Assembly: GCA_023701135.1 (NCBI GenBank)
Contig: JAMPXP010000011.1
Coordinates: forward strand, 1 to 64,000
Direction of reading: 5' to 3'
Length of the DNA: 64,000 nucleotides
Source of the DNA: Desulfobacula sp.
GTDB taxonomy: Bacteria; Desulfobacterota; Desulfobacteria; Desulfobacterales; Desulfobacteraceae
In this document: one piece after another, positions 1-64,000 of the stretch
How the letters are laid out: each line of letters starts with the position of its first letter
Position numbering within the stretch: position 1 is the stretch's first letter
Made by a program: the position numbers and the translations under genes
The notes under the pieces: model-generated
What the model saw: the letters and a program-made list of their open reading frames with translations, nothing else
What the model was told of the DNA's origin: nothing
Databases searched by the model: none

Positions 1-636
1 CTCCAGTGCCGGGGTCTTGGCATGAAGGTCTTTGCCTATGACGAAAACGCCAACCCCGTCATCGGCAAACAGGGCGAACTGGTCTGCACGGCCCCCTTCC
101 CCTCCATGCCCATCTATTTCTGGGGGGACGCCGACGGCTCCAAATACCGCTCCGCCTATTTTGACGAATACCCCAATGTCTGGACCCACGGGGATTTTAT
201 CATGGTCACGGAAAGGGGCGGGGTCATCATGTACGGCCGGTCCGACGCCACTCTCAACCCCGGCGGGGTCCGCATCGGCACAGCCGAGATTTACCGCCGC
301 CTCGACGCCATGCCCGAGCTGGAAGACTCCGTGGTGGTGGGCCAGCCCTGGAACAACGATGTGAGGGTCATCCTCTTTGTAAAACTGGCCCCGGGCTATG
401 AACTGGATGAGGCCCTCAAGAAAAAAATCATGGCCGACATCAGGCTCAATGCCTCTCCCCGCCATGTCCCGGCCAAGATCATCCAATGCCCGGATGTTCC
501 CTATACCCTCAACATGAAAAAGGTGGAACTGGCCGTGAAAAAAATGATCGAAGGCAAAGAGGTCAAAAACAAGGACGCCCTGAAGAATCCCGAAGCCCTG
601 GATTTCTTCGGCAGTATCCCGGAACTGAAAGCGTAA
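1..636 (+). CDS. Acetoacetyl-CoA synthetase-like AMP-dependent ligase, C-terminal part
   Basis: The reading frame is open from base 1 and ends at TAA 634-636, so only the last 211 residues of a protein of roughly 650 are present. The ATG at 22 is internal, because the residues before it (LQCRGLGM) already match the family. The fragment carries the C-terminal adenylate-forming subdomain: a WTHGDF stretch, the hinge-type YGRSDATLNPGGVRIG block, and SPRHVPAKI followed by a lysine-containing NMKKVE segment that would hold the adenylation lysine. The family activates acetoacetate (or a similar short acid) to its CoA thioester with ATP. This resembles acetoacetate-CoA ligase more than acetyl-CoA synthetase, but the N-terminal half that would settle the substrate lies outside the window. 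Confidence 0.8.
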   Translation, partial: LQCRGLGMKVFAYDENANPVIGKQGELVCTAPFPSMPIYFWGDADGSKYRSAYFDEYPNVWTHGDFIMVTERGGVIMYGRSDATLNPGGVRIGTAEIYRRLDAMPELEDSVVVGQPWNNDVRVILFVKLAPGYELDEALKKKIMADIRLNASPRHVPAKIIQCPDVPYTLNMKKVELAVKKMIEGKEVKNKDALKNPEALDFFGSIPELKA

Positions 637-655
637 GCCCGCCCACATAACCCTC

Positions 656-682
656 TCCCCCGGCGGCCATGCCGCCGGGGGA
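656..682 (+). terminator. Strong GC hairpin after the ligase gene
   Basis: A perfect 11-bp GC stem (657-667 with 671-681, plus a T-A closing pair) encloses a CAT loop, 20 bases after the ligase stop codon. Only a short T run follows, so it may be a weak intrinsic terminator or a 3' end-stabilising hairpin. Confidence 0.55.
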
Positions 683-831
683 AGGGCCTTCGAATACACC
701 GAGTTACCGCGAAAAACTGCTCGACTATTTTCTTTACAATGATCCCATATCCTGGTAGTAATTTTATGAGGAAAAAGGATTCACTTTAGCCTGCAACCCG
801 TATTTAAAACCGAATCAGAGTCTCTGGACAA

Positions 832-3111
832 ATGGTTGATCCCCCGAAAGACAATTTGAACCTGCCATCGGCAGGAATCAAGATCATCAGCATCGGTTTG
901 ATTTTTGGTCTGGGATTCCTCTATTTCTCAGGTTATATGGCCTATCGATTTATGGGGGAAACCAGGGCTCAAAGACTGGATCACCTGAAACAGACCGTTC
1001 AGATTGCACGAAATACCATCGAGCCGATATTGATCCGGTGCCGTTCCCGGGAAATATCGAAAACCGAGGCCCGGGACCAGATCCGCAACATCATTAGAAA
1101 AATGGTGTATACGGATCACACCGGCCAAAATTATATTTTCATGAGCGCTTATGACGGGACCATGCTGGTTCAACCTTTTGAACCTGACAATGAAATGCAA
1201 AACAAATGGGATCTGAAAGATTTCCATGGGGTTTATATCATAAGAGCGCTGGTGGATGCTGCAAAATCAGGAAAAGGATATGTCTCATACCATTATAAAA
1301 GACCTGGGCTGAATGATCCTGAAGAAAAAATATCCTTTGTCATTGGAATCCCGGAGCTGGACTGTTATATCGGCACAGGTCAGTACATGACCGATTTGCG
1401 CAAAAGCCAGAGGGCTTATATCAAAAACACGGTCCTTTTGTCCGCAGCTCTTTTGATCCTGCTCTTTGTGCTGGTGCGGTCATCAATGGGAGAAATCAGA
1501 AGGCAAAATCTCATGCTGCACCGCGAGAACGAATCTTTGAAAACTGCCGAAAAAGCACTTCGAAACAGTGAAAAAAAATATCGCGAATTACTGGAGCAGT
1601 CCCCCATAGGCCTCGCTTTAGCCCGGATGGATGGCCGGTTTGTATCCATTAATCCCGCCTATTCGAAAATAATCGGCTATTCAATGGAGGAGGCTTTAAA
1701 TCTTTCTTTCTGGGATATCACACCGGAAAAATATAATGCAATTGACCGGCAAATGATGGACCAGATTGCATCAGATGGAAAATACGGACCCTATGAAAAA
1801 GAATATGTCCATAAAGACGGACAGTTAGTACCGGTAAGGCTCAGCGGGATGGTTGTCGTCCGGGAGGACGAAAAATTTATCTGGTCCAGTGTCGAAGATA
1901 TAAGCGCACTGGTTAACGCGGAGAAAGAAAGAAACCGGCTGGAAGAAAAATTACGCCAATCACACAAGATGGAGGCGATAGGAGCCCTTGCCGGGGGCAT
2001 AGCACACGATTTTAACAACATCCTTTTCCCCATTCTGGGACATACAGAGATGCTGATGGCGGATGTTGATAAAGACAGCGAATTTCACAAGAGACTCAGG
2101 AAAATATACGACAGCAGTTTAAGAGCAAAAGATCTGGTCAAACAAATTCTGACCTTCTCCCGGCAGGAAAAAACCGAATATAAATTATTGAGGGTCCAAA
2201 GCATTATTAAGGAAGCATTAAAATTGCTTCGATCTTCAATGCCGGCGACAATCGACATCAAACAGAACATCCAAACGGACTGCAGCCCGGTCAAGGCTGA
2301 TCCCACACAAATTCACCAGATTATCATGAATCTGTCGGCAAATGCCTACCATGCCATGGAAAAAACAGGCGGTGAATTGAACGTCAGTCTGAAAGAAATC
2401 GAAATCGGAAGACATGACCGGCCAAACCCGGAATTAGAGCCAGGCTCCTATGTCTGTTTGACGGTTTCGGATCAGGGCGTGGGCATGGACAAGGATTTAA
2501 TCCAAAAAATTTTTGACCCGTTTTTTACGACCAAAGAAAAAGGGAAAGGGACAGGAATGGGACTCTCGGTTGTGCATGGAATCGTTAAAAACATGAAGGG
2601 GGCCATTCAGGTATCCACTGAGCCTGGCAAGGGAACCACATTCACTGTATATTTCCCATCGGAAAATATCTCCTTTACAGAACAACAGCATTACCAGGAA
2701 CAGGAGCCGGTCAGGGGCGGGAATGAATCTATTCTGCTGGTGGATGACGAAAATTATATTATCGAGATGGAAGGAGCGATGCTGGAGCGGATGGGATATA
2801 CAGTCTCTTCATGGTCCAGCAGCGTTGAAGCCCTTGAAGCTTTTCGGGCCAACCCGGACCAATTTGATCTGGTCATAACCGACATGGCCATGCCCAAATT
2901 ATCCGGCCATCAATTGGCAGCAGATTTGATCAAAATCCGCCCTGACATACCCGTACTGCTGTTAACCGGGTTTAGTGAAATGATGTCTGAAGAGCAGGCT
3001 GCATTGTGCGGCATTAAGGGGTTTTTACTCAAACCGGTTATCATGAGGGATCTTGCCCGAAAAGTGCGCGAACTGCTTGACGCCACTGGTGTCCAGCCAG
3101 GGAAACAATAG
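832..3111 (+). CDS. Hybrid sensor histidine kinase: Cache-PAS-HisKA-HATPase-receiver
   Basis: This 759-residue inner-membrane sensor kinase is predicted to autophosphorylate and pass phosphate to its own C-terminal receiver. Membrane segments lie near residues 15-37 and 196-214. The periplasmic part between them resembles a single Cache domain (YTDHTGQNYIF, then a GTGQY ending), which usually binds small organic ligands. A PAS domain covers about 245-360. The H-box ALAGGIAHDFNN puts the phospho-accepting histidine at 392. The ATP-binding part has GVGMD and GTGMGLSVVHGIV, and a receiver with the DMAMP acceptor aspartate covers about 635-755. No DNA-binding output domain is present and no partner regulator sits next to it. 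The ATG at 832 has no clear ribosome site, so the start is moderately certain. The ligand is unknown. Confidence 0.88.
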   Translation: MVDPPKDNLNLPSAGIKIISIGLIFGLGFLYFSGYMAYRFMGETRAQRLDHLKQTVQIARNTIEPILIRCRSREISKTEARDQIRNIIRKMVYTDHTGQNYIFMSAYDGTMLVQPFEPDNEMQNKWDLKDFHGVYIIRALVDAAKSGKGYVSYHYKRPGLNDPEEKISFVIGIPELDCYIGTGQYMTDLRKSQRAYIKNTVLLSAALLILLFVLVRSSMGEIRRQNLMLHRENESLKTAEKALRNSEKKYRELLEQSPIGLALARMDGRFVSINPAYSKIIGYSMEEALNLSFWDITPEKYNAIDRQMMDQIASDGKYGPYEKEYVHKDGQLVPVRLSGMVVVREDEKFIWSSVEDISALVNAEKERNRLEEKLRQSHKMEAIGALAGGIAHDFNNILFPILGHTEMLMADVDKDSEFHKRLRKIYDSSLRAKDLVKQILTFSRQEKTEYKLLRVQSIIKEALKLLRSSMPATIDIKQNIQTDCSPVKADPTQIHQIIMNLSANAYHAMEKTGGELNVSLKEIEIGRHDRPNPELEPGSYVCLTVSDQGVGMDKDLIQKIFDPFFTTKEKGKGTGMGLSVVHGIVKNMKGAIQVSTEPGKGTTFTVYFPSENISFTEQQHYQEQEPVRGGNESILLVDDENYIIEMEGAMLERMGYTVSSWSSSVEALEAFRANPDQFDLVITDMAMPKLSGHQLAADLIKIRPDIPVLLLTGFSEMMSEEQAALCGIKGFLLKPVIMRDLARKVRELLDATGVQPGKQ

Positions 3112-3273
3112 CCGGATGCCATGGGTCCCGGTCTTGTCTCTGGAAGCAATACAGCTATTTCGGCCGAAACATGGAGACCCATTTTAAAAATAATGCTATT
3201 TGTCTTGTTGAAGCGCTTTTCAAAAAAAAACAAAGGATGAGCGCTCTGGATGATAAATGCAAAGGAGGTAATC

Positions 3274-3990
3274 ATGGAAAAACAGGATACAAAAAATCCC
3301 TTAACTTCGGTGGATCGCAGGGGATTTCTCATTGCGTCGGCAGGCGCCCTGACCTGGCTTGCCACGGGCGGGGTTTTCAATACCGCTCTGGCAGACCAGC
3401 CCCATTTGCTGCCCCCTCTCCCCTATCCTGAAAACGCATTGGACCCTGTCATCACCGCCAGAACCATGGGGTTCCATTTTGGCAAACATCATCAGGGGTA
3501 TGTGAGCAACCTGAATAACCTCATCACAGGAACGGAATATGAGGGCCTGGCCCTGGAGAAAATTATTGCCGCCACTGCCGGCCGGCCGGAAAAAGGGGCC
3601 ATCTTCAACAATGCCGCACAGATATGGAACCATAGCTTTTACTGGCAAAGCCTGACGCCCAAGGGTGGGGGCGAGCTGCCGGCAGCCCTGAAACAGAAAA
3701 TCGAAGCCTCTTTCGGCAGTGTGGACGCCTGCAAAAAAGAGTTTGGGGCGGCAGCCCTTTCACAGTTCGGAAGCGGCTGGGCCTGGCTCGTTATGGACGG
3801 TGGCACGCTCAAGATCGTAAAAACCGCCAATGCCGATCTGCCGTTAACCTCAGGCTTGAAACCGCTGCTGACCATTGATGTGTGGGAGCATGCCTATTAC
3901 CTGGATTACCAGAACCGGCGGGCCGACTATGTGACCGCTGTGCTCGACAAGTTGATCAACTGGGAATTTGCCCTTCAGAACATCGGATGA
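3274..3990 (+). CDS. Fe/Mn superoxide dismutase with Tat-type signal
   Basis: The product dismutates superoxide to oxygen and peroxide. The start is set at 3274, where AAAGGAGGT precedes ATG; an ATG 24 bases upstream in the same frame lacks such a site. The 238-residue product begins with a Tat-like leader, DRRGFLI at residues 14-20, a hydrophobic stretch, and a probable cleavage after ALA at residue 40. Export would place the enzyme in the periplasm. Metal ligands are visible as the first histidine of FHFGKHH (residue 68), the histidine in IWNHSFYW, and Asp and His in [11 protein letters not shown]. The family fold is complete. Iron and manganese use cannot be told apart by eye. It faces a convergent regulator gene with only 12 bases between them. 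Confidence 0.9.
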
Positions 3991-4002
3991 TCATGACGGG
4001 AA

Positions 4003-6453
4003 TCAGTAATTGCCGATCTGAAATTCATGGGAACTGATAGAACCCCGTCCGTCATTGGTTTCCGCCACTTCCCGGATGCTGCACCGGGAATAGGGCTGAT
4101 GAAGGGTCAGGGAAGAATGGGCCGCCATCACCCGTGTTCCGGGTTCGATTTTTTTTGCAACCTTGAGTTCCGGCAGTGCTGTTTTTCTTAAAGAAAATAC
4201 GAGCAGCCGTTTTTTTTCATCGGAGAGTTCCAGGTTGTGGGTTTCAATTTTTTTCATGAGGGCTTGTTTCTCGGCGATTTCACGGATAATGGCATCCTGG
4301 CGATCAAATCCTTTGTTGATTTCTTTTCCGGCAGTATCCATATCATTTTTGATTTTCCTGGCCGCGGTCAGGAGTTTCTCGTCCGCGGTCATCCGGCCGG
4401 ATGTTTTCAAAGCATCCGTTTTCTCTTTAATGAGCTTCATCTCAAGCTGGGCCCGATCCTGAACATAGGCATATTTGGAAATAATGCCGTGAAGACTTCG
4501 GTCTTCCTCTTCCAATTGTGAGATTTCGGTTTCAAATTTCTGAATGGCTGTCTTGTTCATATGTATTTTTGAATCGATTTCATTCACCAAAAGGTTGATC
4601 TGTTCATCCACCCCAACGGTGAGGATTGAGGGTTTTGATTTTGGATTTCCGATGGTGCCTGCGCGGATCCCCAATTTTGCTGAAATGGTGGAATTGATGA
4701 TCAGGCCGCCGTCATTGATACAGGCCCCGCTTAAACATATTTTTGAATCAATGATCTCCTTTTGAACAATAAAATCACCAAAGGCGTTGATTTTTGAATT
4801 GCGAACAAATTTAGCCTGGACCGATCCCTTGACCTTGACCAGTTCGGTATCCACAATACCGAGAGAAACATTCAGGTCGCCAGTGATATCAATTTCAGCC
4901 CCACGAATTTCCTTGGCTGTCAAGGAAGCGCATTTTACTTTGAATCCCTCCTTAACCATTCCGTTGACAATGACGTTCCCGTCAAAATGAACATGGCCGG
5001 TTTCAAAGCCGAGATCTCCTTTAATCTGAAATTCCGGGTAGACGGAAATATTACCCAGAGCGTCCAGATGGGGCTGGCCCGATGTTGCCGCATAAATCCG
5101 GGTACCGTCTTCAGCCGGCCGTGATCCGGGTCCTGCTGAAAAAATCAGATCATCGGGCCTATCCATCAGGATCTGTTTTCCAAATACATCCATCCCGGGA
5201 GGGCCGTACTCAGGATTGATTTTTGCCGCCAGAAGCGTCCCCTCTTCTACATGGGGAATGTCTCCCCTGTCCCGGAAATCAATGCTCCCGTCTTCATTTA
5301 TTTTTCCTGCATGAAGATAATCAATGGGGAAATGATAGCGAATTTCAGCCTCTTTTAAACATTTATGGGCCTTCCCCTCTGCAATGACAAAGGGTCCATT
5401 TCCGGACCGGGCTTCAAAAAGCCAGGATTCAATATCATAATCCATTTTTATGCCGTAGGTGATGTTCTTCTCTTGGAGGAACGCCTTGACATGGGAGAGT
5501 TCAAGAAACCGCGAATCTGTCTTTTTGATGCTGAGGAAGGCTTTGATCCGGTCCGCGGACACGCTTAACTCAAAAATATCATCAAGGAGGATGTCCCTTG
5601 TCCCTTGATATGAAGAGGGGGCCGTCTTTTGACGGCTTTCAAGAAGCGCATAGAAAAGAGGCAATACCTTATCCACCAGATCCTTATGGTCCTCATTCAA
5701 AGGGGTTGATTCAAATACCGTCTTGTATAACACCGGGGCAAGGATAATCCCGGCAGAAGAAGCCATGTCTTCAAGCATGCGTTTGATTCTATCCTTGATG
5801 GCTAAAAATTCTAATACAAAGTTATCCGTAGAAAAGGAGAGGGCCCGGGCTGCCAAAACATCTTCCAACAGAACGGGTTTGTAGTCATGGGACGATAGAT
5901 CCAGGAAACGAAGCCGGGTTTCAAGAAGCCGGATTTCTTTATTTTTTTGCTCAAGCCGGGACGAATATAAAAGGCTTTTTTTCTTATAGTTCACCGCCAG
6001 TTGGGTCAATTGCCGGTTCTGACGCCGGGTCAGACGTTTAAAATTCTCTTGTTTTTGAAACATGGTATACTGGTGGCAGCATCGATTCACCTGGAACAGA
6101 AGATCCTCATCATTAAAGGGAATCGTCAGACAGGAATGAATTCCTACAAAATTAACGGTATGGATCAGGGATTGGGGATCAGAAAAATCGACAATTAAAA
6201 TTTTCTGCGTATGGGGTGAGAGATCGCTCACCTTTTTCAGAATTTCATCTCCTTTCATCTTGGGCATCATATAGTCGGAAATGACGACACTGTAAGGAGA
6301 CGGTCCGGAACGCTCAAGGTCGTCCAGCGCTTCGTGGGATAACCGATACGCGTTCACCCGGTATCCGTTTCCAGATAAAACAGCTTTCATCCGCGTATTC
6401 AGGTCAGCGTCGGATTCGACCACAAGAATTTTATGCTGTTGATCTTCTGGAAT
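4003..6453 (-). CDS. Receiver domain fused to FapA/DUF342 protein, probable ATT start
   Basis: The protein of about 816 residues joins an N-terminal response-regulator receiver (about 5-125, acceptor in SDYMMPKMKGDE) to a coiled coil, a middle region and a FapA (DUF342) domain. The FapA part shows DGSIDFRDRG and GPPGMDVFGK, then a right-handed repeat-like stretch rich in short beta units, and a C-terminal coiled coil. Its function is unknown in general; FapA-like domains occur in envelope-associated proteins. The first ordinary start (GTG at 6423) would cut off the first receiver strand HKILVV. A perfect AAAGGAG (6459-6465) stands five bases before ATT at 6451-6453, which restores that strand, so an ATT start like that of infC is favoured. 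It follows the stand-alone regulator by 26 bases, in one operon. Confidence 0.8.
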   Translation of the reverse strand: MPEDQQHKILVVESDADLNTRMKAVLSGNGYRVNAYRLSHEALDDLERSGPSPYSVVISDYMMPKMKGDEILKKVSDLSPHTQKILIVDFSDPQSLIHTVNFVGIHSCLTIPFNDEDLLFQVNRCCHQYTMFQKQENFKRLTRRQNRQLTQLAVNYKKKSLLYSSRLEQKNKEIRLLETRLRFLDLSSHDYKPVLLEDVLAARALSFSTDNFVLEFLAIKDRIKRMLEDMASSAGIILAPVLYKTVFESTPLNEDHKDLVDKVLPLFYALLESRQKTAPSSYQGTRDILLDDIFELSVSADRIKAFLSIKKTDSRFLELSHVKAFLQEKNITYGIKMDYDIESWLFEARSGNGPFVIAEGKAHKCLKEAEIRYHFPIDYLHAGKINEDGSIDFRDRGDIPHVEEGTLLAAKINPEYGPPGMDVFGKQILMDRPDDLIFSAGPGSRPAEDGTRIYAATSGQPHLDALGNISVYPEFQIKGDLGFETGHVHFDGNVIVNGMVKEGFKVKCASLTAKEIRGAEIDITGDLNVSLGIVDTELVKVKGSVQAKFVRNSKINAFGDFIVQKEIIDSKICLSGACINDGGLIINSTISAKLGIRAGTIGNPKSKPSILTVGVDEQINLLVNEIDSKIHMNKTAIQKFETEISQLEEEDRSLHGIISKYAYVQDRAQLEMKLIKEKTDALKTSGRMTADEKLLTAARKIKNDMDTAGKEINKGFDRQDAIIREIAEKQALMKKIETHNLELSDEKKRLLVFSLRKTALPELKVAKKIEPGTRVMAAHSSLTLHQPYSRCSIREVAETNDGRGSISSHEFQIGNY

Positions 6454-6479
6454 GGCGGCTCCTTTCGGTTTCCATTTGT

Positions 6480-7205
6480 TTATTCTTTCAAAAGGGCTTG
6501 GGGCATCTCAACCCCTTTTCTGGAAGCCAGTTCCTGAAATTCCTGAAATATCTTCCCGGCAACGGCCCTATAAAATGCATTCAATTGCTCTTCCCCAAAC
6601 ATGCCCTTTTCTTTCAGGATATCTTTAATTTCATCCATATAGTCCCTGTCTTGAGAACCTCTTTCAAGGCGGTCCGCCAACCGGGCAATGTGTTTATTTT
6701 TCTGAAGAAGCGTTTCCTGGTATTCCTCATCTTTTTTTTTCAGCGCGGTATTTAAGGCATACAGTTTGGTATTCTGTTTTTTTGCAAGGGAGAGTAGCCG
6801 GAGGTTTTCCATGACCCGTTCATACTGTCCAAGTCCTTCCTTAATCGCCTCGACCAGTTCTTTATTGTCCCAGGGTTTTATAATATAGCGATGGATAGCC
6901 CCTCTATTGACCGCATCGCTCACGGTCACCATATCGGCATAGCCTGTGATGAGAAAACGAAGGGTATGGGGTGAAATCTCGCCGGCTTTCTCAAGAAATA
7001 CCGGGCCGGTCATACCCGGCATTCTCTGATCTGAAAGAATCAGTGAAACAGGGGTGGACGTCTTTTCCATCCAGGCAAGGGCTTCATTCCCGGACGGCAT
7101 ATACACACATTTTACGCCCAGGCCTTTAACAATGCAGCCAAGGGCAAGGCCGATGGATTCTTCATCGTCCACAATCAATATGGTATGGTCACATTTTTTT
7201 GGCAT
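6480..7205 (-). CDS. Response regulator with C-terminal coiled coil
   Basis: The 241-residue product has an N-terminal receiver (about 5-125) with paired acidic residues in ILIVDDEES, the acceptor aspartate in LSDQRMPGMTG, and the conserved lysine in YIIKPWDN, a sequence style typical of RpfG-like receivers. The remaining residues form a charged coiled coil (about 130-200) with a helical end and no HD-GYP, GGDEF or DNA-binding output. It probably works by protein contact, most likely with the receiver-FapA protein encoded immediately downstream. AGAGAG precedes its ATG. The upstream hybrid kinase on the same strand, 123 bases away, is a plausible phosphate source. Confidence 0.88.
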   Translation of the reverse strand: MPKKCDHTILIVDDEESIGLALGCIVKGLGVKCVYMPSGNEALAWMEKTSTPVSLILSDQRMPGMTGPVFLEKAGEISPHTLRFLITGYADMVTVSDAVNRGAIHRYIIKPWDNKELVEAIKEGLGQYERVMENLRLLSLAKKQNTKLYALNTALKKKDEEYQETLLQKNKHIARLADRLERGSQDRDYMDEIKDILKEKGMFGEEQLNAFYRAVAGKIFQEFQELASRKGVEMPQALLKE

Positions 7206-7328
7206 TTGCTCTCTAATACAGTTTGGTTATGGACCGGACTTCAGAAACGAGAAAACATGCTGAATGATTCTATCGCTTTTTTTTTCCTTTTTTCAAGGTT
7301 TTTCTCTGTTCAATTTCCTTGAATGTCT

Positions 7329-10139
7329 TCAATCCCGCGCGTCCAGGACCTCTCTGATTTTAGCAGCCATGTCTTTGTTGGAAAACGGTTTCTGGAGAAA
7401 ATGCACCCCCCTGTCCAGCACCCCCTGGTGGGCAATGACATCGGCCGTATACCCGGACATGAACAAAACCTTGATATCCGGATAAAAATTTTGTATTTGC
7501 CTGCTCAGATCCCGGCCGTTCATTTCCGGCATGACCACATCGGTGATGATCAAGTGAATATCCCCTTCATGGGTTTTTGCCGTTTCCATGGCCTGGCCGG
7601 GAGTGGCTGCCGCCAGAACCGTGTAGCCCAGTTCCATAAGAATCCGTTTGCCCAGTTTGAGAATAGAGGCCTCGTCTTCAACGATAAGAACTGTTTCCCC
7701 TCGGCCCATCCGGATTTCAACAGCCTCTTTCGGTCGGATTTCCCCTGCTTCTCCGGTATAGCGCGGCAGGTAAATCCTGAAGGTCGTGCCTTTTTCCGGT
7801 TCGCTGTATACATTGATAAACCCGTTGTTCTGTTTGACAATGCCGTAAACGGTGGCAAGGCCCAGACCGGTTCCCTGACCCAGGCCCTTGGTGGTGAAAA
7901 AGGGCTCAAAAAGACGTTCGAGGGTCGGTTTGTCCATGCCGCAGCCGTCATCGCTCACCGCCAGCAGGACAAAATCCCCTGGAACGAATCCCGGGTGTTC
8001 GGCGCAATACGCATTGTCAAAGGAGATATTATCCGTTTCAATGGTGATCTTGCCCACACTGCGGATCGCATCCCGTGCATTGACACACAGATTGGCCAGA
8101 ACCTGATCAATCTGGGACGGGTCTGCCATCACCGGCCATAAACCGGATTCAGGGTTCCAGGAAAGGTCGATGTCTTCACCGATAAGCCGCCTGAGCATTT
8201 TGAGAGTGCTTTCCACCGCATCATTCACATTCAGATATTTGGGGTTGATGGTCTGTTTGCGGGCAAAGGCCAGCAATTGCCGGGTGATATCAGTGGATCT
8301 TTGGGCGGCTTTGAGAATCTGTTCCAGGTCATTGTGGATCGGATCGGAGGCAGTTGTCTGATTGATAAGCATCTGCGTATAGCTGATAATGATGGTGAGC
8401 ATATTGTTGAAATCATGGGCCACCCCACCGGCCAGCCGGCCCACGGATTCCATCTTCTGGGCCTGCTGGAACTGGGCTTCCAAAAGGATCTGTTCCGTAA
8501 TATCCCGGTTGACGGCCACATAATTGACAATGGCGCCGGAGGCGTTGCACACGGGAGAGATGGCGGCGTCTTCGGTATAGAAGCTGCCGTCTTTGCGCTT
8601 ATTGACCATCCGTCCTTTGAACGTATTTCCCTTGGAAAGGGTGGCCCGCAATTGATGGTAAAACGCCTCGTCCTGTCTACCGCTTTTCAGGATACGCGGA
8701 TTTTGGCCGATAACTTCCTGCCGGGTGTATCCACTCACCTTTTCAAAGGCCTGGTTGACATATTGAATAATTCCCTCCGGGCTGGTGATGATCACCATTT
8801 CACCACTCTGTTCAATGGCGGCCATGAGCATGTCGCGAACAGCTTCGGTCTGCCTGGATTCGGTGATGTCAAGGAATGTCGAATACACCTGGTAGGGTTC
8901 GTCCTCCCCTTCTTTGAACTGGGGTACGGAGTTCACAAGGATCCAGACATAATCATTATGCTTTGGATTAAATACTCCCTGAATGAAATCTTTTACAATC
9001 TTTTTGGTTTTAAGCGCCACCATGGCCGGATGCCGGTCACCGGGCAGCTCCTTTTTATTCTTATCAACCGCTTTCCATCTTGGATCTTTGGATGTCCGTC
9101 CCTTCATCTGATCCAGGCTCAAACCGAGTATGTGTTGAGCTGCCGGATTGGCGGTAAGGATTTCTCCGTCTGCATTTTGATAGACCACTCCCTGGGCCAT
9201 TGTTTCAAACAGGATGCGATATTCTTCTTCCTGCCGGCTCAATGCTTGTCTGGATCGTTTGATAATCTCATTCTGCCGATCAATGAGCCTGCCCATATGA
9301 CGCGATATGAATATTGCCGCAAGCCCCGTAAAAATCGCCATTAATACGGTCAAAGCAGCCGAGATTATAGCCGGATTGATTTTCAGCCATTCTATGAAAG
9401 AGCTGGCCGTAAGCCCTCCCAGCATAACCGACAGGATGGACAAAGGAACCATGAAGCGCAGCAAATAGGCCCGCGTAGAATTTTCCGCAAATATTCTCAT
9501 GGGAAAACCATCTCTTCGGGAAATTAGAATCCCCAGGGAAAGCAACAGAAATCCCAGGGCGGTGGTCAGCGCCATGGGAATCAGTGAGGTATATCCGTAT
9601 AGCAGGGGGCTTCCATGGAAATAGGCCAGGCAGAATACAAAACTGATGGTCAGAACCAGGACGGCCAGGCTGCCTCCGATATATTCGATCCGCTTGCCCG
9701 GGGGGCTTGGTCCCTGATGAAGGATGAGGCACCCCAGGGCCATTCCTGAAAGAAGAAAACAGATCCCCGTAACCGGAGACATCCTTCCGACAGGTATCCC
9801 GTCATGGAATGAGCTGACCGGCACAAGGGCCTGTTCAAAAACAAGGTCCATCCCCATCATATGCCCCGCCATCTCCATTAAACCGAAAAGAGATACCATG
9901 AAGGTCAGGACCGACAGAACAACCGTTCTTGTCCTGGAAAGAGGTTTTGTGTTCAAAGCCGGAAGAATCCCTCCCAGGATCAAGAAACCGATGGCTGTGG
10001 CTGGCGCCATTGGAATATAGTCTTTATGGATGCTTGCCAGCAGCTCCAAGCCGGGCAGATAGCCCAGAAGGCCCATGACGGACAATATGATGACGCCTAG
10101 GGCGCATAAATTAAATGAAATTTTGGATACGGATTTCAT
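7329..10139 (-). CDS. Multi-TM hybrid histidine kinase with two PAS domains and receiver
   Basis: This 936-residue inner-membrane hybrid kinase starts with about eight hydrophobic segments over the first 280 residues, arranged like an integral membrane sensor rather than a periplasmic one. Two PAS domains follow (about 310-430 and 440-555; the second has [16 protein letters not shown] and a PAC-like [10 protein letters not shown]). The H-box [10 protein letters not shown], an ATPase domain with DDGCGMD and [13 protein letters not shown], and a C-terminal receiver with [14 protein letters not shown] complete it. It may signal to the nearby regulator pair at 4003-7205, which is on the same strand; this is inferred from position only. 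The input signal cannot be read from the sequence. Confidence 0.88.
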
Positions 10140-10210
10140 TGGGTCCCCTATTTCAGGACATCGTTAACTGTCTACTATATCGCAGGAGGGCATCATTTGC
10201 AATCGTGTCC

Positions 10211-10287
<77 letters not shown>

Positions 10288-10343
10288 ACAGGTCCGTGAA
10301 GCGACTATTAGATACCATAATGAAACCCATTCCGCAATGGGTT

Positions 10344-10643
10344 TCATATTTTCAAGATCATGAACACATATTCGCCCTTATTAAAATCAACGGTCAGGTT
10401 TGCACCCCTTCCTTCTGCATATCTGATCCAGAAGGGCCGGTCCGGAACGCCGCATTCATAATTGGGGTAGAATTCCCCTGTCTTTCCGTTCTTCCATGAC
10501 AGGATCATGGGATGGCCGCACCGTTCAAAGGCTTTTTCCTTGGCCATCTGCCTGGCCTGGGAAAAATCAAAGGCAGGATCATGGATATCAATATTCAGGA
10601 CTTCTTTTGTTTTGTCCGGGTTTATTTCAAATATCTGGGTCAT
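10344..10643 (-). CDS. Small AF1514/DUF5619-like protein
   Basis: This 99-residue soluble protein resembles the AF1514 family of small proteins of unknown function, named after an Archaeoglobus protein. Seen in the sequence: an N-terminal strand, a helix with DFSQARQMAKEKAFE, a Cys-Gly-His (CGHP), a second cysteine in YECGVPDRPFW, and a C-terminal strand pair. GAGGTGAC precedes the ATG, which is good support for translation. It stands alone between tRNA-Arg and the divergent mtgA. The two cysteines and a histidine could bind a metal, but nothing proves that. Family assignment is from memory of the pattern. Confidence 0.7.
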   Translation of the reverse strand: MTQIFEINPDKTKEVLNIDIHDPAFDFSQARQMAKEKAFERCGHPMILSWKNGKTGEFYPNYECGVPDRPFWIRYAEGRGANLTVDFNKGEYVFMILKI

Positions 10644-10769
10644 ATGTCACCTCATTTTTTTAGGATGCGAATGGGAGCGTATCAAATCCTTTTTCCCATC
10701 CTTTCTGTATTATATGACCGGGTTTTAAATTGACAATGCTCATCATTAAACGTAGAACCCGGAAAGAAA

Positions 10770-11459
10770 ATGGAAAAACAGAAGAAATACAAATGGCCCG
10801 TCCGGATTTTAAAATTCCTCCTAGGCCTGTTCGCTTTTACCCTTTTTCAGGTGGCTTCTCTTCGGTTCATTAATCCGCCGGTAACCCCCAATGTGGCCTG
10901 GGAACGGGTGGAAGCTTTTGTCAAAGGGAAACCTGAAAAGCAGCCGGTTTATCGCTGGAAAAATATCGAACAGATTTCGCCGCATCTGAGAAGGGCGGTG
11001 ATGGCTTCCGAAGACCAGCGGTTCCTGTCCCACAGGGGATTTGATTTCAATGAAATACAAAAAGCTTACAACAGCCTGATCCGGGAGAAAAAACTGCGGG
11101 GGGCCAGCACCATCAGCATGCAGACGGCCAGAAGCGTATTCCTTTTATCCAGCCGCCACGTTTTCCGGAAACTGGCGGAAATTTATTATACGGTTTTGAT
11201 TGAAGTCTTCTGGAACAAACACCGGATTCTTGAAATGTATCTCAATACCGTTGACTGGGGAACAGGGGTGACAGGGGCGGAAGCAGCGGCCCAAAAATAT
11301 TTTTCCAAGAGCGCCGGAGCCCTTACCCGGGAAGAGGCCGCCCTGATGACGGCCATCCTGCCGAATCCTCACAAATGGTCGGTTAAAAATCCGTCCGCCT
11401 ATATCCGGATGCGGCAAAACCAGATCATGAAGGCCATGCACATGATGCCCCTCATCTGA
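10770..11459 (+). CDS. mtgA: Monofunctional peptidoglycan transglycosylase
   Basis: The 229-residue enzyme polymerises lipid II into glycan strands on the outer face of the inner membrane and lacks a transpeptidase domain, as expected for MtgA. A single N-terminal membrane anchor spans about residues 11-33. The GT51 motifs are in order: ASEDQRFLSHRGFD with catalytic Glu 81, then RGASTISMQTARS, and RILEMYLNTVDWG with the second acidic region, then AAQKYF and AALMTAILPNP. The length matches the family. It is a single gene between two tRNA genes transcribed the opposite way. Confidence 0.93.
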   Translation: MEKQKKYKWPVRILKFLLGLFAFTLFQVASLRFINPPVTPNVAWERVEAFVKGKPEKQPVYRWKNIEQISPHLRRAVMASEDQRFLSHRGFDFNEIQKAYNSLIREKKLRGASTISMQTARSVFLLSSRHVFRKLAEIYYTVLIEVFWNKHRILEMYLNTVDWGTGVTGAEAAAQKYFSKSAGALTREEAALMTAILPNPHKWSVKNPSAYIRMRQNQIMKAMHMMPLI

Positions 11460-11489
11460 TCCTGGTTTAAATGGAGTCCTGTTTTAAGA

Positions 11490-11566
11490 TGGGGTGAGCG
11501 AAGGGGCTTGAACCCTCGGCCACCAGGGCCACAACCTGGTGCTCTACCAACTGAGCTACGCCCACC
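11490..11566 (-). tRNA. tRNA-His (anticodon GTG)
   Basis: The reverse complement shows the extra 5' G(-1) opposite discriminator C73, which is diagnostic of tRNA-His, an acceptor stem GTGGGCG/CGCTCAC, anticodon stem CCAGG/CCTGG with loop giving GTG, and encoded CCA at 11490-11492. Confidence 0.96.
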
Positions 11567-11693
11567 ATCAAAAAACTTTTCTTAATTATCAGACCCAGAG
11601 TTTTTTATCAATAGTTTTTTATTTCCAAGGAGGTCAACCCCCCATCTAATTCGATCCGGCAGGTCTTCACCCCATGACCCTGGTTTTTGTCAT

Positions 11694-11721
11694 TGACCTT
11701 AAAGCCTTGTTTGACTATTAT
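11694..11721 (+). promoter_or_regulatory. Sigma-70-type promoter for the small membrane gene and selB
   Basis: TTGACC (11694-11699) and TATTAT (11716-11721) are separated by 16 bases and lie 35 bases before the ATG at 11757. This close match to the consensus probably drives the 57-residue gene and selB together. Confidence 0.6.
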
Positions 11722-11756
11722 CCTCGGCATAACACTAGATTAATAAGGAAATACGC

Positions 11757-11930
11757 ATGAATTCACTCCTCATCTTTATTGTCCGACTCATTCTGGGACT
11801 TGTTTTCGGCATCCTTCTCATACGGCTGTTCAGGCCGGAATGGGGAATCTTTCATGGGGTCGGAGCAGGACTCGTCCTGGTGGCACTGGCTTATGCCATG
11901 GTCTTTTTCAGAAAAAAAAAACAAGAATAA
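11757..11930 (+). CDS. 57-residue two-helix membrane protein upstream of selB
   Basis: A short frame runs from ATG 11757 to TAA 11928-11930. AAGGA stands eight bases before the ATG and a good promoter lies just upstream, so it is likely translated. The product has two hydrophobic segments (about residues 3-23 and 34-51) separated by RLFRPEWGIFHG, and ends in a basic tail FRKKKQE, which suggests a small inner-membrane hairpin. The pattern is similar to small bacterial membrane proteins of unknown role. selB starts 19 bases after its stop, so they are probably co-transcribed. No function can be assigned. Confidence 0.65.
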   Translation: MNSLLIFIVRLILGLVFGILLIRLFRPEWGIFHGVGAGLVLVALAYAMVFFRKKKQE

Positions 11931-11949
11931 TTCTCGGGGTTTTATACAA

Positions 11950-13866
11950 GTGGAAAAAAATATTATTTTAGGCACCGCAGGCCATATCGATCATGGGAAG
12001 ACAAGCCTGGTCCGGGCTTTGACAGGGATTGAAACCGACCGGCTCAAGGAGGAAAAGGAAAGGGGCATCACCATCGAACTGGGGTTTGCCTTTCTTGACC
12101 TTCCCAATGGACAGCGGGTGGGCATTGTGGACATGCCGGGCCATGAAAAATTTGTCAAAAACATGGTGGCCGGTTCCAGCGGTATCGATGTGGTGGCCAT
12201 GGTCATTGCCGCCGATGAGGGGGTCATGCCCCAGACCCGGGAGCATATGGAAATCTGCAACCTCATGGGAATCCGGGACGGCATGATCGCCCTGACCAAG
12301 ATCGACATGGTGGATGAAGACCTCCTGGAACTGGCCCTGGACGATATCCATGAATTTGTGAAGGGAACCTTTCTTGAGGGAAAACCCATTGTCCCGGTCT
12401 CCTCCGTCACGGGCCAGGGCCTTGATGCCTTTGTCAAAACCCTGGAATCCATCTGCACCCATTTGCCGGAGCGTAAATTTTCCTCCATCTTCAGGCTTCC
12501 CGTGGACCGGGTCTTTTCCATGAAAGGCTTTGGTACCGTCATTACCGGCACCCTGGCCTCGGGCAGTATCCATGTCGGGGATGATATCATGGTCTACCCC
12601 CGCCGGATCGTGTCAAAGGTCAGGGGCATCCAGGTTCACAGCTCCGGCGTTGACATTGCAGGCCCCGGCACCCGGACCGCCATCAATTTCCAGGGCCTGG
12701 ACAAGGATTCCGTCAACCGGGGAGATGTTCTTTCCACGCCGGACACCCTCATGGAAAGCTATATGGTGGACGCCCATTTCCATTATTTGAAAAGCAATGG
12801 AAAGCCTGCCAAAAACAGGACCAGGATGAGGTTTCACTACGGCACCAGCGAGATCCTGGGGTATCTCATGCTGCTGGACCGGGAGGAACTGATGCCCGGA
12901 GAAGAAGCCTGCGTCCAGTTCCGCCTGGAATCCCCGGTCTGCTGCATCAAGGACGACCGGTATGTCATCCGGAGCTATTCTCCCGTCAAAACCATCGGCG
13001 GCGGGGCCATATTGAACCCGGCCTCCCGGAAACACAAAACACCGGACAAAGCCGTGATCCAGGGCCTGGAATCCCTGCTCCTGGATGATCCAGAACAGAC
13101 CATCGCCTATTTTCTGTCCTTAAAAGAGCATGAGGGCCTGTCCTTTTCAGAACTGAGGGTCATGACCAATATCCCGGATAAAAAACTGACGGCCGGCCTC
13201 CAGAAAATGCTGGCCAAACAGCAGGTCATCCTGACGGACAAGGAAAAACAGATTTATATCAGCGGCAGTTTCTTCGACGCCTTTAAGGAAAAACTGCTTC
13301 AAAAACTGACTGCCTATCATCAAGAAAACCCCTTAAAGGAGGGCATGCCCACCCAGGAACTGAAATCCAAATTCCAGTATATTGATGATGCCAAATTTTT
13401 TAACCTTTTGTTTGCCAAACTCACCAAGGAAAACCTCATCCTCATTGATAAAAACATCATCAAGCGGTCCGGCCATGAGGTGGAGCTCCAGGTGGATCAG
13501 CACGCGGTCAAGGAAAAAATCAAAAAAATATACACGGACTCGGGCCTGACCCCGCCTTTTTTCAGAACCGTGTGTGAGGACCTGAAGCTGGATAAAAAGA
13601 CCGCCACGGATGTTCTCCACATGCTGGTGGATGAAAAATCCATCGTCAAAACCAAGGATGATCTGTATTTTGACGCCAGGGAAATCCAAAAACTGGAAGA
13701 AAAACTGATCGCCTTTCTCAAGGAAAAGGAGTCCGTCTCAACCCCTGATTTCAAGGATATGATCGGCGTCTCCAGAAAATATATCATTCCCCTCATCGAA
13801 TATTTTGATTCCACCAATCTGACCATACGGGTGGGGGATACCCGGCAGTTGAGACGGAAAGTTTAG
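11950..13866 (+). CDS. selB: Selenocysteine-specific elongation factor SelB
   Basis: SelB delivers Sec-tRNA to the ribosome at UGA codons marked by a SECIS hairpin. The start is taken as GTG at 11950, since the product then opens with EKNIILGTAGHIDHGKT, the family N-terminus; the longer frame from 11779 would translate unrelated sequence overlapping the small upstream gene. The 638 residues comprise an EF-Tu-like GTPase (GHIDHGKT at 11-18, DMPGHE near 60, TKIDMVD near 115), beta-barrel domains, and C-terminal winged helices (roughly 390-638) that bind the SECIS RNA. Length is close to the E. coli protein. A client selenoprotein is encoded at 30757-31074. The stop codon overlaps that of convergent hemW. 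selA, selC and selD are not in the window. Confidence 0.95.
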   Translation: MEKNIILGTAGHIDHGKTSLVRALTGIETDRLKEEKERGITIELGFAFLDLPNGQRVGIVDMPGHEKFVKNMVAGSSGIDVVAMVIAADEGVMPQTREHMEICNLMGIRDGMIALTKIDMVDEDLLELALDDIHEFVKGTFLEGKPIVPVSSVTGQGLDAFVKTLESICTHLPERKFSSIFRLPVDRVFSMKGFGTVITGTLASGSIHVGDDIMVYPRRIVSKVRGIQVHSSGVDIAGPGTRTAINFQGLDKDSVNRGDVLSTPDTLMESYMVDAHFHYLKSNGKPAKNRTRMRFHYGTSEILGYLMLLDREELMPGEEACVQFRLESPVCCIKDDRYVIRSYSPVKTIGGGAILNPASRKHKTPDKAVIQGLESLLLDDPEQTIAYFLSLKEHEGLSFSELRVMTNIPDKKLTAGLQKMLAKQQVILTDKEKQIYISGSFFDAFKEKLLQKLTAYHQENPLKEGMPTQELKSKFQYIDDAKFFNLLFAKLTKENLILIDKNIIKRSGHEVELQVDQHAVKEKIKKIYTDSGLTPPFFRTVCEDLKLDKKTATDVLHMLVDEKSIVKTKDDLYFDAREIQKLEEKLIAFLKEKESVSTPDFKDMIGVSRKYIIPLIEYFDSTNLTIRVGDTRQLRRKV

Positions 13867-15020
13867 AGGATTTCCGCGGAAAAGGCTTCCACAATACCGT
13901 TCAGAAAGGTCCTGCCTTCCAGGTTAAGGAAAAACCGGCCGTTCTCAATGCTTCCCAGATTTTCGCCCAGAATCCGGGAGAGGATAATTTCAAACCTTTT
14001 TGTAAAGGGCAATTGAAACCGGTCCTGGAATTGGCCCAGGTCAATTCCTTCCAGGGTGCGAAGCCTTAACATGATAAACTCAATCATTTTCTGTTCCGGA
14101 CTCAGGATCTCGCGGTCTTCCACCGGGAGCCGGCCCGAAGAAAGATCCGTGATATATCCGTCAATACTCCTGTGATTCCAAGATCTGACCGCTCCGTCAT
14201 AGGAATGGGCCCCTGGCCCGAAGCCCAGGTAGGAAGCCATATGCCAGTATCTTGAATTGTGCCTGGAGCGGTTGGTCCTTCCCCTTGAAAAATTCGAAAT
14301 CTCATAATGTTCAAACCCGTTTTGGGTTAAATATTGGGAGGTCGTTTTAAACAATAAAGACATCATGTCATTGCCCAAGGGAATAAAATCGCCCTGTTTC
14401 ACCTGGTCTGCAAGAGGAGTTCCCGGTTCCAGGGTGAGCATATAAGCGGAAATATGGGAAGGCCGCATGTCCAAAGCCTTTTTCAAATCTTTGATCCAGG
14501 CGGTCCGGGTTTCTCCGGGAACGCCGTAGATGAGATCCAGGCTGATGTTTTCAAATCCTGCCGTTTCTGCGCGGTCAATGGTCTTGAGGGCTTCGCCGGC
14601 GGTATGAATACGGTTGAGGAATGCGAGTTTGGCGTCGTCAAAGGACTGGGCCCCGATACTGAGACGGTTGACTCCCGTCCCTTTCAAACCGGCAAGGTAA
14701 TTGCCATCCACGGTGCCGGGATTGATTTCCACAGTGATTTCGGCATCCGGGGAAACCCGGAACCGGGTGTTAAGGGTTTGAAAGATCCGGTCAATTTGTT
14801 TTATATCCAGCAACGAGGGGGTTCCGCCTCCCAGATAAATCGTGTCAATCAGGCCATGGGGGGGCGAAAGATCGGACCCCTCCCTCAGATGTATCTCCAT
14901 TTCAAGGGCCTTCAGATAATCAGGGATCAGGGAAAGGCGGGTCTCGGAATAAAAATCACAATAGGCGCATTTTCTGAGGCAAAAAGGGATGTGAATATAT
15001 ATGGATTTGGAATTACACAA
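13863..15020 (-). CDS. hemW: Radical SAM heme chaperone HemW
   Basis: This 385-residue radical SAM protein belongs to the HemW branch related to coproporphyrinogen III dehydrogenase. HemW-type proteins bind heme and are thought to insert it into respiratory proteins. The cluster cysteines are C14, C18 and C21 in FCLRKCAYC. IYLGGGTPSLL and the SIGAQSFDD and FEHYEISNFSR segments match the family. The HNSRYW region is typical of HemW. The start is TTG at 15020: a TGA lies three codons upstream in the same frame, so no longer form exists. It overlaps the end of the preceding radical SAM gene by 8 bases, which suggests translational coupling. Confidence 0.88.
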   Translation of the reverse strand: MCNSKSIYIHIPFCLRKCAYCDFYSETRLSLIPDYLKALEMEIHLREGSDLSPPHGLIDTIYLGGGTPSLLDIKQIDRIFQTLNTRFRVSPDAEITVEINPGTVDGNYLAGLKGTGVNRLSIGAQSFDDAKLAFLNRIHTAGEALKTIDRAETAGFENISLDLIYGVPGETRTAWIKDLKKALDMRPSHISAYMLTLEPGTPLADQVKQGDFIPLGNDMMSLLFKTTSQYLTQNGFEHYEISNFSRGRTNRSRHNSRYWHMASYLGFGPGAHSYDGAVRSWNHRSIDGYITDLSSGRLPVEDREILSPEQKMIEFIMLRLRTLEGIDLGQFQDRFQLPFTKRFEIILSRILGENLGSIENGRFFLNLEGRTFLNGIVEAFSAEIL

Positions 15021-16179
15021 ACCGTTTCATCAGCTCGTCAATAACGGAATCGACATTGACGGGAGTGACCCCATAATAACGGCAGGCCTGTTTTACCCGG
15101 TCCAGGTGGGGGCTGTCCGCCATGTCCTCGGGGCCCCTGAAAAATCCCATTCTCCGGCCGATCTGGTAAAGGACCCGGTCCTCGGGGGTCAGCTCGAAAA
15201 AGCGGTCGATAATGGAGATCATTTTCTCCTTATCCTCCGGTAATTTGCCGTTAATGGTTTCAAACAGGTTCAGGATATGGTCACTTTTCACATGGGAAGT
15301 GATCCCGTCCAGGCTCTCCAGAAACAACCGGATTTCCTTGGCCATCATGGCATCGCCGGGTTTTTCGAATTCTCCCCGGGCCACCTGGGCGGATAATTCT
15401 GTTCCGTCGGTCACGGCCAGGGTTCTGAGCCGGATAAAATCAGGGTTGATGGAGTTCAGGGCCGACGCGGTTTCCATGGCATGTTCAACGGAATATTCAA
15501 TGCCGCCAAGCCCGGGCATAACATATTCGGACAATTCCATTCCCGCCCCTTTGACCTTGAGCCCGGCCTTGATATGGACGGCCTTGGTGGTCCCTTTTCT
15601 GATATGCGCCAATACCCTGTCGGAACCGCTTTCCATGCCGATATGGATCCGGTTCAGCCCGGCCCGGGCGATTCTTTTCAGGTCCTCCTGCAGAATGCGG
15701 GCAATGGTGTGGCTCCTGGCATAGGAGGTGATTCTTTCAACGTTTGGGAAACAGGTCTTAAGATGGGAAAGGACCCTCACCAGGTCATCGGGCTTCATGA
15801 TCAGGGAATTGGCATCCTGGAGAAAAACCGATTTCATTCCTTCCGCATACCAGTTCATGGCGGCATTAAAGGCCACCCGGTCCTTTTCCACAAAACTGCT
15901 GTACAGGGTGTCGATGACCTCATTGTCCATGAAACCGCCGGGCTTGATGATCTGTTGGATTCTCTCGATATAGCCGTGAAGAAAATCAATGTCTTTGATG
16001 ATATGATCGACGGATCTGAGGGAGAACTTCCTTTTCTTATATACCCGGCAAAAGGTGCAGTGATTCCAGGGACAGTTCCGCGTCAGCCGGATCAAAAGGC
16101 TGTGGGCTTCACTGGGAGGACGGATGGGGCCCTGCTCAAAGCCTTCATAGACGTCTGTTTTCTTTTTTTTTTCTGCCAT
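15013..16179 (-). CDS. Radical SAM protein of unknown substrate
   Basis: The start is placed at ATG 16179, preceded by GGTGGAG; a longer frame to 16242 has no such site. The 388-residue product has cluster cysteines C36, C41 and C44 in RNCPWNHCTFC, a CX4CX2C spacing rather than the common CX3CX2C, seen in a subset of uncharacterised radical SAM enzymes. The Elp3-like barrel continues with GLNRIHIGMESGSDRVL and GLGGIEYSVEHAMET. A C-terminal helical region of about 100 residues has no second cysteine cluster. It overlaps hemW by 8 bases and both are co-transcribed. The substrate is not known. Confidence 0.8.
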   Translation of the reverse strand: MAEKKKKTDVYEGFEQGPIRPPSEAHSLLIRLTRNCPWNHCTFCRVYKKRKFSLRSVDHIIKDIDFLHGYIERIQQIIKPGGFMDNEVIDTLYSSFVEKDRVAFNAAMNWYAEGMKSVFLQDANSLIMKPDDLVRVLSHLKTCFPNVERITSYARSHTIARILQEDLKRIARAGLNRIHIGMESGSDRVLAHIRKGTTKAVHIKAGLKVKGAGMELSEYVMPGLGGIEYSVEHAMETASALNSINPDFIRLRTLAVTDGTELSAQVARGEFEKPGDAMMAKEIRLFLESLDGITSHVKSDHILNLFETINGKLPEDKEKMISIIDRFFELTPEDRVLYQIGRRMGFFRGPEDMADSPHLDRVKQACRYYGVTPVNVDSVIDELMKRFV

Positions 16180-16396
16180 GGACCGTTCTCCACCCTTGTC
16201 TAAATTCTGTTCATTTGCCATCCAGGTTGCCGGAACCCGCAATCTGGAAAAATATAACCGCTGGCCTGTATAAAGTCAATGGGTTTGAAAAGCGGGAATT
16301 CCCTGCCTCTGCCCCTTTCCTGAATTTTCCGGACCCGGAAGCCCCTCTTCCGGAATTTCTTATTCCGAGACCTTGAAACCTTGGGGTTTATTGTGA

Positions 16397-18730
<2,334 letters not shown>

Positions 18731-18740
18731 AAGGGACACC

Positions 18741-19475
18741 ATGACCCTTGCAGTCATCCCCTCCCGGTACGGTTCCAGCCGGTTTCAAGGCAAACCCCTG
18801 GCCCTCATTGCCGGAAAGCCCATGATCCAACGGGTATATGAACAGGCGAAACAATCGGCCGCCGTCACCCGGGTGGTGGTGGCAACGGACGATGAACGGA
18901 TCTATAAGGCCGTCAAAGACTTTGGCGGCCATGCCGTCATGACCTCGGAAGCCTGCCGGTCCGGAACCGACCGGGTGGCTGAGACCGCAGAAATCCTGGG
19001 GCTTTCCCCCGATGACCTGGTGGTCAATATCCAGGGAGACCAGCCTGTATTCAACCCCCTGACCATTGATGAACTGATCTCTCCCTTTGGCCCGGACCCG
19101 GACCTGCTCATGTCCACCCTTGCGTTCAAGATCGTTGACGAGAGGGAAATTACCGACCCCAAGGATGTCAAGGTCACCTTTGACACCAATGGGTTTGCCC
19201 TGTATTTTTCAAGGGCCCAGATCCCCTTTCCGCGGGACCCGGACACCCGGGCGGATTTTTACAAGCACCTGGGGTTCTATGCCTATAAGAAAAAATTCCT
19301 GGATACCCTGGTCGCTCTTCCCACTGGAATTTGCGAAAACGTTGAAAAACTGGAACAGTTACGGGTGCTTGAATACGGATATAGGATCAAGGTGGTGGTC
19401 ACCCCCTATGATTCTCCTGAAATAGACCTTCCCGTAGATCTGAAACGGATTGAAACCAGACTTCTGCAAAGTTGA
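18741..19475 (+). CDS. kdsB: 3-deoxy-manno-octulosonate cytidylyltransferase
   Basis: This 244-residue enzyme couples Kdo or, given its neighbours, 8-amino-Kdo to CMP using CTP, forming the donor for WaaA. The nucleotidyl-transfer loop IPSRYGSSRFQGKPL is at the N-terminus, followed by VVVATDDERI, TSEACRSGTDRV and NIQGDQP, all characteristic of KdsB. AAGGGAC precedes the ATG, 10 bases after kdnB. Linkage to kdnAB suggests a preference for the amino sugar, as reported for Shewanella KdsB. Confidence 0.93.
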   Translation: MTLAVIPSRYGSSRFQGKPLALIAGKPMIQRVYEQAKQSAAVTRVVVATDDERIYKAVKDFGGHAVMTSEACRSGTDRVAETAEILGLSPDDLVVNIQGDQPVFNPLTIDELISPFGPDPDLLMSTLAFKIVDEREITDPKDVKVTFDTNGFALYFSRAQIPFPRDPDTRADFYKHLGFYAYKKKFLDTLVALPTGICENVEKLEQLRVLEYGYRIKVVVTPYDSPEIDLPVDLKRIETRLLQS

Positions 19476-19482
19476 CACCATT

Positions 19483-20643
19483 ATGAGAACCTTTTATAAA
19501 ATACTGCACACCACCTGCGAAACCCGCTGGGGCGTAATTGAAAAACGGATTTACAATGAACTGGTCTGGATGAAGGAAACCGGGCACCATCTCATTCTGG
19601 TCTGTCCCAAGGACACCCCCCTTTTTTTAAAGGCAAAGGAATACGGGATAAAGGTCTACGGGATTGATTTTAAACCGTTTTCCTTTTTCAGGAATTATAA
19701 ATTCCTGAAAAATTTTTTTTACAATGAAAAACCGGACATCGTCCATTCCCACGGGAAATACGATTCACGGATTGCCCTTTACGCAGCCCGGAAACTGAAA
19801 CTTCCCTTACGGATTTTTTCTTACCACGGCAATTTCCGCCTCAAAAGAACATTCTGGAACCGAATGGTCTGCAACCGGCTCTGCCATTATATCTTTACCG
19901 CATCCCGCCATACCACGGGTTATCTGCAAAAAGTGTTCAAACTCAAAGACATGCGGGTCTTTACCATGCCTGCCGGGATTATAGCACCTGAAACCCTTCC
20001 TGAAAAAACCGGGGCCAAAAAAACGCTGGCTCTGGAACTGGGACTTGATCCTGAAACCAGATTCATCGGTTTTTCAGGCCGGCTATCAAAAACCAAGGGG
20101 ATATCCACCCTTCTGGCCGCTTTTCAAACGGTAAGCGCAAGGCTGCCCGAATATCATCTGGTGATGTCGGGAGAGGGAACCGGTGAAGCCCTTAACATCC
20201 TGAAAACCATGGCCCTAGGACTAAAGATTGCGGATTCCATCCATTTCATCGGCGAAAAGGAAGACCCCTGGACTTTTTTCAGGGCACTGGACTGCCATGT
20301 TCTGCCAAGTCTCAGCATTAAGGATGAAGACCTCAGCCAAAAGCGACAATCCATGCTTTGCGCCATGCTCTGCGAAACCCCGGTCATAGGGCCAGCTTCA
20401 GGTCCGGTGGCCGATATCCTGGTCCATGAAAAAACCGGGCTGGTATATGAAGAATTCAATTCCCTGGATCTTGCCGATAAAATTTTTCAAACCCTTAAAG
20501 AAAAGGGTGCAAGCGGAGAACGGTTGGAAGCGGCCCGGAATTTTGTAAAAAAACACCATACCATGGATACCCTGGGCAGGGACATCATCCGGATTTACAG
20601 TCTTCACCAGATCCGGCGGGGCCGACCCACATTTCAGGACTGA
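19483..20643 (+). CDS. GT4-family glycosyltransferase
   Basis: The 386-residue GT-B fold protein has an N-terminal acceptor domain (HSHGKYDSRIALYAARKL) and a C-terminal donor domain (GFSGRLSKTKGISTLLAAF, then CALL-type acidic stretch PSLSIKDEDLSQKRQSMLCAMLCETPV is replaced here by a segment around 260-285, and GLVYEEFNSLDLADKI). It probably adds a sugar to the LPS core or O-chain, given kdsB upstream. The start at 19483 gives the proper N-terminus RTFYKILHTT; a longer frame overlapping kdsB from 19450 is less likely. No strong ribosome site is seen, so coupling to kdsB, 7 bases away, is plausible. Donor and acceptor are unknown. Its end overlaps a convergent gene by 10 bases. Confidence 0.82.
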   Translation: MRTFYKILHTTCETRWGVIEKRIYNELVWMKETGHHLILVCPKDTPLFLKAKEYGIKVYGIDFKPFSFFRNYKFLKNFFYNEKPDIVHSHGKYDSRIALYAARKLKLPLRIFSYHGNFRLKRTFWNRMVCNRLCHYIFTASRHTTGYLQKVFKLKDMRVFTMPAGIIAPETLPEKTGAKKTLALELGLDPETRFIGFSGRLSKTKGISTLLAAFQTVSARLPEYHLVMSGEGTGEALNILKTMALGLKIADSIHFIGEKEDPWTFFRALDCHVLPSLSIKDEDLSQKRQSMLCAMLCETPVIGPASGPVADILVHEKTGLVYEEFNSLDLADKIFQTLKEKGASGERLEAARNFVKKHHTMDTLGRDIIRIYSLHQIRRGRPTFQD

Positions 20644-21437
20644 GGCCCTTCAAGGTCATCAAGCCCCCTTTCGCAGCGCCAGGCAGGGGAGGCCAGGGTC
20701 TGTTCCAGCAGAATTTCGTTTTTTTCCAGGCAGACGGCCTTGTTTTCCCGGTGCCACAGGTGGTAACAGACAGCCCTGAAGGGGTGTTCCTTTCGTTTCA
20801 GCCCGTATTTGAAGAGGCGGGCCACAAATTCCGAATCCTCCCTGCCCCAGGCGGTAAATTCATGGTTGAACCCGTTGACGGCTTCCACATCTGCTTTAAA
20901 AAATCCCATATTGCAACCCCGGACCCCGGACATTTTCCGGTTCCGGGAACAGGGGAAAAACGGCATCCGGACAATGTGATGGGCATTGGAAATCCCTCCG
21001 GACAGGGCAAGGCAGAGGAGCCGGGCAAAGGACAGGGTATCCCTGAAATCAAAGCTGTCCGCGATTTTCTGGTTGACCAGGGCCCGTTTGCCCTGGAAGA
21101 AATACCCCTTTTCCGCCAGGGCCAGGTGGTCGGCCACAAAATACCGGGTGGGGATGCAGTCCCCGTCCATTAGAATCAGGTATTCCCCCTTGGCTTTCAG
21201 AACCGCCTTGTTCCGTATCATGGCAAGCCTGAACCCCTGGTCCTCATGCCAAACATGGCAAAGGGGCGGTCCGGGATTCTGCTCCAGCTCCACCATAAGC
21301 TCACGGGTTTCGGGTCCTGACCCGTCGTCGGCCACCAGGATCTCGTCCGGCGGCCGGGTCTGGCGGTAAAGCGCGGCAATGACTTTTTTCAGGGCCCCGG
21401 GCCGGTTATAGGTGGTGACAATAACGGAAATTTTCAC
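20634..21437 (-). CDS. GT2 glycosyltransferase with GT7-like C-terminal motif
   Basis: The start is GTG 21437, whose last two bases are part of the TGA stop of the preceding heptosyltransferase gene (GTGA overlap); longer frames would run back through that gene. The 267-residue product opens with KISVIVTTYNRPGALKKV, carries the metal-binding aspartates in LILMDGDCIP, and has FTAWGREDSEFVARLF, a motif of the GT7 C-terminal family found also in chondroitin-type synthases. It is therefore a cytoplasmic GT-A sugar transferase likely to extend the LPS core. The donor cannot be inferred. Confidence 0.85.
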   Translation of the reverse strand: MKISVIVTTYNRPGALKKVIAALYRQTRPPDEILVADDGSGPETRELMVELEQNPGPPLCHVWHEDQGFRLAMIRNKAVLKAKGEYLILMDGDCIPTRYFVADHLALAEKGYFFQGKRALVNQKIADSFDFRDTLSFARLLCLALSGGISNAHHIVRMPFFPCSRNRKMSGVRGCNMGFFKADVEAVNGFNHEFTAWGREDSEFVARLFKYGLKRKEHPFRAVCYHLWHRENKAVCLEKNEILLEQTLASPAWRCERGLDDLEGPQS

Positions 21438-22525
21438 AACAGCCCCGTTTTTTGATGGATGATCCCATGGACCTCCTCCACGCTCAACTCTTCCATGCAT
21501 TGGAATTTGAATTTTGTACAGGGTTGCTGGGCATAACAGGGTGAACAGGATAGTTTTTTTTGGATCACGGTGTGGATGCTGCCGTAGGGGCCTGTCCGGA
21601 TAGGATTGGCCGGGCCGAATATGGCGAATACCGGGATGTTCAGGGCCGCCGCCATGTGCATGGGACCGGTATCGTTGCAGACAAAGAACCCGGCCTTGGC
21701 GATGACCCCCAAAAGGTCTTTGAGCCCGGTTCTGCCGGCAATGGAAAGCGCCTTCCCCCTGGAATGCCGGACCGTATCTTCGGCAATATCTGCCTCGGCC
21801 GCCGAACTGATGATCACCGAAGGCAGGGGCAGTTGGGCAGCCAGCTCTCCGAATTTGCGGGCAGGCCACCGGTTGGCGGGTTTCCCGGCCGAGGGGCTCA
21901 TGACGATATAGGCTTCAGGCAATTCTTTTAATATGGCCGGTGAAGGATCATAGGGAGCAAAGGGATAGACAATTTCATCCACGGGGCAGCCCATGAATTC
22001 CGCAATTTTCAGATAGCGGTCAATGGCATGGATGCCCATGCTGCCGTGGATTTTATGGGTATAAAACAAGGGGCTGCCCTCGTCGGATTCTTTAAACCCC
22101 AGTTTTACACCGGCCTTTGAGAACCAGGTAATGACCCCGGACCTGAAAAGCCCGGACAGGTCAATGCACACATCATAGCCGGCCCTGCCCAGACCCTGTT
22201 TAAGGGCCATGATTTCCCGGAGGGAAAGGAAAAGACGCCCCATATCCTTCCACTGGTCCTTTTTGATGACCCAGAGTTTGTCGATGAGCGGGTGGCCTTC
22301 CAGAAAGGGATGAAGGCCGTGGGCCACCACCCAGTCGATGCGGGCCTCGGGGAAACCCCGTTTCAGGGCATGCAGAAAGGGTAAAGAATGGATGATATCC
22401 CCCAGGGCGCTGGGTTTTACAATCAGGATATGGCGGACGGATTCAAACAGGGGGCTATTCTCCGGAAACAGGGGTTGATGTTTTTGGGTCCAGGATAGTC
22501 TTACAGATTTGGAAAACCCTGTCAA
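21434..22525 (-). CDS. GT9 heptosyltransferase (WaaC-like)
   Basis: The protein is a GT9 ADP-heptose-LPS heptosyltransferase: HILIVKPSALGDIIHSLPFL at the N-terminus, MSPSAGKPANRWP, and FVCNDTGPMHMAAALNIP in the donor domain, then a CSPCYAQQPC cysteine segment. It probably adds the first heptose to the (amino-)Kdo. The start is uncertain. TTG at 22525 gives 363 residues but overlaps waaF by 71 bases and adds about 30 residues before the conserved start. A CTG at 22450, with GGAG shortly upstream and directly after the waaF stop, would give a more typical N-terminus. The longer form is listed. Confidence 0.85.
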   Translation of the reverse strand: MTGFSKSVRLSWTQKHQPLFPENSPLFESVRHILIVKPSALGDIIHSLPFLHALKRGFPEARIDWVVAHGLHPFLEGHPLIDKLWVIKKDQWKDMGRLFLSLREIMALKQGLGRAGYDVCIDLSGLFRSGVITWFSKAGVKLGFKESDEGSPLFYTHKIHGSMGIHAIDRYLKIAEFMGCPVDEIVYPFAPYDPSPAILKELPEAYIVMSPSAGKPANRWPARKFGELAAQLPLPSVIISSAAEADIAEDTVRHSRGKALSIAGRTGLKDLLGVIAKAGFFVCNDTGPMHMAAALNIPVFAIFGPANPIRTGPYGSIHTVIQKKLSCSPCYAQQPCTKFKFQCMEELSVEEVHGIIHQKTGLL

Positions 22526-23531
22526 CCCGGATCAAATCCATGCACTGATGGTCGTCCGGACATTCTTTTTTCAGGCAGGGGCTGCACGGCACCGGAACCC
22601 TTACCATGACGCTCCTGTCGCTGAACGGGGCCGTAGCCACCGGGTCCGTGGACCCGATGAGGGCCACCTGATGGATGCCAAGAGCTGCGGCCGCATGCAT
22701 GAGGCCTGAGTCATTGGTCACAAAGAGATCACAGGCATTGATCAGGGCAAAAGCCTGGGCAAGCCCGGTTTTTCCGGCAACGTTGACACAGGCGCCGGGA
22801 GCCAGGGCAGAGATCCGCTCTCCCAGGTCATGGTCGGCAGGCCCACCGAAAACCAGGATCTTTGTCTGATACCGGCTTGCCAGAAGACGACAGAGTTCGG
22901 CATAGCGTTCAGGGAACCAGCGTTTGGCCGTACCGCCCGTGGCGCCGGGATTGATGCCCATCACAGGTCGATCCTGGCCTAATCCTTTTTCTTGAAGCAT
23001 CTGCTCTGCAAAATGAGAATCCCGATCTGAAATGAAAAGATCCTGAGTCCTGCCGTCGGATTTCAGTCCTGCGCCTTCAAGAATACCGATATAATAGTCG
23101 ATCAGATGTTTTTTCTTGAGGGCCGGGTCCAGGCGGACACTCCGGTTGAGTAAAAGGGTCCTGGCATCGGTATTATAGCCCACCCTTTCGGGGATTTTGG
23201 CCAGAAGGGCCAGGAGGGCTGCTTCAAAGGCATTCTGCAGAAGAATGGCCAGGTCAAATCCGCGATCCCTTATATCCCGTGCAAGCCTTAGGGTCCCCAT
23301 CCCTCTTGTATGGCGGCCCTCATTGTCATAGACCATGATCTCGTCCAGGTAGGGATTGTTTTCATAGACCGGAATGACCCAGGGTTTGGCCAGGAGGGTG
23401 ATATGGGCCTGGGGATAGTTTTTGCGCAGGGCCCGGACCACCGGGGTGGTCATGACGGCATCCCCGACCCAGTTGGCGGCCCGGATCAGAATCCTGGCCT
23501 TCGGGCTGTCCTTCAGCAGTATCTTTTTCAT
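22455..23531 (-). CDS. waaF: Lipopolysaccharide heptosyltransferase II (WaaF)
   Basis: The 358-residue GT9 enzyme transfers the second heptose of the LPS inner core from ADP-heptose. Seen: ARILIRAANWVGDAVMTTPV at the N-terminus, MGINPGATGGTAKRWFPERYAEL, and FVTNDSGLMHAAAALG, followed by CSPCLKKECPDDHQCM, as in WaaF. The ATG at 23531 lies 4 bases after the acyltransferase stop; a longer frame to 23660 only re-reads that gene. It is part of the dense minus-strand envelope operon. Confidence 0.9.
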   Translation of the reverse strand: MKKILLKDSPKARILIRAANWVGDAVMTTPVVRALRKNYPQAHITLLAKPWVIPVYENNPYLDEIMVYDNEGRHTRGMGTLRLARDIRDRGFDLAILLQNAFEAALLALLAKIPERVGYNTDARTLLLNRSVRLDPALKKKHLIDYYIGILEGAGLKSDGRTQDLFISDRDSHFAEQMLQEKGLGQDRPVMGINPGATGGTAKRWFPERYAELCRLLASRYQTKILVFGGPADHDLGERISALAPGACVNVAGKTGLAQAFALINACDLFVTNDSGLMHAAAALGIHQVALIGSTDPVATAPFSDRSVMVRVPVPCSPCLKKECPDDHQCMDLIRVDRVFQICKTILDPKTSTPVSGE

Positions 23532-23535
23532 GGGA

Positions 23536-24435
23536 TCAGGCCCTGGGGTACGGGCAATAGGGTTTTGTCTTCCACCGGTTGTGGACCCAGAAATACTGGT
23601 CCGGATACCTGCGAACCATGGATTCCACGGCAGAGACATAATTCTGGGTATTGATTTCAATATCCTTTATTTTATCCCCGGTTTCGATCAAAGGAACCTC
23701 GGGTAAAAACTCGATGAGGAAACGCTTGCCCTTCCGCACGGTGTACATGGGCACCACGGGGGCCTTGCTTCTCAGGGCCAGTTTGGCAAAACCGCTGTTG
23801 GTGCAGGCCGGTCTTCCGAAAAAGTCCACAAACACCCCCTTATACCAGTCCACATTCTGGTCCAGGAGCGTGCCCATCTCCCCGCCTTCCCGCAATACGG
23901 CATCAATCTTTTCAGACGCTCCGCGCATGGGAATCAGGGTGGCCCCGAACCGTTGGCGCATTTCCCGCATCAGCCGTTCCAGGGGCTTAAAATCGAATTT
24001 CCTGTAAATCCCGTAGGGCTTTTGAACCCCGGCCTTGGGCAGGGCAGCCACCAGGAGTTCAAAATTCCCCATATGGCAGGTTAAAAGAAGAACCCCCCGG
24101 CCTTTTTTCCGGACCGCCTCCACGTATTCCGCACCCTTTACCGTGAAATGGGCGAACAGTTTTTCCCTGGGGATGGGATAGGCCCAGATCACCTCAAACA
24201 GGATGGCGGCCGTATTCTTGAAAATATGAACGGCCATCCTTTCGGCCTCGCGTCTGGAGAATCGGCCCGGATAGGCAAGGTTGAGATTGTCCAGGACAAC
24301 CGTCCGGTGCCGTTTATCCATTTTATACCAGATTAATCCGAAGAGATCTGAAAAAAACTTTAAAACCGGCCAGGGCATCCTCCCCATGAGAGTCACCATC
24401 AGTTTTAAGAATCTGAATATCCTGTCATCGTTCAT
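23536..24435 (-). CDS. lpxL: LpxL/HtrB-type lipid A acyltransferase
   Basis: This 299-residue protein of the lysophospholipid acyltransferase superfamily adds a secondary acyl chain to lipid A at the inner membrane. The catalytic HX4E motif appears as HMGNFE, with a hydrophobic N-terminal segment, GVLLLTCHMGNF before it, and GVFVDFFGRPACTNSGFAKLA after it. The YFWVHNRWKTKP ending is diagnostic of the family. It overlaps lpxK by 4 bases, which fits sequential action: LpxK, then Kdo transfer, then acylation. LpxL and LpxM specificities cannot be separated by eye. Confidence 0.87.
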   Translation of the reverse strand: MNDDRIFRFLKLMVTLMGRMPWPVLKFFSDLFGLIWYKMDKRHRTVVLDNLNLAYPGRFSRREAERMAVHIFKNTAAILFEVIWAYPIPREKLFAHFTVKGAEYVEAVRKKGRGVLLLTCHMGNFELLVAALPKAGVQKPYGIYRKFDFKPLERLMREMRQRFGATLIPMRGASEKIDAVLREGGEMGTLLDQNVDWYKGVFVDFFGRPACTNSGFAKLALRSKAPVVPMYTVRKGKRFLIEFLPEVPLIETGDKIKDIEINTQNYVSAVESMVRRYPDQYFWVHNRWKTKPYCPYPRA

Positions 24436-25568
24436 TTTTTTTCCATTTTAGAGACTAAAAAATCTTCAAATTTTTCCGGGTCTTCAAATCGTATCCGGAT
24501 GCCGATAACCAGAACATCCGCCGCCCATTCGATAGTCTTATCGATTTTCACCCCGTCTTTTTCCGTGGTCAGGATGAGATCGGCTTTTTTTTCCACGGCC
24601 ATCCTGTTGATAGTTAAAAAATCTGCTGTCTTATACCTGTGATGGTCATTAAATTCAAGATGATAAAGGATATTTATGCCATGCTCCGCCATGGAGGCAT
24701 AAAAGGCGCGATTATCGGCCAGGCCCGAAAAAAGGACGGCGGTTCTCCCTTTTAAGGCAGCCAGGTCTGACCCAGGGTCCGGCGATTTCTTTTCTTTTTT
24801 GATCCATCGCAGGATATAGGGCTGGTGAACGGTTTTAAAAAACGGCCGGTCCGGATAAAACCGCAATACCGCCTCCATCTGAGTCCGGCTCGCATTTTCC
24901 TCGGGGCATCTGGTAAACACGAGGGCATCGGCTCTTTTGCCCGAACTCTGGGGCCTTTCCCGCAGGCGGCCGGCCGGAAGAAGCCTTGTATTGCCCAGGG
25001 GACGGTTAAAATCAAACAACAGAATATCCAGATCCCTTTTCAACCGTATATGCTGGAACCCGTCATCCAGGACAACGGCCTCGGGCCGGGGCTCCAGTGA
25101 ATCCAGGGCTCTCATCCCGGCCCGGAGCCGGTCTTTACCCACCACCACGGGGCATAAGCGCCGGGCGGCCATCATAAAGGGTTCGTCCCCGCATTCGTCG
25201 GGACTTGAAAAAACATGGCCGCCATCAAAAACCACGAGCGAATCTTCCTTATAACTTCCCCCGTACCCCCGGCTCACCACCACCGGTTTTTTCCCGATCT
25301 TTTTTAACAATTCGGCCGTATAAAGGGTCATGGGGGTTTTGCCGGTTCCACCGGCCACGATATTGCCGATGGAAACCACAAAACAGGGAAGGGCCCCCTG
25401 CCTTAAAATCTTTTTTTGATACAGCCATAGCCGGAACCCCACTCCCAGCCCATAGAGGCGGGACAGGACCACCAGAGCCCATTCCAGGCTCAAGGGGACA
25501 GGGGTATAATCCTGCCCTGAAATTTGTGTAATCCGGTCCTTGATTCTGTCCAGCCGCTCTTTAAACAA
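24432..25568 (-). CDS. lpxK: Tetraacyldisaccharide 4'-kinase (LpxK)
   Basis: LpxK phosphorylates the 4' position of the lipid A disaccharide at the inner membrane. The Walker A loop is SIGNIVAGGTGKTP, with VVSRGYGG, DEPFMMA, and DDGFQHIRLKRDLDILLFD, all family hallmarks. The start is set at TTG 25568, preceded by GGAGAGG and overlapping the waaA stop; this gives 378 residues. A longer frame to 25610 lies inside waaA and has no better site. Placement between waaA and the acyltransferase matches the pathway order. Confidence 0.9.
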   Translation of the reverse strand: MFKERLDRIKDRITQISGQDYTPVPLSLEWALVVLSRLYGLGVGFRLWLYQKKILRQGALPCFVVSIGNIVAGGTGKTPMTLYTAELLKKIGKKPVVVSRGYGGSYKEDSLVVFDGGHVFSSPDECGDEPFMMAARRLCPVVVGKDRLRAGMRALDSLEPRPEAVVLDDGFQHIRLKRDLDILLFDFNRPLGNTRLLPAGRLRERPQSSGKRADALVFTRCPEENASRTQMEAVLRFYPDRPFFKTVHQPYILRWIKKEKKSPDPGSDLAALKGRTAVLFSGLADNRAFYASMAEHGINILYHLEFNDHHRYKTADFLTINRMAVEKKADLILTTEKDGVKIDKTIEWAADVLVIGIRIRFEDPEKFEDFLVSKMEKK

Positions 25569-26844
25569 TATGAAGCCTCTCCAGGTTCCGGAGTATCTTT
25601 TGGACCGCACCGGAATGATTCAAAAACACCTCATGATTCAACCGGCCCATCCGGGTCTGAAGATCCGGATTTCCCAGCAGGAGGCCCAGTTCATGGGCCA
25701 GTTCCGTTTCAGACCCGACCTGCTTCGAACCGCCGTGGTCCTTCAGCAGGGTGGAGATTAAAAGGAAATCCGACATATCCGGCCCAAACAGGGCAGGTTT
25801 TAAAAAGGCCGCCGGTTCCAGGGGGTTATGGCCCCCTTCCGGCACCAGGGAGCCCCCGATATAGGCGGCATGGCAAAGGGCATAGAGGCGCGAGAGGACT
25901 CCCATTTCATCCACCAGGACAATATCACTGGCCAATGAAGGCGTCTGTGACAGCAGGGATACGGAAAGGCCCATGGATAGGATATGCGGCAGCAAGGCAT
26001 GACACCGCCGGGGATCCCGCGGGGCAAGGATCATCATCAGGGCCGGGAATTTGGATTTCAATTGTTGATAGACCCTGAACAGGATATCCTCTTCTCCCTC
26101 GTGGGTGCTGCCGGCAACCAGGACAAGGGTTTGTGCCCGGATATTCAGCCGCGCCCCCATGGCCGAAATAAAGGAGCCCTCCACATCTTCCGCAGCCTGG
26201 TCGAATTTCAGATTGCCGGTGACCTGGATTTTTTCCGGATTGATCCCCAGGCCTTGGAACCTGGCGGCGTCCAGGGGGCTCTGGACCATGATCTCCGTTA
26301 AACAGGAAAACACCGTTGAAAAAAACCGTTTAAACTGCAGGTATCCCTTGAATGACCGCTCCGACAGCCTGGCATTGACCAAGACCACCGGTATCCGCCG
26401 TTGTCTCATTTCATACAGAAAATTGGGCCAGATATCGGTCTCTACAATGATCACAACGTCAGGGTCGATCAGGGTTGCGATTTTCCGGACGGAATATCCA
26501 AAATCAAAGGGGAAATATCCCAATTGATCCACCATCCCCGGTTTTAACAATAATTGCCCTGCCGTCTTAAACCCGGTCCGGGTGGAAGCGGTAAAAACCA
26601 TCCCGGCCTGTCCGCAGCCATACTTTAAGGCCTTGACCAGCGGGACCGCGGACCTGACCTCACCGACGGAAAGGGCATGGACCCAGATCCTTTTTTCGCC
26701 CGGTTCCTTGTTCCTCCAGGCGGTTCCAAGGCCAAACCGCAATAACAGGCTGACCCTTCTTTTTTCCGAGAACAGATAGATCAGCGGAAAAAAGAGAACA
26801 AAGACAGCCAGGAAAAAATTCATCAATAGGGTATAAAACATCAT
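25561..26844 (-). CDS. waaA: Kdo transferase WaaA (GT30)
   Basis: The 427-residue product is a membrane-anchored GT30 transferase that attaches Kdo, or here probably 8-amino-Kdo, to lipid IVA. An N-terminal anchor covers about residues 5-25. KRIWVHALSVGEVRSAVPLV, VVIIVETDIWPNFLYEM with its acidic catalytic region, VTGNLKFDQ, GSTHEGEE and GGSLVPEGGHNPLEPAA follow in family order. Start is the first of two adjacent ATGs. It overlaps lpxK by 8 bases. The number of Kdo units added cannot be read from the sequence. Confidence 0.93.
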   Translation of the reverse strand: MMFYTLLMNFFLAVFVLFFPLIYLFSEKRRVSLLLRFGLGTAWRNKEPGEKRIWVHALSVGEVRSAVPLVKALKYGCGQAGMVFTASTRTGFKTAGQLLLKPGMVDQLGYFPFDFGYSVRKIATLIDPDVVIIVETDIWPNFLYEMRQRRIPVVLVNARLSERSFKGYLQFKRFFSTVFSCLTEIMVQSPLDAARFQGLGINPEKIQVTGNLKFDQAAEDVEGSFISAMGARLNIRAQTLVLVAGSTHEGEEDILFRVYQQLKSKFPALMMILAPRDPRRCHALLPHILSMGLSVSLLSQTPSLASDIVLVDEMGVLSRLYALCHAAYIGGSLVPEGGHNPLEPAAFLKPALFGPDMSDFLLISTLLKDHGGSKQVGSETELAHELGLLLGNPDLQTRMGRLNHEVFLNHSGAVQKILRNLERLHIV

Positions 26845-26866
26845 CTTGACAGGTTTCCCGATTTTT

Positions 26867-27943
26867 TTATCCTGTATGCATCAGGTAAATCAAACCTGTG
26901 CTGAAAAAAAAGATATTGGTCATCCAGGCGCTGATAAGGGGCGGAAGAATGCCTCCATATCCCAGGGAAATGCAAAACCCATACATGATCCAGTAAAGGG
27001 CTGCAATCACAACCCCAAGGGCAATGGTCACCGGCAGATTTTTTTTTGCAAAGGATCTCATTCCCGTAGCCGCTCCCGTCAGGACCATGATGATGCAGAT
27101 AAAGGGAAAGGCTATTTTCCCGTTGAGATCCACCTCATAGGGGGTGGCGTCATAGCCTTCCGTTTTGACCTTTCGGACATATTTTCTCAACTCGGAAAAG
27201 CTCATCTCTTCGGATTTTTTGGCCACCGTTTCAAGGTCCTCGGGTTTAAAGGTCAGCGGGATGCTCATTTTCTCATGGGTCTTTACCGTATAGTCTTCTG
27301 AATCCTTTGCATGGACCTGCTGGATCAATTTTTCAAAAACCCATTCACCGTCGATATAAACCCCCGTCCTTGCATCTATGCGGGATTCAAGCCCGAAATG
27401 GTCGCCCAGGGATGTGATGGTGACGCCTGCAACGGATTTCCGGACAGGATCATAATAATTGATATGGATCAGGCGGTTCTCGGATTTGATCCAGATATCC
27501 TCCCGGGCCACAGCCATTTGGTGCTTTTTCCGGATCACATTGTTTTCAATTTCAAATACCCTGGACATGGACACCGGGATAAGGGTTTCCCCGAGAAAAA
27601 ACATGATAAACCCCAAAACCAGGGCCACGCATACTGCCGGTTTAATCAGGAAATAGGCATTGATCCCGCTGGACCGGATGGCCAGAAGCTCATTGTTCCG
27701 GTTCATGATCCCGAAAACCGTGATCGTTGCCAGAAGGATGCCCGCCGGCGTCAACTGGACAAACATGAAGGGCAGTTTCAAGAGTACATAATGGAGGGCG
27801 CCGAGCATGGAAATATCGGATTTTAAGAATCTTTCCATTCTGGACAGGTAGTCGATAAATACAAACAGGACAAGAATGACCACTTGAATGGCGGAAAAAT
27901 ACCTGATGAATTCCTTTAACCAGTATTTGTTTAAGCAGGACAT
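26867..27943 (-). CDS. lptG: LPS export permease LptG
   Basis: This 358-residue protein of the YjgP/YjgQ family forms, with LptF, the inner-membrane part of the LPS exporter driven by LptB. Six membrane segments are visible: three in the first 120 residues and three at the end (about 260-355), flanking a large beta-jellyroll periplasmic domain. FGIMNRNNELLAIRSSGI is the coupling region contacting the ATPase. GGAGG precedes the ATG, 4 bases after lptF. The lptB and lptA/C genes are not in the window. Confidence 0.9.
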   Translation of the reverse strand: MSCLNKYWLKEFIRYFSAIQVVILVLFVFIDYLSRMERFLKSDISMLGALHYVLLKLPFMFVQLTPAGILLATITVFGIMNRNNELLAIRSSGINAYFLIKPAVCVALVLGFIMFFLGETLIPVSMSRVFEIENNVIRKKHQMAVAREDIWIKSENRLIHINYYDPVRKSVAGVTITSLGDHFGLESRIDARTGVYIDGEWVFEKLIQQVHAKDSEDYTVKTHEKMSIPLTFKPEDLETVAKKSEEMSFSELRKYVRKVKTEGYDATPYEVDLNGKIAFPFICIIMVLTGAATGMRSFAKKNLPVTIALGVVIAALYWIMYGFCISLGYGGILPPLISAWMTNIFFFSTGLIYLMHTG

Positions 27944-27947
27944 GGGG

Positions 27948-29126
27948 TCAGGTCCTCCTTTGGATACGGGTTCGGAGAACCGTTATGAAGTTCCGCAGAA
28001 AGACCGGCATCAGCACCGGCTTTTCCTTTGCATTTCTGACCAGAAGAAAAATCCCGGCGCAGCCCATGATGATATCCGGCAGCCACATGGCAAGACCCGG
28101 AGGGAAATTCCCGGTTTCCCCGGCCGACCATCCGGCTGCCAGAAAAAAATAATAGAGCAGAAAAAAGAAAACCCCCAGGCCGAATCCTGAAGATTTTTGC
28201 AGGGAATTGGATTGAACTCCCAGGGGAAAGGCCAGCAGTCCCAGGGAAAGACAGGCAAAGGGGATGGAAAATTTTTCATGAAGCTGCATCAGGGCCGAGC
28301 GCAGGAGTTTGTCATCGGTCCCGCCGGTTTTAACCATTCGGATGAGATCCGTGAGGCTTTCCTCGCTCAGGCGTTTTGCAATTTGCACCTCACCCCTGCC
28401 GGTGTCATTCAAGTCAATATTAATATCATAATTCCCGAAACGGATATGGTTGACGGACCCTTCATCCTCATTGACCTGGTTGATCACGCCATCCAAGAGC
28501 CGTATGGTGTATATGGCGTCTTCTGTGCGGATGAGCTCTCCTAAAGGCGCGATGGAAATGCTGACCACCCCTTTGGTTCTCCGGTCTTCAATAAAAACAT
28601 CCGTAATTTTTTTTGTTTTCATGTCTACCTGGGATATATAGATCATGACATTTTCAAGTTCTGAATTGAACTGCCTTTCCTGAAGGGCCATATCCATATT
28701 GGACCTGGCCAGTTCCAGGGTCTTTTTTTTCAGCGAAAGCCTGCCCCAGGGAACTCCGGCAACAGTGACCATGGAGGTCAGAACCACACCGGCCAGGGAA
28801 AAAATCAATACCGGCGGCAAAAGGCTGTAAAGGGAAACCCCGGCTCCCTTCAGGGCAAGCAATTCATTTTCCCCGGACATGCGCATAAAGGTCAGGAGAA
28901 TGGCGATCATGACGGACATGGGAATGGTAAATTCCATGAACCGGGGCAGCATATAGGCCATTAAAAGGAGGATGGAAGACATATCCGCATTAAAATTCAC
29001 CACCTTGTTAGTAATTTCAGGGATTCGCATCATAAGAAATACAAAAGTCAGAAAGAAAAGGCTGATGATAAAAGGCGAAAGAAATTCTCTGAAAATATAT
29101 CGGTTTATAATGGATAAAGGTTTCAT
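27948..29126 (-). CDS. lptF: LPS export permease LptF
   Basis: The 392-residue partner of LptG has the same layout: three N-terminal membrane segments, a periplasmic domain and three C-terminal segments. The cytoplasmic coupling helix appears as MRMSGENELLALKGAGVS. IINRYIFREFLSPFIISL at the start is typical of LptF. It is first in the minus-strand operon lptF-lptG-waaA-lpxK-lpxL-waaF-GT9-GT2, so LPS completion and export are probably co-regulated. No strong ribosome site is visible before its ATG. Confidence 0.9.
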   Translation of the reverse strand: MKPLSIINRYIFREFLSPFIISLFFLTFVFLMMRIPEITNKVVNFNADMSSILLLMAYMLPRFMEFTIPMSVMIAILLTFMRMSGENELLALKGAGVSLYSLLPPVLIFSLAGVVLTSMVTVAGVPWGRLSLKKKTLELARSNMDMALQERQFNSELENVMIYISQVDMKTKKITDVFIEDRRTKGVVSISIAPLGELIRTEDAIYTIRLLDGVINQVNEDEGSVNHIRFGNYDINIDLNDTGRGEVQIAKRLSEESLTDLIRMVKTGGTDDKLLRSALMQLHEKFSIPFACLSLGLLAFPLGVQSNSLQKSSGFGLGVFFFLLYYFFLAAGWSAGETGNFPPGLAMWLPDIIMGCAGIFLLVRNAKEKPVLMPVFLRNFITVLRTRIQRRT

Positions 29127-29217
29127 TTCAACGGAAAATATAAGGTAGCGGGCAATTAGTCAAGCCAAGACCAAAGATTAGATTCCCATAAGATCAATTT
29201 CATGATAATAAAAAGAC

Positions 29218-29853
29218 ATGAAATGTGTGATCATCGCCAATGGGGATCTTGAATATTCGGAAAAAATTATCGGCATTATCCGGAATGGCGGACGCATCGT
29301 CTGCGCAGACGGCGGCATAAGACATTTAAAAGCCCTCGGGCTTTTACCCCATATCATTATCGGCGATTTTGATTCTGTCCTGCCCGAAGACACATTATAT
29401 TTTAAAGAAAAAAAAATACAATTCATTTCCCACCCCTCCCGGAAAAATGAGACCGATACGGAACTCTGCGTTTCATGGGCACTTTTGAATCATGCAACGG
29501 ATATCACCCTTTTAGGAGCCACGGGCACACGGCTGGATCATACCCTTGCCAATGTCTTTCTTTTGAAAAAACTTGCCGGACTGGGCATCCCCGCAAGAAT
29601 CATTGATAAACACAATACCATTCATGTCGTGATGGACCAAATTGAATTAAAGGGCCGGCCGGGTGATCTTTTATCCCTTCTCCCGGCCACGGAAAGGGCT
29701 GCCGGGATAACGATCAAAGGGCTTGAATATCCTTTAATGGATGCGACTGTGGAAATGGGGTCTTCTTTGGGCATCAGCAATGTGTTTAAAGAAACCACCG
29801 CCTTTGTTTCGGTCAGGCAAGGGGCCTTGATGGTGATCCAATCACAGGACTAG
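29218..29853 (+). CDS. thiN: Thiamine diphosphokinase
   Basis: The 211-residue enzyme converts thiamine and ATP to thiamine diphosphate in the cytoplasm. ADGGIRHL, then IIGDFDSV, KNETDTELCVSWAL and LLGATGTRLDHTLANVFLL follow the family order, with a C-terminal beta domain ending GISNVFKETTAFVSVRQGALMV. The length is standard. It is a single gene, divergent from lptF, and its TAG shares the palindromic CTAG with the convergent lipoprotein gene. No TPP riboswitch is visible upstream. Confidence 0.92.
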   Translation: MKCVIIANGDLEYSEKIIGIIRNGGRIVCADGGIRHLKALGLLPHIIIGDFDSVLPEDTLYFKEKKIQFISHPSRKNETDTELCVSWALLNHATDITLLGATGTRLDHTLANVFLLKKLAGLGIPARIIDKHNTIHVVMDQIELKGRPGDLLSLLPATERAAGITIKGLEYPLMDATVEMGSSLGISNVFKETTAFVSVRQGALMVIQSQD

Positions 29854-30701
29854 GATTTTTTATCCTTTGGTTTTTCTTTTCCACCCTTTGCCTCTTCCCC
29901 AGGGGCAGGCGGCGGGGGAGGCGTATGCTCAATGACAAATTCTTCAACCCTGTCCATATCGGCGGCAAGGATGACGTTTTCCACTGCGATTTCTTTGATC
30001 ATCCCTTCCATATAGGGGTTCAGCAATTGAACAAGTTTTTTGCACTGGGCCGAGATATCATCAAAACTCTTGACATCTTCATAAACCAGGGAGCTGAAAA
30101 AAATAATGATGCTGTCATGGATTTTCGGATGAAGGGGAGGAATTTTCTGACCCGGCATCAGCTCCTTAAAGACCATATTCATTTTCAGACACAGGTATCT
30201 GTCCTTATCGTTTGACCGGTTTTTGTTTAAATTTACAACAACCGGATCCAAAGGCATTTTTAATGATAAAACAGGTTCGGCGTTTCCTGCTTTTTCCATC
30301 CGGGTCCTGGTCCATACCGCCATGGCTCCGTTTTCATCTTTAAACCGCATCCGGTTTTCCGTCAGTTCAACGATATCATAAACCAGGGTACGGTTCTTTT
30401 CCCAGACATCTTCGATATCCGACGCCATGACCGTAAAAATCATCTGCCCTTTCTCAATATGCCATGTTCCCTTGGCATTTCCCTTGGACTTAACGATTTT
30501 GGAAGTTCCCTCGGCAATTTTTACAGAAGAAGTCCATTCTCCTTTCTGGTTGGTATACAAAAGGATATATGCTCTGTTTTTTTCTTGTGTCCAGTTTCCT
30601 AGGGCGAGTTCAGCCTGGGATATTTCTTTTTCTCCGCAGCCGCTGAAAAGAAGTGCACAAACAATACCTGTAATACACAAACAAACAGAATGGTTTTTCA
30701 T
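29850..30701 (-). CDS. Lipoprotein with FliL-like C-terminal domain
   Basis: This 283-residue protein starts with a lipoprotein signal: a hydrophobic core and lipobox LFSGC with the lipidated Cys at 22. Residues about 30-135 look like a small beta-barrel of lipocalin/stability-test type (ALGNWTQEKN, GTWHIEKGQMIFTV). Residues about 150-255 resemble the FliL family, which binds flagellar stator complexes: PLDPVVVNLNKN, RYLCLKMNMVFK, HPKIHDSIIIFFSSL and YMEGMIKEIAVENVI. A Pro-rich and Lys-rich tail ends it. No flagellar genes are nearby. The domain calls are from pattern recognition; function is unknown. Confidence 0.7.
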   Translation of the reverse strand: MKNHSVCLCITGIVCALLFSGCGEKEISQAELALGNWTQEKNRAYILLYTNQKGEWTSSVKIAEGTSKIVKSKGNAKGTWHIEKGQMIFTVMASDIEDVWEKNRTLVYDIVELTENRMRFKDENGAMAVWTRTRMEKAGNAEPVLSLKMPLDPVVVNLNKNRSNDKDRYLCLKMNMVFKELMPGQKIPPLHPKIHDSIIIFFSSLVYEDVKSFDDISAQCKKLVQLLNPYMEGMIKEIAVENVILAADMDRVEEFVIEHTPPPPPAPGEEAKGGKEKPKDKKS

Positions 30702-30756
30702 TGTGGTTGGAAAGGGCAGGCAGAATACCTACCCTTTCAACATCCTTAAAAAGAAG

Positions 30757-31074
30757 TTAGTCTCCACAGGAGCCGCCGGAGCCGCAGCTCCCGCAACCTG
30801 ATTTCCCAAGATCCAGGTTGGAGTCCAGATGGAACCCCATCCCTGTAAAATCAATTTTAATGGTTTCCGCTTTTTCCATAAATTCTTTATCAACAACAAA
30901 TTTCAGGCCTTTTACATCAAAGGTGTCATCGGTATCTTTAGGCTCATCCAGAGCCATGGCAAGGGATGGCCCGCCTCAGCCGCCTGAATTGAGAAAGATC
31001 CGAATCGGGGTGGGTGTTTTCCCCTGGAAATAGTCATCGATCTGAGTTTTTGCAGGATCAGTCAAATTAATCAT
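30757..31074 (-). CDS. HesB/IscA-like selenoprotein with in-frame UGA (Sec 33)
   Basis: Read through TGA at 30976-30978, one frame gives a 105-residue IscA/HesB-like protein: SGG-U-GGPSLAMALDEPKD, where Sec 33 replaces the first of three conserved cluster cysteines, then KSGCGSC with C94 and C97 near the end. The family carries or assembles Fe-S clusters. AAGGAGAG precedes ATG 31074. Both sides of the UGA match the family with no shift, a SECIS-like hairpin follows, and selB is present, so recoding is much likelier than a broken gene. HesB-like selenoproteins are known from Sec-rich deltaproteobacteria. Standard gene callers would split it into two pieces. Confidence 0.88.
30941..30955 (-). 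promoter_or_regulatory. Candidate bacterial SECIS hairpin
   Basis: On the coding strand GGCTC-TGGAT-GAGCC forms a 5-bp perfect stem with a 5-base loop. The loop begins 25 bases after the UGA and has G as its second base, within the usual bounds for bacterial SECIS elements. It would recruit SelB. Confidence 0.6.
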
Positions 31075-31244
31075 GTTATATCTCTCCTTATATTTAATTT
31101 TTTCAGGATGACTCAGCCTGAATGCCATAATTCTAAACACACCCTTGCCGTCTGTCAATGCTTTGAAGCCTGTTTTGTCGGAAAGACGGGCCATTACTGA
31201 TTCCGGGCTTGCCTTATCCCCCATGAGTATTGTAAACTGGTCCC

Positions 31245-32309
31245 ATGAAATTGTCGGTTCCCTTCATACCGGACAAGCCATATCTCCGTTTTCTTAAAAA
31301 AAATATCCAGTGCCTGGAGTCCGTTTATTTCCCCCTTGTTTCAGGACCGGTTCTGGATTCACGAATCCGGGTTAAAGAAGCTGACACGGATGCTTTGGTC
31401 AAAGCGCTGAAACAGTTTAAAACCTTCAAAAAATACTGCCTTCTCAATTCCCGGTTCATTCACCCCCAGGCCTATCATGATCCTGATTTTTTGAGCCAAA
31501 CCATGGATAACCTTGAATTTTTAGCCCTTCATGCCGGTATTAACGGCTTTGTCTTTTCCGATGCGTATTTTCTCAATGCCCTGTCCCGGACAAGCCGGAA
31601 CATTATTCCGGATCTTGAGGCTGTGCCGGGCATCAACTGCATGATGGATTCTTCCCAAAAAGCCTTTGCTTTTTTCAACCTGATTGAAGACGCAGGGTTT
31701 AAAATGCCCGGAAAAATAGCCCTGGACCGGTCCTTGAACAGGGACCCGGCCCGGCTTGAAAAAACCGTCCGGAAAATCAAAAACCGTTATCCTTCCATGA
31801 AAATAGAAGTCCTGGCCAATGAAGGGTGCATGGATCTCTGTCCCTTCAAACTCACCCATGATGCCCAGATTTCCTTTTCCAATCTGGGCCTTTCAAAGAC
31901 AACCCATGATCTGACCAACAGGACCCTGGGCTGCCATGCCTATTTTTTTAAAAACCCGGAACGATTTTTCCTATCCCCGTTTATCCGGCCTGAGGATTTA
32001 AGCTTTTACAAAGATATCGCCGACACGGTCAAGCTCTGCGGAAGAACCCTGGGATCCAAATTCCTCATGAATTGTATCACCGCCTACAGGGACGCCTCCT
32101 ATGACGGCAACCTGCTCTCCCTCATGGATGCGGCTCACTGGTTGTCGGACCACATCCATATCGACAACAAAAAACTTGATCCGGGATTCCTGTCCGTGTT
32201 AACCTCCTGTTCAAAAGATTGCAGAAGCTGTTCGACATGCCGCAATTTTTTATTAACCACATCCAGGCGCAAACCCTTTAAAATTAAAGCCTATGAGGAC
32301 TATCTATGA
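31245..32309 (+). CDS. U32 peptidase-like protein
   Basis: The 354-residue protein resembles the U32 peptidase-like TIM-barrel group, most members of which have RNA- or cofactor-modification roles rather than proven protease activity. Seen: an early YCLLNSRF strand, MDSSQKAFAFFNLIEDAG, LDRSLNRDPARLEKTVR, the conserved cysteine block LANEGCMDLCPFKLTHD, FLSPFIRPEDLSFYKD and YDGNLLSLMD. A cysteine-rich end CSKDCRSCSTC could bind an Fe-S cluster or zinc. galE starts within its stop region (ATGA overlap), so the two are co-translated. A metabolic link with galE is not obvious. Confidence 0.65.
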   Translation: MKLSVPFIPDKPYLRFLKKNIQCLESVYFPLVSGPVLDSRIRVKEADTDALVKALKQFKTFKKYCLLNSRFIHPQAYHDPDFLSQTMDNLEFLALHAGINGFVFSDAYFLNALSRTSRNIIPDLEAVPGINCMMDSSQKAFAFFNLIEDAGFKMPGKIALDRSLNRDPARLEKTVRKIKNRYPSMKIEVLANEGCMDLCPFKLTHDAQISFSNLGLSKTTHDLTNRTLGCHAYFFKNPERFFLSPFIRPEDLSFYKDIADTVKLCGRTLGSKFLMNCITAYRDASYDGNLLSLMDAAHWLSDHIHIDNKKLDPGFLSVLTSCSKDCRSCSTCRNFLLTTSRRKPFKIKAYEDYL

Positions 32310-33322
32310 AAATTCTGGTTACCGGAGGCGCAGGGTATATCGGAAGTCACACCTGTGTTGAACTCTTAAATGAAGACTACGAGGTTGTCGTCCTTGACAA
32401 TCTTTCCAACAGCTCGGAGGAATCTTTGAACCGGGTCAGGCGGATTACGGGCCGGCCCTTTGCATTTTACAAAACCGATCTCCTGGATAAAAAAGCGACG
32501 GCCGCCATTTTTTCGGATCATCAGATTGATGCCGTTATTCATTTTGCCGGGCTGAAAGCGGTGGGGGAATCGGTTCTCATTCCTTTGAAATATTTTCACA
32601 ACAATATCACCGGCACCTTAAACCTTCTCGAGGCCATGGGGGATGCCGGAGTAAAAAACCTGGTGTTTTCTTCCTCTGCAACGGTCTATGGTGATCCTGC
32701 CTCCCTTCCCATCACAGAGGATTTCCCCCTGTCGGCCACCAACCCCTATGGCCGGACAAAGCTCATGATTGAAGAAATCCTGAAAGATCTCCACCGTTCC
32801 GATGAAACCTGGAACATTGCCCTCCTGAGATATTTCAACCCTGTGGGAGCCCATTCAAGCGGTGAGATCGGAGAAGATCCGGCCGGGATTCCCAACAATC
32901 TCATGCCTTATATTTCCAGGGTGGCCGTGGGCTCCCTGCCCGAGGTCAATGTATTCGGCCATGATTATCCGACCCCGGACGGAACCGGGGTCCGGGATTT
33001 TATCCATGTGGTGGACCTTGCCCTGGGCCACATCCGGACCCTTCCAAAACTCTATGCCCGGCCGGGCATCGTGATTTATAACCTCGGCACGGGTCAGGGG
33101 TATTCGGTCCTTGACATGATCAAGGGATTTGAAGATGCCTGCGGGAAAAAAATCCCTTATAAAATGGGGCCAAGGCGTGCCGGAGATGTCGCCGCCTGCT
33201 GGTCCGATCCTTCAAAGGCCTTTGATGAACTGGGCTGGAAGGCCCAAAAATCACTCGATGATATGTGCAGGGACACCTGGCACTGGCAAAGAAAAAATCC
33301 GAACGGATTCCGGAAAAACTGA
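32306..33322 (+). CDS. galE: UDP-glucose 4-epimerase
   Basis: The 338-residue short-chain dehydrogenase-type enzyme interconverts UDP-glucose and UDP-galactose, supplying sugars for LPS. The NAD-binding GGAGYIGSH opens the protein, SSSATVYGDP and the catalytic YGRTK (YxxxK) follow, and YFNPVGAHSSGEIGEDP and NLGTGQGYSVLDM are GalE signatures. The length is standard. It overlaps the U32-like gene by 4 bases. Confidence 0.94.
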   Translation: MKILVTGGAGYIGSHTCVELLNEDYEVVVLDNLSNSSEESLNRVRRITGRPFAFYKTDLLDKKATAAIFSDHQIDAVIHFAGLKAVGESVLIPLKYFHNNITGTLNLLEAMGDAGVKNLVFSSSATVYGDPASLPITEDFPLSATNPYGRTKLMIEEILKDLHRSDETWNIALLRYFNPVGAHSSGEIGEDPAGIPNNLMPYISRVAVGSLPEVNVFGHDYPTPDGTGVRDFIHVVDLALGHIRTLPKLYARPGIVIYNLGTGQGYSVLDMIKGFEDACGKKIPYKMGPRRAGDVAACWSDPSKAFDELGWKAQKSLDDMCRDTWHWQRKNPNGFRKN

Positions 33323-33336
33323 GGGGAGAGATCATC

Positions 33337-34959
33337 ATGGATGGCTATATCCATAATCTGAAAACAAGTATACGAACCGGAAAACTCGGGCAGGCAAAGG
33401 CCCTGCTCGCCGGCATGTCTTCACGGCCGGAACCTGAAAAAAAGGAAGCCTTCGAAATCCTTGCCCTCACCTCGGGCAAGGCCGCCTTTGAGCTGCTGTC
33501 GGACCTGGCCCCTGAAACCCGCCAAGACCCGGATATGCATGAGAGGCTGGTCAGGCTCATCACGGACCGGGCCCATCTTGATTTCCGGTTCGCCCTGATT
33601 TTATTGAACCTTGTGGACCGGAATACGGCTTTCAATCTCTCCCCTCTTTTAAGGCATATCCTGACCAATGGAACGGATAAGGATCTTTTAAACGCCATCA
33701 TCCGCGCCGCAGGAAAATTGCACATGGAAAGCATGATCGATGATATTGCGGAGTTTATTTTTTACGATGACCCGATTCTGAAAACCGAGGCCGTGAGGGC
33801 TCTTGAGCGGATCGGAACACCAAAGGCCTGTGAAAAACTGGAACAGGCCTCAAAAACCAGAAAATCCGATCAGGACATCCTGGATGCCCTGGATGTCCTG
33901 AAGTCGAAGGAACCCGTCGCCACCGCCGCTGCCCCTTCCCCGGCTCATACCCCCGACAGCCTTGAGAACGATCTGGACCGGCTTTCCTCTGTGGATGTCA
34001 ATGAAAGGTTCAAGGCCTTTATCACCCTGTCTGAAAAAGGGGCGGAACTGTCTCCCATCCTTTTGAAACATTTGAAAAAAGACCCGGACCACGACCTCAT
34101 GATCAATATCCTCCGCCTGATTTCAAGAACCATTCCCCTGGAAGCGGTGAATGATCTCTTTGACCTCATCGCCCGGAAAGAAACGGCCCCTGCCGTCAGA
34201 TTTACCGCCTACACCGCACTTGAGTCTTTCCCGGAACTTGAATCCGCCGCTTCGGTGATCCAGGGCATTTCAGACCCTTCCCTGCCGGTCCGGCTGGCTG
34301 CCATGAAGGTCCTGGATAAGAACCTGTCTGATTTTGTCTGCGCCGAGATTAAAAACAGGATCGAATCCGGCACCAAAAAGGGAGAGGCCCTGGCCGAAAC
34401 CGTTTTAGACGCCCGGGCCGGGCATATCATTGAATATCTCATGGTTTCGGATACCTTTTCCTATATGGCCTCCAATTATCTGACCCGGACAGCCCCGGTT
34501 CAGGTCCTGGATACCTTCATTCAAATCCTGGAAAGCCGAAATCTGAAATCCACTGCGAAAAAATACCTGGATATCCGGGAAAAAAGGGCCGCCCGGGATA
34601 CGGACAGGGTCATTGTCATCAGCTCCTATGAATCCATCCTGAATGCCTATTGCAGGATTCTTTACACATCCGGTCTATCAAGCCTGACCTTTCGGCGGCC
34701 CCAGGATGCCTTTGAAGCCATGGTCTCCCAAAAGCCCGCCGCCGTCATCTGTGATCTTTTTTTAAATGATATGACGGGCATGACCCTTGCCGGAGAAGTC
34801 AGGGGCCTTTATTCAACCGAGGACGTCCCGGTCATCATTTCCGCCCTTCAAAAGAACCTGGATAAGCCTCTTCTCCAAGCAGAACTGGACCGGGCAGGGG
34901 TCAACGCCCTCTGGGAGTTTCCGCCAAAACCCGCCCAGATCAAATCCTGGATCAAATAA
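33337..34959 (+). CDS. HEAT-repeat protein with C-terminal receiver-like domain
   Basis: The start at 33337 follows GGGGAGAG; a longer frame from 33265 lies within galE. The 540-residue product has HEAT-like helical repeats (about 20-215), a Pro/Ala linker near 205-220, further helical repeats (about 220-420) and a C-terminal receiver-like domain (about 430-540). In the receiver the usual paired acids after the first strand are absent (VIVISSYES), but an aspartate stands at the acceptor position in AVICDLFLND. It may therefore be a degenerate, possibly unphosphorylated, signalling scaffold. It lies 14 bases after galE and 11 bases before an ATP-grasp gene. Confidence 0.78.
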   Translation: MDGYIHNLKTSIRTGKLGQAKALLAGMSSRPEPEKKEAFEILALTSGKAAFELLSDLAPETRQDPDMHERLVRLITDRAHLDFRFALILLNLVDRNTAFNLSPLLRHILTNGTDKDLLNAIIRAAGKLHMESMIDDIAEFIFYDDPILKTEAVRALERIGTPKACEKLEQASKTRKSDQDILDALDVLKSKEPVATAAAPSPAHTPDSLENDLDRLSSVDVNERFKAFITLSEKGAELSPILLKHLKKDPDHDLMINILRLISRTIPLEAVNDLFDLIARKETAPAVRFTAYTALESFPELESAASVIQGISDPSLPVRLAAMKVLDKNLSDFVCAEIKNRIESGTKKGEALAETVLDARAGHIIEYLMVSDTFSYMASNYLTRTAPVQVLDTFIQILESRNLKSTAKKYLDIREKRAARDTDRVIVISSYESILNAYCRILYTSGLSSLTFRRPQDAFEAMVSQKPAAVICDLFLNDMTGMTLAGEVRGLYSTEDVPVIISALQKNLDKPLLQAELDRAGVNALWEFPPKPAQIKSWIK

Positions 34960-34970
34960 GGGAATCGGCC

Positions 34971-35750
34971 TTGAACATCAAGCCTATTGCCCTAGGAGCA
35001 AGGTTGAGGGGAGTTCCTTCCATTCATACCCTGGGGTTCAAACCTGTTTTTGAGGCCTATACCCCCCAAGAACAGCGGCTGATACTGGAGGCGGAAAAAA
35101 TCTATTACCCCACCGCCTTTTATGCAGATCTCTTTAATGCCATGGGAAAACCGACCTTTCCCAGCTTTCATACCTATAAATTTGCCATGGACAAGATAAA
35201 ACAGACGGCTATCTTTCACATGCTTGGTATTCCCCACCCTAAAACCAGGGTTTTTTATGGGGAAACGCAGAAAAAAACCATTTTGGATTTTTTTTCTTTC
35301 CCATTTATCGCCAAAAAAGCCAGGGGCTCTGCCAGAGGCAGGGGCGTTTTTCTGATACACAACAGGGAAGACCTTGCCCTTTATCTTAAACACCACAGTC
35401 CTGCCTATATCCAGGAATATCTGCCCATTGACAGGGATATGAGAATCATCATTATGGGAAAAAAAATACGGCTGGCCTTCTGGCGGGTCGGAGACCCGGA
35501 CAATTTTAAAACCAATCTTTCCCAGGGCGGGGCTGTCTGTTTTGATTCCCTGCCCCGGGAGGCCCTGGACCTTGCCGAAAGGACGGCTTTAAGCTGCGGC
35601 TGGGATGATGTGGGCATTGATATGGTGATGCATGGGGGCCGGCCCTATGTTCTGGAAGGCAATATGAAATATGGAACAAAAGGATTTCATACGGCCGGCA
35701 TTGATTATAAAACAATGCTGGCAGGGCTGATCCTTAAGGGTGAACTCTAA
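34971..35750 (+). CDS. RimK-like ATP-grasp protein
   Basis: This 259-residue protein starts at TTG 34971, preceded by AAGGGA. The ATP-grasp fold is visible: a central KTRVFYG and FIAKKARGSARGRGVFLI (ATP-binding lysine and glycine-rich loop), YIQEYLPIDRDMRIIIMG, and the metal-binding acidic end DDVGIDMVMHGGRPYVLEGNMKYG. This order fits RimK/GshB-type ligases, which join an amino acid or other amine to a carboxylate. The substrate is unknown. The tight spacing to the HEAT/receiver gene suggests a joint function. Confidence 0.78.
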   Translation: MNIKPIALGARLRGVPSIHTLGFKPVFEAYTPQEQRLILEAEKIYYPTAFYADLFNAMGKPTFPSFHTYKFAMDKIKQTAIFHMLGIPHPKTRVFYGETQKKTILDFFSFPFIAKKARGSARGRGVFLIHNREDLALYLKHHSPAYIQEYLPIDRDMRIIIMGKKIRLAFWRVGDPDNFKTNLSQGGAVCFDSLPREALDLAERTALSCGWDDVGIDMVMHGGRPYVLEGNMKYGTKGFHTAGIDYKTMLAGLILKGEL

Positions 35751-35753
35751 ATT

Positions 35754-36287
35754 TTACAGAAGCCCTGCATCCATATCATCCTCTTCCCATTCGGTCAGGT
35801 ATTTTTTGATATCCGCATATGCTGAATTACCCCGGGGTTTGAACAAAAGATAGCCCAACTGTTCCATATTCTTTGCAAGACTATGGAAAAATGCCCGTTC
35901 AACAAATTCTGTGGTTGGCTTTTCTTCAGGCAGGGTCAGCCCTTCAAAAATATGCCGGGTCAAATGGCCTTCCGGGATAAAACAATCGCAAACCGAAGTC
36001 TTCCATTCTTCCAGGAAATTGGCAATTCTCCACGGGATCAGCTCCTCAGGCCTGAATATGGTTGTATTTTGGGGATTGAACGGCGAGGAGACGATCTGCA
36101 TTTTCCGGTTGTCATATTGAATTAATGATTTTAAAAGAACCTCCATATGATTGGAAAAAATCCATTCCTCGGGTTCCAGCAGAACCGGCGGAAATTCGCT
36201 GCTGGTCAGCGCAAATCGAAATGGCCCCTGATTTTTCCAAAACAGTTTGAATTCCTTTGAATTTGAAAGTATCTGCCGAGTCGGCAT
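35754..36287 (-). CDS. Protein of unknown function
   Basis: The start is set at ATG 36287, eight bases after AAGGA; upstream in-frame ATGs lack ribosome sites. The 177-residue product is soluble and acidic at its end (EWEEDDMDAGLL). It has PPVLLEPEEWIFSNHMEVLLKSLI and FVERAFFHSLAKNMEQLGYLLF, both likely helices, and a cysteine pair CDC near residue 100. No family is recognised. It faces the ATP-grasp gene, with only three bases between their stop codons, and lies upstream of the divergent NlpC/P60 gene. Confidence 0.6.
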   Translation of the reverse strand: MPTRQILSNSKEFKLFWKNQGPFRFALTSSEFPPVLLEPEEWIFSNHMEVLLKSLIQYDNRKMQIVSSPFNPQNTTIFRPEELIPWRIANFLEEWKTSVCDCFIPEGHLTRHIFEGLTLPEEKPTTEFVERAFFHSLAKNMEQLGYLLFKPRGNSAYADIKKYLTEWEEDDMDAGLL

Positions 36288-36656
36288 GGCACCCATCCTT
36301 ATTGTATCCGTACACATCATTTTTTTTTGGGCCTCTACCCTAATCCGGATCTTTGTACCCAGATTTTTTTCACAATGCAATAGCAGAACCAAACCAATGG
36401 ATTCTTTGTCCGTCTCGAAATATTCCCGGGTTCAATTTGTAAAACATGAATTTTTGGGTTGACAAGGGACTTAAAAATATTCTATTTCCCCAGGAAACCG
36501 GAAGAATTCCCGGTAAAAAAAGCCTTATGCCCTTAATAACACAGGATAGGGCAAAAGACGGGACAGAGAATGATTTAATTTTTTATGCAGGAGAGGCAGA
36601 AAGACGGAAAGGTAAAATTCCGTTTGGTATAAACAAACGCATAGTGACGGGAAAAA

Positions 36657-37913
36657 ATGCACAGACTGCTCAACCCTCTTTTTCGGAAAACTTGTACCTG
36701 GTTTGTTTATGGCTTGATCGTCATCATGTCCGCTTCCATTGCTTTTGGCGTTGAAACCAAGACCGATTCCTCTCCCCTATCCACCGTCGGCCTGACGGAT
36801 CAACAGTTTGAAGACAGATTGAAACAATTTATCGGCATCCCCTATCGCCGGGGGGGAACCACGACCACGGGCCTGGATTGTTCCGGTTTTGTCAGACTGG
36901 TCTATGATCAGATCTTCGGCATTGAATTGCCCCACAGTTCCGTGGCCCAGTTTAAATTCTCAGATCTGAAAAAAATTGATAAACGGGAAATGCAGCCCGG
37001 GGATTTGTTGTTTTTCGGTAATGCAGGGAAAAAGAGGATTAACCATGTCGGAGTCTATATCTCGGACAATAAATTTATTCATGCCAGCAGCACTGAGGGG
37101 ATTAAGGTATCAGGTCTGGATGAGAGCTACTGGAAGAAAAGATTTATGGGGACCAAGCGCCATGAAGACTTGAGTTCCGGTTTTGATACCGATGGAATCC
37201 GGTTTGAGACCTCGTTGCAAATACCGGTTCATGAGAATGGAAGTATCATGAGCTACCGGCGGGACGACTTCAGTGCAAATGATCTATCCCTGCAGGAAGA
37301 TTTAGAGAATCCTGCCTCCGGAACCCTTAGCTTAAATGATTCCCGGCATTATCTGCATGAAATCGGTTATGCCCATTCCCTGTCCGACGGGCTTGATATC
37401 AATGTGAGCGCCGTTCATGAAAATTTCGACGTATATACGGCCTGGCCTGAATCAGACGCCGATGCCGGCTATCTGGCCTATGACTCGGTATACGACACGG
37501 CTGACAGGCTCGGGGTCAAACTGGCCGGTGCCTTCCAACCCAGCCGCTGGCTCAGAATCACCCCCTCCATTACCTATTATGACTATGCCAAAGAGAATGA
37601 AGATATCTTAAATGCCCCGGAATGGTTGTTCGGCTTGAACACTGTTCTGTTGCCCTTCCATAAACAATGGTCCTTGTCCATGCTGCTCCAGTATTCTGAA
37701 AAAGATGATTTTAAAGATCTCAATTCCCCTTACAGCCGGTTCAGTTCTCTTGATCTGGCCATCAAGCTGGGGATCCATCTTACCGACAATCTTCAATTCT
37801 CCATCATGGGTGAGCATGATAAACGCTCAGCCGCCTATGGGATTTCCGGAGACTCTCTGATTCTGGATTCCAAGACCAGCAATGTTTCCATGTCCTTTGA
37901 TTTCAGCTATTAA
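36657..37913 (+). CDS. NlpC/P60 hydrolase with barrel-like C-terminal domain
   Basis: The 418-residue precursor has a signal peptide (hydrophobic about 14-30) and an NlpC/P60 papain-like domain (about 45-170) with catalytic C75 in GLDCSGFVRL, H130 in INHVGVYI and H142 in FIHASS. This family cuts D-Glu-DAP bonds in peptidoglycan. The rest, about 180-418, is unlike usual NlpC partners: alternating polar and hydrophobic strands such as LRITPSITYYDY, WSLSMLLQYSEK, LDLAIKLGIHLTDNLQFSIMG, and a terminal MSFDFSY with aromatic last residue, as in outer-membrane beta-barrels. Around ten strands could be drawn. The fusion suggests an enzyme held at the outer membrane. Start codon lacks a strong ribosome site. 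Confidence 0.78.
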   Translation: MHRLLNPLFRKTCTWFVYGLIVIMSASIAFGVETKTDSSPLSTVGLTDQQFEDRLKQFIGIPYRRGGTTTTGLDCSGFVRLVYDQIFGIELPHSSVAQFKFSDLKKIDKREMQPGDLLFFGNAGKKRINHVGVYISDNKFIHASSTEGIKVSGLDESYWKKRFMGTKRHEDLSSGFDTDGIRFETSLQIPVHENGSIMSYRRDDFSANDLSLQEDLENPASGTLSLNDSRHYLHEIGYAHSLSDGLDINVSAVHENFDVYTAWPESDADAGYLAYDSVYDTADRLGVKLAGAFQPSRWLRITPSITYYDYAKENEDILNAPEWLFGLNTVLLPFHKQWSLSMLLQYSEKDDFKDLNSPYSRFSSLDLAIKLGIHLTDNLQFSIMGEHDKRSAAYGISGDSLILDSKTSNVSMSFDFSY

Positions 37914-37979
37914 TAAAAAGACCGCTCTTATCCTTTCAGTCCGGTAAAACGATTAAAATTTGCCCCTGATTGTTTTTCC

Positions 37980-38007
37980 TTGACCTTGAATTTATCTTTT
38001 GTTAACT
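37980..38007 (+). promoter_or_regulatory. Possible promoter of the biotin operon
   Basis: TTGACC at 37980-37985 is followed after 16 bases by TTAACT at 38002-38007. The -10 region would lie inside the BirA-type operator, so bound BirA would block polymerase. The match of the -10 is only fair. Confidence 0.4.
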
Positions 38008-38031
38008 ATTCTGTCTTGAAATGGTTAACAA
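37999..38031 (+). promoter_or_regulatory. BirA-type operator overlapping the birA start
   Basis: TTGTTAACT (37999-38007) and GGTTAACAA (38023-38031) are near-perfect inverted half-sites with a 15-base spacer, the layout known for BirA binding sites. The ATG of birA (38021) lies inside. The adjacent genes are all for biotin ligation and uptake, which supports autoregulation by biotinyl-AMP-bound BirA. Confidence 0.8.
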
Positions 38032-38968
38032 AGAAATCTCCATAAAGGATGAAATCCTGAAAATCCTCTTTCTGGCAAAGGGGGAAACCGTGTCCGGGGT
38101 CCGGCTCAGTGAAATGCTGAACATTTCCCGGGTGGCGGTATGGAAGCATATTTCATCCTTAAAGGAAACCGGCGTTGGTGTAGAGTCCCGGCCCAGGGGC
38201 TATGCCCTGCTCAACCCGGATGACCTGCTGTTGCCCTTCTGCTTTAAGGCCGGATGTCAAGACAGAATTTTCCATTTTCAAGAACTTGAATCCACCATGG
38301 ATCAGGCCAAAGCGCTGGCCCGAAGCCGGGCTCCCCATTTAAGTGTGGTAATCGCTGAGAACCAGACCACGGGAAGGGGACGGCTCCTACGCAAATGGTT
38401 TTCATCAAAGGGCGGACTCTGGTTCACCCTGATATTAAAGCCCCAAATCCCGCCGGTCCTGTCCTATGTCTATAATTTTGCCGCATCCTTCTGTCTTTCA
38501 AGAACCTTAAACCGCCTATTTGATATTGACGTCAAGGTCAAATGGCCCAATGATCTCCTCTTGAACGGGCAAAAGCTGGCCGGGCTTCTTTCGGAAATGG
38601 AAACAAAGGGGGATATGACGGAATTTCTCAATATCGGGATCGGTCTGAATGTGAACAATGACCCCCGGCAATATGAACCCAAAGCCATTTCCATCAAGGA
38701 TGTTCTGAACAGGGAGGTATCCCGCCGATTCATCCTTGAAGCCTTTCTCGCGGATTTTGAGGATCAGATCCAAACCCTGGACGCCGCAACCCTCATCGGA
38801 CTATGGAAAAAACAGACCTCCACCATCGGCAGCCGGGTGAGGATAGAAACCTTTGGAAAAACCGTCGAAGGCCTCGCCCTGGATGTGGACGAGACCGGGG
38901 CCCTGATCCTCCGGGACAACTCCGGTGAAATACAAACCATCATTTATGGAGACTGTTTTCATACTTAA
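38021..38968 (+). CDS. birA: Bifunctional biotin-protein ligase and repressor BirA
   Basis: The 315-residue enzyme makes biotinyl-AMP and attaches biotin to carboxylases, and with its DNA-binding head also represses biotin genes. Residues about 8-65 form the winged helix (VSGVRLSEMLNISRVAVWKHISSLKETG). The catalytic loop GRGRLLRKWFSSKGGLWFT carries the biotinyl-AMP-binding GRGRxxR. KWPNDLLLNGQKLAGLLSE and the C-terminal SH3-like domain follow. No ribosome site precedes the ATG and the operator spans it, so translation may begin from a very short leader. It heads the birA-bioY-bioM-bioN unit. Confidence 0.93.
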   Translation: MVNKEISIKDEILKILFLAKGETVSGVRLSEMLNISRVAVWKHISSLKETGVGVESRPRGYALLNPDDLLLPFCFKAGCQDRIFHFQELESTMDQAKALARSRAPHLSVVIAENQTTGRGRLLRKWFSSKGGLWFTLILKPQIPPVLSYVYNFAASFCLSRTLNRLFDIDVKVKWPNDLLLNGQKLAGLLSEMETKGDMTEFLNIGIGLNVNNDPRQYEPKAISIKDVLNREVSRRFILEAFLADFEDQIQTLDAATLIGLWKKQTSTIGSRVRIETFGKTVEGLALDVDETGALILRDNSGEIQTIIYGDCFHT

Positions 38969-38983
38969 CAAAGGAACCCTTGC

Positions 38984-39514
38984 ATGACCGCTTCAACCGA
39001 TCTTAAAATGACTGTATACGCATCTTTATTCGTGGCCCTGATTGCCGTGGGGGCCTTTATCGCCATCCCCATCGGGCCTGTTCCCATTGTCCTTCAAAAC
39101 CTGTTCGTGCTTCTGGCCGGACTCCTTCTCGGACCTGTATGGGGCCTTGCCTGTGTGGCCGTCTACCTCATCATCGGTCTTGCCGGGCTTCCGGTCTTTG
39201 CCGGCGGAACTTCGGGCCTGGGAAAACTCTTCGGGCCAACCGGGGGCTATCTTTTGGGATACCTGCCTTGTGTCTTTATCACGGCAAGCGTTTCCAAGGG
39301 TCTGGGCAAAAAGACGGCCTTTGACATCCTTGCCATGGTCCTGGGCTCCTTGATCGTATATGCCGCAGGGGTTCCCTGGCTCAAGGCCGTGACCGGCATG
39401 AGCCTTGAAAAAGCCGTCATGGCCGGCATGGTTCCCTTCCTTATCGGAGATGCCCTGAAAATTGTGGCCGCCGCCTTTCTTGCAAAAACCCTCAGGCCTT
39501 TGATGAAATTATAA
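38984..39514 (+). CDS. bioY: Biotin ECF transporter S component BioY
   Basis: This 176-residue inner-membrane protein binds biotin and is the substrate-specific part of the ECF-type importer. Six hydrophobic segments are visible. The BioY pattern GPVPIVLQNLFVLLAGLLLG, then GLPVFAGGTSGLGKLFGPTGGYLLGY is characteristic. AAAGGA precedes the ATG, 15 bases after birA. With the ATPase and EcfT-like genes that follow, it forms a complete BioMNY set. Confidence 0.95.
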   Translation: MTASTDLKMTVYASLFVALIAVGAFIAIPIGPVPIVLQNLFVLLAGLLLGPVWGLACVAVYLIIGLAGLPVFAGGTSGLGKLFGPTGGYLLGYLPCVFITASVSKGLGKKTAFDILAMVLGSLIVYAAGVPWLKAVTGMSLEKAVMAGMVPFLIGDALKIVAAAFLAKTLRPLMKL

Positions 39515-39539
39515 TCCCTGCAAAGACGGAGCCCTTTCC

Positions 39540-40295
39540 ATGCCAACGGCCATTTTAGACATACAGGATCTCTCCTTCATATTTGATGACGGCTATATCG
39601 GGCTGAACCGGATTTCCCTGTCGATTCGGCAGGGAGAATTCATCATCCTGGCCGGGAAAAACGGGTCCGGGAAAACGACTTTTTTAAGGCATCTGAACGG
39701 GCTTTTAAGGCCGACCTCGGGCAGGGTCCGGGTCAATGGGAAAGAAATTTCAACGCATCTCATCGAAACCCGGAAAACCGTGGGCATGGTGTTTCAGGAC
39801 CCGGATACCCAGATGGTCGGGGATACGGTCTTTGACGAGGTGGCCTTTGGCCCGGAAAATCTGAAACAGCCACGGGCCCTGATCAATGAAAAAGTGAGCC
39901 GGGTTCTCAAAGCCCTGAACCTTTTTCATCTAAAGGACAGACATCCGTCCACCCTGTCCGGGGGGGAAAAAAGAAAAACCGCCATTGCCGGCATCCTGGT
40001 CATGGACCCGAAAGTCATTGTCTTTGACGAACCCTTTTCCAACCTGGACTATCCCGGCATCCTCCAGGTTCTATCCACCCTCATGGACCTGCACCGCGCA
40101 GGACAGACCCTCATCATCGCCACCCATGACATCGAACCCATTGTCTTTGAAGCCGGCCGGATGATCATCATGGAAAACGGGAGCGTCATGGAAGACGGTG
40201 CGCCTTTGGACCTTGTCCCCTGCCTGGAATCCTACGGGGTCCGGGAGCCCTGCTTCTCCAAATTCGGATTGCAACCCCGGCCATGGCAGAAATAA
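39540..40295 (+). CDS. bioM: ECF transporter ATPase BioM
   Basis: The 251-residue ABC ATPase powers biotin uptake. Walker A GKNGSGKTT, the Q-loop in VGMVFQDPDTQMVGDTVFDEVAFG (an EcfA-style Q-loop), the signature LSGGEKRK, Walker B VIVFDEPFSNLD and the switch histidine in IIATHD are all intact. Only one ATPase gene is present, so it probably acts as a homodimer, as in BioMNY systems. It overlaps bioN by 13 bases. Confidence 0.92.
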   Translation: MPTAILDIQDLSFIFDDGYIGLNRISLSIRQGEFIILAGKNGSGKTTFLRHLNGLLRPTSGRVRVNGKEISTHLIETRKTVGMVFQDPDTQMVGDTVFDEVAFGPENLKQPRALINEKVSRVLKALNLFHLKDRHPSTLSGGEKRKTAIAGILVMDPKVIVFDEPFSNLDYPGILQVLSTLMDLHRAGQTLIIATHDIEPIVFEAGRMIIMENGSVMEDGAPLDLVPCLESYGVREPCFSKFGLQPRPWQK

Positions 40296-41038
40296 CCCCC
40301 TTTACCTATCGGCCGGGGGATTCTTCTCTCCATTTTCTGGACCCAAGGCTTAAATTTTTTATAGTCAGTCTGATCAGTGTGTCCTTGGTGGGTGCGGGAT
40401 TTATTTCCACGGGAATCTGTTTTTTGATGCTTGTTTTATCCCTTAAAAAAACCGGCCTTCATTTTTTTTCCATATTGAAGCATCTGAAATTGTTTCTGGC
40501 CCTGCTCTTTTTTATTTTCCTCGCAAGGGCTGTGACAACCCAGGGGGATATTCTTGTTTCCGTTTACGGCCTTGCCCTCACACGGCAAGGCTTGACGGAA
40601 GGAGGTCTGGTCGCCTTTAAATTCTTTGCCGTCATGCTGACCGGTCTGATGTTTTCCGTTACCACCCGGCCCTCATCCATCAAAGCCGCCGTTCAATGGT
40701 TTTTAAAACCCGTTCCCCTGGTCCCGGAAAAACGGGTGGCCGTCATGATCAGCCTTGCCCTCTGTTTTCTGCCCGTTATCCTGCGGCAGGCAAAAGAGAT
40801 ATCCGATGCCCAGAACGCACGGTGCGCCCATCTTCAAAAAAATCCGGTCAGAAAAACCATGGGCCTAGTTCTGCCCCTGCTCAAACGAACCGTTTTGTCG
40901 GCAGATCGCCTGGTGCTTGCCATGGAATCCAGATGTTACCGGGATGACAGGACCGACCCTGAATTTAATCCATCGGGCCGGGAACCGCTTTTTCTTTTCG
41001 GAACCCTTGCCCTCTGCCTCTGCCTTTTGCTTTGCTGA
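40283..41038 (+). CDS. bioN: ECF transporter T component BioN
   Basis: This 251-residue EcfT-type membrane protein joins BioY to BioM. Several hydrophobic segments, the early HFLDPRLKFF motif and the coupling helix with DAQNARCAHLQK, comparable to the family's Ala-Arg-Gly/Ala motifs, are seen. A second coupling motif appears in LVLAMESRCYRDD. It is the last gene of the biotin unit. Confidence 0.9.
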   Translation: MAEITPFTYRPGDSSLHFLDPRLKFFIVSLISVSLVGAGFISTGICFLMLVLSLKKTGLHFFSILKHLKLFLALLFFIFLARAVTTQGDILVSVYGLALTRQGLTEGGLVAFKFFAVMLTGLMFSVTTRPSSIKAAVQWFLKPVPLVPEKRVAVMISLALCFLPVILRQAKEISDAQNARCAHLQKNPVRKTMGLVLPLLKRTVLSADRLVLAMESRCYRDDRTDPEFNPSGREPLFLFGTLALCLCLLLC

Positions 41039-41065
41039 CAAAAGATTAATTTCAGGTCATCTTCG

Positions 41066-41103
41066 ATTTTACCATTGATCATCAACCTCTTTTAGGGTAA
41101 AAT
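41066..41103. repeat. Inverted repeat between bioN and the RHH-like gene
   Basis: ATTTTACC (41066-41073) and GGTAAAAT (41096-41103) are perfect 8-base complements 22 bases apart. It could end the biotin operon or be an operator for the following gene; nothing decides. Confidence 0.3.
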
Positions 41104-41177
41104 CCCGCCACGATAAATTTCATTACTATTTCGAATGGTATAAAATTAATAATAAAATTCCGTCAAGGGAGCAGTTT

Positions 41178-41753
41178 ATGCCGAAGATAGAAGATCCGTT
41201 TCCCGGATCAACCATGTTCAACCTGAGAGGAAAGCAGTCGGTCAGGGCCACGTTTAAAATTTCCCAGAAGGCCATTGACGCCATCGGCATGGTTGCCGTT
41301 CATATGGGCATCAAACAGAAATCCCTTTTTGATCATATCATCGAAGACCTGGAAGCCCTTGACACCCTGGCCCAAACCATTCAGATCCGGAAATTCAAAC
41401 AAATCGAGAGAAAACAGAAAACCTATGTCCTCAGCCGGAAAACCATTGATGCCCTTGAAGCCATTTCAGAAACCTATGGCATGCCCCGGGATGCCCTGGT
41501 TGAATATTCCGTACAAAAGCTTGAATCCATTATCAGTTCTGAAAAGCTCAAACATGAAGAAAGAAAGATCCTCCAGAAAGAAATGACCGACTATTTTGAC
41601 CATGGAAGATTGCTATACCGGAAGGCGGTTTCCATTCTTGGGGAAGATGATCCCTTTTGCCGGAGAATTGAAAAAGCACTCCTTGCCTGCCGGAAAACCG
41701 AAGAAGATATCCATGATTTTCTGGAGAAGAGCAAAATTTTAGAAGGATTTTAA
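41178..41753 (+). CDS. Protein with two tandem ribbon-helix-helix-like units
   Basis: The 191-residue protein contains two gap-free 37-residue repeats, at about 23-59 and 80-116. Each has a short strand (ATFKIS and KTYVLS) followed by two helices, the plan of a ribbon-helix-helix DNA-binding subunit; 10 of 37 positions are identical, including the turn glycine. Such proteins normally dimerise, so a tandem copy would make one chain a complete pseudodimer. The C-terminal 70 residues are a charged helix. It precedes a GldA-type ABC operon by 29 bases and may regulate it. This fold call is by eye; the function is unproven. Confidence 0.7.
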   Translation: MPKIEDPFPGSTMFNLRGKQSVRATFKISQKAIDAIGMVAVHMGIKQKSLFDHIIEDLEALDTLAQTIQIRKFKQIERKQKTYVLSRKTIDALEAISETYGMPRDALVEYSVQKLESIISSEKLKHEERKILQKEMTDYFDHGRLLYRKAVSILGEDDPFCRRIEKALLACRKTEEDIHDFLEKSKILEGF

Positions 41754-41782
41754 CAACCCATACAGACCATGAGGAGGAAGCG

Positions 41783-42727
41783 TTGATTGAAGTTCAAAAT
41801 CTGACCAAGTATTACAAAGACTTCTGTGCTGTGAACCGCATCAGCATGACCATCCGGAAAGGCGAAATCTTAGGCCTCCTGGGCCCCAACGGTGCCGGCA
41901 AGACCACCACCCTGAGAATGCTGACCGGATACCTGAGACCCAGTTCCGGCACCATCAAAGTCAATGAACTGCACATGCCGGAAGATGTCTTGAAAATAAA
42001 ATCCCTGATCGGCTATCTGCCTGAATCCGCTCCCCTGTATCATAATATGCTGGTCTATGATTATCTGGATTATGTGGCCAGGATAAAAGGCATTTCCGAT
42101 AAAGAAACCCGGTATGACAGGCTCCTGAGACTTTCCGAACTCTGCGGCCTTTCCGCCATCATGGACAAGCCCATTGCCGATCTTTCAAAGGGGCTGAAAC
42201 AGCGAGCGGGTCTGGCCCATGCCATGATGAGTGATCCTGAAATCCTCATCCTGGATGAACCCACCTCCGGCCTTGACCCCAATCAGATTGTGGAAATCCG
42301 GGACATTATCAAACGCATCGGAAAGGAAAAAACCATTGTCTTTTCCACCCATATCCTGAGCGAAGCCGAAGCCACCTGCGACAGAATCGCCATTATCAAC
42401 AACGGCCGGGTTGTGGCCGACGACACCACCCTGAATCTGAAAAAGCGGGTTCAAGAAAACAGCCTGATCCGGATTTCCCTGCGGGGCGCGGACCCGGAAA
42501 AGGCCCTGGCCCTTTTGAAAACCATCGATTCCCGGCTTGAGGTAACCTTGGTGGACCCTGTTGAAGAAAACCTGGTGTCCTTTGAAATCAGGAGTTCCGG
42601 TGATCAGGATTTCCGGTCCGACATTTACCTGAAAATCAAAGAAACAGACTGGATCATTTTACAACTGGCCAAAGAATCCCAGGCCCTTGAAAAAATATTC
42701 CGGGAACTGACAAGGGAGGTTGCCTGA
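41783..42727 (+). CDS. ABC transporter ATPase, GldA-type
   Basis: The 314-residue ATPase starts at TTG 41783, preceded by GAGGAGG. Walker A GPNGAGKTT, signature LSKGLKQRAGLA (a variant common to this group), Walker B ILILDEPTSGLD and the switch histidine in VFSTHILSEAE are intact, with a C-terminal regulatory extension of about 90 residues. It belongs to an operon with an ABC-2-type permease, a GldG-like protein and a DUF4340 protein. In gliding Bacteroidetes GldA/F/G are linked to motility, but in proteobacteria these transporters have no proven substrate. Confidence 0.88.
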   Translation: MIEVQNLTKYYKDFCAVNRISMTIRKGEILGLLGPNGAGKTTTLRMLTGYLRPSSGTIKVNELHMPEDVLKIKSLIGYLPESAPLYHNMLVYDYLDYVARIKGISDKETRYDRLLRLSELCGLSAIMDKPIADLSKGLKQRAGLAHAMMSDPEILILDEPTSGLDPNQIVEIRDIIKRIGKEKTIVFSTHILSEAEATCDRIAIINNGRVVADDTTLNLKKRVQENSLIRISLRGADPEKALALLKTIDSRLEVTLVDPVEENLVSFEIRSSGDQDFRSDIYLKIKETDWIILQLAKESQALEKIFRELTREVA

Positions 42728-42729
42728 CC

Positions 42730-43434
42730 ATGAAACAGATCAAAACCATAGCGGTTAAAGAATTCAAAGACTATTTCATCTCGCCCATCGCCTATATCGT
42801 GATATCCCTTTTTCTCATTGTTACGGGATGGTTTTTCTTTTCAACCTTTTTTATTTTCGACCGGGCAGACCTGAGGGATTTTTTCTCCCTGCTTCCCCTT
42901 ATCTTCTCCTTTATCATTCCGGCCGTTACCATGCGCCTGTTTTCCGAAGAAAAAAATGTGGGCTCCTATGAAACCCTTTTGACCATGCCGGTGTCTTTCA
43001 CGGACATTGCCCTGGGCAAATTCCTGGCAGCCACGATGTTCACAGCAGCCATGCTCATCCCCACCCTTTCCTACCCCCTGTTTATTTCCCTCATCGGCGA
43101 GGTGGATATCGGGCCCGTCATCGGCGGATATATCGGCGCCGTCTTTCTTGCCGCCGCCTATTGTTCCCTGGGCATCTTTGCCTCATCCCTGACCCGGAAC
43201 CAGATCGTTGCCTTTATCATCGGCACGGCCCTGTGCTTTACCCTCACCATCCTTGATAAACTCTTGTTTTTCATGCCGACGAGCATCCTTCCGGTCATTG
43301 AATTTCTCGGCGCCGGTTCCCATTTTGCAACTATTTCAAAGGGAATTGTGGATTCCAGGGATATTCTTTATTTTGTCAGCGTGGTCTTCATTTCCATATT
43401 TTCAACCCATATTGTCATGCATGAAAAGAATTAA
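42730..43434 (+). CDS. ABC-2 type permease, GldF-like
   Basis: This 234-residue protein has six hydrophobic segments and the style of ABC-2 exporters: AVKEFKDYFISPIAYIVIS at the N-terminus, VTMRLFSEEKNVGSYETLLTMPVS, and later SLGIFASSLTRNQIVAFIIG. It follows the ATPase by two bases, behind a GGGAGG site, and would form the membrane channel of the exporter. The substrate is unknown. Confidence 0.87.
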   Translation: MKQIKTIAVKEFKDYFISPIAYIVISLFLIVTGWFFFSTFFIFDRADLRDFFSLLPLIFSFIIPAVTMRLFSEEKNVGSYETLLTMPVSFTDIALGKFLAATMFTAAMLIPTLSYPLFISLIGEVDIGPVIGGYIGAVFLAAAYCSLGIFASSLTRNQIVAFIIGTALCFTLTILDKLLFFMPTSILPVIEFLGAGSHFATISKGIVDSRDILYFVSVVFISIFSTHIVMHEKN

Positions 43435-43443
43435 GGAGAAACA

Positions 43444-45633
43444 ATGGGCACCTTTTCTTTAAAAGAAAAATATTTTAAATTTATTTTATATATTCTGGTC
43501 ATCGTCTTGGTCAATATTGCCGGGATCACCCTCTTTTTCAGGGTTGACCTGACCCGCGACGGCATCTATTCCCTTTCACCCGCCAGCATCGATGTGGTGG
43601 AAACTTTATCGGAACCCCTGAGCATCAAGGTTTTTTTCTCAAAAAGCCTGCCTGCCCCCCACAACAATACGGAACGCTATCTCCGGGATCTTCTGGAAGA
43701 ATATGCAAGCCGGGGCAAACAGTATTTTAATTATGCCTTTTATAATGTCTCTGCCGAAGAAGGCGCCCTGACACAAAAGGCCGATGAAAACCGGGACATG
43801 GCAAAATCTTACGGGATCCAGCCGGTCCAGATCAGGATCATGGAAAACGACGAGATCAAATTTAAAAATGCCTATATGGGTATCGTCATTATCCATGGTG
43901 ATCTCATTGAAAAAATCGAGGCCGTCACCTCAACCCAGGGCCTTGAATATCAGCTCACCACCGCCATCCAGAAGATGAACAAAAAAGTCAGCGCCCTCCT
44001 GCGGATGGAGGAAAAACTATCGGTGAGCATGTATTTATCCTCTTCCCTCAATCCCATCGCCCCCCTCATCGGCCTGGATCAATTGCCTGAATTGGGCAAG
44101 GCCGTGACCCAGACCATAGCGCAGCTCAATGCCAAAAGCCTGGGTGTCCTGGATTTCAAACCGTTTGACATTTCCGATAAGGCCGAACTGGACGAGCTTG
44201 GGAAAAAATACGGATTAATGGCACTTTCATGGCCTGCCCTTCCCGACAAAAATATTTCCCAAGGCAGCGGCGCCGCCGGTATCGTCATTGAATATCAGGG
44301 GAAAACGGCAACCCTTCCCCTGATCCAGTCCGTTCAACTGCCCATCATCGGGACAACCTATCAGATGGCTGATCCCGCAGTTCTGGAGAGGGATATGACG
44401 GCCGTGGTGGAAAAATTTATCGGCATTAACAAAGATCTGGGGTTCCTTTCCGGCCACGGCTCCCTCCCTCTTATGCCGGACCAGTTGGCCATGATGCAGG
44501 GAAGACCGTCCGAGGGCCTCCAAGCCTTTAATACATTGATATCCTCCCGGTATTCCATCAAACCCGTGGACCTGAAAACCGGAGCCGTTCCCGATGGATT
44601 GAACTGCCTCATCATCCCAAGACCCACCCTGAAATTTTCAGATTATGAATTGTTCCAGATCGACCAGGCCCTGATGAAGGGAACCAGCCTTGCCTTTATC
44701 TCGGATTCCTTTCAGGAAGGCCAGTCCGGCGGCATGGGCATGCCGCCGACGCCGGTTCCCATTGATACCGGCCTTGAAAAGCTGTTGAACCATTACGGCG
44801 TCAATATTAAAAAGGCCTATGTCCTGGACAAGCAATCCTATAAACACCAGGCCCCAAAGGAAATGGGCGGAGGGGAGCAGAACATCTATTTTGCCCCCAT
44901 GCTGAAAGAAGCCTCCATCAATACCGAGCCGGACTTTATGACCAATATCAAAGCCCTCATCGCCATGCAGATTTCTCCCCTTGAACTGGTGGAAGAAAAT
45001 ATTGATAAGGAAAACATAAAGGTCACAAAACTGTTTTCCTCATCAAATGAATCCTGGCTCATGGAAGGCATGATCAATCTGAATCCCATGTTCATTACCC
45101 CTCCGGAAAAAAAGGAGGACATGAAATCCTATGACCTGGCCTATCTTCTCTCGGGAACCTTTACCAGCTATTTCAAAGGCAAACCCCTTCCTGAAAAAGA
45201 ACTGGGAGAAAAGGACATCACCGGAGAAACAGCCGACACAAAAGCCGGAAATCCGGCAAAAAAACCGGCAGAAAACCCCATGGCCCTCCAGGCCGGCCAC
45301 AGTTTTCTGGAAACTTCCAAACCGGCCATGCTCTTTGTTCTGCCCTGCTCCCAGATGCTGGAAGACAATATGCTGGACCCGGAAGGCCAGTCCACCAACG
45401 CCACCTTTATTCTCAACGTCATCGACCATCTGAACGGCGAGGATGACATTGCCCTTTTGCGCAGCAAACAGCAGGCATTAAATCCCATTGCCCAAACCAC
45501 ACCCTTTGACCGGGGCGTTATCAAGGCCGCCAATATTATCGGGCTGCCCATCCTGGTGGTTCTGTTCGGATTCGGCGTGTTTGTCAAACGACGCGCCAGA
45601 AAAAAGAAAATCGCCAACCGTTTTAATATATAA
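43444..45633 (+). CDS. GldG-like ABC auxiliary protein
   Basis: The 729-residue protein is anchored by one N-terminal segment (about 12-34) and one C-terminal segment (about 705-722), with a large periplasmic part between. DLTRDGIYSLSPASIDVVETL is the typical start of the ABC_transp_aux domain, and VFFSKSLPAPHNNTERYLRDLLEEY fits the GldG family. AAGGAG precedes the ATG. A low-complexity stretch rich in Pro/Lys/Ala lies near 600-625. It is encoded between the permease and the DUF4340 gene, so all four proteins are likely one complex. Confidence 0.85.
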   Translation: MGTFSLKEKYFKFILYILVIVLVNIAGITLFFRVDLTRDGIYSLSPASIDVVETLSEPLSIKVFFSKSLPAPHNNTERYLRDLLEEYASRGKQYFNYAFYNVSAEEGALTQKADENRDMAKSYGIQPVQIRIMENDEIKFKNAYMGIVIIHGDLIEKIEAVTSTQGLEYQLTTAIQKMNKKVSALLRMEEKLSVSMYLSSSLNPIAPLIGLDQLPELGKAVTQTIAQLNAKSLGVLDFKPFDISDKAELDELGKKYGLMALSWPALPDKNISQGSGAAGIVIEYQGKTATLPLIQSVQLPIIGTTYQMADPAVLERDMTAVVEKFIGINKDLGFLSGHGSLPLMPDQLAMMQGRPSEGLQAFNTLISSRYSIKPVDLKTGAVPDGLNCLIIPRPTLKFSDYELFQIDQALMKGTSLAFISDSFQEGQSGGMGMPPTPVPIDTGLEKLLNHYGVNIKKAYVLDKQSYKHQAPKEMGGGEQNIYFAPMLKEASINTEPDFMTNIKALIAMQISPLELVEENIDKENIKVTKLFSSSNESWLMEGMINLNPMFITPPEKKEDMKSYDLAYLLSGTFTSYFKGKPLPEKELGEKDITGETADTKAGNPAKKPAENPMALQAGHSFLETSKPAMLFVLPCSQMLEDNMLDPEGQSTNATFILNVIDHLNGEDDIALLRSKQQALNPIAQTTPFDRGVIKAANIIGLPILVVLFGFGVFVKRRARKKKIANRFNI

Positions 45634-45646
45634 GAGGACTGACCCC

Positions 45647-46612
45647 ATGAAAAAAGAATATCTGATACTGATCCTGCTCATCCTTTTATTCAGCGCCTAT
45701 CTTTTTCTTCACAAGGACAACAGGGACCATTATACCCTGCCTGAAATCAGCGCCATTGATCCCTCTCAGTTGACGGGCCTGATCCTGGAAAAAAAAGACG
45801 GCGCCATCCGCTTTACCCGGAAAGACAAGCAATGGGTCCTGACGGACAAGGAATACCCTGCAGATGCCGCCTCGGTCCAGAGCATGCTGGATGCCCTGAA
45901 AACATTCAAGCTGTCGGCCCTTGTGTCGGAAAAACAGGATGTGAAACGGTATGAGCTGGATGATGAAAACCGGATCATTGTCAAAGCTCTCAAAGGAGAG
46001 GACTCTGTTTTTGAATTCACCCTGGGCAAGACGGCACCCAGCCGGAATCATACCTTTGTCATGATTCAAAACGACAAAAACATCTATCACGCCAACGGCA
46101 ATTTAAAACCGGATTTCGGCAAAACCACCCAAGACTTCAGGGACAAAAAAGTTCTGGAATTCAAAGAGGCTTCCCTAAAACGGATCATGCTTGAAACCGG
46201 CGGGAAATCCAGAACCCTGATTCCCCGGGAAGCGGCAACGGAAGAAAAAAAAGAAGAAACGCCGGATAAGGAAAAACCTTCCGTCACCTGGGCCTCCGAA
46301 GATGGGGCCCCCATCAACCATGAGAGGCTTGCCAACCTTTTGTCCACCCTGTCCGCTCTGCAGTGTCAGCAATACCTGGAGTCGCCGGACAAAACCGGGC
46401 TCGAAAAAAGCAATCCCCTTGGCAAAATCGTACTTGAAACTGAAACCCGGCTTGAGTTAACTCTCTTTAAAGGCGATAAGGAGGAACAGGTCAACGGGAT
46501 TTCCTCCATGAACGGGTATGCCTTTGAACTGAGCCGGTTCAATGGAAAAGAGATCCTCTCCCATATGGAACAACTCCTGGGGATACAAAGGGAAACAAAA
46601 AAGAAAGAGTGA
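45647..46612 (+). CDS. DUF4340 membrane-anchored protein
   Basis: The start at 45647 follows GAGG and yields 321 residues with an N-terminal anchor (KKEYLILILLILLFSAYLFL). The periplasmic part holds the DUF4340 pattern: LTGLILEKKDGAIRFTRKDKQWVLTD, DAASVQSMLDALKTFKLSALVS and FTLGKTAPSRNHTFVMI. A highly charged Glu/Lys linker sits near 200-215. Members of this domain family usually follow GldG-like genes, as here. The stop overlaps the GTG of the next gene (plsC). Confidence 0.85.
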   Translation: MKKEYLILILLILLFSAYLFLHKDNRDHYTLPEISAIDPSQLTGLILEKKDGAIRFTRKDKQWVLTDKEYPADAASVQSMLDALKTFKLSALVSEKQDVKRYELDDENRIIVKALKGEDSVFEFTLGKTAPSRNHTFVMIQNDKNIYHANGNLKPDFGKTTQDFRDKKVLEFKEASLKRIMLETGGKSRTLIPREAATEEKKEETPDKEKPSVTWASEDGAPINHERLANLLSTLSALQCQQYLESPDKTGLEKSNPLGKIVLETETRLELTLFKGDKEEQVNGISSMNGYAFELSRFNGKEILSHMEQLLGIQRETKKKE

Positions 46613-47331
46613 ACCCGCTTTTAAAAATAGCGTACCAACCCTATAAATGGCTTTTCGCCCTCCCCCTTGTATTTGCCTTTACCTTTGTCTTCGGTCTGAT
46701 CGCCATCCTGACCGGGATCATCCTGGGCCAGGATGCCGTCAATATCATTGCCGAGGTCTGGGCCAGGCTGTGTTGCGCCGTTGTTCCCCTGAAAGTCGTC
46801 ATCAGGGGAACCAAAAACTATAGCCGCAACACCGCCTATGTCATTGTGTCAAACCACCAGAGCCTGACCGATATCCCGATTCTTCACGGCCATCTCGGGC
46901 TGGATATCAAATGGATCATGAAAAAGGAGCTGGGGGAAATACCGGTTTTCGGGGCTGCCTGCCGCCATTTGGGCTGCATCACCGTGGACCGGGGCAATCA
47001 CGAGGCAGCCCTCCAATCCATCGAAGCTGCAAAAAAGACCCTCTCCGGAAAGGCCTGTGTTCTATTTTTTGCAGAAGGAACCCGGAGCCGGGACGGCAGG
47101 GTCATGCCGTTTAAAAAGGGAGCCTTTAGGTTCGCCCATGAAACAAAGATCCCCATCCTGCCGCTGACCATCCGGAATTCACGATCCATTCTTCCTTCGG
47201 ATTCCCTGGACCTTGTTCCCGGAACCGTTGAGGTTGTGGTCCACAGGCCCATCCACATGTCGGATTACAACCTGGCCCGCCTGGATGAGGTCGTCCATAC
47301 CACCCGCCAGATCATCTCCGACGCTCTATGA
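46609..47331 (+). CDS. plsC: 1-acyl-glycerol-3-phosphate acyltransferase
   Basis: The 240-residue membrane-associated enzyme makes phosphatidic acid. The catalytic NHQSLTDI (HX4D) and the FAEGTRSRDGR motif are both intact, and an N-terminal hydrophobic stretch is present. The start is GTG 46609 inside the stop of the DUF4340 gene, so it is translationally coupled, although a functional tie to the ABC system is not evident. Confidence 0.92.
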   Translation: MNPLLKIAYQPYKWLFALPLVFAFTFVFGLIAILTGIILGQDAVNIIAEVWARLCCAVVPLKVVIRGTKNYSRNTAYVIVSNHQSLTDIPILHGHLGLDIKWIMKKELGEIPVFGAACRHLGCITVDRGNHEAALQSIEAAKKTLSGKACVLFFAEGTRSRDGRVMPFKKGAFRFAHETKIPILPLTIRNSRSILPSDSLDLVPGTVEVVVHRPIHMSDYNLARLDEVVHTTRQIISDAL

Positions 47332-47355
47332 TTGAATGACCGGGGAGCCCCCTTC

Positions 47356-48156
47356 TTATCCAATGAGCCCCACCAGCATTTTTGTGCCCACCAGGTAGAG
47401 CAACAGGGCAAACACCCGTTTGAGTTTATCCACAGGCAGTTTGTGGGCCAGCCGTACGCCCAGGGGCGCTGTCAATATGCTGGTGCAGACGATTCCCAAA
47501 AGGGCCGGAAGGCTGATATAACCGATGGAATAGGCAGGCAGGGACGCCAGCCCCAACCCGTTATAAATATACCCGGCCGTCCCGGCCACGGCAATGGGAA
47601 GCCCGATGGCGGCCGAGGTGCCGATGGCATGATGGATGGGGATATTGCACCAGACCATGAAGGGGACGGACAGGGTTCCCCCGCCGATGCCCACAAGGCT
47701 TGAAACCCCGCCGATGACGTTTCCCGCGACAAACATGCCCGGGGCGCCGGGGAGTTCCCTGGACGGCTTTGGTTTTTTGTTCATGAGCATCTGGGTGGCC
47801 ACGACATAGAGAAAAACGCAGAAAAATCCCTTTAGAAAAGCAGTGGACATGGCCGCTGCAATACAGGACCCTAAAAACGTGCCGGTAAATATGCCGACGA
47901 CAATGCGGCGCACCACTTCCCACCGGACGGCCCCCCGGCGGTGGTGGGCCATGAAGCTGGAAACCGAGGTAAACATGATGCTGGCCATGGACGTGCCCAG
48001 GGCCAGGTGCATGAGGACCCCGGGCGAAACTCCCTGGGTGCCCATGACATAGACCAGCATGGGCACGATCACAAGCCCGCCGCCGATCCCGAGAAGCCCT
48101 GCCAGGAAACCGGCAATGACGCCTACGCCGCAATAGGTGATAAGAACAGTCAACAT
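47356..48156 (-). CDS. TauE/SafE family permease
   Basis: This 266-residue inner-membrane protein belongs to the sulfite exporter TauE/SafE family, many members of which move sulfonates or sulfite-related anions. The duplicated family motif appears in AGLLGIGGGLVIVPML and SLVGIGGGTLSVPFM. About eight hydrophobic segments are visible. AAGGAG precedes its ATG. It is convergent with plsC. The substrate is not known. Confidence 0.9.
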   Translation of the reverse strand: MLTVLITYCGVGVIAGFLAGLLGIGGGLVIVPMLVYVMGTQGVSPGVLMHLALGTSMASIMFTSVSSFMAHHRRGAVRWEVVRRIVVGIFTGTFLGSCIAAAMSTAFLKGFFCVFLYVVATQMLMNKKPKPSRELPGAPGMFVAGNVIGGVSSLVGIGGGTLSVPFMVWCNIPIHHAIGTSAAIGLPIAVAGTAGYIYNGLGLASLPAYSIGYISLPALLGIVCTSILTAPLGVRLAHKLPVDKLKRVFALLLYLVGTKMLVGLIG

Positions 48157-48325
48157 GAGAATACTCCTTTTTTATTCTCCCGGAAAATACCGGAATTCTT
48201 CCCAATCTGCAAGACTTTAGCCCGGCTGACCATAATGAGCTTATTTCCGGTTCCCATATTGAGGTTTGGCCAAAGGTGTATTATATCTTTGGACAAGCCG
48301 GTATTCCAAACAAAGGAGAGATAAA

Positions 48326-48901
48326 ATGAAAAATCTAAAACCTGGGTTGTTTTTACTGATCATCCTGCTGGCAGTCATCCTGCCGCAGATTTCATTTGCC
48401 GACAGCTATTCCGATACCATTTCGGTATTCAAACAAGCCGATGCAACAGGGCCTTTCTTTAAAAATTGCTATGGCTATGCGGTTTTTCCCACGGTGGGAA
48501 AAGGCGGCATCGGCATTGGCGGCGCCTATGGCGAAGGCCAGGTCTATGCAAAGAACAAGATGACCGGAACCGTTACCCTGGCAAAACTCAGTGTGGGTTT
48601 CCAACTGGGGGGCCAGGCCTTTTCGGAAATCATCTTTTTCCAGGACAAACGGGCTTACAATGAATTCACCGGCGGCAATTTTGAATTTGACGCCTCTGCA
48701 TCGGCCGTGGCCATTACTGCCGGGGCCCAGGCCAAAGCCGGCACCGAAGGGGTGACCGCCGGCGCCAGCGCCGGCCCCAGGACGGCTGAACATGCCGATA
48801 TCAGTTATACCAAGGGCATGGCTGTTTTTGTCCACACCAAGGGGGGCCTCATGTATGAAGCCGCCATCGGCGGCCAGAAATTCAGTTTTACGCCCAAATG
48901 A
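48326..48901 (+). CDS. Exported SYLF-domain (YSC84-type) protein
   Basis: The start at 48326 follows GGAGAG; a longer frame from 48266 is unsupported. The 191-residue precursor has a signal peptide cleaved after SFA near residue 25, and a YSC84/SYLF domain: YGYAVFPTVGKGGIGIGGAYGEG, LSVGFQLGGQAFSEIIFFQDKRAYNEF and KGGLMYEAAIGGQKFSF. The family binds lipids such as phosphoinositides in eukaryotes and is of unknown role in bacteria. It overlaps the MFS gene by 4 bases. Confidence 0.85.
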   Translation: MKNLKPGLFLLIILLAVILPQISFADSYSDTISVFKQADATGPFFKNCYGYAVFPTVGKGGIGIGGAYGEGQVYAKNKMTGTVTLAKLSVGFQLGGQAFSEIIFFQDKRAYNEFTGGNFEFDASASAVAITAGAQAKAGTEGVTAGASAGPRTAEHADISYTKGMAVFVHTKGGLMYEAAIGGQKFSFTPK

Positions 48902-50139
48902 AGGCTGAACCCATAAGATCCTTGCGCCAGTGGATCGTCTTCATTTTTGCAGGCACCTTATTCATCCTGTCCCAGTTTTACCGCTCATCCGTCGCCGTCA
49001 TTGCGCCGGATCTCATCCGGGATTTGGCCCTTGACTCCTGGGAGCTGAGCACGGTCTCGGCCTCATTTTTCTACGCCTTTGCCCTGATGCAGATCCCGGT
49101 GGGCATTTTTCTTGACAGCATCGGCCCCAGGATCACCATGACCCTGCTCACCCTGGCTTCCGCCGGCGGAGCCCTGGTCTTTTCCCAGGGCGACTCCTAT
49201 TATTCCCTGACCCTGGGCAGAATCCTCCTGGGCATCGGGATGGCCTGCAATTTCATGGGAGGGCTGAAACTCATCACCCTCTGGTTCAGTCCGAAACAGT
49301 TTGCCACCCTTTCGGCCCTCATCGTTTCCATGGGCACTGCCGGGAATATCGCAGCAGCCACCCCACTGGTACTGCTGGTCCAGGCCATGGGATGGCGGAA
49401 CGCCTTCATCACCATGGGGGCGGCCACCTTTTTCATCGCCCTTCTTTTCTTTTTTCTGGTCAGCGACCGGCCTGGGGGTGCGGATCAGGCCCGGAAAGCG
49501 TCCAAACCCGGAATCAAAGATACCATGAAAACCGCCCGGATGCTTTTTTCACAAAAGGATTTCTGGATCATTTCCTTTTCCACTTTCTGCCGATACGGCA
49601 TCTATGCCGCGGTTCAGGCCCTGTGGGCAGGCCCCTATCTGACAAAAGTCGCCGGTCTTTCAAACGTCACCGCGGGCAATATCCTCCTGATAATGAGCAT
49701 CGGTCTGATTATTGGATGCCCCTTAAGCGGGCACCTGTCCGATATTATGGTCAATTCCCGCAAAAAAATCATTATCCCGGGGTTGTGGGGAATGATCGGC
49801 ATCCTGGGGGTCCTGGTTTTCCTCCCGGCCGGAACAGACCCCGTCATCCTGGGGGTCCTGTTTTTCGCCTTCGGCCTCTTCAGCGGGTCCGGCCAGATCA
49901 TGTATGCCCATATCAAGGAACAGGTCCCCCATGAGAATGCAGGCATGGCCATGACAGCCATCAATTTTTTCACCATGGCCGGGGTTGCCGTATTTCTGCA
50001 GGGCATGGGGGCCTTGATGAAAATCCTTCATCCCGGGGACTCCCTGGGTCCCTCGGCCTTTAAAACCGCCTTTATTTTCTGCAGCCTCTGCCTGATCCTT
50101 GTGGCCGTCGTCTACACCCGGACAAAGGAGACCCGCTGA
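48898..50139 (+). CDS. MFS transporter
   Basis: The 413-residue protein shows about 12 hydrophobic segments, an early FYRSSVAVIAPDLIRDL, the first-loop region DSIGPRITMTLL, and GHLSDIMVNSRKK at the middle, all typical of the major facilitator superfamily. Its ATG overlaps the SYLF gene's stop. Substrate unknown; drug, anion and organic acid porters are all possible. It is the last host-like gene before the AT-rich insertion. Confidence 0.87.
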   Translation: MKAEPIRSLRQWIVFIFAGTLFILSQFYRSSVAVIAPDLIRDLALDSWELSTVSASFFYAFALMQIPVGIFLDSIGPRITMTLLTLASAGGALVFSQGDSYYSLTLGRILLGIGMACNFMGGLKLITLWFSPKQFATLSALIVSMGTAGNIAAATPLVLLVQAMGWRNAFITMGAATFFIALLFFFLVSDRPGGADQARKASKPGIKDTMKTARMLFSQKDFWIISFSTFCRYGIYAAVQALWAGPYLTKVAGLSNVTAGNILLIMSIGLIIGCPLSGHLSDIMVNSRKKIIIPGLWGMIGILGVLVFLPAGTDPVILGVLFFAFGLFSGSGQIMYAHIKEQVPHENAGMAMTAINFFTMAGVAVFLQGMGALMKILHPGDSLGPSAFKTAFIFCSLCLILVAVVYTRTKETR

Positions 50140-50393
50140 TCATCCATCTTTGAATTTTTTGAAAAAATTTCCGGCTGGGCCCGGGAAAACGGCCAGGTGG
50201 CGAAGGCCCCGATCATGGACTCCTGTTTAAAGGAATTTACCGTCAGCCGCATCGATAAAGGGAAAAACCGCCTCCAGGCCCGGGCCTTTTCCGACGAGGC
50301 GGAAGCCTGTCCTGGTTTGAAAGCATCGGTTTGGCCGTTTCATCGCCCGCCGGGGAAATGGCTGAACAGCCGTGCGAGGAGGCTTGTTTTTGA
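50140..50393 (+). pseudogene. Possible frameshifted gene remnant at the island edge
   Basis: The stretch after the MFS stop has host-like base use and reads without a stop in one frame (IFEFFEKISGWARENG, then LKEFTVSRIDKGKNRLQ) up to about 50290. A second frame then reads GGSLSWFESIGLAVSS to a TGA at 50391-50393. Joining the two needs one frameshift, and neither has a credible start. It looks like the tail of a lost gene cut by the island. The family is not recognised. Confidence 0.35.
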
Positions 50394-50734
50394 TCAAATA
50401 TGGGTTATCTGAATTTCGAATATGCTTCGAATCCTTAAGGACCCTGAGCGTTAATCATTATGCAAGTATGTTTGATTTCGGGACTCTACTTTTGTATGTA
50501 AAAAGTTGAATCAGAAAACCTTTGCATGCTTATAAGAACGGTGATATGAATTCTTTGATTCAGACAAATATTGGATATGGTTTATTTTTATTTTTTGTAT
50601 AGTTGATTTTTAAATTTTGAATGAGCTACAGAACTCACATTAGTTTTTTTACGAAGGTTGCACAGCCGTGAATCGCGATGATTAACGCGCTGCGAATATA
50701 AGAACATCTTCCATGTTTAAAAGGAGATAATGTT
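50394..50734. other. AT-rich gap upstream of the island ATPase
   Basis: Base composition drops sharply to AT-rich here. No gene or tRNA is seen. A 10-base palindrome TTTGATCAAA at 50389-50398 recurs at 52429-52438, and AAAAGGAG stands at 50719-50726 before the ATPase start. Confidence 0.5.
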
Positions 50735-52255
50735 GTGGCAAAACTTCGACTTGAAGACCTAAATAGAATTGTTGAGAAATCTAGACTAAGTAAGTACAAA
50801 ATATTTAATGATGAAAATATCCAAAAGTTATTTGGCCATGAGGCCGCAGACGACGAAGACCTTAAAAGATTAAAAGAATATTACGTTAAAAATATTCTAT
50901 ATGAAAAAGTGACTGCGGACTTAAAGCTTCGAGTTGTAGTAGGCCACAAAGGAATAGGAAAGTCAGCTATGTTCAAAATAGCTGAGCAAGAAGACAAATC
51001 AAATAATATTTTGTCGGTTTCTATAAGACCTGATGATATATCTGATCTGACAAAGGATCTTGATGATTTCCTTAGAACAATAAGAATCTGGAAAGATGGG
51101 CTTAATAGAGTCATTCTAAAAAAAATACTTAATAACCTTGGCATTCAAGAATCCAATGGAACCTCTCTTATAGAAAAATGCAAAAAGATTGGCGGGGAGA
51201 TAATAGCTGTTGTGTTTGATTCTATTCGAACTGATAAAGTCACCATAGATCCTACAAAAGAAAAATTTTTACAAACTTACTTAAGAACCAAAAAAATTAA
51301 TATTTATATTGATGACTTAGATCGAGGATGGAAAGGTAGAAAACAGGATATTAATATGATATCGGCATTGATGAATGCTGCTAGAGATATTAGCAACGAA
51401 AATCCATCTATACATTTTAAAATTGCATTACGCTCGGATGTGTACTATCTCTATAGGACCTCCGATGAATCGACCGACAAAGTAGAGGGCTCGGTTGTAT
51501 GGTTAACTTGGACAAATCATGAAATTTTAGCTTTGCTTGTGAAAAGAATCGAAACTTTTTATGGTCGTAAGGCTGATGAAGATTCTCTTTTTAAAATGAA
51601 CCAAAAGGACCTCGCTAATCATCTGAATATTTTAATGGAGCCTCAATTTAGAGGTGGTGGCCATTGGGAAAATGCTCCTATCCACCAAGTATTGATGTCC
51701 TTGATAAGAAAAAGGCCAAGAGATTTAGTTAAACTCTGCACACTTGCAGCTCGAAATGCTTACATTAGGGGATCTCACCTTATTAATACAGAAGATTGGG
51801 AAACTGCATTTCCAGTTTACTCAAGTGATAGATTGCTTGACACCGAAATAGAATTTAAATCCGAGCTTCCAGAAATTAGACGATTGATGTTGGGAATGAA
51901 ACCCTCTGTTAAGAAAAAGAAAACAAGAGATTCATATCAATTTACAACTGATGAACTATTAAATAAAATCAGGTCAATTTGCGAGCGAGGCGAATATCGT
52001 TTTGCTAATCAGAAGGTTGCAAGTCCACAAGAATTAGCTCATTTTCTATACAAAATTAATTTTATTACAGGAAGACGTAAAAACAATAAAGGCATTATCG
52101 TAAGAAAATATTTTGAGGAACATAATTACTTAATACAGGGTCAAGTTGACTTTGGATTTTCATGGGAAGTTCATCCGGCATATCGTTGGGCTTTACAACC
52201 CAGTGACCCTCAAGATATTTTTGATAGGCTTGAATTGCTTGATTTCGAATGTTAA
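50735..52255 (+). CDS. P-loop ATPase, Sll1717-like, in an AT-rich island
   Basis: The 506-residue protein starts at GTG 50735, eight bases after AAAAGGAG. Walker A GHKGIGKSA is at 70-78, and a Walker B stretch INIYIDDLD at about 188-197; a later FKIALRSDVYYLYR could be a sensor strand. This layout matches P-loop ATPases labelled Sll1717 family, related to KAP/STAND-type NTPases. Residues about 360-506 have helical and basic segments (KKKKTRDSY, RKNNKG) without a recognised effector. Codon use is AT-rich, unlike all neighbours, which indicates transfer. Similar ATPases often sit in defence-type islands, but no nuclease or toxin partner is next to it here. Function is unknown. Confidence 0.7.
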   Translation: MAKLRLEDLNRIVEKSRLSKYKIFNDENIQKLFGHEAADDEDLKRLKEYYVKNILYEKVTADLKLRVVVGHKGIGKSAMFKIAEQEDKSNNILSVSIRPDDISDLTKDLDDFLRTIRIWKDGLNRVILKKILNNLGIQESNGTSLIEKCKKIGGEIIAVVFDSIRTDKVTIDPTKEKFLQTYLRTKKINIYIDDLDRGWKGRKQDINMISALMNAARDISNENPSIHFKIALRSDVYYLYRTSDESTDKVEGSVVWLTWTNHEILALLVKRIETFYGRKADEDSLFKMNQKDLANHLNILMEPQFRGGGHWENAPIHQVLMSLIRKRPRDLVKLCTLAARNAYIRGSHLINTEDWETAFPVYSSDRLLDTEIEFKSELPEIRRLMLGMKPSVKKKKTRDSYQFTTDELLNKIRSICERGEYRFANQKVASPQELAHFLYKINFITGRRKNNKGIIVRKYFEEHNYLIQGQVDFGFSWEVHPAYRWALQPSDPQDIFDRLELLDFEC

Positions 52256-52293
52256 AACGCGTTTCAATAGAAGCGTGTTGAGAAACTTGGTAA

Positions 52294-52473
52294 AAAAGAC
52301 AGATCTCAGCAATTAATTTTTATAAGACCGTTAATGATCCAAATGATCCGACTCAAACATCATTATCCGATCTTAAATTCTGGAAAGCATCTGATTGTCA
52401 AGGATACACCCGCCTAAATTTTATATCATTTGATCAAACCCAAAATGTTATCGCTGCAAATCCAATCGGTTAA
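52294..52473 (+). pseudogene. Start-less coding-like fragment
   Basis: Between TAA 52291-52293 and TAA 52471-52473 lies an uninterrupted AT-rich frame reading FYKTVNDPNDPTQTSL and later LNFISFDQTQNVIAANPIG. It has protein-like composition but no start codon or ribosome site. It may be the last piece of a second island gene. No family recognised. Confidence 0.3.
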
Positions 52474-52490
52474 TCAGGCTATGCCTAATG

Positions 52491-52570
52491 AGCCTGGCAG
52501 GAAACCCAAATCTGCATGAGGCCCGGAGCGGAAAAACGAAAAATCAAACCGCATCCGCCAGGCTGGTTTT
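52491..52570 (+). repeat. Long-loop inverted repeat before a T run
   Basis: AGCCTGGC (52491-52498) pairs with GCCAGGCT (52557-52564), enclosing 58 bases, and GGTTTTT follows. It could be an unusual terminator, a small structured RNA, or the island's end. A smaller AGGCT/AGCCT pair sits just before it (52476-52495). Confidence 0.35.
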
Positions 52571-52677
52571 TAACAATTTATTAACCTTCCTCCACTTTCC
52601 GCCCCATATCTATTTCAGGTTATAATTGCATTTAACAGGCAGATTAAAAAATATTTTAAAATATTTATATATTTTTC

Positions 52678-52705
52678 TTGACTTGGTGGAGATTTTTCGT
52701 AAAAG
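52678..52705 (+). promoter_or_regulatory. Likely promoter of the dcw cluster
   Basis: TTGACT (52678-52683) and TAAAAG (52700-52705) are 16 bases apart and lie directly upstream of the GTGG repeat boxes and mraZ. The -35 is good, the -10 weak. Confidence 0.45.
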
Positions 52706-52706
52706 T

Positions 52707-52730
52707 GTGGTTCAAGGTGGTGGTAAGTGG
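52707..52730 (+). promoter_or_regulatory. MraZ-type direct-repeat operator
   Basis: GTGG occurs at 52707-52710, 52717-52720 and 52727-52730, an exact 10-base period, with another GTGG at 52686-52689 about two turns upstream. Known MraZ binding sites are three or four such helically phased repeats upstream of mraZ, so autoregulation is expected. Confidence 0.65.
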
Positions 52731-52763
52731 ATGAGTTAATATTATTAACCAAGGCTTAAATAA

Positions 52764-53207
52764 GTGTTTCGATCAAGCTCCTTTCATACAATTGACGCAA
52801 AAGGCCGGGTGATTATTCCTGCAAGGTTCAGGGTGGACCTTGAGGATAAGGAAAAAGGCACCGGCGTCATGATCTCGAACAAGGACGATTGTCTGTACGC
52901 CTATACGTTTAAAGAGTGGGAAGACGTGGAGAACCGTATACTGGCGGCAAAAAGCGCCAATATGGCGGAATTCCGCCGGTTTTTCCTGGGAAATTCCTGT
53001 GAATGCATGCTGGATAACCAGGACCGCATCCTGATTCCCAAAAGTCTGAGGGCATATGCAGGGCTTGAAAAAGATATCGTTCTGGTGGGCAACCTGGATC
53101 ATTTTGAAATCTGGGACCGGACCAAATGGGATGAGATCAACAAACGAATGGAGCAAAAACTTAAAAAAGAGGAAGTCAGAGAGGAAATCGCTTCCCTAGG
53201 GTTGTAG
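52764..53207 (+). CDS. mraZ: Transcriptional regulator MraZ
   Basis: The 147-residue regulator has two AbrB-like domains (FHTIDAKGRVIIPARFR and EYML-type CMLDNQDRILIPKSLRAY), which assemble into a ring and repress the dcw operon. It starts at GTG 52764 after AAGG. rsmH follows after two bases. The repeat operator just upstream supports the role. Confidence 0.93.
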   Translation: MFRSSSFHTIDAKGRVIIPARFRVDLEDKEKGTGVMISNKDDCLYAYTFKEWEDVENRILAAKSANMAEFRRFFLGNSCECMLDNQDRILIPKSLRAYAGLEKDIVLVGNLDHFEIWDRTKWDEINKRMEQKLKKEEVREEIASLGL

Positions 53208-53209
53208 CA

Positions 53210-54148
53210 ATGGGATTTGAGCATACGTCTGTAATGCCTCAAGAGGTGCAGGAGCACCAGAACCTTAAACCCGGCCATATTTGTGTGGATTGCACGCTGG
53301 GTGGGGCAGGACATGCTTTCTCAACCATCAGGGCCATACTCCCGGATGGGCTGCTGATCGGGATCGATCAGGATGCAGATGCAATCCGCCATGCTACAGA
53401 CCTGTTACACCCGTTTAAAGACCAGGTGCGTTTGTTCCACAGCAATTTTTCAGATCTTCCCCGGATTCTGAGCGCTATGGGGATAACGGGTGTAAATGCA
53501 ATCGTCCTTGATTTAGGCTTTTCACTGAACCAACTTAAAAACAGTAACCGCGGCTTTAGTTTTAATCAGAATGAACCATTGGATATGCGAATGGATATTC
53601 GAAACCATCTGACGGCCTTTGAAATTGTCAATTCATTCTCCGAGAGTGAATTGACGGATATTTTCTTTAAATACGGAGAAGAAAAATTCTCCCGGCGCAT
53701 TGCCCGAAAAATAGTGGAAGAACGCATTAAAACCCCGATCCGAACCAGTATGGCCCTTTCCCAGATCATCACCGGAGCTGTCCCCAAAAAGAGCGCGGCA
53801 AAGCAGCGGATCCATCCTTCCACACGGGTCTTCCAGGCCCTCAGAATTGCCGTCAACAACGAACTGGACCGGTTGGAAAACTTCATGGCAGCGGTGCCCT
53901 CCCTGCTTTTGGAAAACGGACGGCTTTGTGTCATCTCCTTTCATTCCCTGGAAGACCGGATCGTCAAACAGGCCCTGCGCAGATTTGAAAACGGCTGCAC
54001 CTGCCCGAAAACCCTCCCGGAATGCCTGTGTGGTTTTGTGCCCCGGATGAAATCCGTATTCAGAAGAGCCCTGGTGCCGTCAAAACAGGAAATCGAATCC
54101 AACCCCATGGCCAGAAGTGCAAAATTACGGGTGGCCCAAAAGATTTAA
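53210..54148 (+). CDS. rsmH: 16S rRNA m4C1402 methyltransferase RsmH
   Basis: The 312-residue enzyme N4-methylates C1402 of 16S rRNA. The SAM site VDCTLGGAGHAFSTI, IGIDQDADAI, LDLGFSLNQL, and the C-terminal VISFHSLEDRIVKQALRRF are signatures of MraW/RsmH. It is standard in length and is the second gene of the cluster. Confidence 0.95.
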   Translation: MGFEHTSVMPQEVQEHQNLKPGHICVDCTLGGAGHAFSTIRAILPDGLLIGIDQDADAIRHATDLLHPFKDQVRLFHSNFSDLPRILSAMGITGVNAIVLDLGFSLNQLKNSNRGFSFNQNEPLDMRMDIRNHLTAFEIVNSFSESELTDIFFKYGEEKFSRRIARKIVEERIKTPIRTSMALSQIITGAVPKKSAAKQRIHPSTRVFQALRIAVNNELDRLENFMAAVPSLLLENGRLCVISFHSLEDRIVKQALRRFENGCTCPKTLPECLCGFVPRMKSVFRRALVPSKQEIESNPMARSAKLRVAQKI

Positions 54149-54151
54149 CAT

Positions 54152-54472
54152 ATGGCAGCCAATACTATCAAAATGATGAAAAGCCCCATCCCTAAAAAGA
54201 ATACCGGATCTCTCTGGCTCTTGATCATTTTTATTCTATTTGTCGAACTCATGGCCTATACATGGATCAGAACCGAATCCACCCAGGCGCTTTTACGGAT
54301 TTCACAGGCGGAGGAGCGCCTTTTGGAAAAACGTTCCTATCACAAGGCCCTGCTGGCGGAAATGGAATGGCTCAAATCCGACGCAAGAATTACCCGGATT
54401 GCCAGAAACCGGTTGAACCTGTCAACGGTTACCATGGGCCAGACCATCTATCTTTCAGGCGAGGACGGATAA
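54152..54472 (+). CDS. ftsL: Cell division protein FtsL
   Basis: The 106-residue bitopic protein has a basic cytoplasmic tail, one membrane helix (about 23-40, LWLLIIFILFVELMAYTW) and a periplasmic coiled coil (QALLRISQAEERLLEKR). Position between rsmH and ftsI and size identify it. Its TAA shares a base with the ftsI ATG. Confidence 0.87.
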   Translation: MAANTIKMMKSPIPKKNTGSLWLLIIFILFVELMAYTWIRTESTQALLRISQAEERLLEKRSYHKALLAEMEWLKSDARITRIARNRLNLSTVTMGQTIYLSGEDG

Positions 54473-56205
54473 TGGCAGGGGATTTTAACAGCCGCATCAG
54501 AAGAAGAATCGTTGTCATCCAGGTTATTATGGTGGCTTCGATTCTGCTGCTTTGCGGCAAATCCTTTGATATCCAGGTGTTCAAGGCTAAGGAATTATCG
54601 GAAAAGGCTGAAAATGATTATTCCAGGAATATCACCATTAAAGGAGAGCGGGGGCAGATCCTGGATCAGAATATGAACAAGCTCGGGGCCAGCATTGATG
54701 CCGTAACCATTACCGCCTGCCCGGCCAAGATCGCCGATGCAGGAGATGCCGCCAAAAAAATAGGGGCTCTCCTGGGTATCAACCCGAAAAGTCTTAAGGA
54801 AACATTTGCTTCCAAACGGATGTTTGCCTGGGTGCAAAGGGGGGTAACCCCGGATCAGGCGGAAAAAATCCAGGCATTAAACATCACGGGAATATATTTT
54901 GAAAAGGATTCCAGACGCTATTATCCCAACAGGAGCCTTGCAGCCCAGGTGATCGGGTTTACAGGGGCCGACGATTCCGGGCTGGAAGGCCTTGAAAACC
55001 GGTACAATTCCATTCTGGAAGGCCGGACCCGGAAAATCAGTCTCACCCGTGACGGAAACGGAAGGATCCTGGATTATGAGAAAAAAAGAGTCTCCGAGCT
55101 GAAGGGGGATTCCATTGTCCTGACCCTGGATAAAAAGATACAGTTTTTGAGCGAACAGGCCCTTGAGCAGGCCGTCACCAACCACCAGGCCCGGTCCGGC
55201 ATGGCCCTGGTGATGAAACCCGGAACCGGGGAACTCCTGGCCATTGCCCATTACCCTGAATTCAACCCCAACAATTATAAGGGCTACAACAGGGACACCT
55301 ACCGGAACAGGGCCATAACCGATGCCTTTGAACCGGGCTCCGCCATGAAAGTCTTTACGGCTGCGGCAGCCCTTGAAAAGGGGGTGACACCCAAGACCAT
55401 CATTTTCTGTGAAAAAGGCACCTATCGCATCGGCAGCTTTACCATCCATGATACCCATTCCTATGAATGGCTTACCATCAGACAGATTATCCAGCTTTCC
55501 AGCAATATCGGTGCGGCCAAAATCACGGAATCCATCGGAGATAAGGCCTTGTATAACTGCCTGACCGGCTTCGGGTTCGGCAGCAGAACCGACATCGGCA
55601 TTACCGGAGAAACCCCCGGCAATCTGATCCCTTACCGCAAATGGTCAAAAATAGACTCCGGGGCCATCTCCTTTGGCCAGGGCATATCTGCTTCAGCGCT
55701 TCAATTGATCACCGGCATCAGCGCCATTGCCAACGGCGGAAACCTCATGAAACCCATGCTGGTGAAAAAAATCATCTCCAGCCAGGGAGAACTCATCCAG
55801 GAATATCAGCCTGAAATTGTCCGCAGGGCCGTCTCTCCTGAAACCGCCCATGAAATCAAAGCCATGATGAACCTGGTGGTCAGCCGGGAAGGCACCGGAA
55901 CCAAGGCCATCATTGACGGGTATGAAATCTGCGGAAAAACCGGCACGGCCCAGAAAGTGGCCGAAGGCGGCAAAGGATATGCAAAAAATAAATACACCTC
56001 GGTGTTTGCCGGATTTGCTCCCCTGGAAAATCCGGAACTGGCCGTTCTGGTCATCGTGGATGAACCTCAAAAGCAATACTACGGCGGTGATGTGGCGGCC
56101 CCGGCATTTAAAACCATCCTGGCCGAGTCTTTCAATTATCTAAACATTCCGCCGGAAAAAGATAAAACCCTGGTTGCCCTGGCGCCGGAAGGAGGGAAGA
56201 ATTGA
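54472..56205 (+). CDS. ftsI: Septal peptidoglycan transpeptidase FtsI (PBP3)
   Basis: The 577-residue class B penicillin-binding protein cross-links septal peptidoglycan. A membrane anchor spans about 14-34. The non-catalytic dimerisation-type region has GERGQILDQN and RYYPNRSLAAQVIGFTG. The active site has S290-A-M-K293 in EPGSAMKVF, S343-S-N345 in QLSSNIGAAK and K489-T-G-T. No PASTA repeats are present. The ATG at 54472 overlaps the ftsL stop; the longer frame from 54262 lies inside ftsL. Confidence 0.95.
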   Translation: MAGDFNSRIRRRIVVIQVIMVASILLLCGKSFDIQVFKAKELSEKAENDYSRNITIKGERGQILDQNMNKLGASIDAVTITACPAKIADAGDAAKKIGALLGINPKSLKETFASKRMFAWVQRGVTPDQAEKIQALNITGIYFEKDSRRYYPNRSLAAQVIGFTGADDSGLEGLENRYNSILEGRTRKISLTRDGNGRILDYEKKRVSELKGDSIVLTLDKKIQFLSEQALEQAVTNHQARSGMALVMKPGTGELLAIAHYPEFNPNNYKGYNRDTYRNRAITDAFEPGSAMKVFTAAAALEKGVTPKTIIFCEKGTYRIGSFTIHDTHSYEWLTIRQIIQLSSNIGAAKITESIGDKALYNCLTGFGFGSRTDIGITGETPGNLIPYRKWSKIDSGAISFGQGISASALQLITGISAIANGGNLMKPMLVKKIISSQGELIQEYQPEIVRRAVSPETAHEIKAMMNLVVSREGTGTKAIIDGYEICGKTGTAQKVAEGGKGYAKNKYTSVFAGFAPLENPELAVLVIVDEPQKQYYGGDVAAPAFKTILAESFNYLNIPPEKDKTLVALAPEGGKN

Positions 56206-59174
56206 AGCTGTCCCTTCTCCTTAAGGCCTGCGGGATCAATGCCCCCTCCTTTCCGGGGAATGAAAAGGCCCATGACCCGGATATCCTGTCCATTGCGTCC
56301 GATTCACGGCATGTCCGGCCCGGAAGCCTCTTTATTGCCGTTGAGGGCATCAAAGCCGACGGGCACAAATATATGGGCCAGGCCCTGGAGAAGGGGGCAA
56401 GCGCCGTCATCGCCCAGCGCAATCCGGAAAACCATGGTCCCGTCATCCTTGTTGATCATTCGAGAAAGGCCATGGCCGGCCTGGCCGCGGCCTTTTATGG
56501 AAATCCATCGGAAAGCCTCGTCCTTGTGGGCGTCACCGGGACCAATGGAAAAACCACCACCACCTGGATTTTAGAAACTATTTTCAAAGCAGCCAGTTTC
56601 AATACCGGCGTCATTGGAACGGTGAATATCCACTATAATGGAAAGACCTTTGACACCCCCGTCACCACACCGGATTCCATCGACCTCCAGAAAACCCTTG
56701 CTGAAATGAAGGCGGCCGGAGTCTCCCATGTGGTCATGGAAGTGTCCTCCCACGGGATTGATCTCAACCGTGTGGATTTCTGCCGGTTTGATGCCGGCAT
56801 ATTCACCAACCTGACCCAGGATCATCTGGACTACCATAAAAATCTGGAAGACTATTTTCAATGCAAACAACGGTTTTTCACCCAGTTTCTGGGCGCCAGA
56901 GGAAAGAACAATGCCCCGGCCGTTCTGAACATCGATGATGAAAAAGGCGAGGTCCTGTTCAACAGCCTGGATTGCAGAAAGATTTCCGTCAGCACTGTAA
57001 AAAGAGCAGACATTTATTCCCGGGATATCCGTGACGATATCAACGGACTCTCCGGAACCCTTTGCCTTGACGACACAACGGTTCAATTTTCATCCGCCCT
57101 GACCGGACGGTTTAATCTGGAAAATATTTTATGCGCCGCCGGTGCGGCCAGGGCCCTTGGCATCGAACCCGCAACCATTAAAAAAGGCATTGAAGCCTGC
57201 CGGTCCGTTCCGGGGCGGCTTGAAAAAGTGGACAATTCCATGGACCGGTTCATGTTTGTGGACTACGCCCATACGCCCGATGCCCTTGAATCCATCTTAA
57301 CCACCCTGAAAGCAAGGGCCCCCAAAAGACTCATCACCGTATTCGGCTGCGGCGGGGACCGGGACCGCTCAAAACGGCCTTTGATGGGCAGGATCGCCTG
57401 TGAATACAGTGATATTGCCATTGCTACCTCGGATAATCCGAGAACGGAAGATCCGGAAGCCATTGTCCGGGATGTCCTGAAAGGCATGACCGGCACGGAA
57501 GAACTCGTCGATGCAGACCCCCTGGTCAACCCCTTTAAAAAAGGGTTCCTGGTGGAAACGGACCGGAAAAAGGCCCTGGCCCTGGCTGTTCGGATTTCCA
57601 AACCCAAGGATATCATCGTGGCCGCCGGCAAAGGCCATGAAACCTATCAGATAACCAACAAGGGCACCATTCATTTTGATGACAAAGAAGAACTTCAGAA
57701 AGCAGCCCATGAATTTCATGCGTCCTTCAAGCCCATTCCATGGGCGGCTGAAGATCTGGTTAACGCCTTGGCAAAAATCCCGGCCTTTTCAACTTTGGAC
57801 AAGGGCTTTTTCTTTTCCGGCATTTCCACGGACTCCAGAACCGTCAAAGAAACCGAGGTTTTCCTGGCCCTTAAGGGAGACCGGTTTGACGGTCATGACT
57901 TTGTTCCAACCCTTATCGAAAAAGGCATCAAGGGGGTTATCACCCAATACCCCTTTTACTCGGAACTGAGTCCTGCCCTGAAAAAAGAATGGGCTCAAAT
58001 GGAACTTATCGTCTTTGAAACCAAGAGCACCCTGACGGCCCTTGGGGATCTGGCCCGTTATCAGCGGCTCCGCTCAAAGGCGAAGGTCCTTGCCGTGACC
58101 GGCTCCAGCGGGAAAACCACCACCCGGAAGCTCCTGGAAGACATTTTCACAACCCGGTTCCATACCCACGCCACCCTTGGCAACCTGAACAATGAAATCG
58201 GCCTGCCCCTGACCCTGCTCAAACTTTCAGCCGCCCATGAATGGGCCATTGTGGAGATGGGAATGAATCATCCGGGAGAAATATCCAGGCTCAGCCGGAT
58301 GGCCTTGCCGGATATGGCCGTGATCACCAATACGGCTCCGGTTCATCTGGAAGGTCTCGGAAGTGTGGAAAATGTGGCCCTGGCCAAGGCTGAAATATTT
58401 GACGGCATCCGGGCCAACGGCACGGCCATTCTTTTTGCCGATGATCCCAGGCGCGGGATTCTTGAGGCCAAGGCAAGGGAAAAGAATTCCATTAACACTA
58501 TTCTCTTTTTCGGAGCTGCAGAGGATGCCCATATCCGGGCTGAAAACATCAGATCACTTGAATCCGGAACAAAATTTACAGCTATAATGGGGAAAATCGA
58601 AACTGAATTTTTTATCCCCTCCCCGGCTTCGTTCATGGTGGACAATTGCCTTTGCGCCATCCTGGCCGGGGCCTCCGCCGGCATCGACAGCAAAACCATC
58701 CAAAAGGGAATAGCCGCCTTTATCCCGGTTTCCGGCCGGATGAACATATACAGGCTCAGCAATACCCTCACCCTGATGGATGATACCTATAATGCCAATC
58801 CTGCTTCCGTTGAAAAGGCCCTGCATACCCTTTGCCGGGTGAGCGGCCCGGACAACAGCATAGCGGTTCTCGGGGACATGCTGGAGCTGGGGGATAGTTC
58901 CCCTGACCTTCATCGCCGGATGGGCGGAACCGTTGCGGAACTCGGCATCAGAAACCTTTTTGTCTTCGGCCCCCAGGCCGACCATTTCCTGGCCGGGGCC
59001 CGTGAGAAAGGCTTCCCTGAAGAGGGTCTCTTCCGGGGCACAAAAACGGAAATCGCTGAAAAAATCCTGGAACAGGCAGGTACAAAAACCTGGGTGCTCG
59101 TCAAAGGATCACGGGGTATGGCCATGGAAACGGTCATACAAGACCTTAAAACAATATTAACCGTCAATTCCTGA
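56202..59174 (+). CDS. MurE-MurF fusion: two peptidoglycan precursor ligases in one chain
   Basis: The 990-residue protein joins two Mur ligases. Residues 1-500 are MurE: P-loop GVTGTNGKTTTT near 109-120 and DNPR near 410-413, the motif of enzymes that add meso-diaminopimelate. Residues about 510-990 are MurF, which adds D-Ala-D-Ala: FSGISTDSRTV, P-loop AVTGSSGKTTTRK near 631, EMGMNHPGEI and DDTYNANPASV. No stop or frame break separates the halves. It starts at TTG 56202 after GGAGGG, overlapping the ftsI stop. Fusion would pass UDP-MurNAc-tripeptide directly between sites. Similar fusions occur in some other bacteria. Confidence 0.95.
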   Translation: MKLSLLLKACGINAPSFPGNEKAHDPDILSIASDSRHVRPGSLFIAVEGIKADGHKYMGQALEKGASAVIAQRNPENHGPVILVDHSRKAMAGLAAAFYGNPSESLVLVGVTGTNGKTTTTWILETIFKAASFNTGVIGTVNIHYNGKTFDTPVTTPDSIDLQKTLAEMKAAGVSHVVMEVSSHGIDLNRVDFCRFDAGIFTNLTQDHLDYHKNLEDYFQCKQRFFTQFLGARGKNNAPAVLNIDDEKGEVLFNSLDCRKISVSTVKRADIYSRDIRDDINGLSGTLCLDDTTVQFSSALTGRFNLENILCAAGAARALGIEPATIKKGIEACRSVPGRLEKVDNSMDRFMFVDYAHTPDALESILTTLKARAPKRLITVFGCGGDRDRSKRPLMGRIACEYSDIAIATSDNPRTEDPEAIVRDVLKGMTGTEELVDADPLVNPFKKGFLVETDRKKALALAVRISKPKDIIVAAGKGHETYQITNKGTIHFDDKEELQKAAHEFHASFKPIPWAAEDLVNALAKIPAFSTLDKGFFFSGISTDSRTVKETEVFLALKGDRFDGHDFVPTLIEKGIKGVITQYPFYSELSPALKKEWAQMELIVFETKSTLTALGDLARYQRLRSKAKVLAVTGSSGKTTTRKLLEDIFTTRFHTHATLGNLNNEIGLPLTLLKLSAAHEWAIVEMGMNHPGEISRLSRMALPDMAVITNTAPVHLEGLGSVENVALAKAEIFDGIRANGTAILFADDPRRGILEAKAREKNSINTILFFGAAEDAHIRAENIRSLESGTKFTAIMGKIETEFFIPSPASFMVDNCLCAILAGASAGIDSKTIQKGIAAFIPVSGRMNIYRLSNTLTLMDDTYNANPASVEKALHTLCRVSGPDNSIAVLGDMLELGDSSPDLHRRMGGTVAELGIRNLFVFGPQADHFLAGAREKGFPEEGLFRGTKTEIAEKILEQAGTKTWVLVKGSRGMAMETVIQDLKTILTVNS

Positions 59175-59183
59175 GGGGTCGGA

Positions 59184-59363
59184 ATGCATGATTCGGAATA
59201 CTTAAAGGAAAGACACAGGGTAAATGAGTCGGAATACTTAAAAGAAAGACGCAGATTGGGTGACAGAAGAAGGTTTTCCTACACAGCCCACGCGCCGGAA
59301 AGAAGATCCGGCCTGGACAGGAGAGAAATGAGCAACAACAAATCAAAAGCAAAGGTGGCCTAA
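59184..59363 (+). CDS. Small basic protein with SEYLKER repeat, inside the dcw cluster
   Basis: A 59-residue frame from ATG 59184 to TAA 59361-59363 fills the gap between the MurE-MurF gene and mraY. GAGGGG stands six bases before the ATG, and the TAA runs directly into the mraY ribosome site (AAGGTAAG). The product is very basic. SEYLKERHR (residues 4-12) and SEYLKERRR (16-24) are tandem copies, and it continues with GDRRRFSYTAHAPERRSGLDRRE, an Arg-rich PERRSGxDRR pattern often seen beside PilZ-type domains. Because of its size it is easily missed. A DNA, RNA or membrane-lipid contact is possible; function is unknown. Confidence 0.65.
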   Translation: MHDSEYLKERHRVNESEYLKERRRLGDRRRFSYTAHAPERRSGLDRREMSNNKSKAKVA

Positions 59364-59369
59364 GGTAAG

Positions 59370-60449
59370 ATGTTTTATGAATTTTTATACCCGTACCATA
59401 TTGATTTCACGTTCCTGAATTTATTCCGGTATATTACATTCAGAACAATCTACGGCGGACTCACAGCCTTTTTTATCTGTTTTCTGTTCGGGCCCTTTGC
59501 CATCAGAAAGCTGGCCCAACTGCAGATCGGCCAGAATATCCAGAGCGACGGGCCAAAATCCCATCTTGTGAAACAGGGCACCCCCACCATGGGCGGCATT
59601 TTGATTCTTTTTTCCATTTTTGCCACCACCCTGGCCTGGGGCAACCTGTCCAATCACTATGTGGATATCCTCTTGCTAACCCTCATCCTTTTCGGCGCCA
59701 TCGGTTTTATGGATGATTATCTGAAGCAGATCCGAAAAAGGAATATGGGATTTACCGCCAAGGGAAAATTTGTCTTCCAGATCCTCTTTGCCTTGATCAT
59801 CTCTTATCTGATTTACAAATGCCCGGATTTTGATTCCACCCTGACCATTCCCTTTCTGAAGAATATTTCCCCGGACCTGGGCCTCTTTTATATTCCCTTT
59901 GCCACCCTTGTGATTGTGGGAACTTCCAATGCCGTAAACCTGACTGACGGGTTGGACGGGCTTGCCATCGGACCCTATATCGTCGCCAGCGTCACCTATA
60001 TGTTCTTTGCCTATGTGGCCGGGCATACCCAGATTGCAGACTATCTCCATGTCCGGCATATTGCGGCCGCCGGGGAAATCTCCGTGGTCTGCGGCATCCT
60101 TGCCGGCGCGGGCCTGGGCTTTCTCTGGTTCAATGCCCATCCTGCCCAGATCTTCATGGGGGATTCGGGCTCCATTCCCCTGGGCGGCATCCTGGGCACC
60201 ATTGCCGTCATCACCAAACAGGAAATCCTGCTCCTGGTGGTGGGCGGTCTCTTTGTCATTGAAGCCATGTCCGTGATCATCCAGGTGTCCTATTTCAAAC
60301 TGACCAAGGGAAAGCGGGTATTCCGCATGGCCCCCCTGCACCACCATTTTGAATTGAAGGGATGGCATGAATCAAAGGTCATCGTAAGGTTCTGGATCAT
60401 TTCCATAACCCTGGCGCTGATCTCATTAAGTACATTGAAAATAAGGTAG
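59370..60449 (+). CDS. mraY: Phospho-MurNAc-pentapeptide translocase MraY
   Basis: The 359-residue membrane enzyme makes lipid I from UDP-MurNAc-pentapeptide and undecaprenyl phosphate. About ten hydrophobic segments are present. The catalytic motifs KQGTPTMGG, FMDDYLKQIRKRN, NAVNLTDGLDGLAIG, and MAPLHHHFELKGWHE are all intact. AAGGT before the ATG overlaps the small gene's stop. Confidence 0.96.
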   Translation: MFYEFLYPYHIDFTFLNLFRYITFRTIYGGLTAFFICFLFGPFAIRKLAQLQIGQNIQSDGPKSHLVKQGTPTMGGILILFSIFATTLAWGNLSNHYVDILLLTLILFGAIGFMDDYLKQIRKRNMGFTAKGKFVFQILFALIISYLIYKCPDFDSTLTIPFLKNISPDLGLFYIPFATLVIVGTSNAVNLTDGLDGLAIGPYIVASVTYMFFAYVAGHTQIADYLHVRHIAAAGEISVVCGILAGAGLGFLWFNAHPAQIFMGDSGSIPLGGILGTIAVITKQEILLLVVGGLFVIEAMSVIIQVSYFKLTKGKRVFRMAPLHHHFELKGWHESKVIVRFWIISITLALISLSTLKIR

Positions 60450-60455
60450 GTTCCG

Positions 60456-61826
60456 TTGAAAAAAAAGACTTCCCCCTATTTCCTTGTGATCGGCCTCGGT
60501 GCTTCGGGCGTATCCATGGCAAAATTCCTTTGTTCCAAGGGAAAATCCGTGGTGGCCACCGACATCGATGCGGGAAGGGCATCCACGGCAAAAGAGCTGA
60601 ATGCCCTGGGAATCCGGACGGAAATCGGCTTTCACGACCCGGACACCTTTAACCGGGCCGGGACCCTGATCCCCAGCCCCGGTATCCCCCTGACCCATGC
60701 CCTGATCCGGGAAGCCCTGGCCCATGGGGTTGACCTCATGGGCGAGCTGGATGTTTTTGCAGCCTATAATACCCTTCCCGTCATTGCCATCACGGGCACC
60801 AACGGCAAAACCACCACCACCACCCTCATCGGTGAAATGCTCCGGGCCTGCGGCCGGAACCCCTTTGTGGGGGGGAATATCGGAACCCCCCTGGTGGAAA
60901 ACCTCATGGCCCCCGGCCACACCGATGTCGTTGTGGCGGAAATATCCAGTTTCCAGCTCGACCTCTCAAAGACCTTCAGGCCCGAAGTGGGCGTATTGCT
61001 GAATATCTCGGAGGACCACCTGGACCGCTATGCCTCCTATGAAGCCTACGAAGACTCCAAATGGAGCCTTTTTAAAAACCAGACCCCATCGGACACGGCG
61101 GTTATCAACCGGGCCGTCAATGGATTTGACACCGCCGTTTCAAAAATTCGATCCAGGATTATTGATTTTTCTTCTGATCCGAACACCCGGGAAAATTGCT
61201 CGGCCGACATCCGGGATACGGAGATCCGGATCAGATTAAAAGACCTGACTCCCACCCTTCGGACCGATCATTTGAAAGAACTCCAGGGGGCCCACAACCG
61301 TGAAAATATTGCAGCCGCGGCCCTTGCCTGCCTTGCCCTTGACCATTTCCCAGTGGAAGGACTCTCAAAGGGAATCGCTTCCTTTAAAAACCTTTCCCAC
61401 CGCATGGAATTTGTAAAAACCATCAGGGGCATTTCCTTTTATGATGATTCCAAGGCCACCAATACCGATGCCGTGGTCCGGGCCCTGGATTGCTTTAAAA
61501 AGAATATCATCCTGATCCTGGGCGGCAGGGAAAAAGGCACGGATTTTACCCTGCTGGTCCGAGACGTCCGAAAAAGCGTAAAAACCATAGTATCCCTGGG
61601 AGAATCAAGGGCCCATGTAAGGGAAACCTTTCAGGGGATCTGTCCTGTCATTGAAGCTGAAACCATGCAGGAAGCGGTGGAAAAAGGATATGCCTCGGCT
61701 CTTCCCGGGGATGTGGTCCTCCTTTCACCGGCCTGCGCCAGTTTTGACATGTTTGACAATTATGCCCACCGGGGCCGGGAATTTGCAGTCCGGGTCAAGG
61801 GGCTTGAGGATCATCTCCATGACTAA
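60456..61826 (+). CDS. murD: UDP-MurNAc-L-alanine:D-glutamate ligase MurD
   Basis: The 456-residue ligase adds D-Glu to UDP-MurNAc-Ala. It starts at TTG 60456 after AAGGTAGG. The N-terminal domain (VIGLGASGVSMAKFL), ATP loop ITGTNGKTTTTTLI, FQLDLSKTFRPEVGVLLNI and SEDHLDRY, HRMEFVKTIRGISFYDDSKATNTDA and LLSPACASFDMF follow in MurD order. Its end overlaps ftsW by 8 bases. Confidence 0.95.
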   Translation: MKKKTSPYFLVIGLGASGVSMAKFLCSKGKSVVATDIDAGRASTAKELNALGIRTEIGFHDPDTFNRAGTLIPSPGIPLTHALIREALAHGVDLMGELDVFAAYNTLPVIAITGTNGKTTTTTLIGEMLRACGRNPFVGGNIGTPLVENLMAPGHTDVVVAEISSFQLDLSKTFRPEVGVLLNISEDHLDRYASYEAYEDSKWSLFKNQTPSDTAVINRAVNGFDTAVSKIRSRIIDFSSDPNTRENCSADIRDTEIRIRLKDLTPTLRTDHLKELQGAHNRENIAAAALACLALDHFPVEGLSKGIASFKNLSHRMEFVKTIRGISFYDDSKATNTDAVVRALDCFKKNIILILGGREKGTDFTLLVRDVRKSVKTIVSLGESRAHVRETFQGICPVIEAETMQEAVEKGYASALPGDVVLLSPACASFDMFDNYAHRGREFAVRVKGLEDHLHD

Positions 61827-62946
61827 ACCTGCCGGCAGCCTGCATCCGTTTTTCAGCGAAAAGGTCATTCTTTTCCCGGTCCTTCTGCTGTGCGGTATCG
61901 GCATCATCATGGTGTATTCGGCCAGTTCGTCCATTGGCATGGAGGAGCACAACTCGGCCTTCTTCTACATGAAAAAACAGATTCTTTTCTTCTGTATCAG
62001 TCTCTGCGTCATGTTTGTAGCGGCTTCATTCCCCTATAAACTTTACCGGAGCTTTTCCTATTTTATCCTTTTTGCCTCTATTTTCCTTCTGATTGCCGTT
62101 CTGTTTCCCTCCCTGAGCATCAAGGCCGGCGGCGCCAACCGGTGGATTCACGTTGCCGGCATCACCTTCCAGCCCTCTGAATTTACAAAACTGGCCCTGA
62201 TTCTCTTTTTGGGATATTCCCTGTCCAAAAAACAGGAGCAGATCCGGGTTTTTTCCGTGGGATTTTTCCCCCACCTGGTGGTTTTTTCTCTTCTTTCCTT
62301 TCTCATCATCATCCAGCCGGATTTTGGGACCATTGTGGTATTGGGAATGATTACCTGGGGCATGATGTTCATTGCCGGGGTCAAACTCCTTCACCTGCTC
62401 TCTCCTTTGCCCCTGGTCCTCCCGGTCCTGTATTTCTTTGTATACAAGGTGGATTACCGCCTCGAAAGAATTCTGGTATTTTTAAATCCCTGGGCTGATC
62501 CCTATAATGCCGGGTATCAGATCACCCATTCCTTAAAGGCCTTTGGCTCAGGGGGAATTTTCGGGAAAGGGATAGGGCTGGGCATGCAGAAAATGCATTA
62601 TCTTCCCGAACCCCATACGGATTTCATTTTTTCCATTATCGGGGAAGAATTGGGGCTCATCGGCGTCATCATCATTCTCTGCCTTTATCTCATTTTGCTG
62701 CTGAAAGGGGTGGCCATCGCCAAAAAAGCCGGGACGGTTTTCGGAGCCATTACTGCGGCAGGCCTGACCATCTATATTGCGGTTCAGGTCATCATCAATA
62801 CCGGTGTCGCTTTAGGGGCCCTTCCCACAAAAGGCCTGACCCTTCCCTTCATCAGCTACGGGGGAACCTCTCTCATCATCAACATGGCCGCCATCGGCAT
62901 CCTCATGAACATAGGAGCATCCAAAGATGATGAACAGCCCGTTTAA
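61819..62946 (+). CDS. ftsW: SEDS peptidoglycan glycosyltransferase FtsW
   Basis: This 375-residue polytopic protein polymerises septal glycan with FtsI. About ten membrane segments and SEDS motifs are present: MVYSASS, GGANRWI, FQPSEFTKLALI, PEPHTDFIFSIIGEELG and GLTLPFISYGGTSLI. The ATG at 61819 overlaps the murD stop; the longer frame from 61651 lies inside murD. It ends 20 bases inside murG. Confidence 0.94.
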   Translation: MTKPAGSLHPFFSEKVILFPVLLLCGIGIIMVYSASSSIGMEEHNSAFFYMKKQILFFCISLCVMFVAASFPYKLYRSFSYFILFASIFLLIAVLFPSLSIKAGGANRWIHVAGITFQPSEFTKLALILFLGYSLSKKQEQIRVFSVGFFPHLVVFSLLSFLIIIQPDFGTIVVLGMITWGMMFIAGVKLLHLLSPLPLVLPVLYFFVYKVDYRLERILVFLNPWADPYNAGYQITHSLKAFGSGGIFGKGIGLGMQKMHYLPEPHTDFIFSIIGEELGLIGVIIILCLYLILLLKGVAIAKKAGTVFGAITAAGLTIYIAVQVIINTGVALGALPTKGLTLPFISYGGTSLIINMAAIGILMNIGASKDDEQPV

Positions 62947-64000
62947 TCTTATCATCACCGGCGGAAAAACCGGAGGCCACCTGTTTCCCGGGATTGCAAC
63001 GGCAGAGGCGGTGCGGCAAATCAATCCGGGCGCCGAAATTTTATTTGTGGGCACCGATGCTCCCTTTGAGGTTCAAACCCTCCAAAAATACGGCTTTGCC
63101 CATAAAAGCATTTATTCAAAACCCATTAAGGGCAAAAACCTTTTCGGCAAATTATTCTCCATGAGCATTATTCTTGTTTCCCTGATCCAGTCCCTGATCC
63201 TGATGAAAGCCGTCAAGCCCGACTTTGTCCTGGGGGTGGGCGGCTTTTCTTCCTTTGCCGTGGTGGTGGCGGCCTGGATACTGGGCGTCCCCCGGGCCAT
63301 CCAGGAGCAAAACGCCTTTCCCGGATTGACCAACCGGAAACTGGCCCGCTTTGCCGACATCATCTTTACCTCCTTTGAAAACACCAGGGGCTGGACCGGT
63401 CATCCTAAAGTCAAATATGTGGGTAATCCTGTTCGGAAAGCCCTGGTCCAGGAATCTGAGACAGGCCTTGAAACAGAAGATCCCCGGCCGGACCAGACCT
63501 TCCTTCTGGTGACCGGCGGAAGCCAGGGCGCAACGAGTATCAATACGGCCTTTATGGATGCCCTGGCCCTCATGGACGGCCGGGATAAGCTGTATATCGT
63601 CCACCAGACCGGAATCCAGGATGAAGCCGTGACCCGGCAGAAATATGCCGACCTGAAAATCCGGGCCAGGGTCGGCGCCTTTTTCCATGACCTGCCCCAA
63701 ATCCAGAAACGAGCCCGGCTGGCCGTTACCCGGGCCGGGGCCGGGATCATTTCCGAACTCTGTGTTCGCGGACTTCCGGCCATTCTGATCCCCTTTCCCC
63801 ACGCGGCCGACGACCACCAGACCTTTAATGCAAAGGCCCTGGAAGAGCAAGGAGCCGCCGTCCTGATAAAGGAAAAGGACCTCGATGGAAATACATTGAA
63901 ACAGGCCATTGAAAGCCTGATCACTGATAAAAACAGGCTGGACCTCATGTCGGAAAAACTCAGAGGACTGGCAAAGCCCGATGCTGCAAAAACCATTGCA
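62927..64000 (+). CDS. murG: UDP-GlcNAc transferase MurG, 5' part
   Basis: The frame runs from ATG 62927 (a second ATG follows at 62930) off the right edge; 358 codons are seen, of roughly 360-380 in a full gene. MurG converts lipid I to lipid II at the inner face of the membrane. The N-terminal ITGGKTGGHLFPGIATAEA, VGGFSSFAVVVAAW, QEQNAFPGLTNR, LVTGGSQGATSINTAF, TRAGAGIISELCVRGLPAILIPFP and DDHQTFNAKAL are signatures. AGGAG stands nine bases before the first ATG. It overlaps ftsW by 20 bases. Confidence 0.95.
   Translation, partial: MMNSPFNLIITGGKTGGHLFPGIATAEAVRQINPGAEILFVGTDAPFEVQTLQKYGFAHKSIYSKPIKGKNLFGKLFSMSIILVSLIQSLILMKAVKPDFVLGVGGFSSFAVVVAAWILGVPRAIQEQNAFPGLTNRKLARFADIIFTSFENTRGWTGHPKVKYVGNPVRKALVQESETGLETEDPRPDQTFLLVTGGSQGATSINTAFMDALALMDGRDKLYIVHQTGIQDEAVTRQKYADLKIRARVGAFFHDLPQIQKRARLAVTRAGAGIISELCVRGLPAILIPFPHAADDHQTFNAKALEEQGAAVLIKEKDLDGNTLKQAIESLITDKNRLDLMSEKLRGLAKPDAAKTIA

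Follow-up and report, generated by a model that had tools for sequence, protein, structure and literature searches.

The gene at positions 30757-31074 (minus strand) of the window, the 64,000-nucleotide stretch of Desulfobacula sp. DNA analyzed here, is, as judged from sequence comparisons, a real selenoprotein gene with an in-frame UGA coding for selenocysteine (Sec), and the observation made in a preliminary description of this DNA is thereby confirmed. Sec insertion is the clear reading of three findings taken together, namely the Sec machinery of the genome, an alignment column that holds either UGA or a Cys codon, and a hairpin just beyond the UGA; incorporation of selenium in this organism is almost certain. 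The gene itself is ordinary, being a member of an already catalogued family. The whole explanation favored here, that the product is an IscA/HesB selenoprotein with Sec at residue 33, an IscA-like fold, and a role as an Fe-S or iron carrier, is given a probability of about 0.6.

Reading Frame and Expression Signals

When the single in-frame TGA at 30976-30978 is read as Sec, the minus-strand frame extends from an ATG at 31074-31072 to a TAA at 30759-30757 and encodes 105 residues, with the UGA (residue 33, U33) in the context FLNSGG-U-GGPSLAMALDEP. Calling with table 11 instead divides the frame into two separate minus-strand ORFs, 30976-31224 and 30757-30957; the preliminary description was thus correct both in joining two minus-strand pieces across one TGA, as the read-through translation bears out, and in anticipating that gene callers would report a broken gene. 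The ATG is preceded by a Shine-Dalgarno-like AAGGAGAG (31082-31089, minus strand), read from the sequence, and by a σ70-like promoter, TTGACA-17-TAGAAT (31130-31158, minus strand), which agrees with the consensus at 11/12 positions; it should be noted that this is a consensus match only and that the region contains three such matches where 1.3 are expected. Near the 3′ end, the codons for Cys94 to Cys103 (30766-30795, minus strand) specify a C-terminal tail rich in cysteine (Cys94, Cys97, and Cys103).

Selenocysteine Machinery

The genome from which the window derives (4.8 Mb, 98.87% complete) contains the tRNA-Sec, selA, and selD that the proposal calls for, with scores of 76.8 bits (cut-off 47), 612.9 (cut-off 267.9), and 369.8 (cut-off 125), respectively, and also selB, the gene for the Sec-specific elongation factor, at 11962-13857 on the plus strand of the window (TIGR00475, 352.9 bits, cut-off 242.25, with SelB winged-helix domains). 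These calls use over-cut-off matches only, because many of the 14 control genomes give matches below the cut-off: any match was seen in 14 for tRNA-Sec, 4 for selA, 14 for selB, and 14 for selD, as against 5, 1, 2, and 2 over the cut-off. The selD match (contig C39, 8198-9124, minus strand) itself carries one in-frame TGA, as in Sec-containing SelD, and the selB gene, which shares the window with the selenoprotein gene, is located close to tRNA-His (11490-11565, minus strand) and tRNA-Arg (10211-10287, minus strand).

Conservation of the UGA Codon

The TGA is beyond what chance would provide, because the same alignment column holds TGA in 28 and TGC in 3 of 31 loci. The splitting of the frame by a standard ORF caller is what would be seen if the gene were broken, its TGA having arisen by nonsense mutation or through a sequencing error, but this reading is very improbable and was rejected because of the hairpin and because the TGA column is conserved. 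TGA occupies the U33 column in all 79 of the loci read by script from a set of 80 named loci, and it is visible in the translation of the 80th (L133); the sequence after the UGA is conserved as well as that before it in an alignment of 35 proteins; and the hairpin has near-fixed synonymous sites in the Sec genes only. The 80 named loci are the best 80 of 215 relatives found in a contig scan and therefore lean toward close kin, their best-segment identities to the window protein being 57-95%. Among these best 80, the titles are from Desulfobacterales such as Desulfobacula, Desulfotignum, Desulfospira, and Desulfobacter, the closest being 95% identical, together with several assigned to Deltaproteobacteria or Proteobacteria only, one Desulfarculaceae, and one Spirochaetes MAG.

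Homologues that have no TGA have Cys at the U33 column, so that the Cys expected opposite the UGA was found. For comparison of Sec and Cys genes, 59 loci were reduced to 52 distinct proteins (40 with TGA and 12 with Cys); five loci were repeats, two Cys loci (L066 and L075) went unread, and a third Cys locus, L076, is one codon out of register. One alignment comprised 35 of these 52 proteins, and another 47 of the 80 named loci; a DNA alignment of three sequences served solely to check the register.

The family is widespread in the order, with a match to the NF038090 model over the cut-off in 168/194 genomes and in 54 of the 58 nearest genomes, a set that overlaps in part with that of the order. 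The description of HesB-like selenoproteins as established is supported by the published record, but that of a small family is not borne out in this lineage. Of the best 150 NF038090 matches in the order, 136 have one TGA and 14 have none (rows counted by eye); weaker matches lie outside this group, and the TGA share among them could differ. Tandem copies of the family, one with TGA and one without, are present in one genome (G163:C16:55359-56163), and similar close pairs are present in G238, G239, and G338. Matches in G007, G043, G063, and G282 contain two TGA codons; in G063 (L047), the match extends beyond the normal stop, which is the second TGA.

The Hairpin 3′ of the UGA

The sequence GGCUC-UGGAU-GAGCC (30941-30955, minus strand) can form a 5-bp hairpin of the bacterial SECIS type with a G in the second place of its loop, which starts 25 nucleotides past the UGA. 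Its loop (UGGAU), its 5 bp, and its distance of 25 nucleotides are within the limits for bacterial SECIS elements stated in a section of a recent review (a loop of 3-9 nucleotides that has G as its first or second nucleotide, a stem of 4-16 bp, and a distance of 16-37 nucleotides from the UGA; PMC13188914). Two tRNAs, and no other family, reach the Rfam gathering score in the window.

All five pairs are present in 36 of the 40 distinct Sec genes but in none of the 12 Cys homologues, the best of which has four of five, and in 77 of the 79 named loci read. The codons that build the hairpin include silent choices that are near-fixed in the 40 Sec genes, GCT in 39/40 (its share of the Ala codons in the rest of these genes is 17%), CTG in 40/40 (26% in the rest), and GAG in 38/40 (38% in the rest), and not near-fixed in the Cys genes. 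When synonymous codons were resampled, a mean of 2.0 and a maximum of 8 of the 40 genes retained the full hairpin (2000 draws). It should be recognized that the 40 genes do not constitute 40 independent tests, since they share ancestry, and that the weight of this evidence lies in the family, because the window gene taken alone has a 6% chance of its hairpin under the codon null. The contrast between Sec and Cys genes is the stronger argument.

Family Assignment and Predicted Fold

The 105-residue read-through product matches NF038090 (IscA_HesB_Se) at 114.8 bits (cut-off 85) over profile positions 1-101 of 101, and Pfam Fe-S_biosyn (PF01521) at 33 (cut-off 26.3). These matches and the structural comparisons below bear out the IscA/HesB-like identity first proposed. 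In its full-length match to NF038090 the protein shows no difference from the family, in whose members the first ligand position is filled by Sec or Cys. It was not placed in TIGR01911 (HesB_rel_seleno), for which its score of 32.9 bits is under the cut-off of 66.35. This model, the one given for HesB-like selenoproteins in passages of two reviews (PMC13188914 and PMC9312934), describes proteins of the same superfamily with the Sec motif UxGP (as given in PMC13188914), to which the window protein is related as a different branch. Two further likenesses are drawn from published descriptions: DVU_1382 of Desulfovibrio vulgaris is described as a HesB family protein with TGA (in PMC1914089), and Syntrophobacter, Syntrophus, and Geobacter sulfurreducens have HesB-like entries in tables of PMC1794560.

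Relatives of solved structure recognized by sequence are Aquifex AQ_1857, Escherichia coli IscA (YfhF), and HI1723, with SufA matched weakly (E 0.31). In the pairwise alignment, U33 faces Cys35 of E. coli IscA (residue number counted from the alignment), in agreement with the proposal that Sec replaces the first cluster cysteine. A structure prediction from the single sequence reached a pLDDT of only 42.5, and a model from 48 aligned sequences (pLDDT 75.2) was used in its place; residues 91-102, in the tail that holds the other presumed ligands, are below 50. The top Foldseek matches of this model are the IscA structures 1r94, 1x0g, and 1s98 and the SufA structure 2d2a. The window protein thus shares with the canonical carriers IscA, SufA, and ErpA (TIGR00049; PDB 1s98, 1x0g, 2d2a) a predicted fold, the location of U33 at the place of Cys35, and a Cys-containing C-terminal tail, but differs in having Sec for Cys, in its TIGR00049 score (42.4 bits, under the cut-off of 58.8), and in having no directly adjoining isc or suf gene. 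The Cys-rich tail, which the preliminary description noted in this copy, is not special to it but is the usual C-terminal motif of the family, Cys94 and Cys97 being conserved at ≥90% in the alignment of 35 family proteins.

Fe-S Carriers and Scaffolds in the Genome and the Order

No genome of the order (0/194) reaches the TIGR00049 cut-off for canonical A-type carriers; that cut-off is reached in 5/118 genomes drawn from the phylum and in 8 of the 14 controls (8 with any match). In the source genome, TIGR00049 has no match besides the window gene (E 0.01), the SUFBD core has none at E 0.001 (it is matched in 14/14 controls), and four NifU_N domains, of the NifU/IscU-type scaffolds, are over the cut-off. 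A search of the same genome with PF01521 gave nothing at E 0.001 and missed the window gene itself, which is over the cut-off when tested as a protein, so that distant carriers could be overlooked and the whole-genome family negatives are not watertight; the absence of canonical carriers is based on TIGR00049. On these searches, the bacterium seems to have no second protein of this type, and the lineage may have no other A-type-carrier-like protein.

Discussion

In the proposed mechanism, SelB carrying Sec-tRNA would bind the hairpin just 3′ of the UGA and Sec would be inserted at residue 33. The product would adopt an IscA-like fold in which Sec33 stands where IscA has its first cluster cysteine; Cys94 and Cys97 of the tail would be further ligands, and the Fe-S cluster would be bound through selenium. 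It would most likely act as a carrier of Fe-S clusters (or iron) from an IscU/NifU-type scaffold to client proteins. This carrier role, although unproven, is the most economical reading for the Sec protein, which may be the selenium-dependent Fe-S carrier of the lineage.

Several observations weaken the carrier role. The tail that holds the other presumed ligands is modeled at a pLDDT below 50. No recognized Fe-S assembly gene adjoins the window gene: of the two neighbors put to Pfam, one has a FliL domain and the other has no match. In addition, 26/194 genomes of the order have no NF038090 match over the cut-off, and 5 of the 123 of good quality have none even at E 0.001. The HesB-like gene of Methanococcus maripaludis can be disrupted according to PMC11097638, and the mutant still fixes nitrogen, an unpublished observation mentioned there; the M. 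maripaludis protein may belong to another branch than the window protein. Finally, the minimal MIS system, as outlined in part of PMC12192291, consists of a scaffold and a desulfurase and has no carrier, so that a genome may do without one.

The FliL-domain gene lies downstream (29850-30701, minus strand; 33.6 bits, cut-off 24.6), has by eye a lipoprotein-like start, and has a tblastn relative in 36/80 named loci. The divergent upstream gene (31245-32309, plus strand) encodes 354 residues with no Pfam match at E 0.1 and, by eye, a Cys-rich C-terminal end, and has a tblastn relative in 23/80. A macro-domain gene, assigned to PF01661 from a single tested representative, occurs close to the HesB gene in 8/21 sources by ORF clustering (loci L056, L058, L060, L062, L063, L065, L068, and L070), and tblastn found it in 12/80 named loci and in 12/30 and 10/20 loci of two further sets that share loci; it is not among the clustered ORFs of the window (24001-38000). 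Genomic context is overall a weak clue to function.

The protein might instead be a redox enzyme or thiol switch, in which Sec33 would form a selenenylsulfide with a Cys of the tail and metal binding would be incidental. The three cysteines of the tail, the lack of an adjoining Fe-S assembly gene, and the location of some relatives near macro-domain, nitroreductase, or NDK genes are consistent with such a role, as is the statement in a 2026 review that most uncharacterized selenoproteins are probably redox proteins (a passage of PMC13188914). However, the Sec, which aligns with IscA Cys35, is outside any CxxC-like motif, and the predicted fold matches those of Fe-S carriers; a redox role is possible but somewhat unlikely. 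Storage or sensing of iron, selenium, or another soft metal, as opposed to carriage of Fe-S clusters, is improbable. Metal binding has been suggested for the selenoproteins SaoB, SaoC, and UXX-star (in a passage of PMC13188914), but none of six neighboring proteins, two in the window and four from relatives, is a transporter or belongs to a metal-handling family as judged with Pfam, and nothing specific to such a role was found here.

HesB-like selenoproteins have had a place in surveys from 2005 onward (entries in PMC1088965 and PMC1242214), appear also in sections of PMC1794560, PMC9312934, and PMC13188914, and were reported earlier in deltaproteobacteria (PMC1914089 and PMC1794560, in part). 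The M. maripaludis protein was found by mutagenesis and 75Se labeling, and the function of HesB-like selenoproteins is called unclear in the same account (a portion of PMC11097638). Among the open-licence papers listed, none describes a Sec-containing Fe-S carrier in its title or in the opening of its abstract, and in PMC2682760, on A-type carriers, the word selenocysteine occurs once, in the title of a reference.

The window gene is thus a well-supported member of its family in a lineage in which the family is present in 168 of 194 genomes and the canonical carrier cut-off is reached in none, and it makes it directly testable, in cultured relatives with the gene such as Desulfospira joergensenii and Desulfobacter latus, whether an Fe-S carrier uses a selenolate to ligate its cluster. 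A more far-reaching proposal, that the Sec-HesB protein has displaced IscA, SufA, and ErpA as the A-type carrier of the order, with Fe-S maturation made selenium-dependent through the selenolate ligand, is speculative and at present rather doubtful. If it were true, the maturation of Fe-S proteins in these mostly sulfate-reducing bacteria would depend on selenium.
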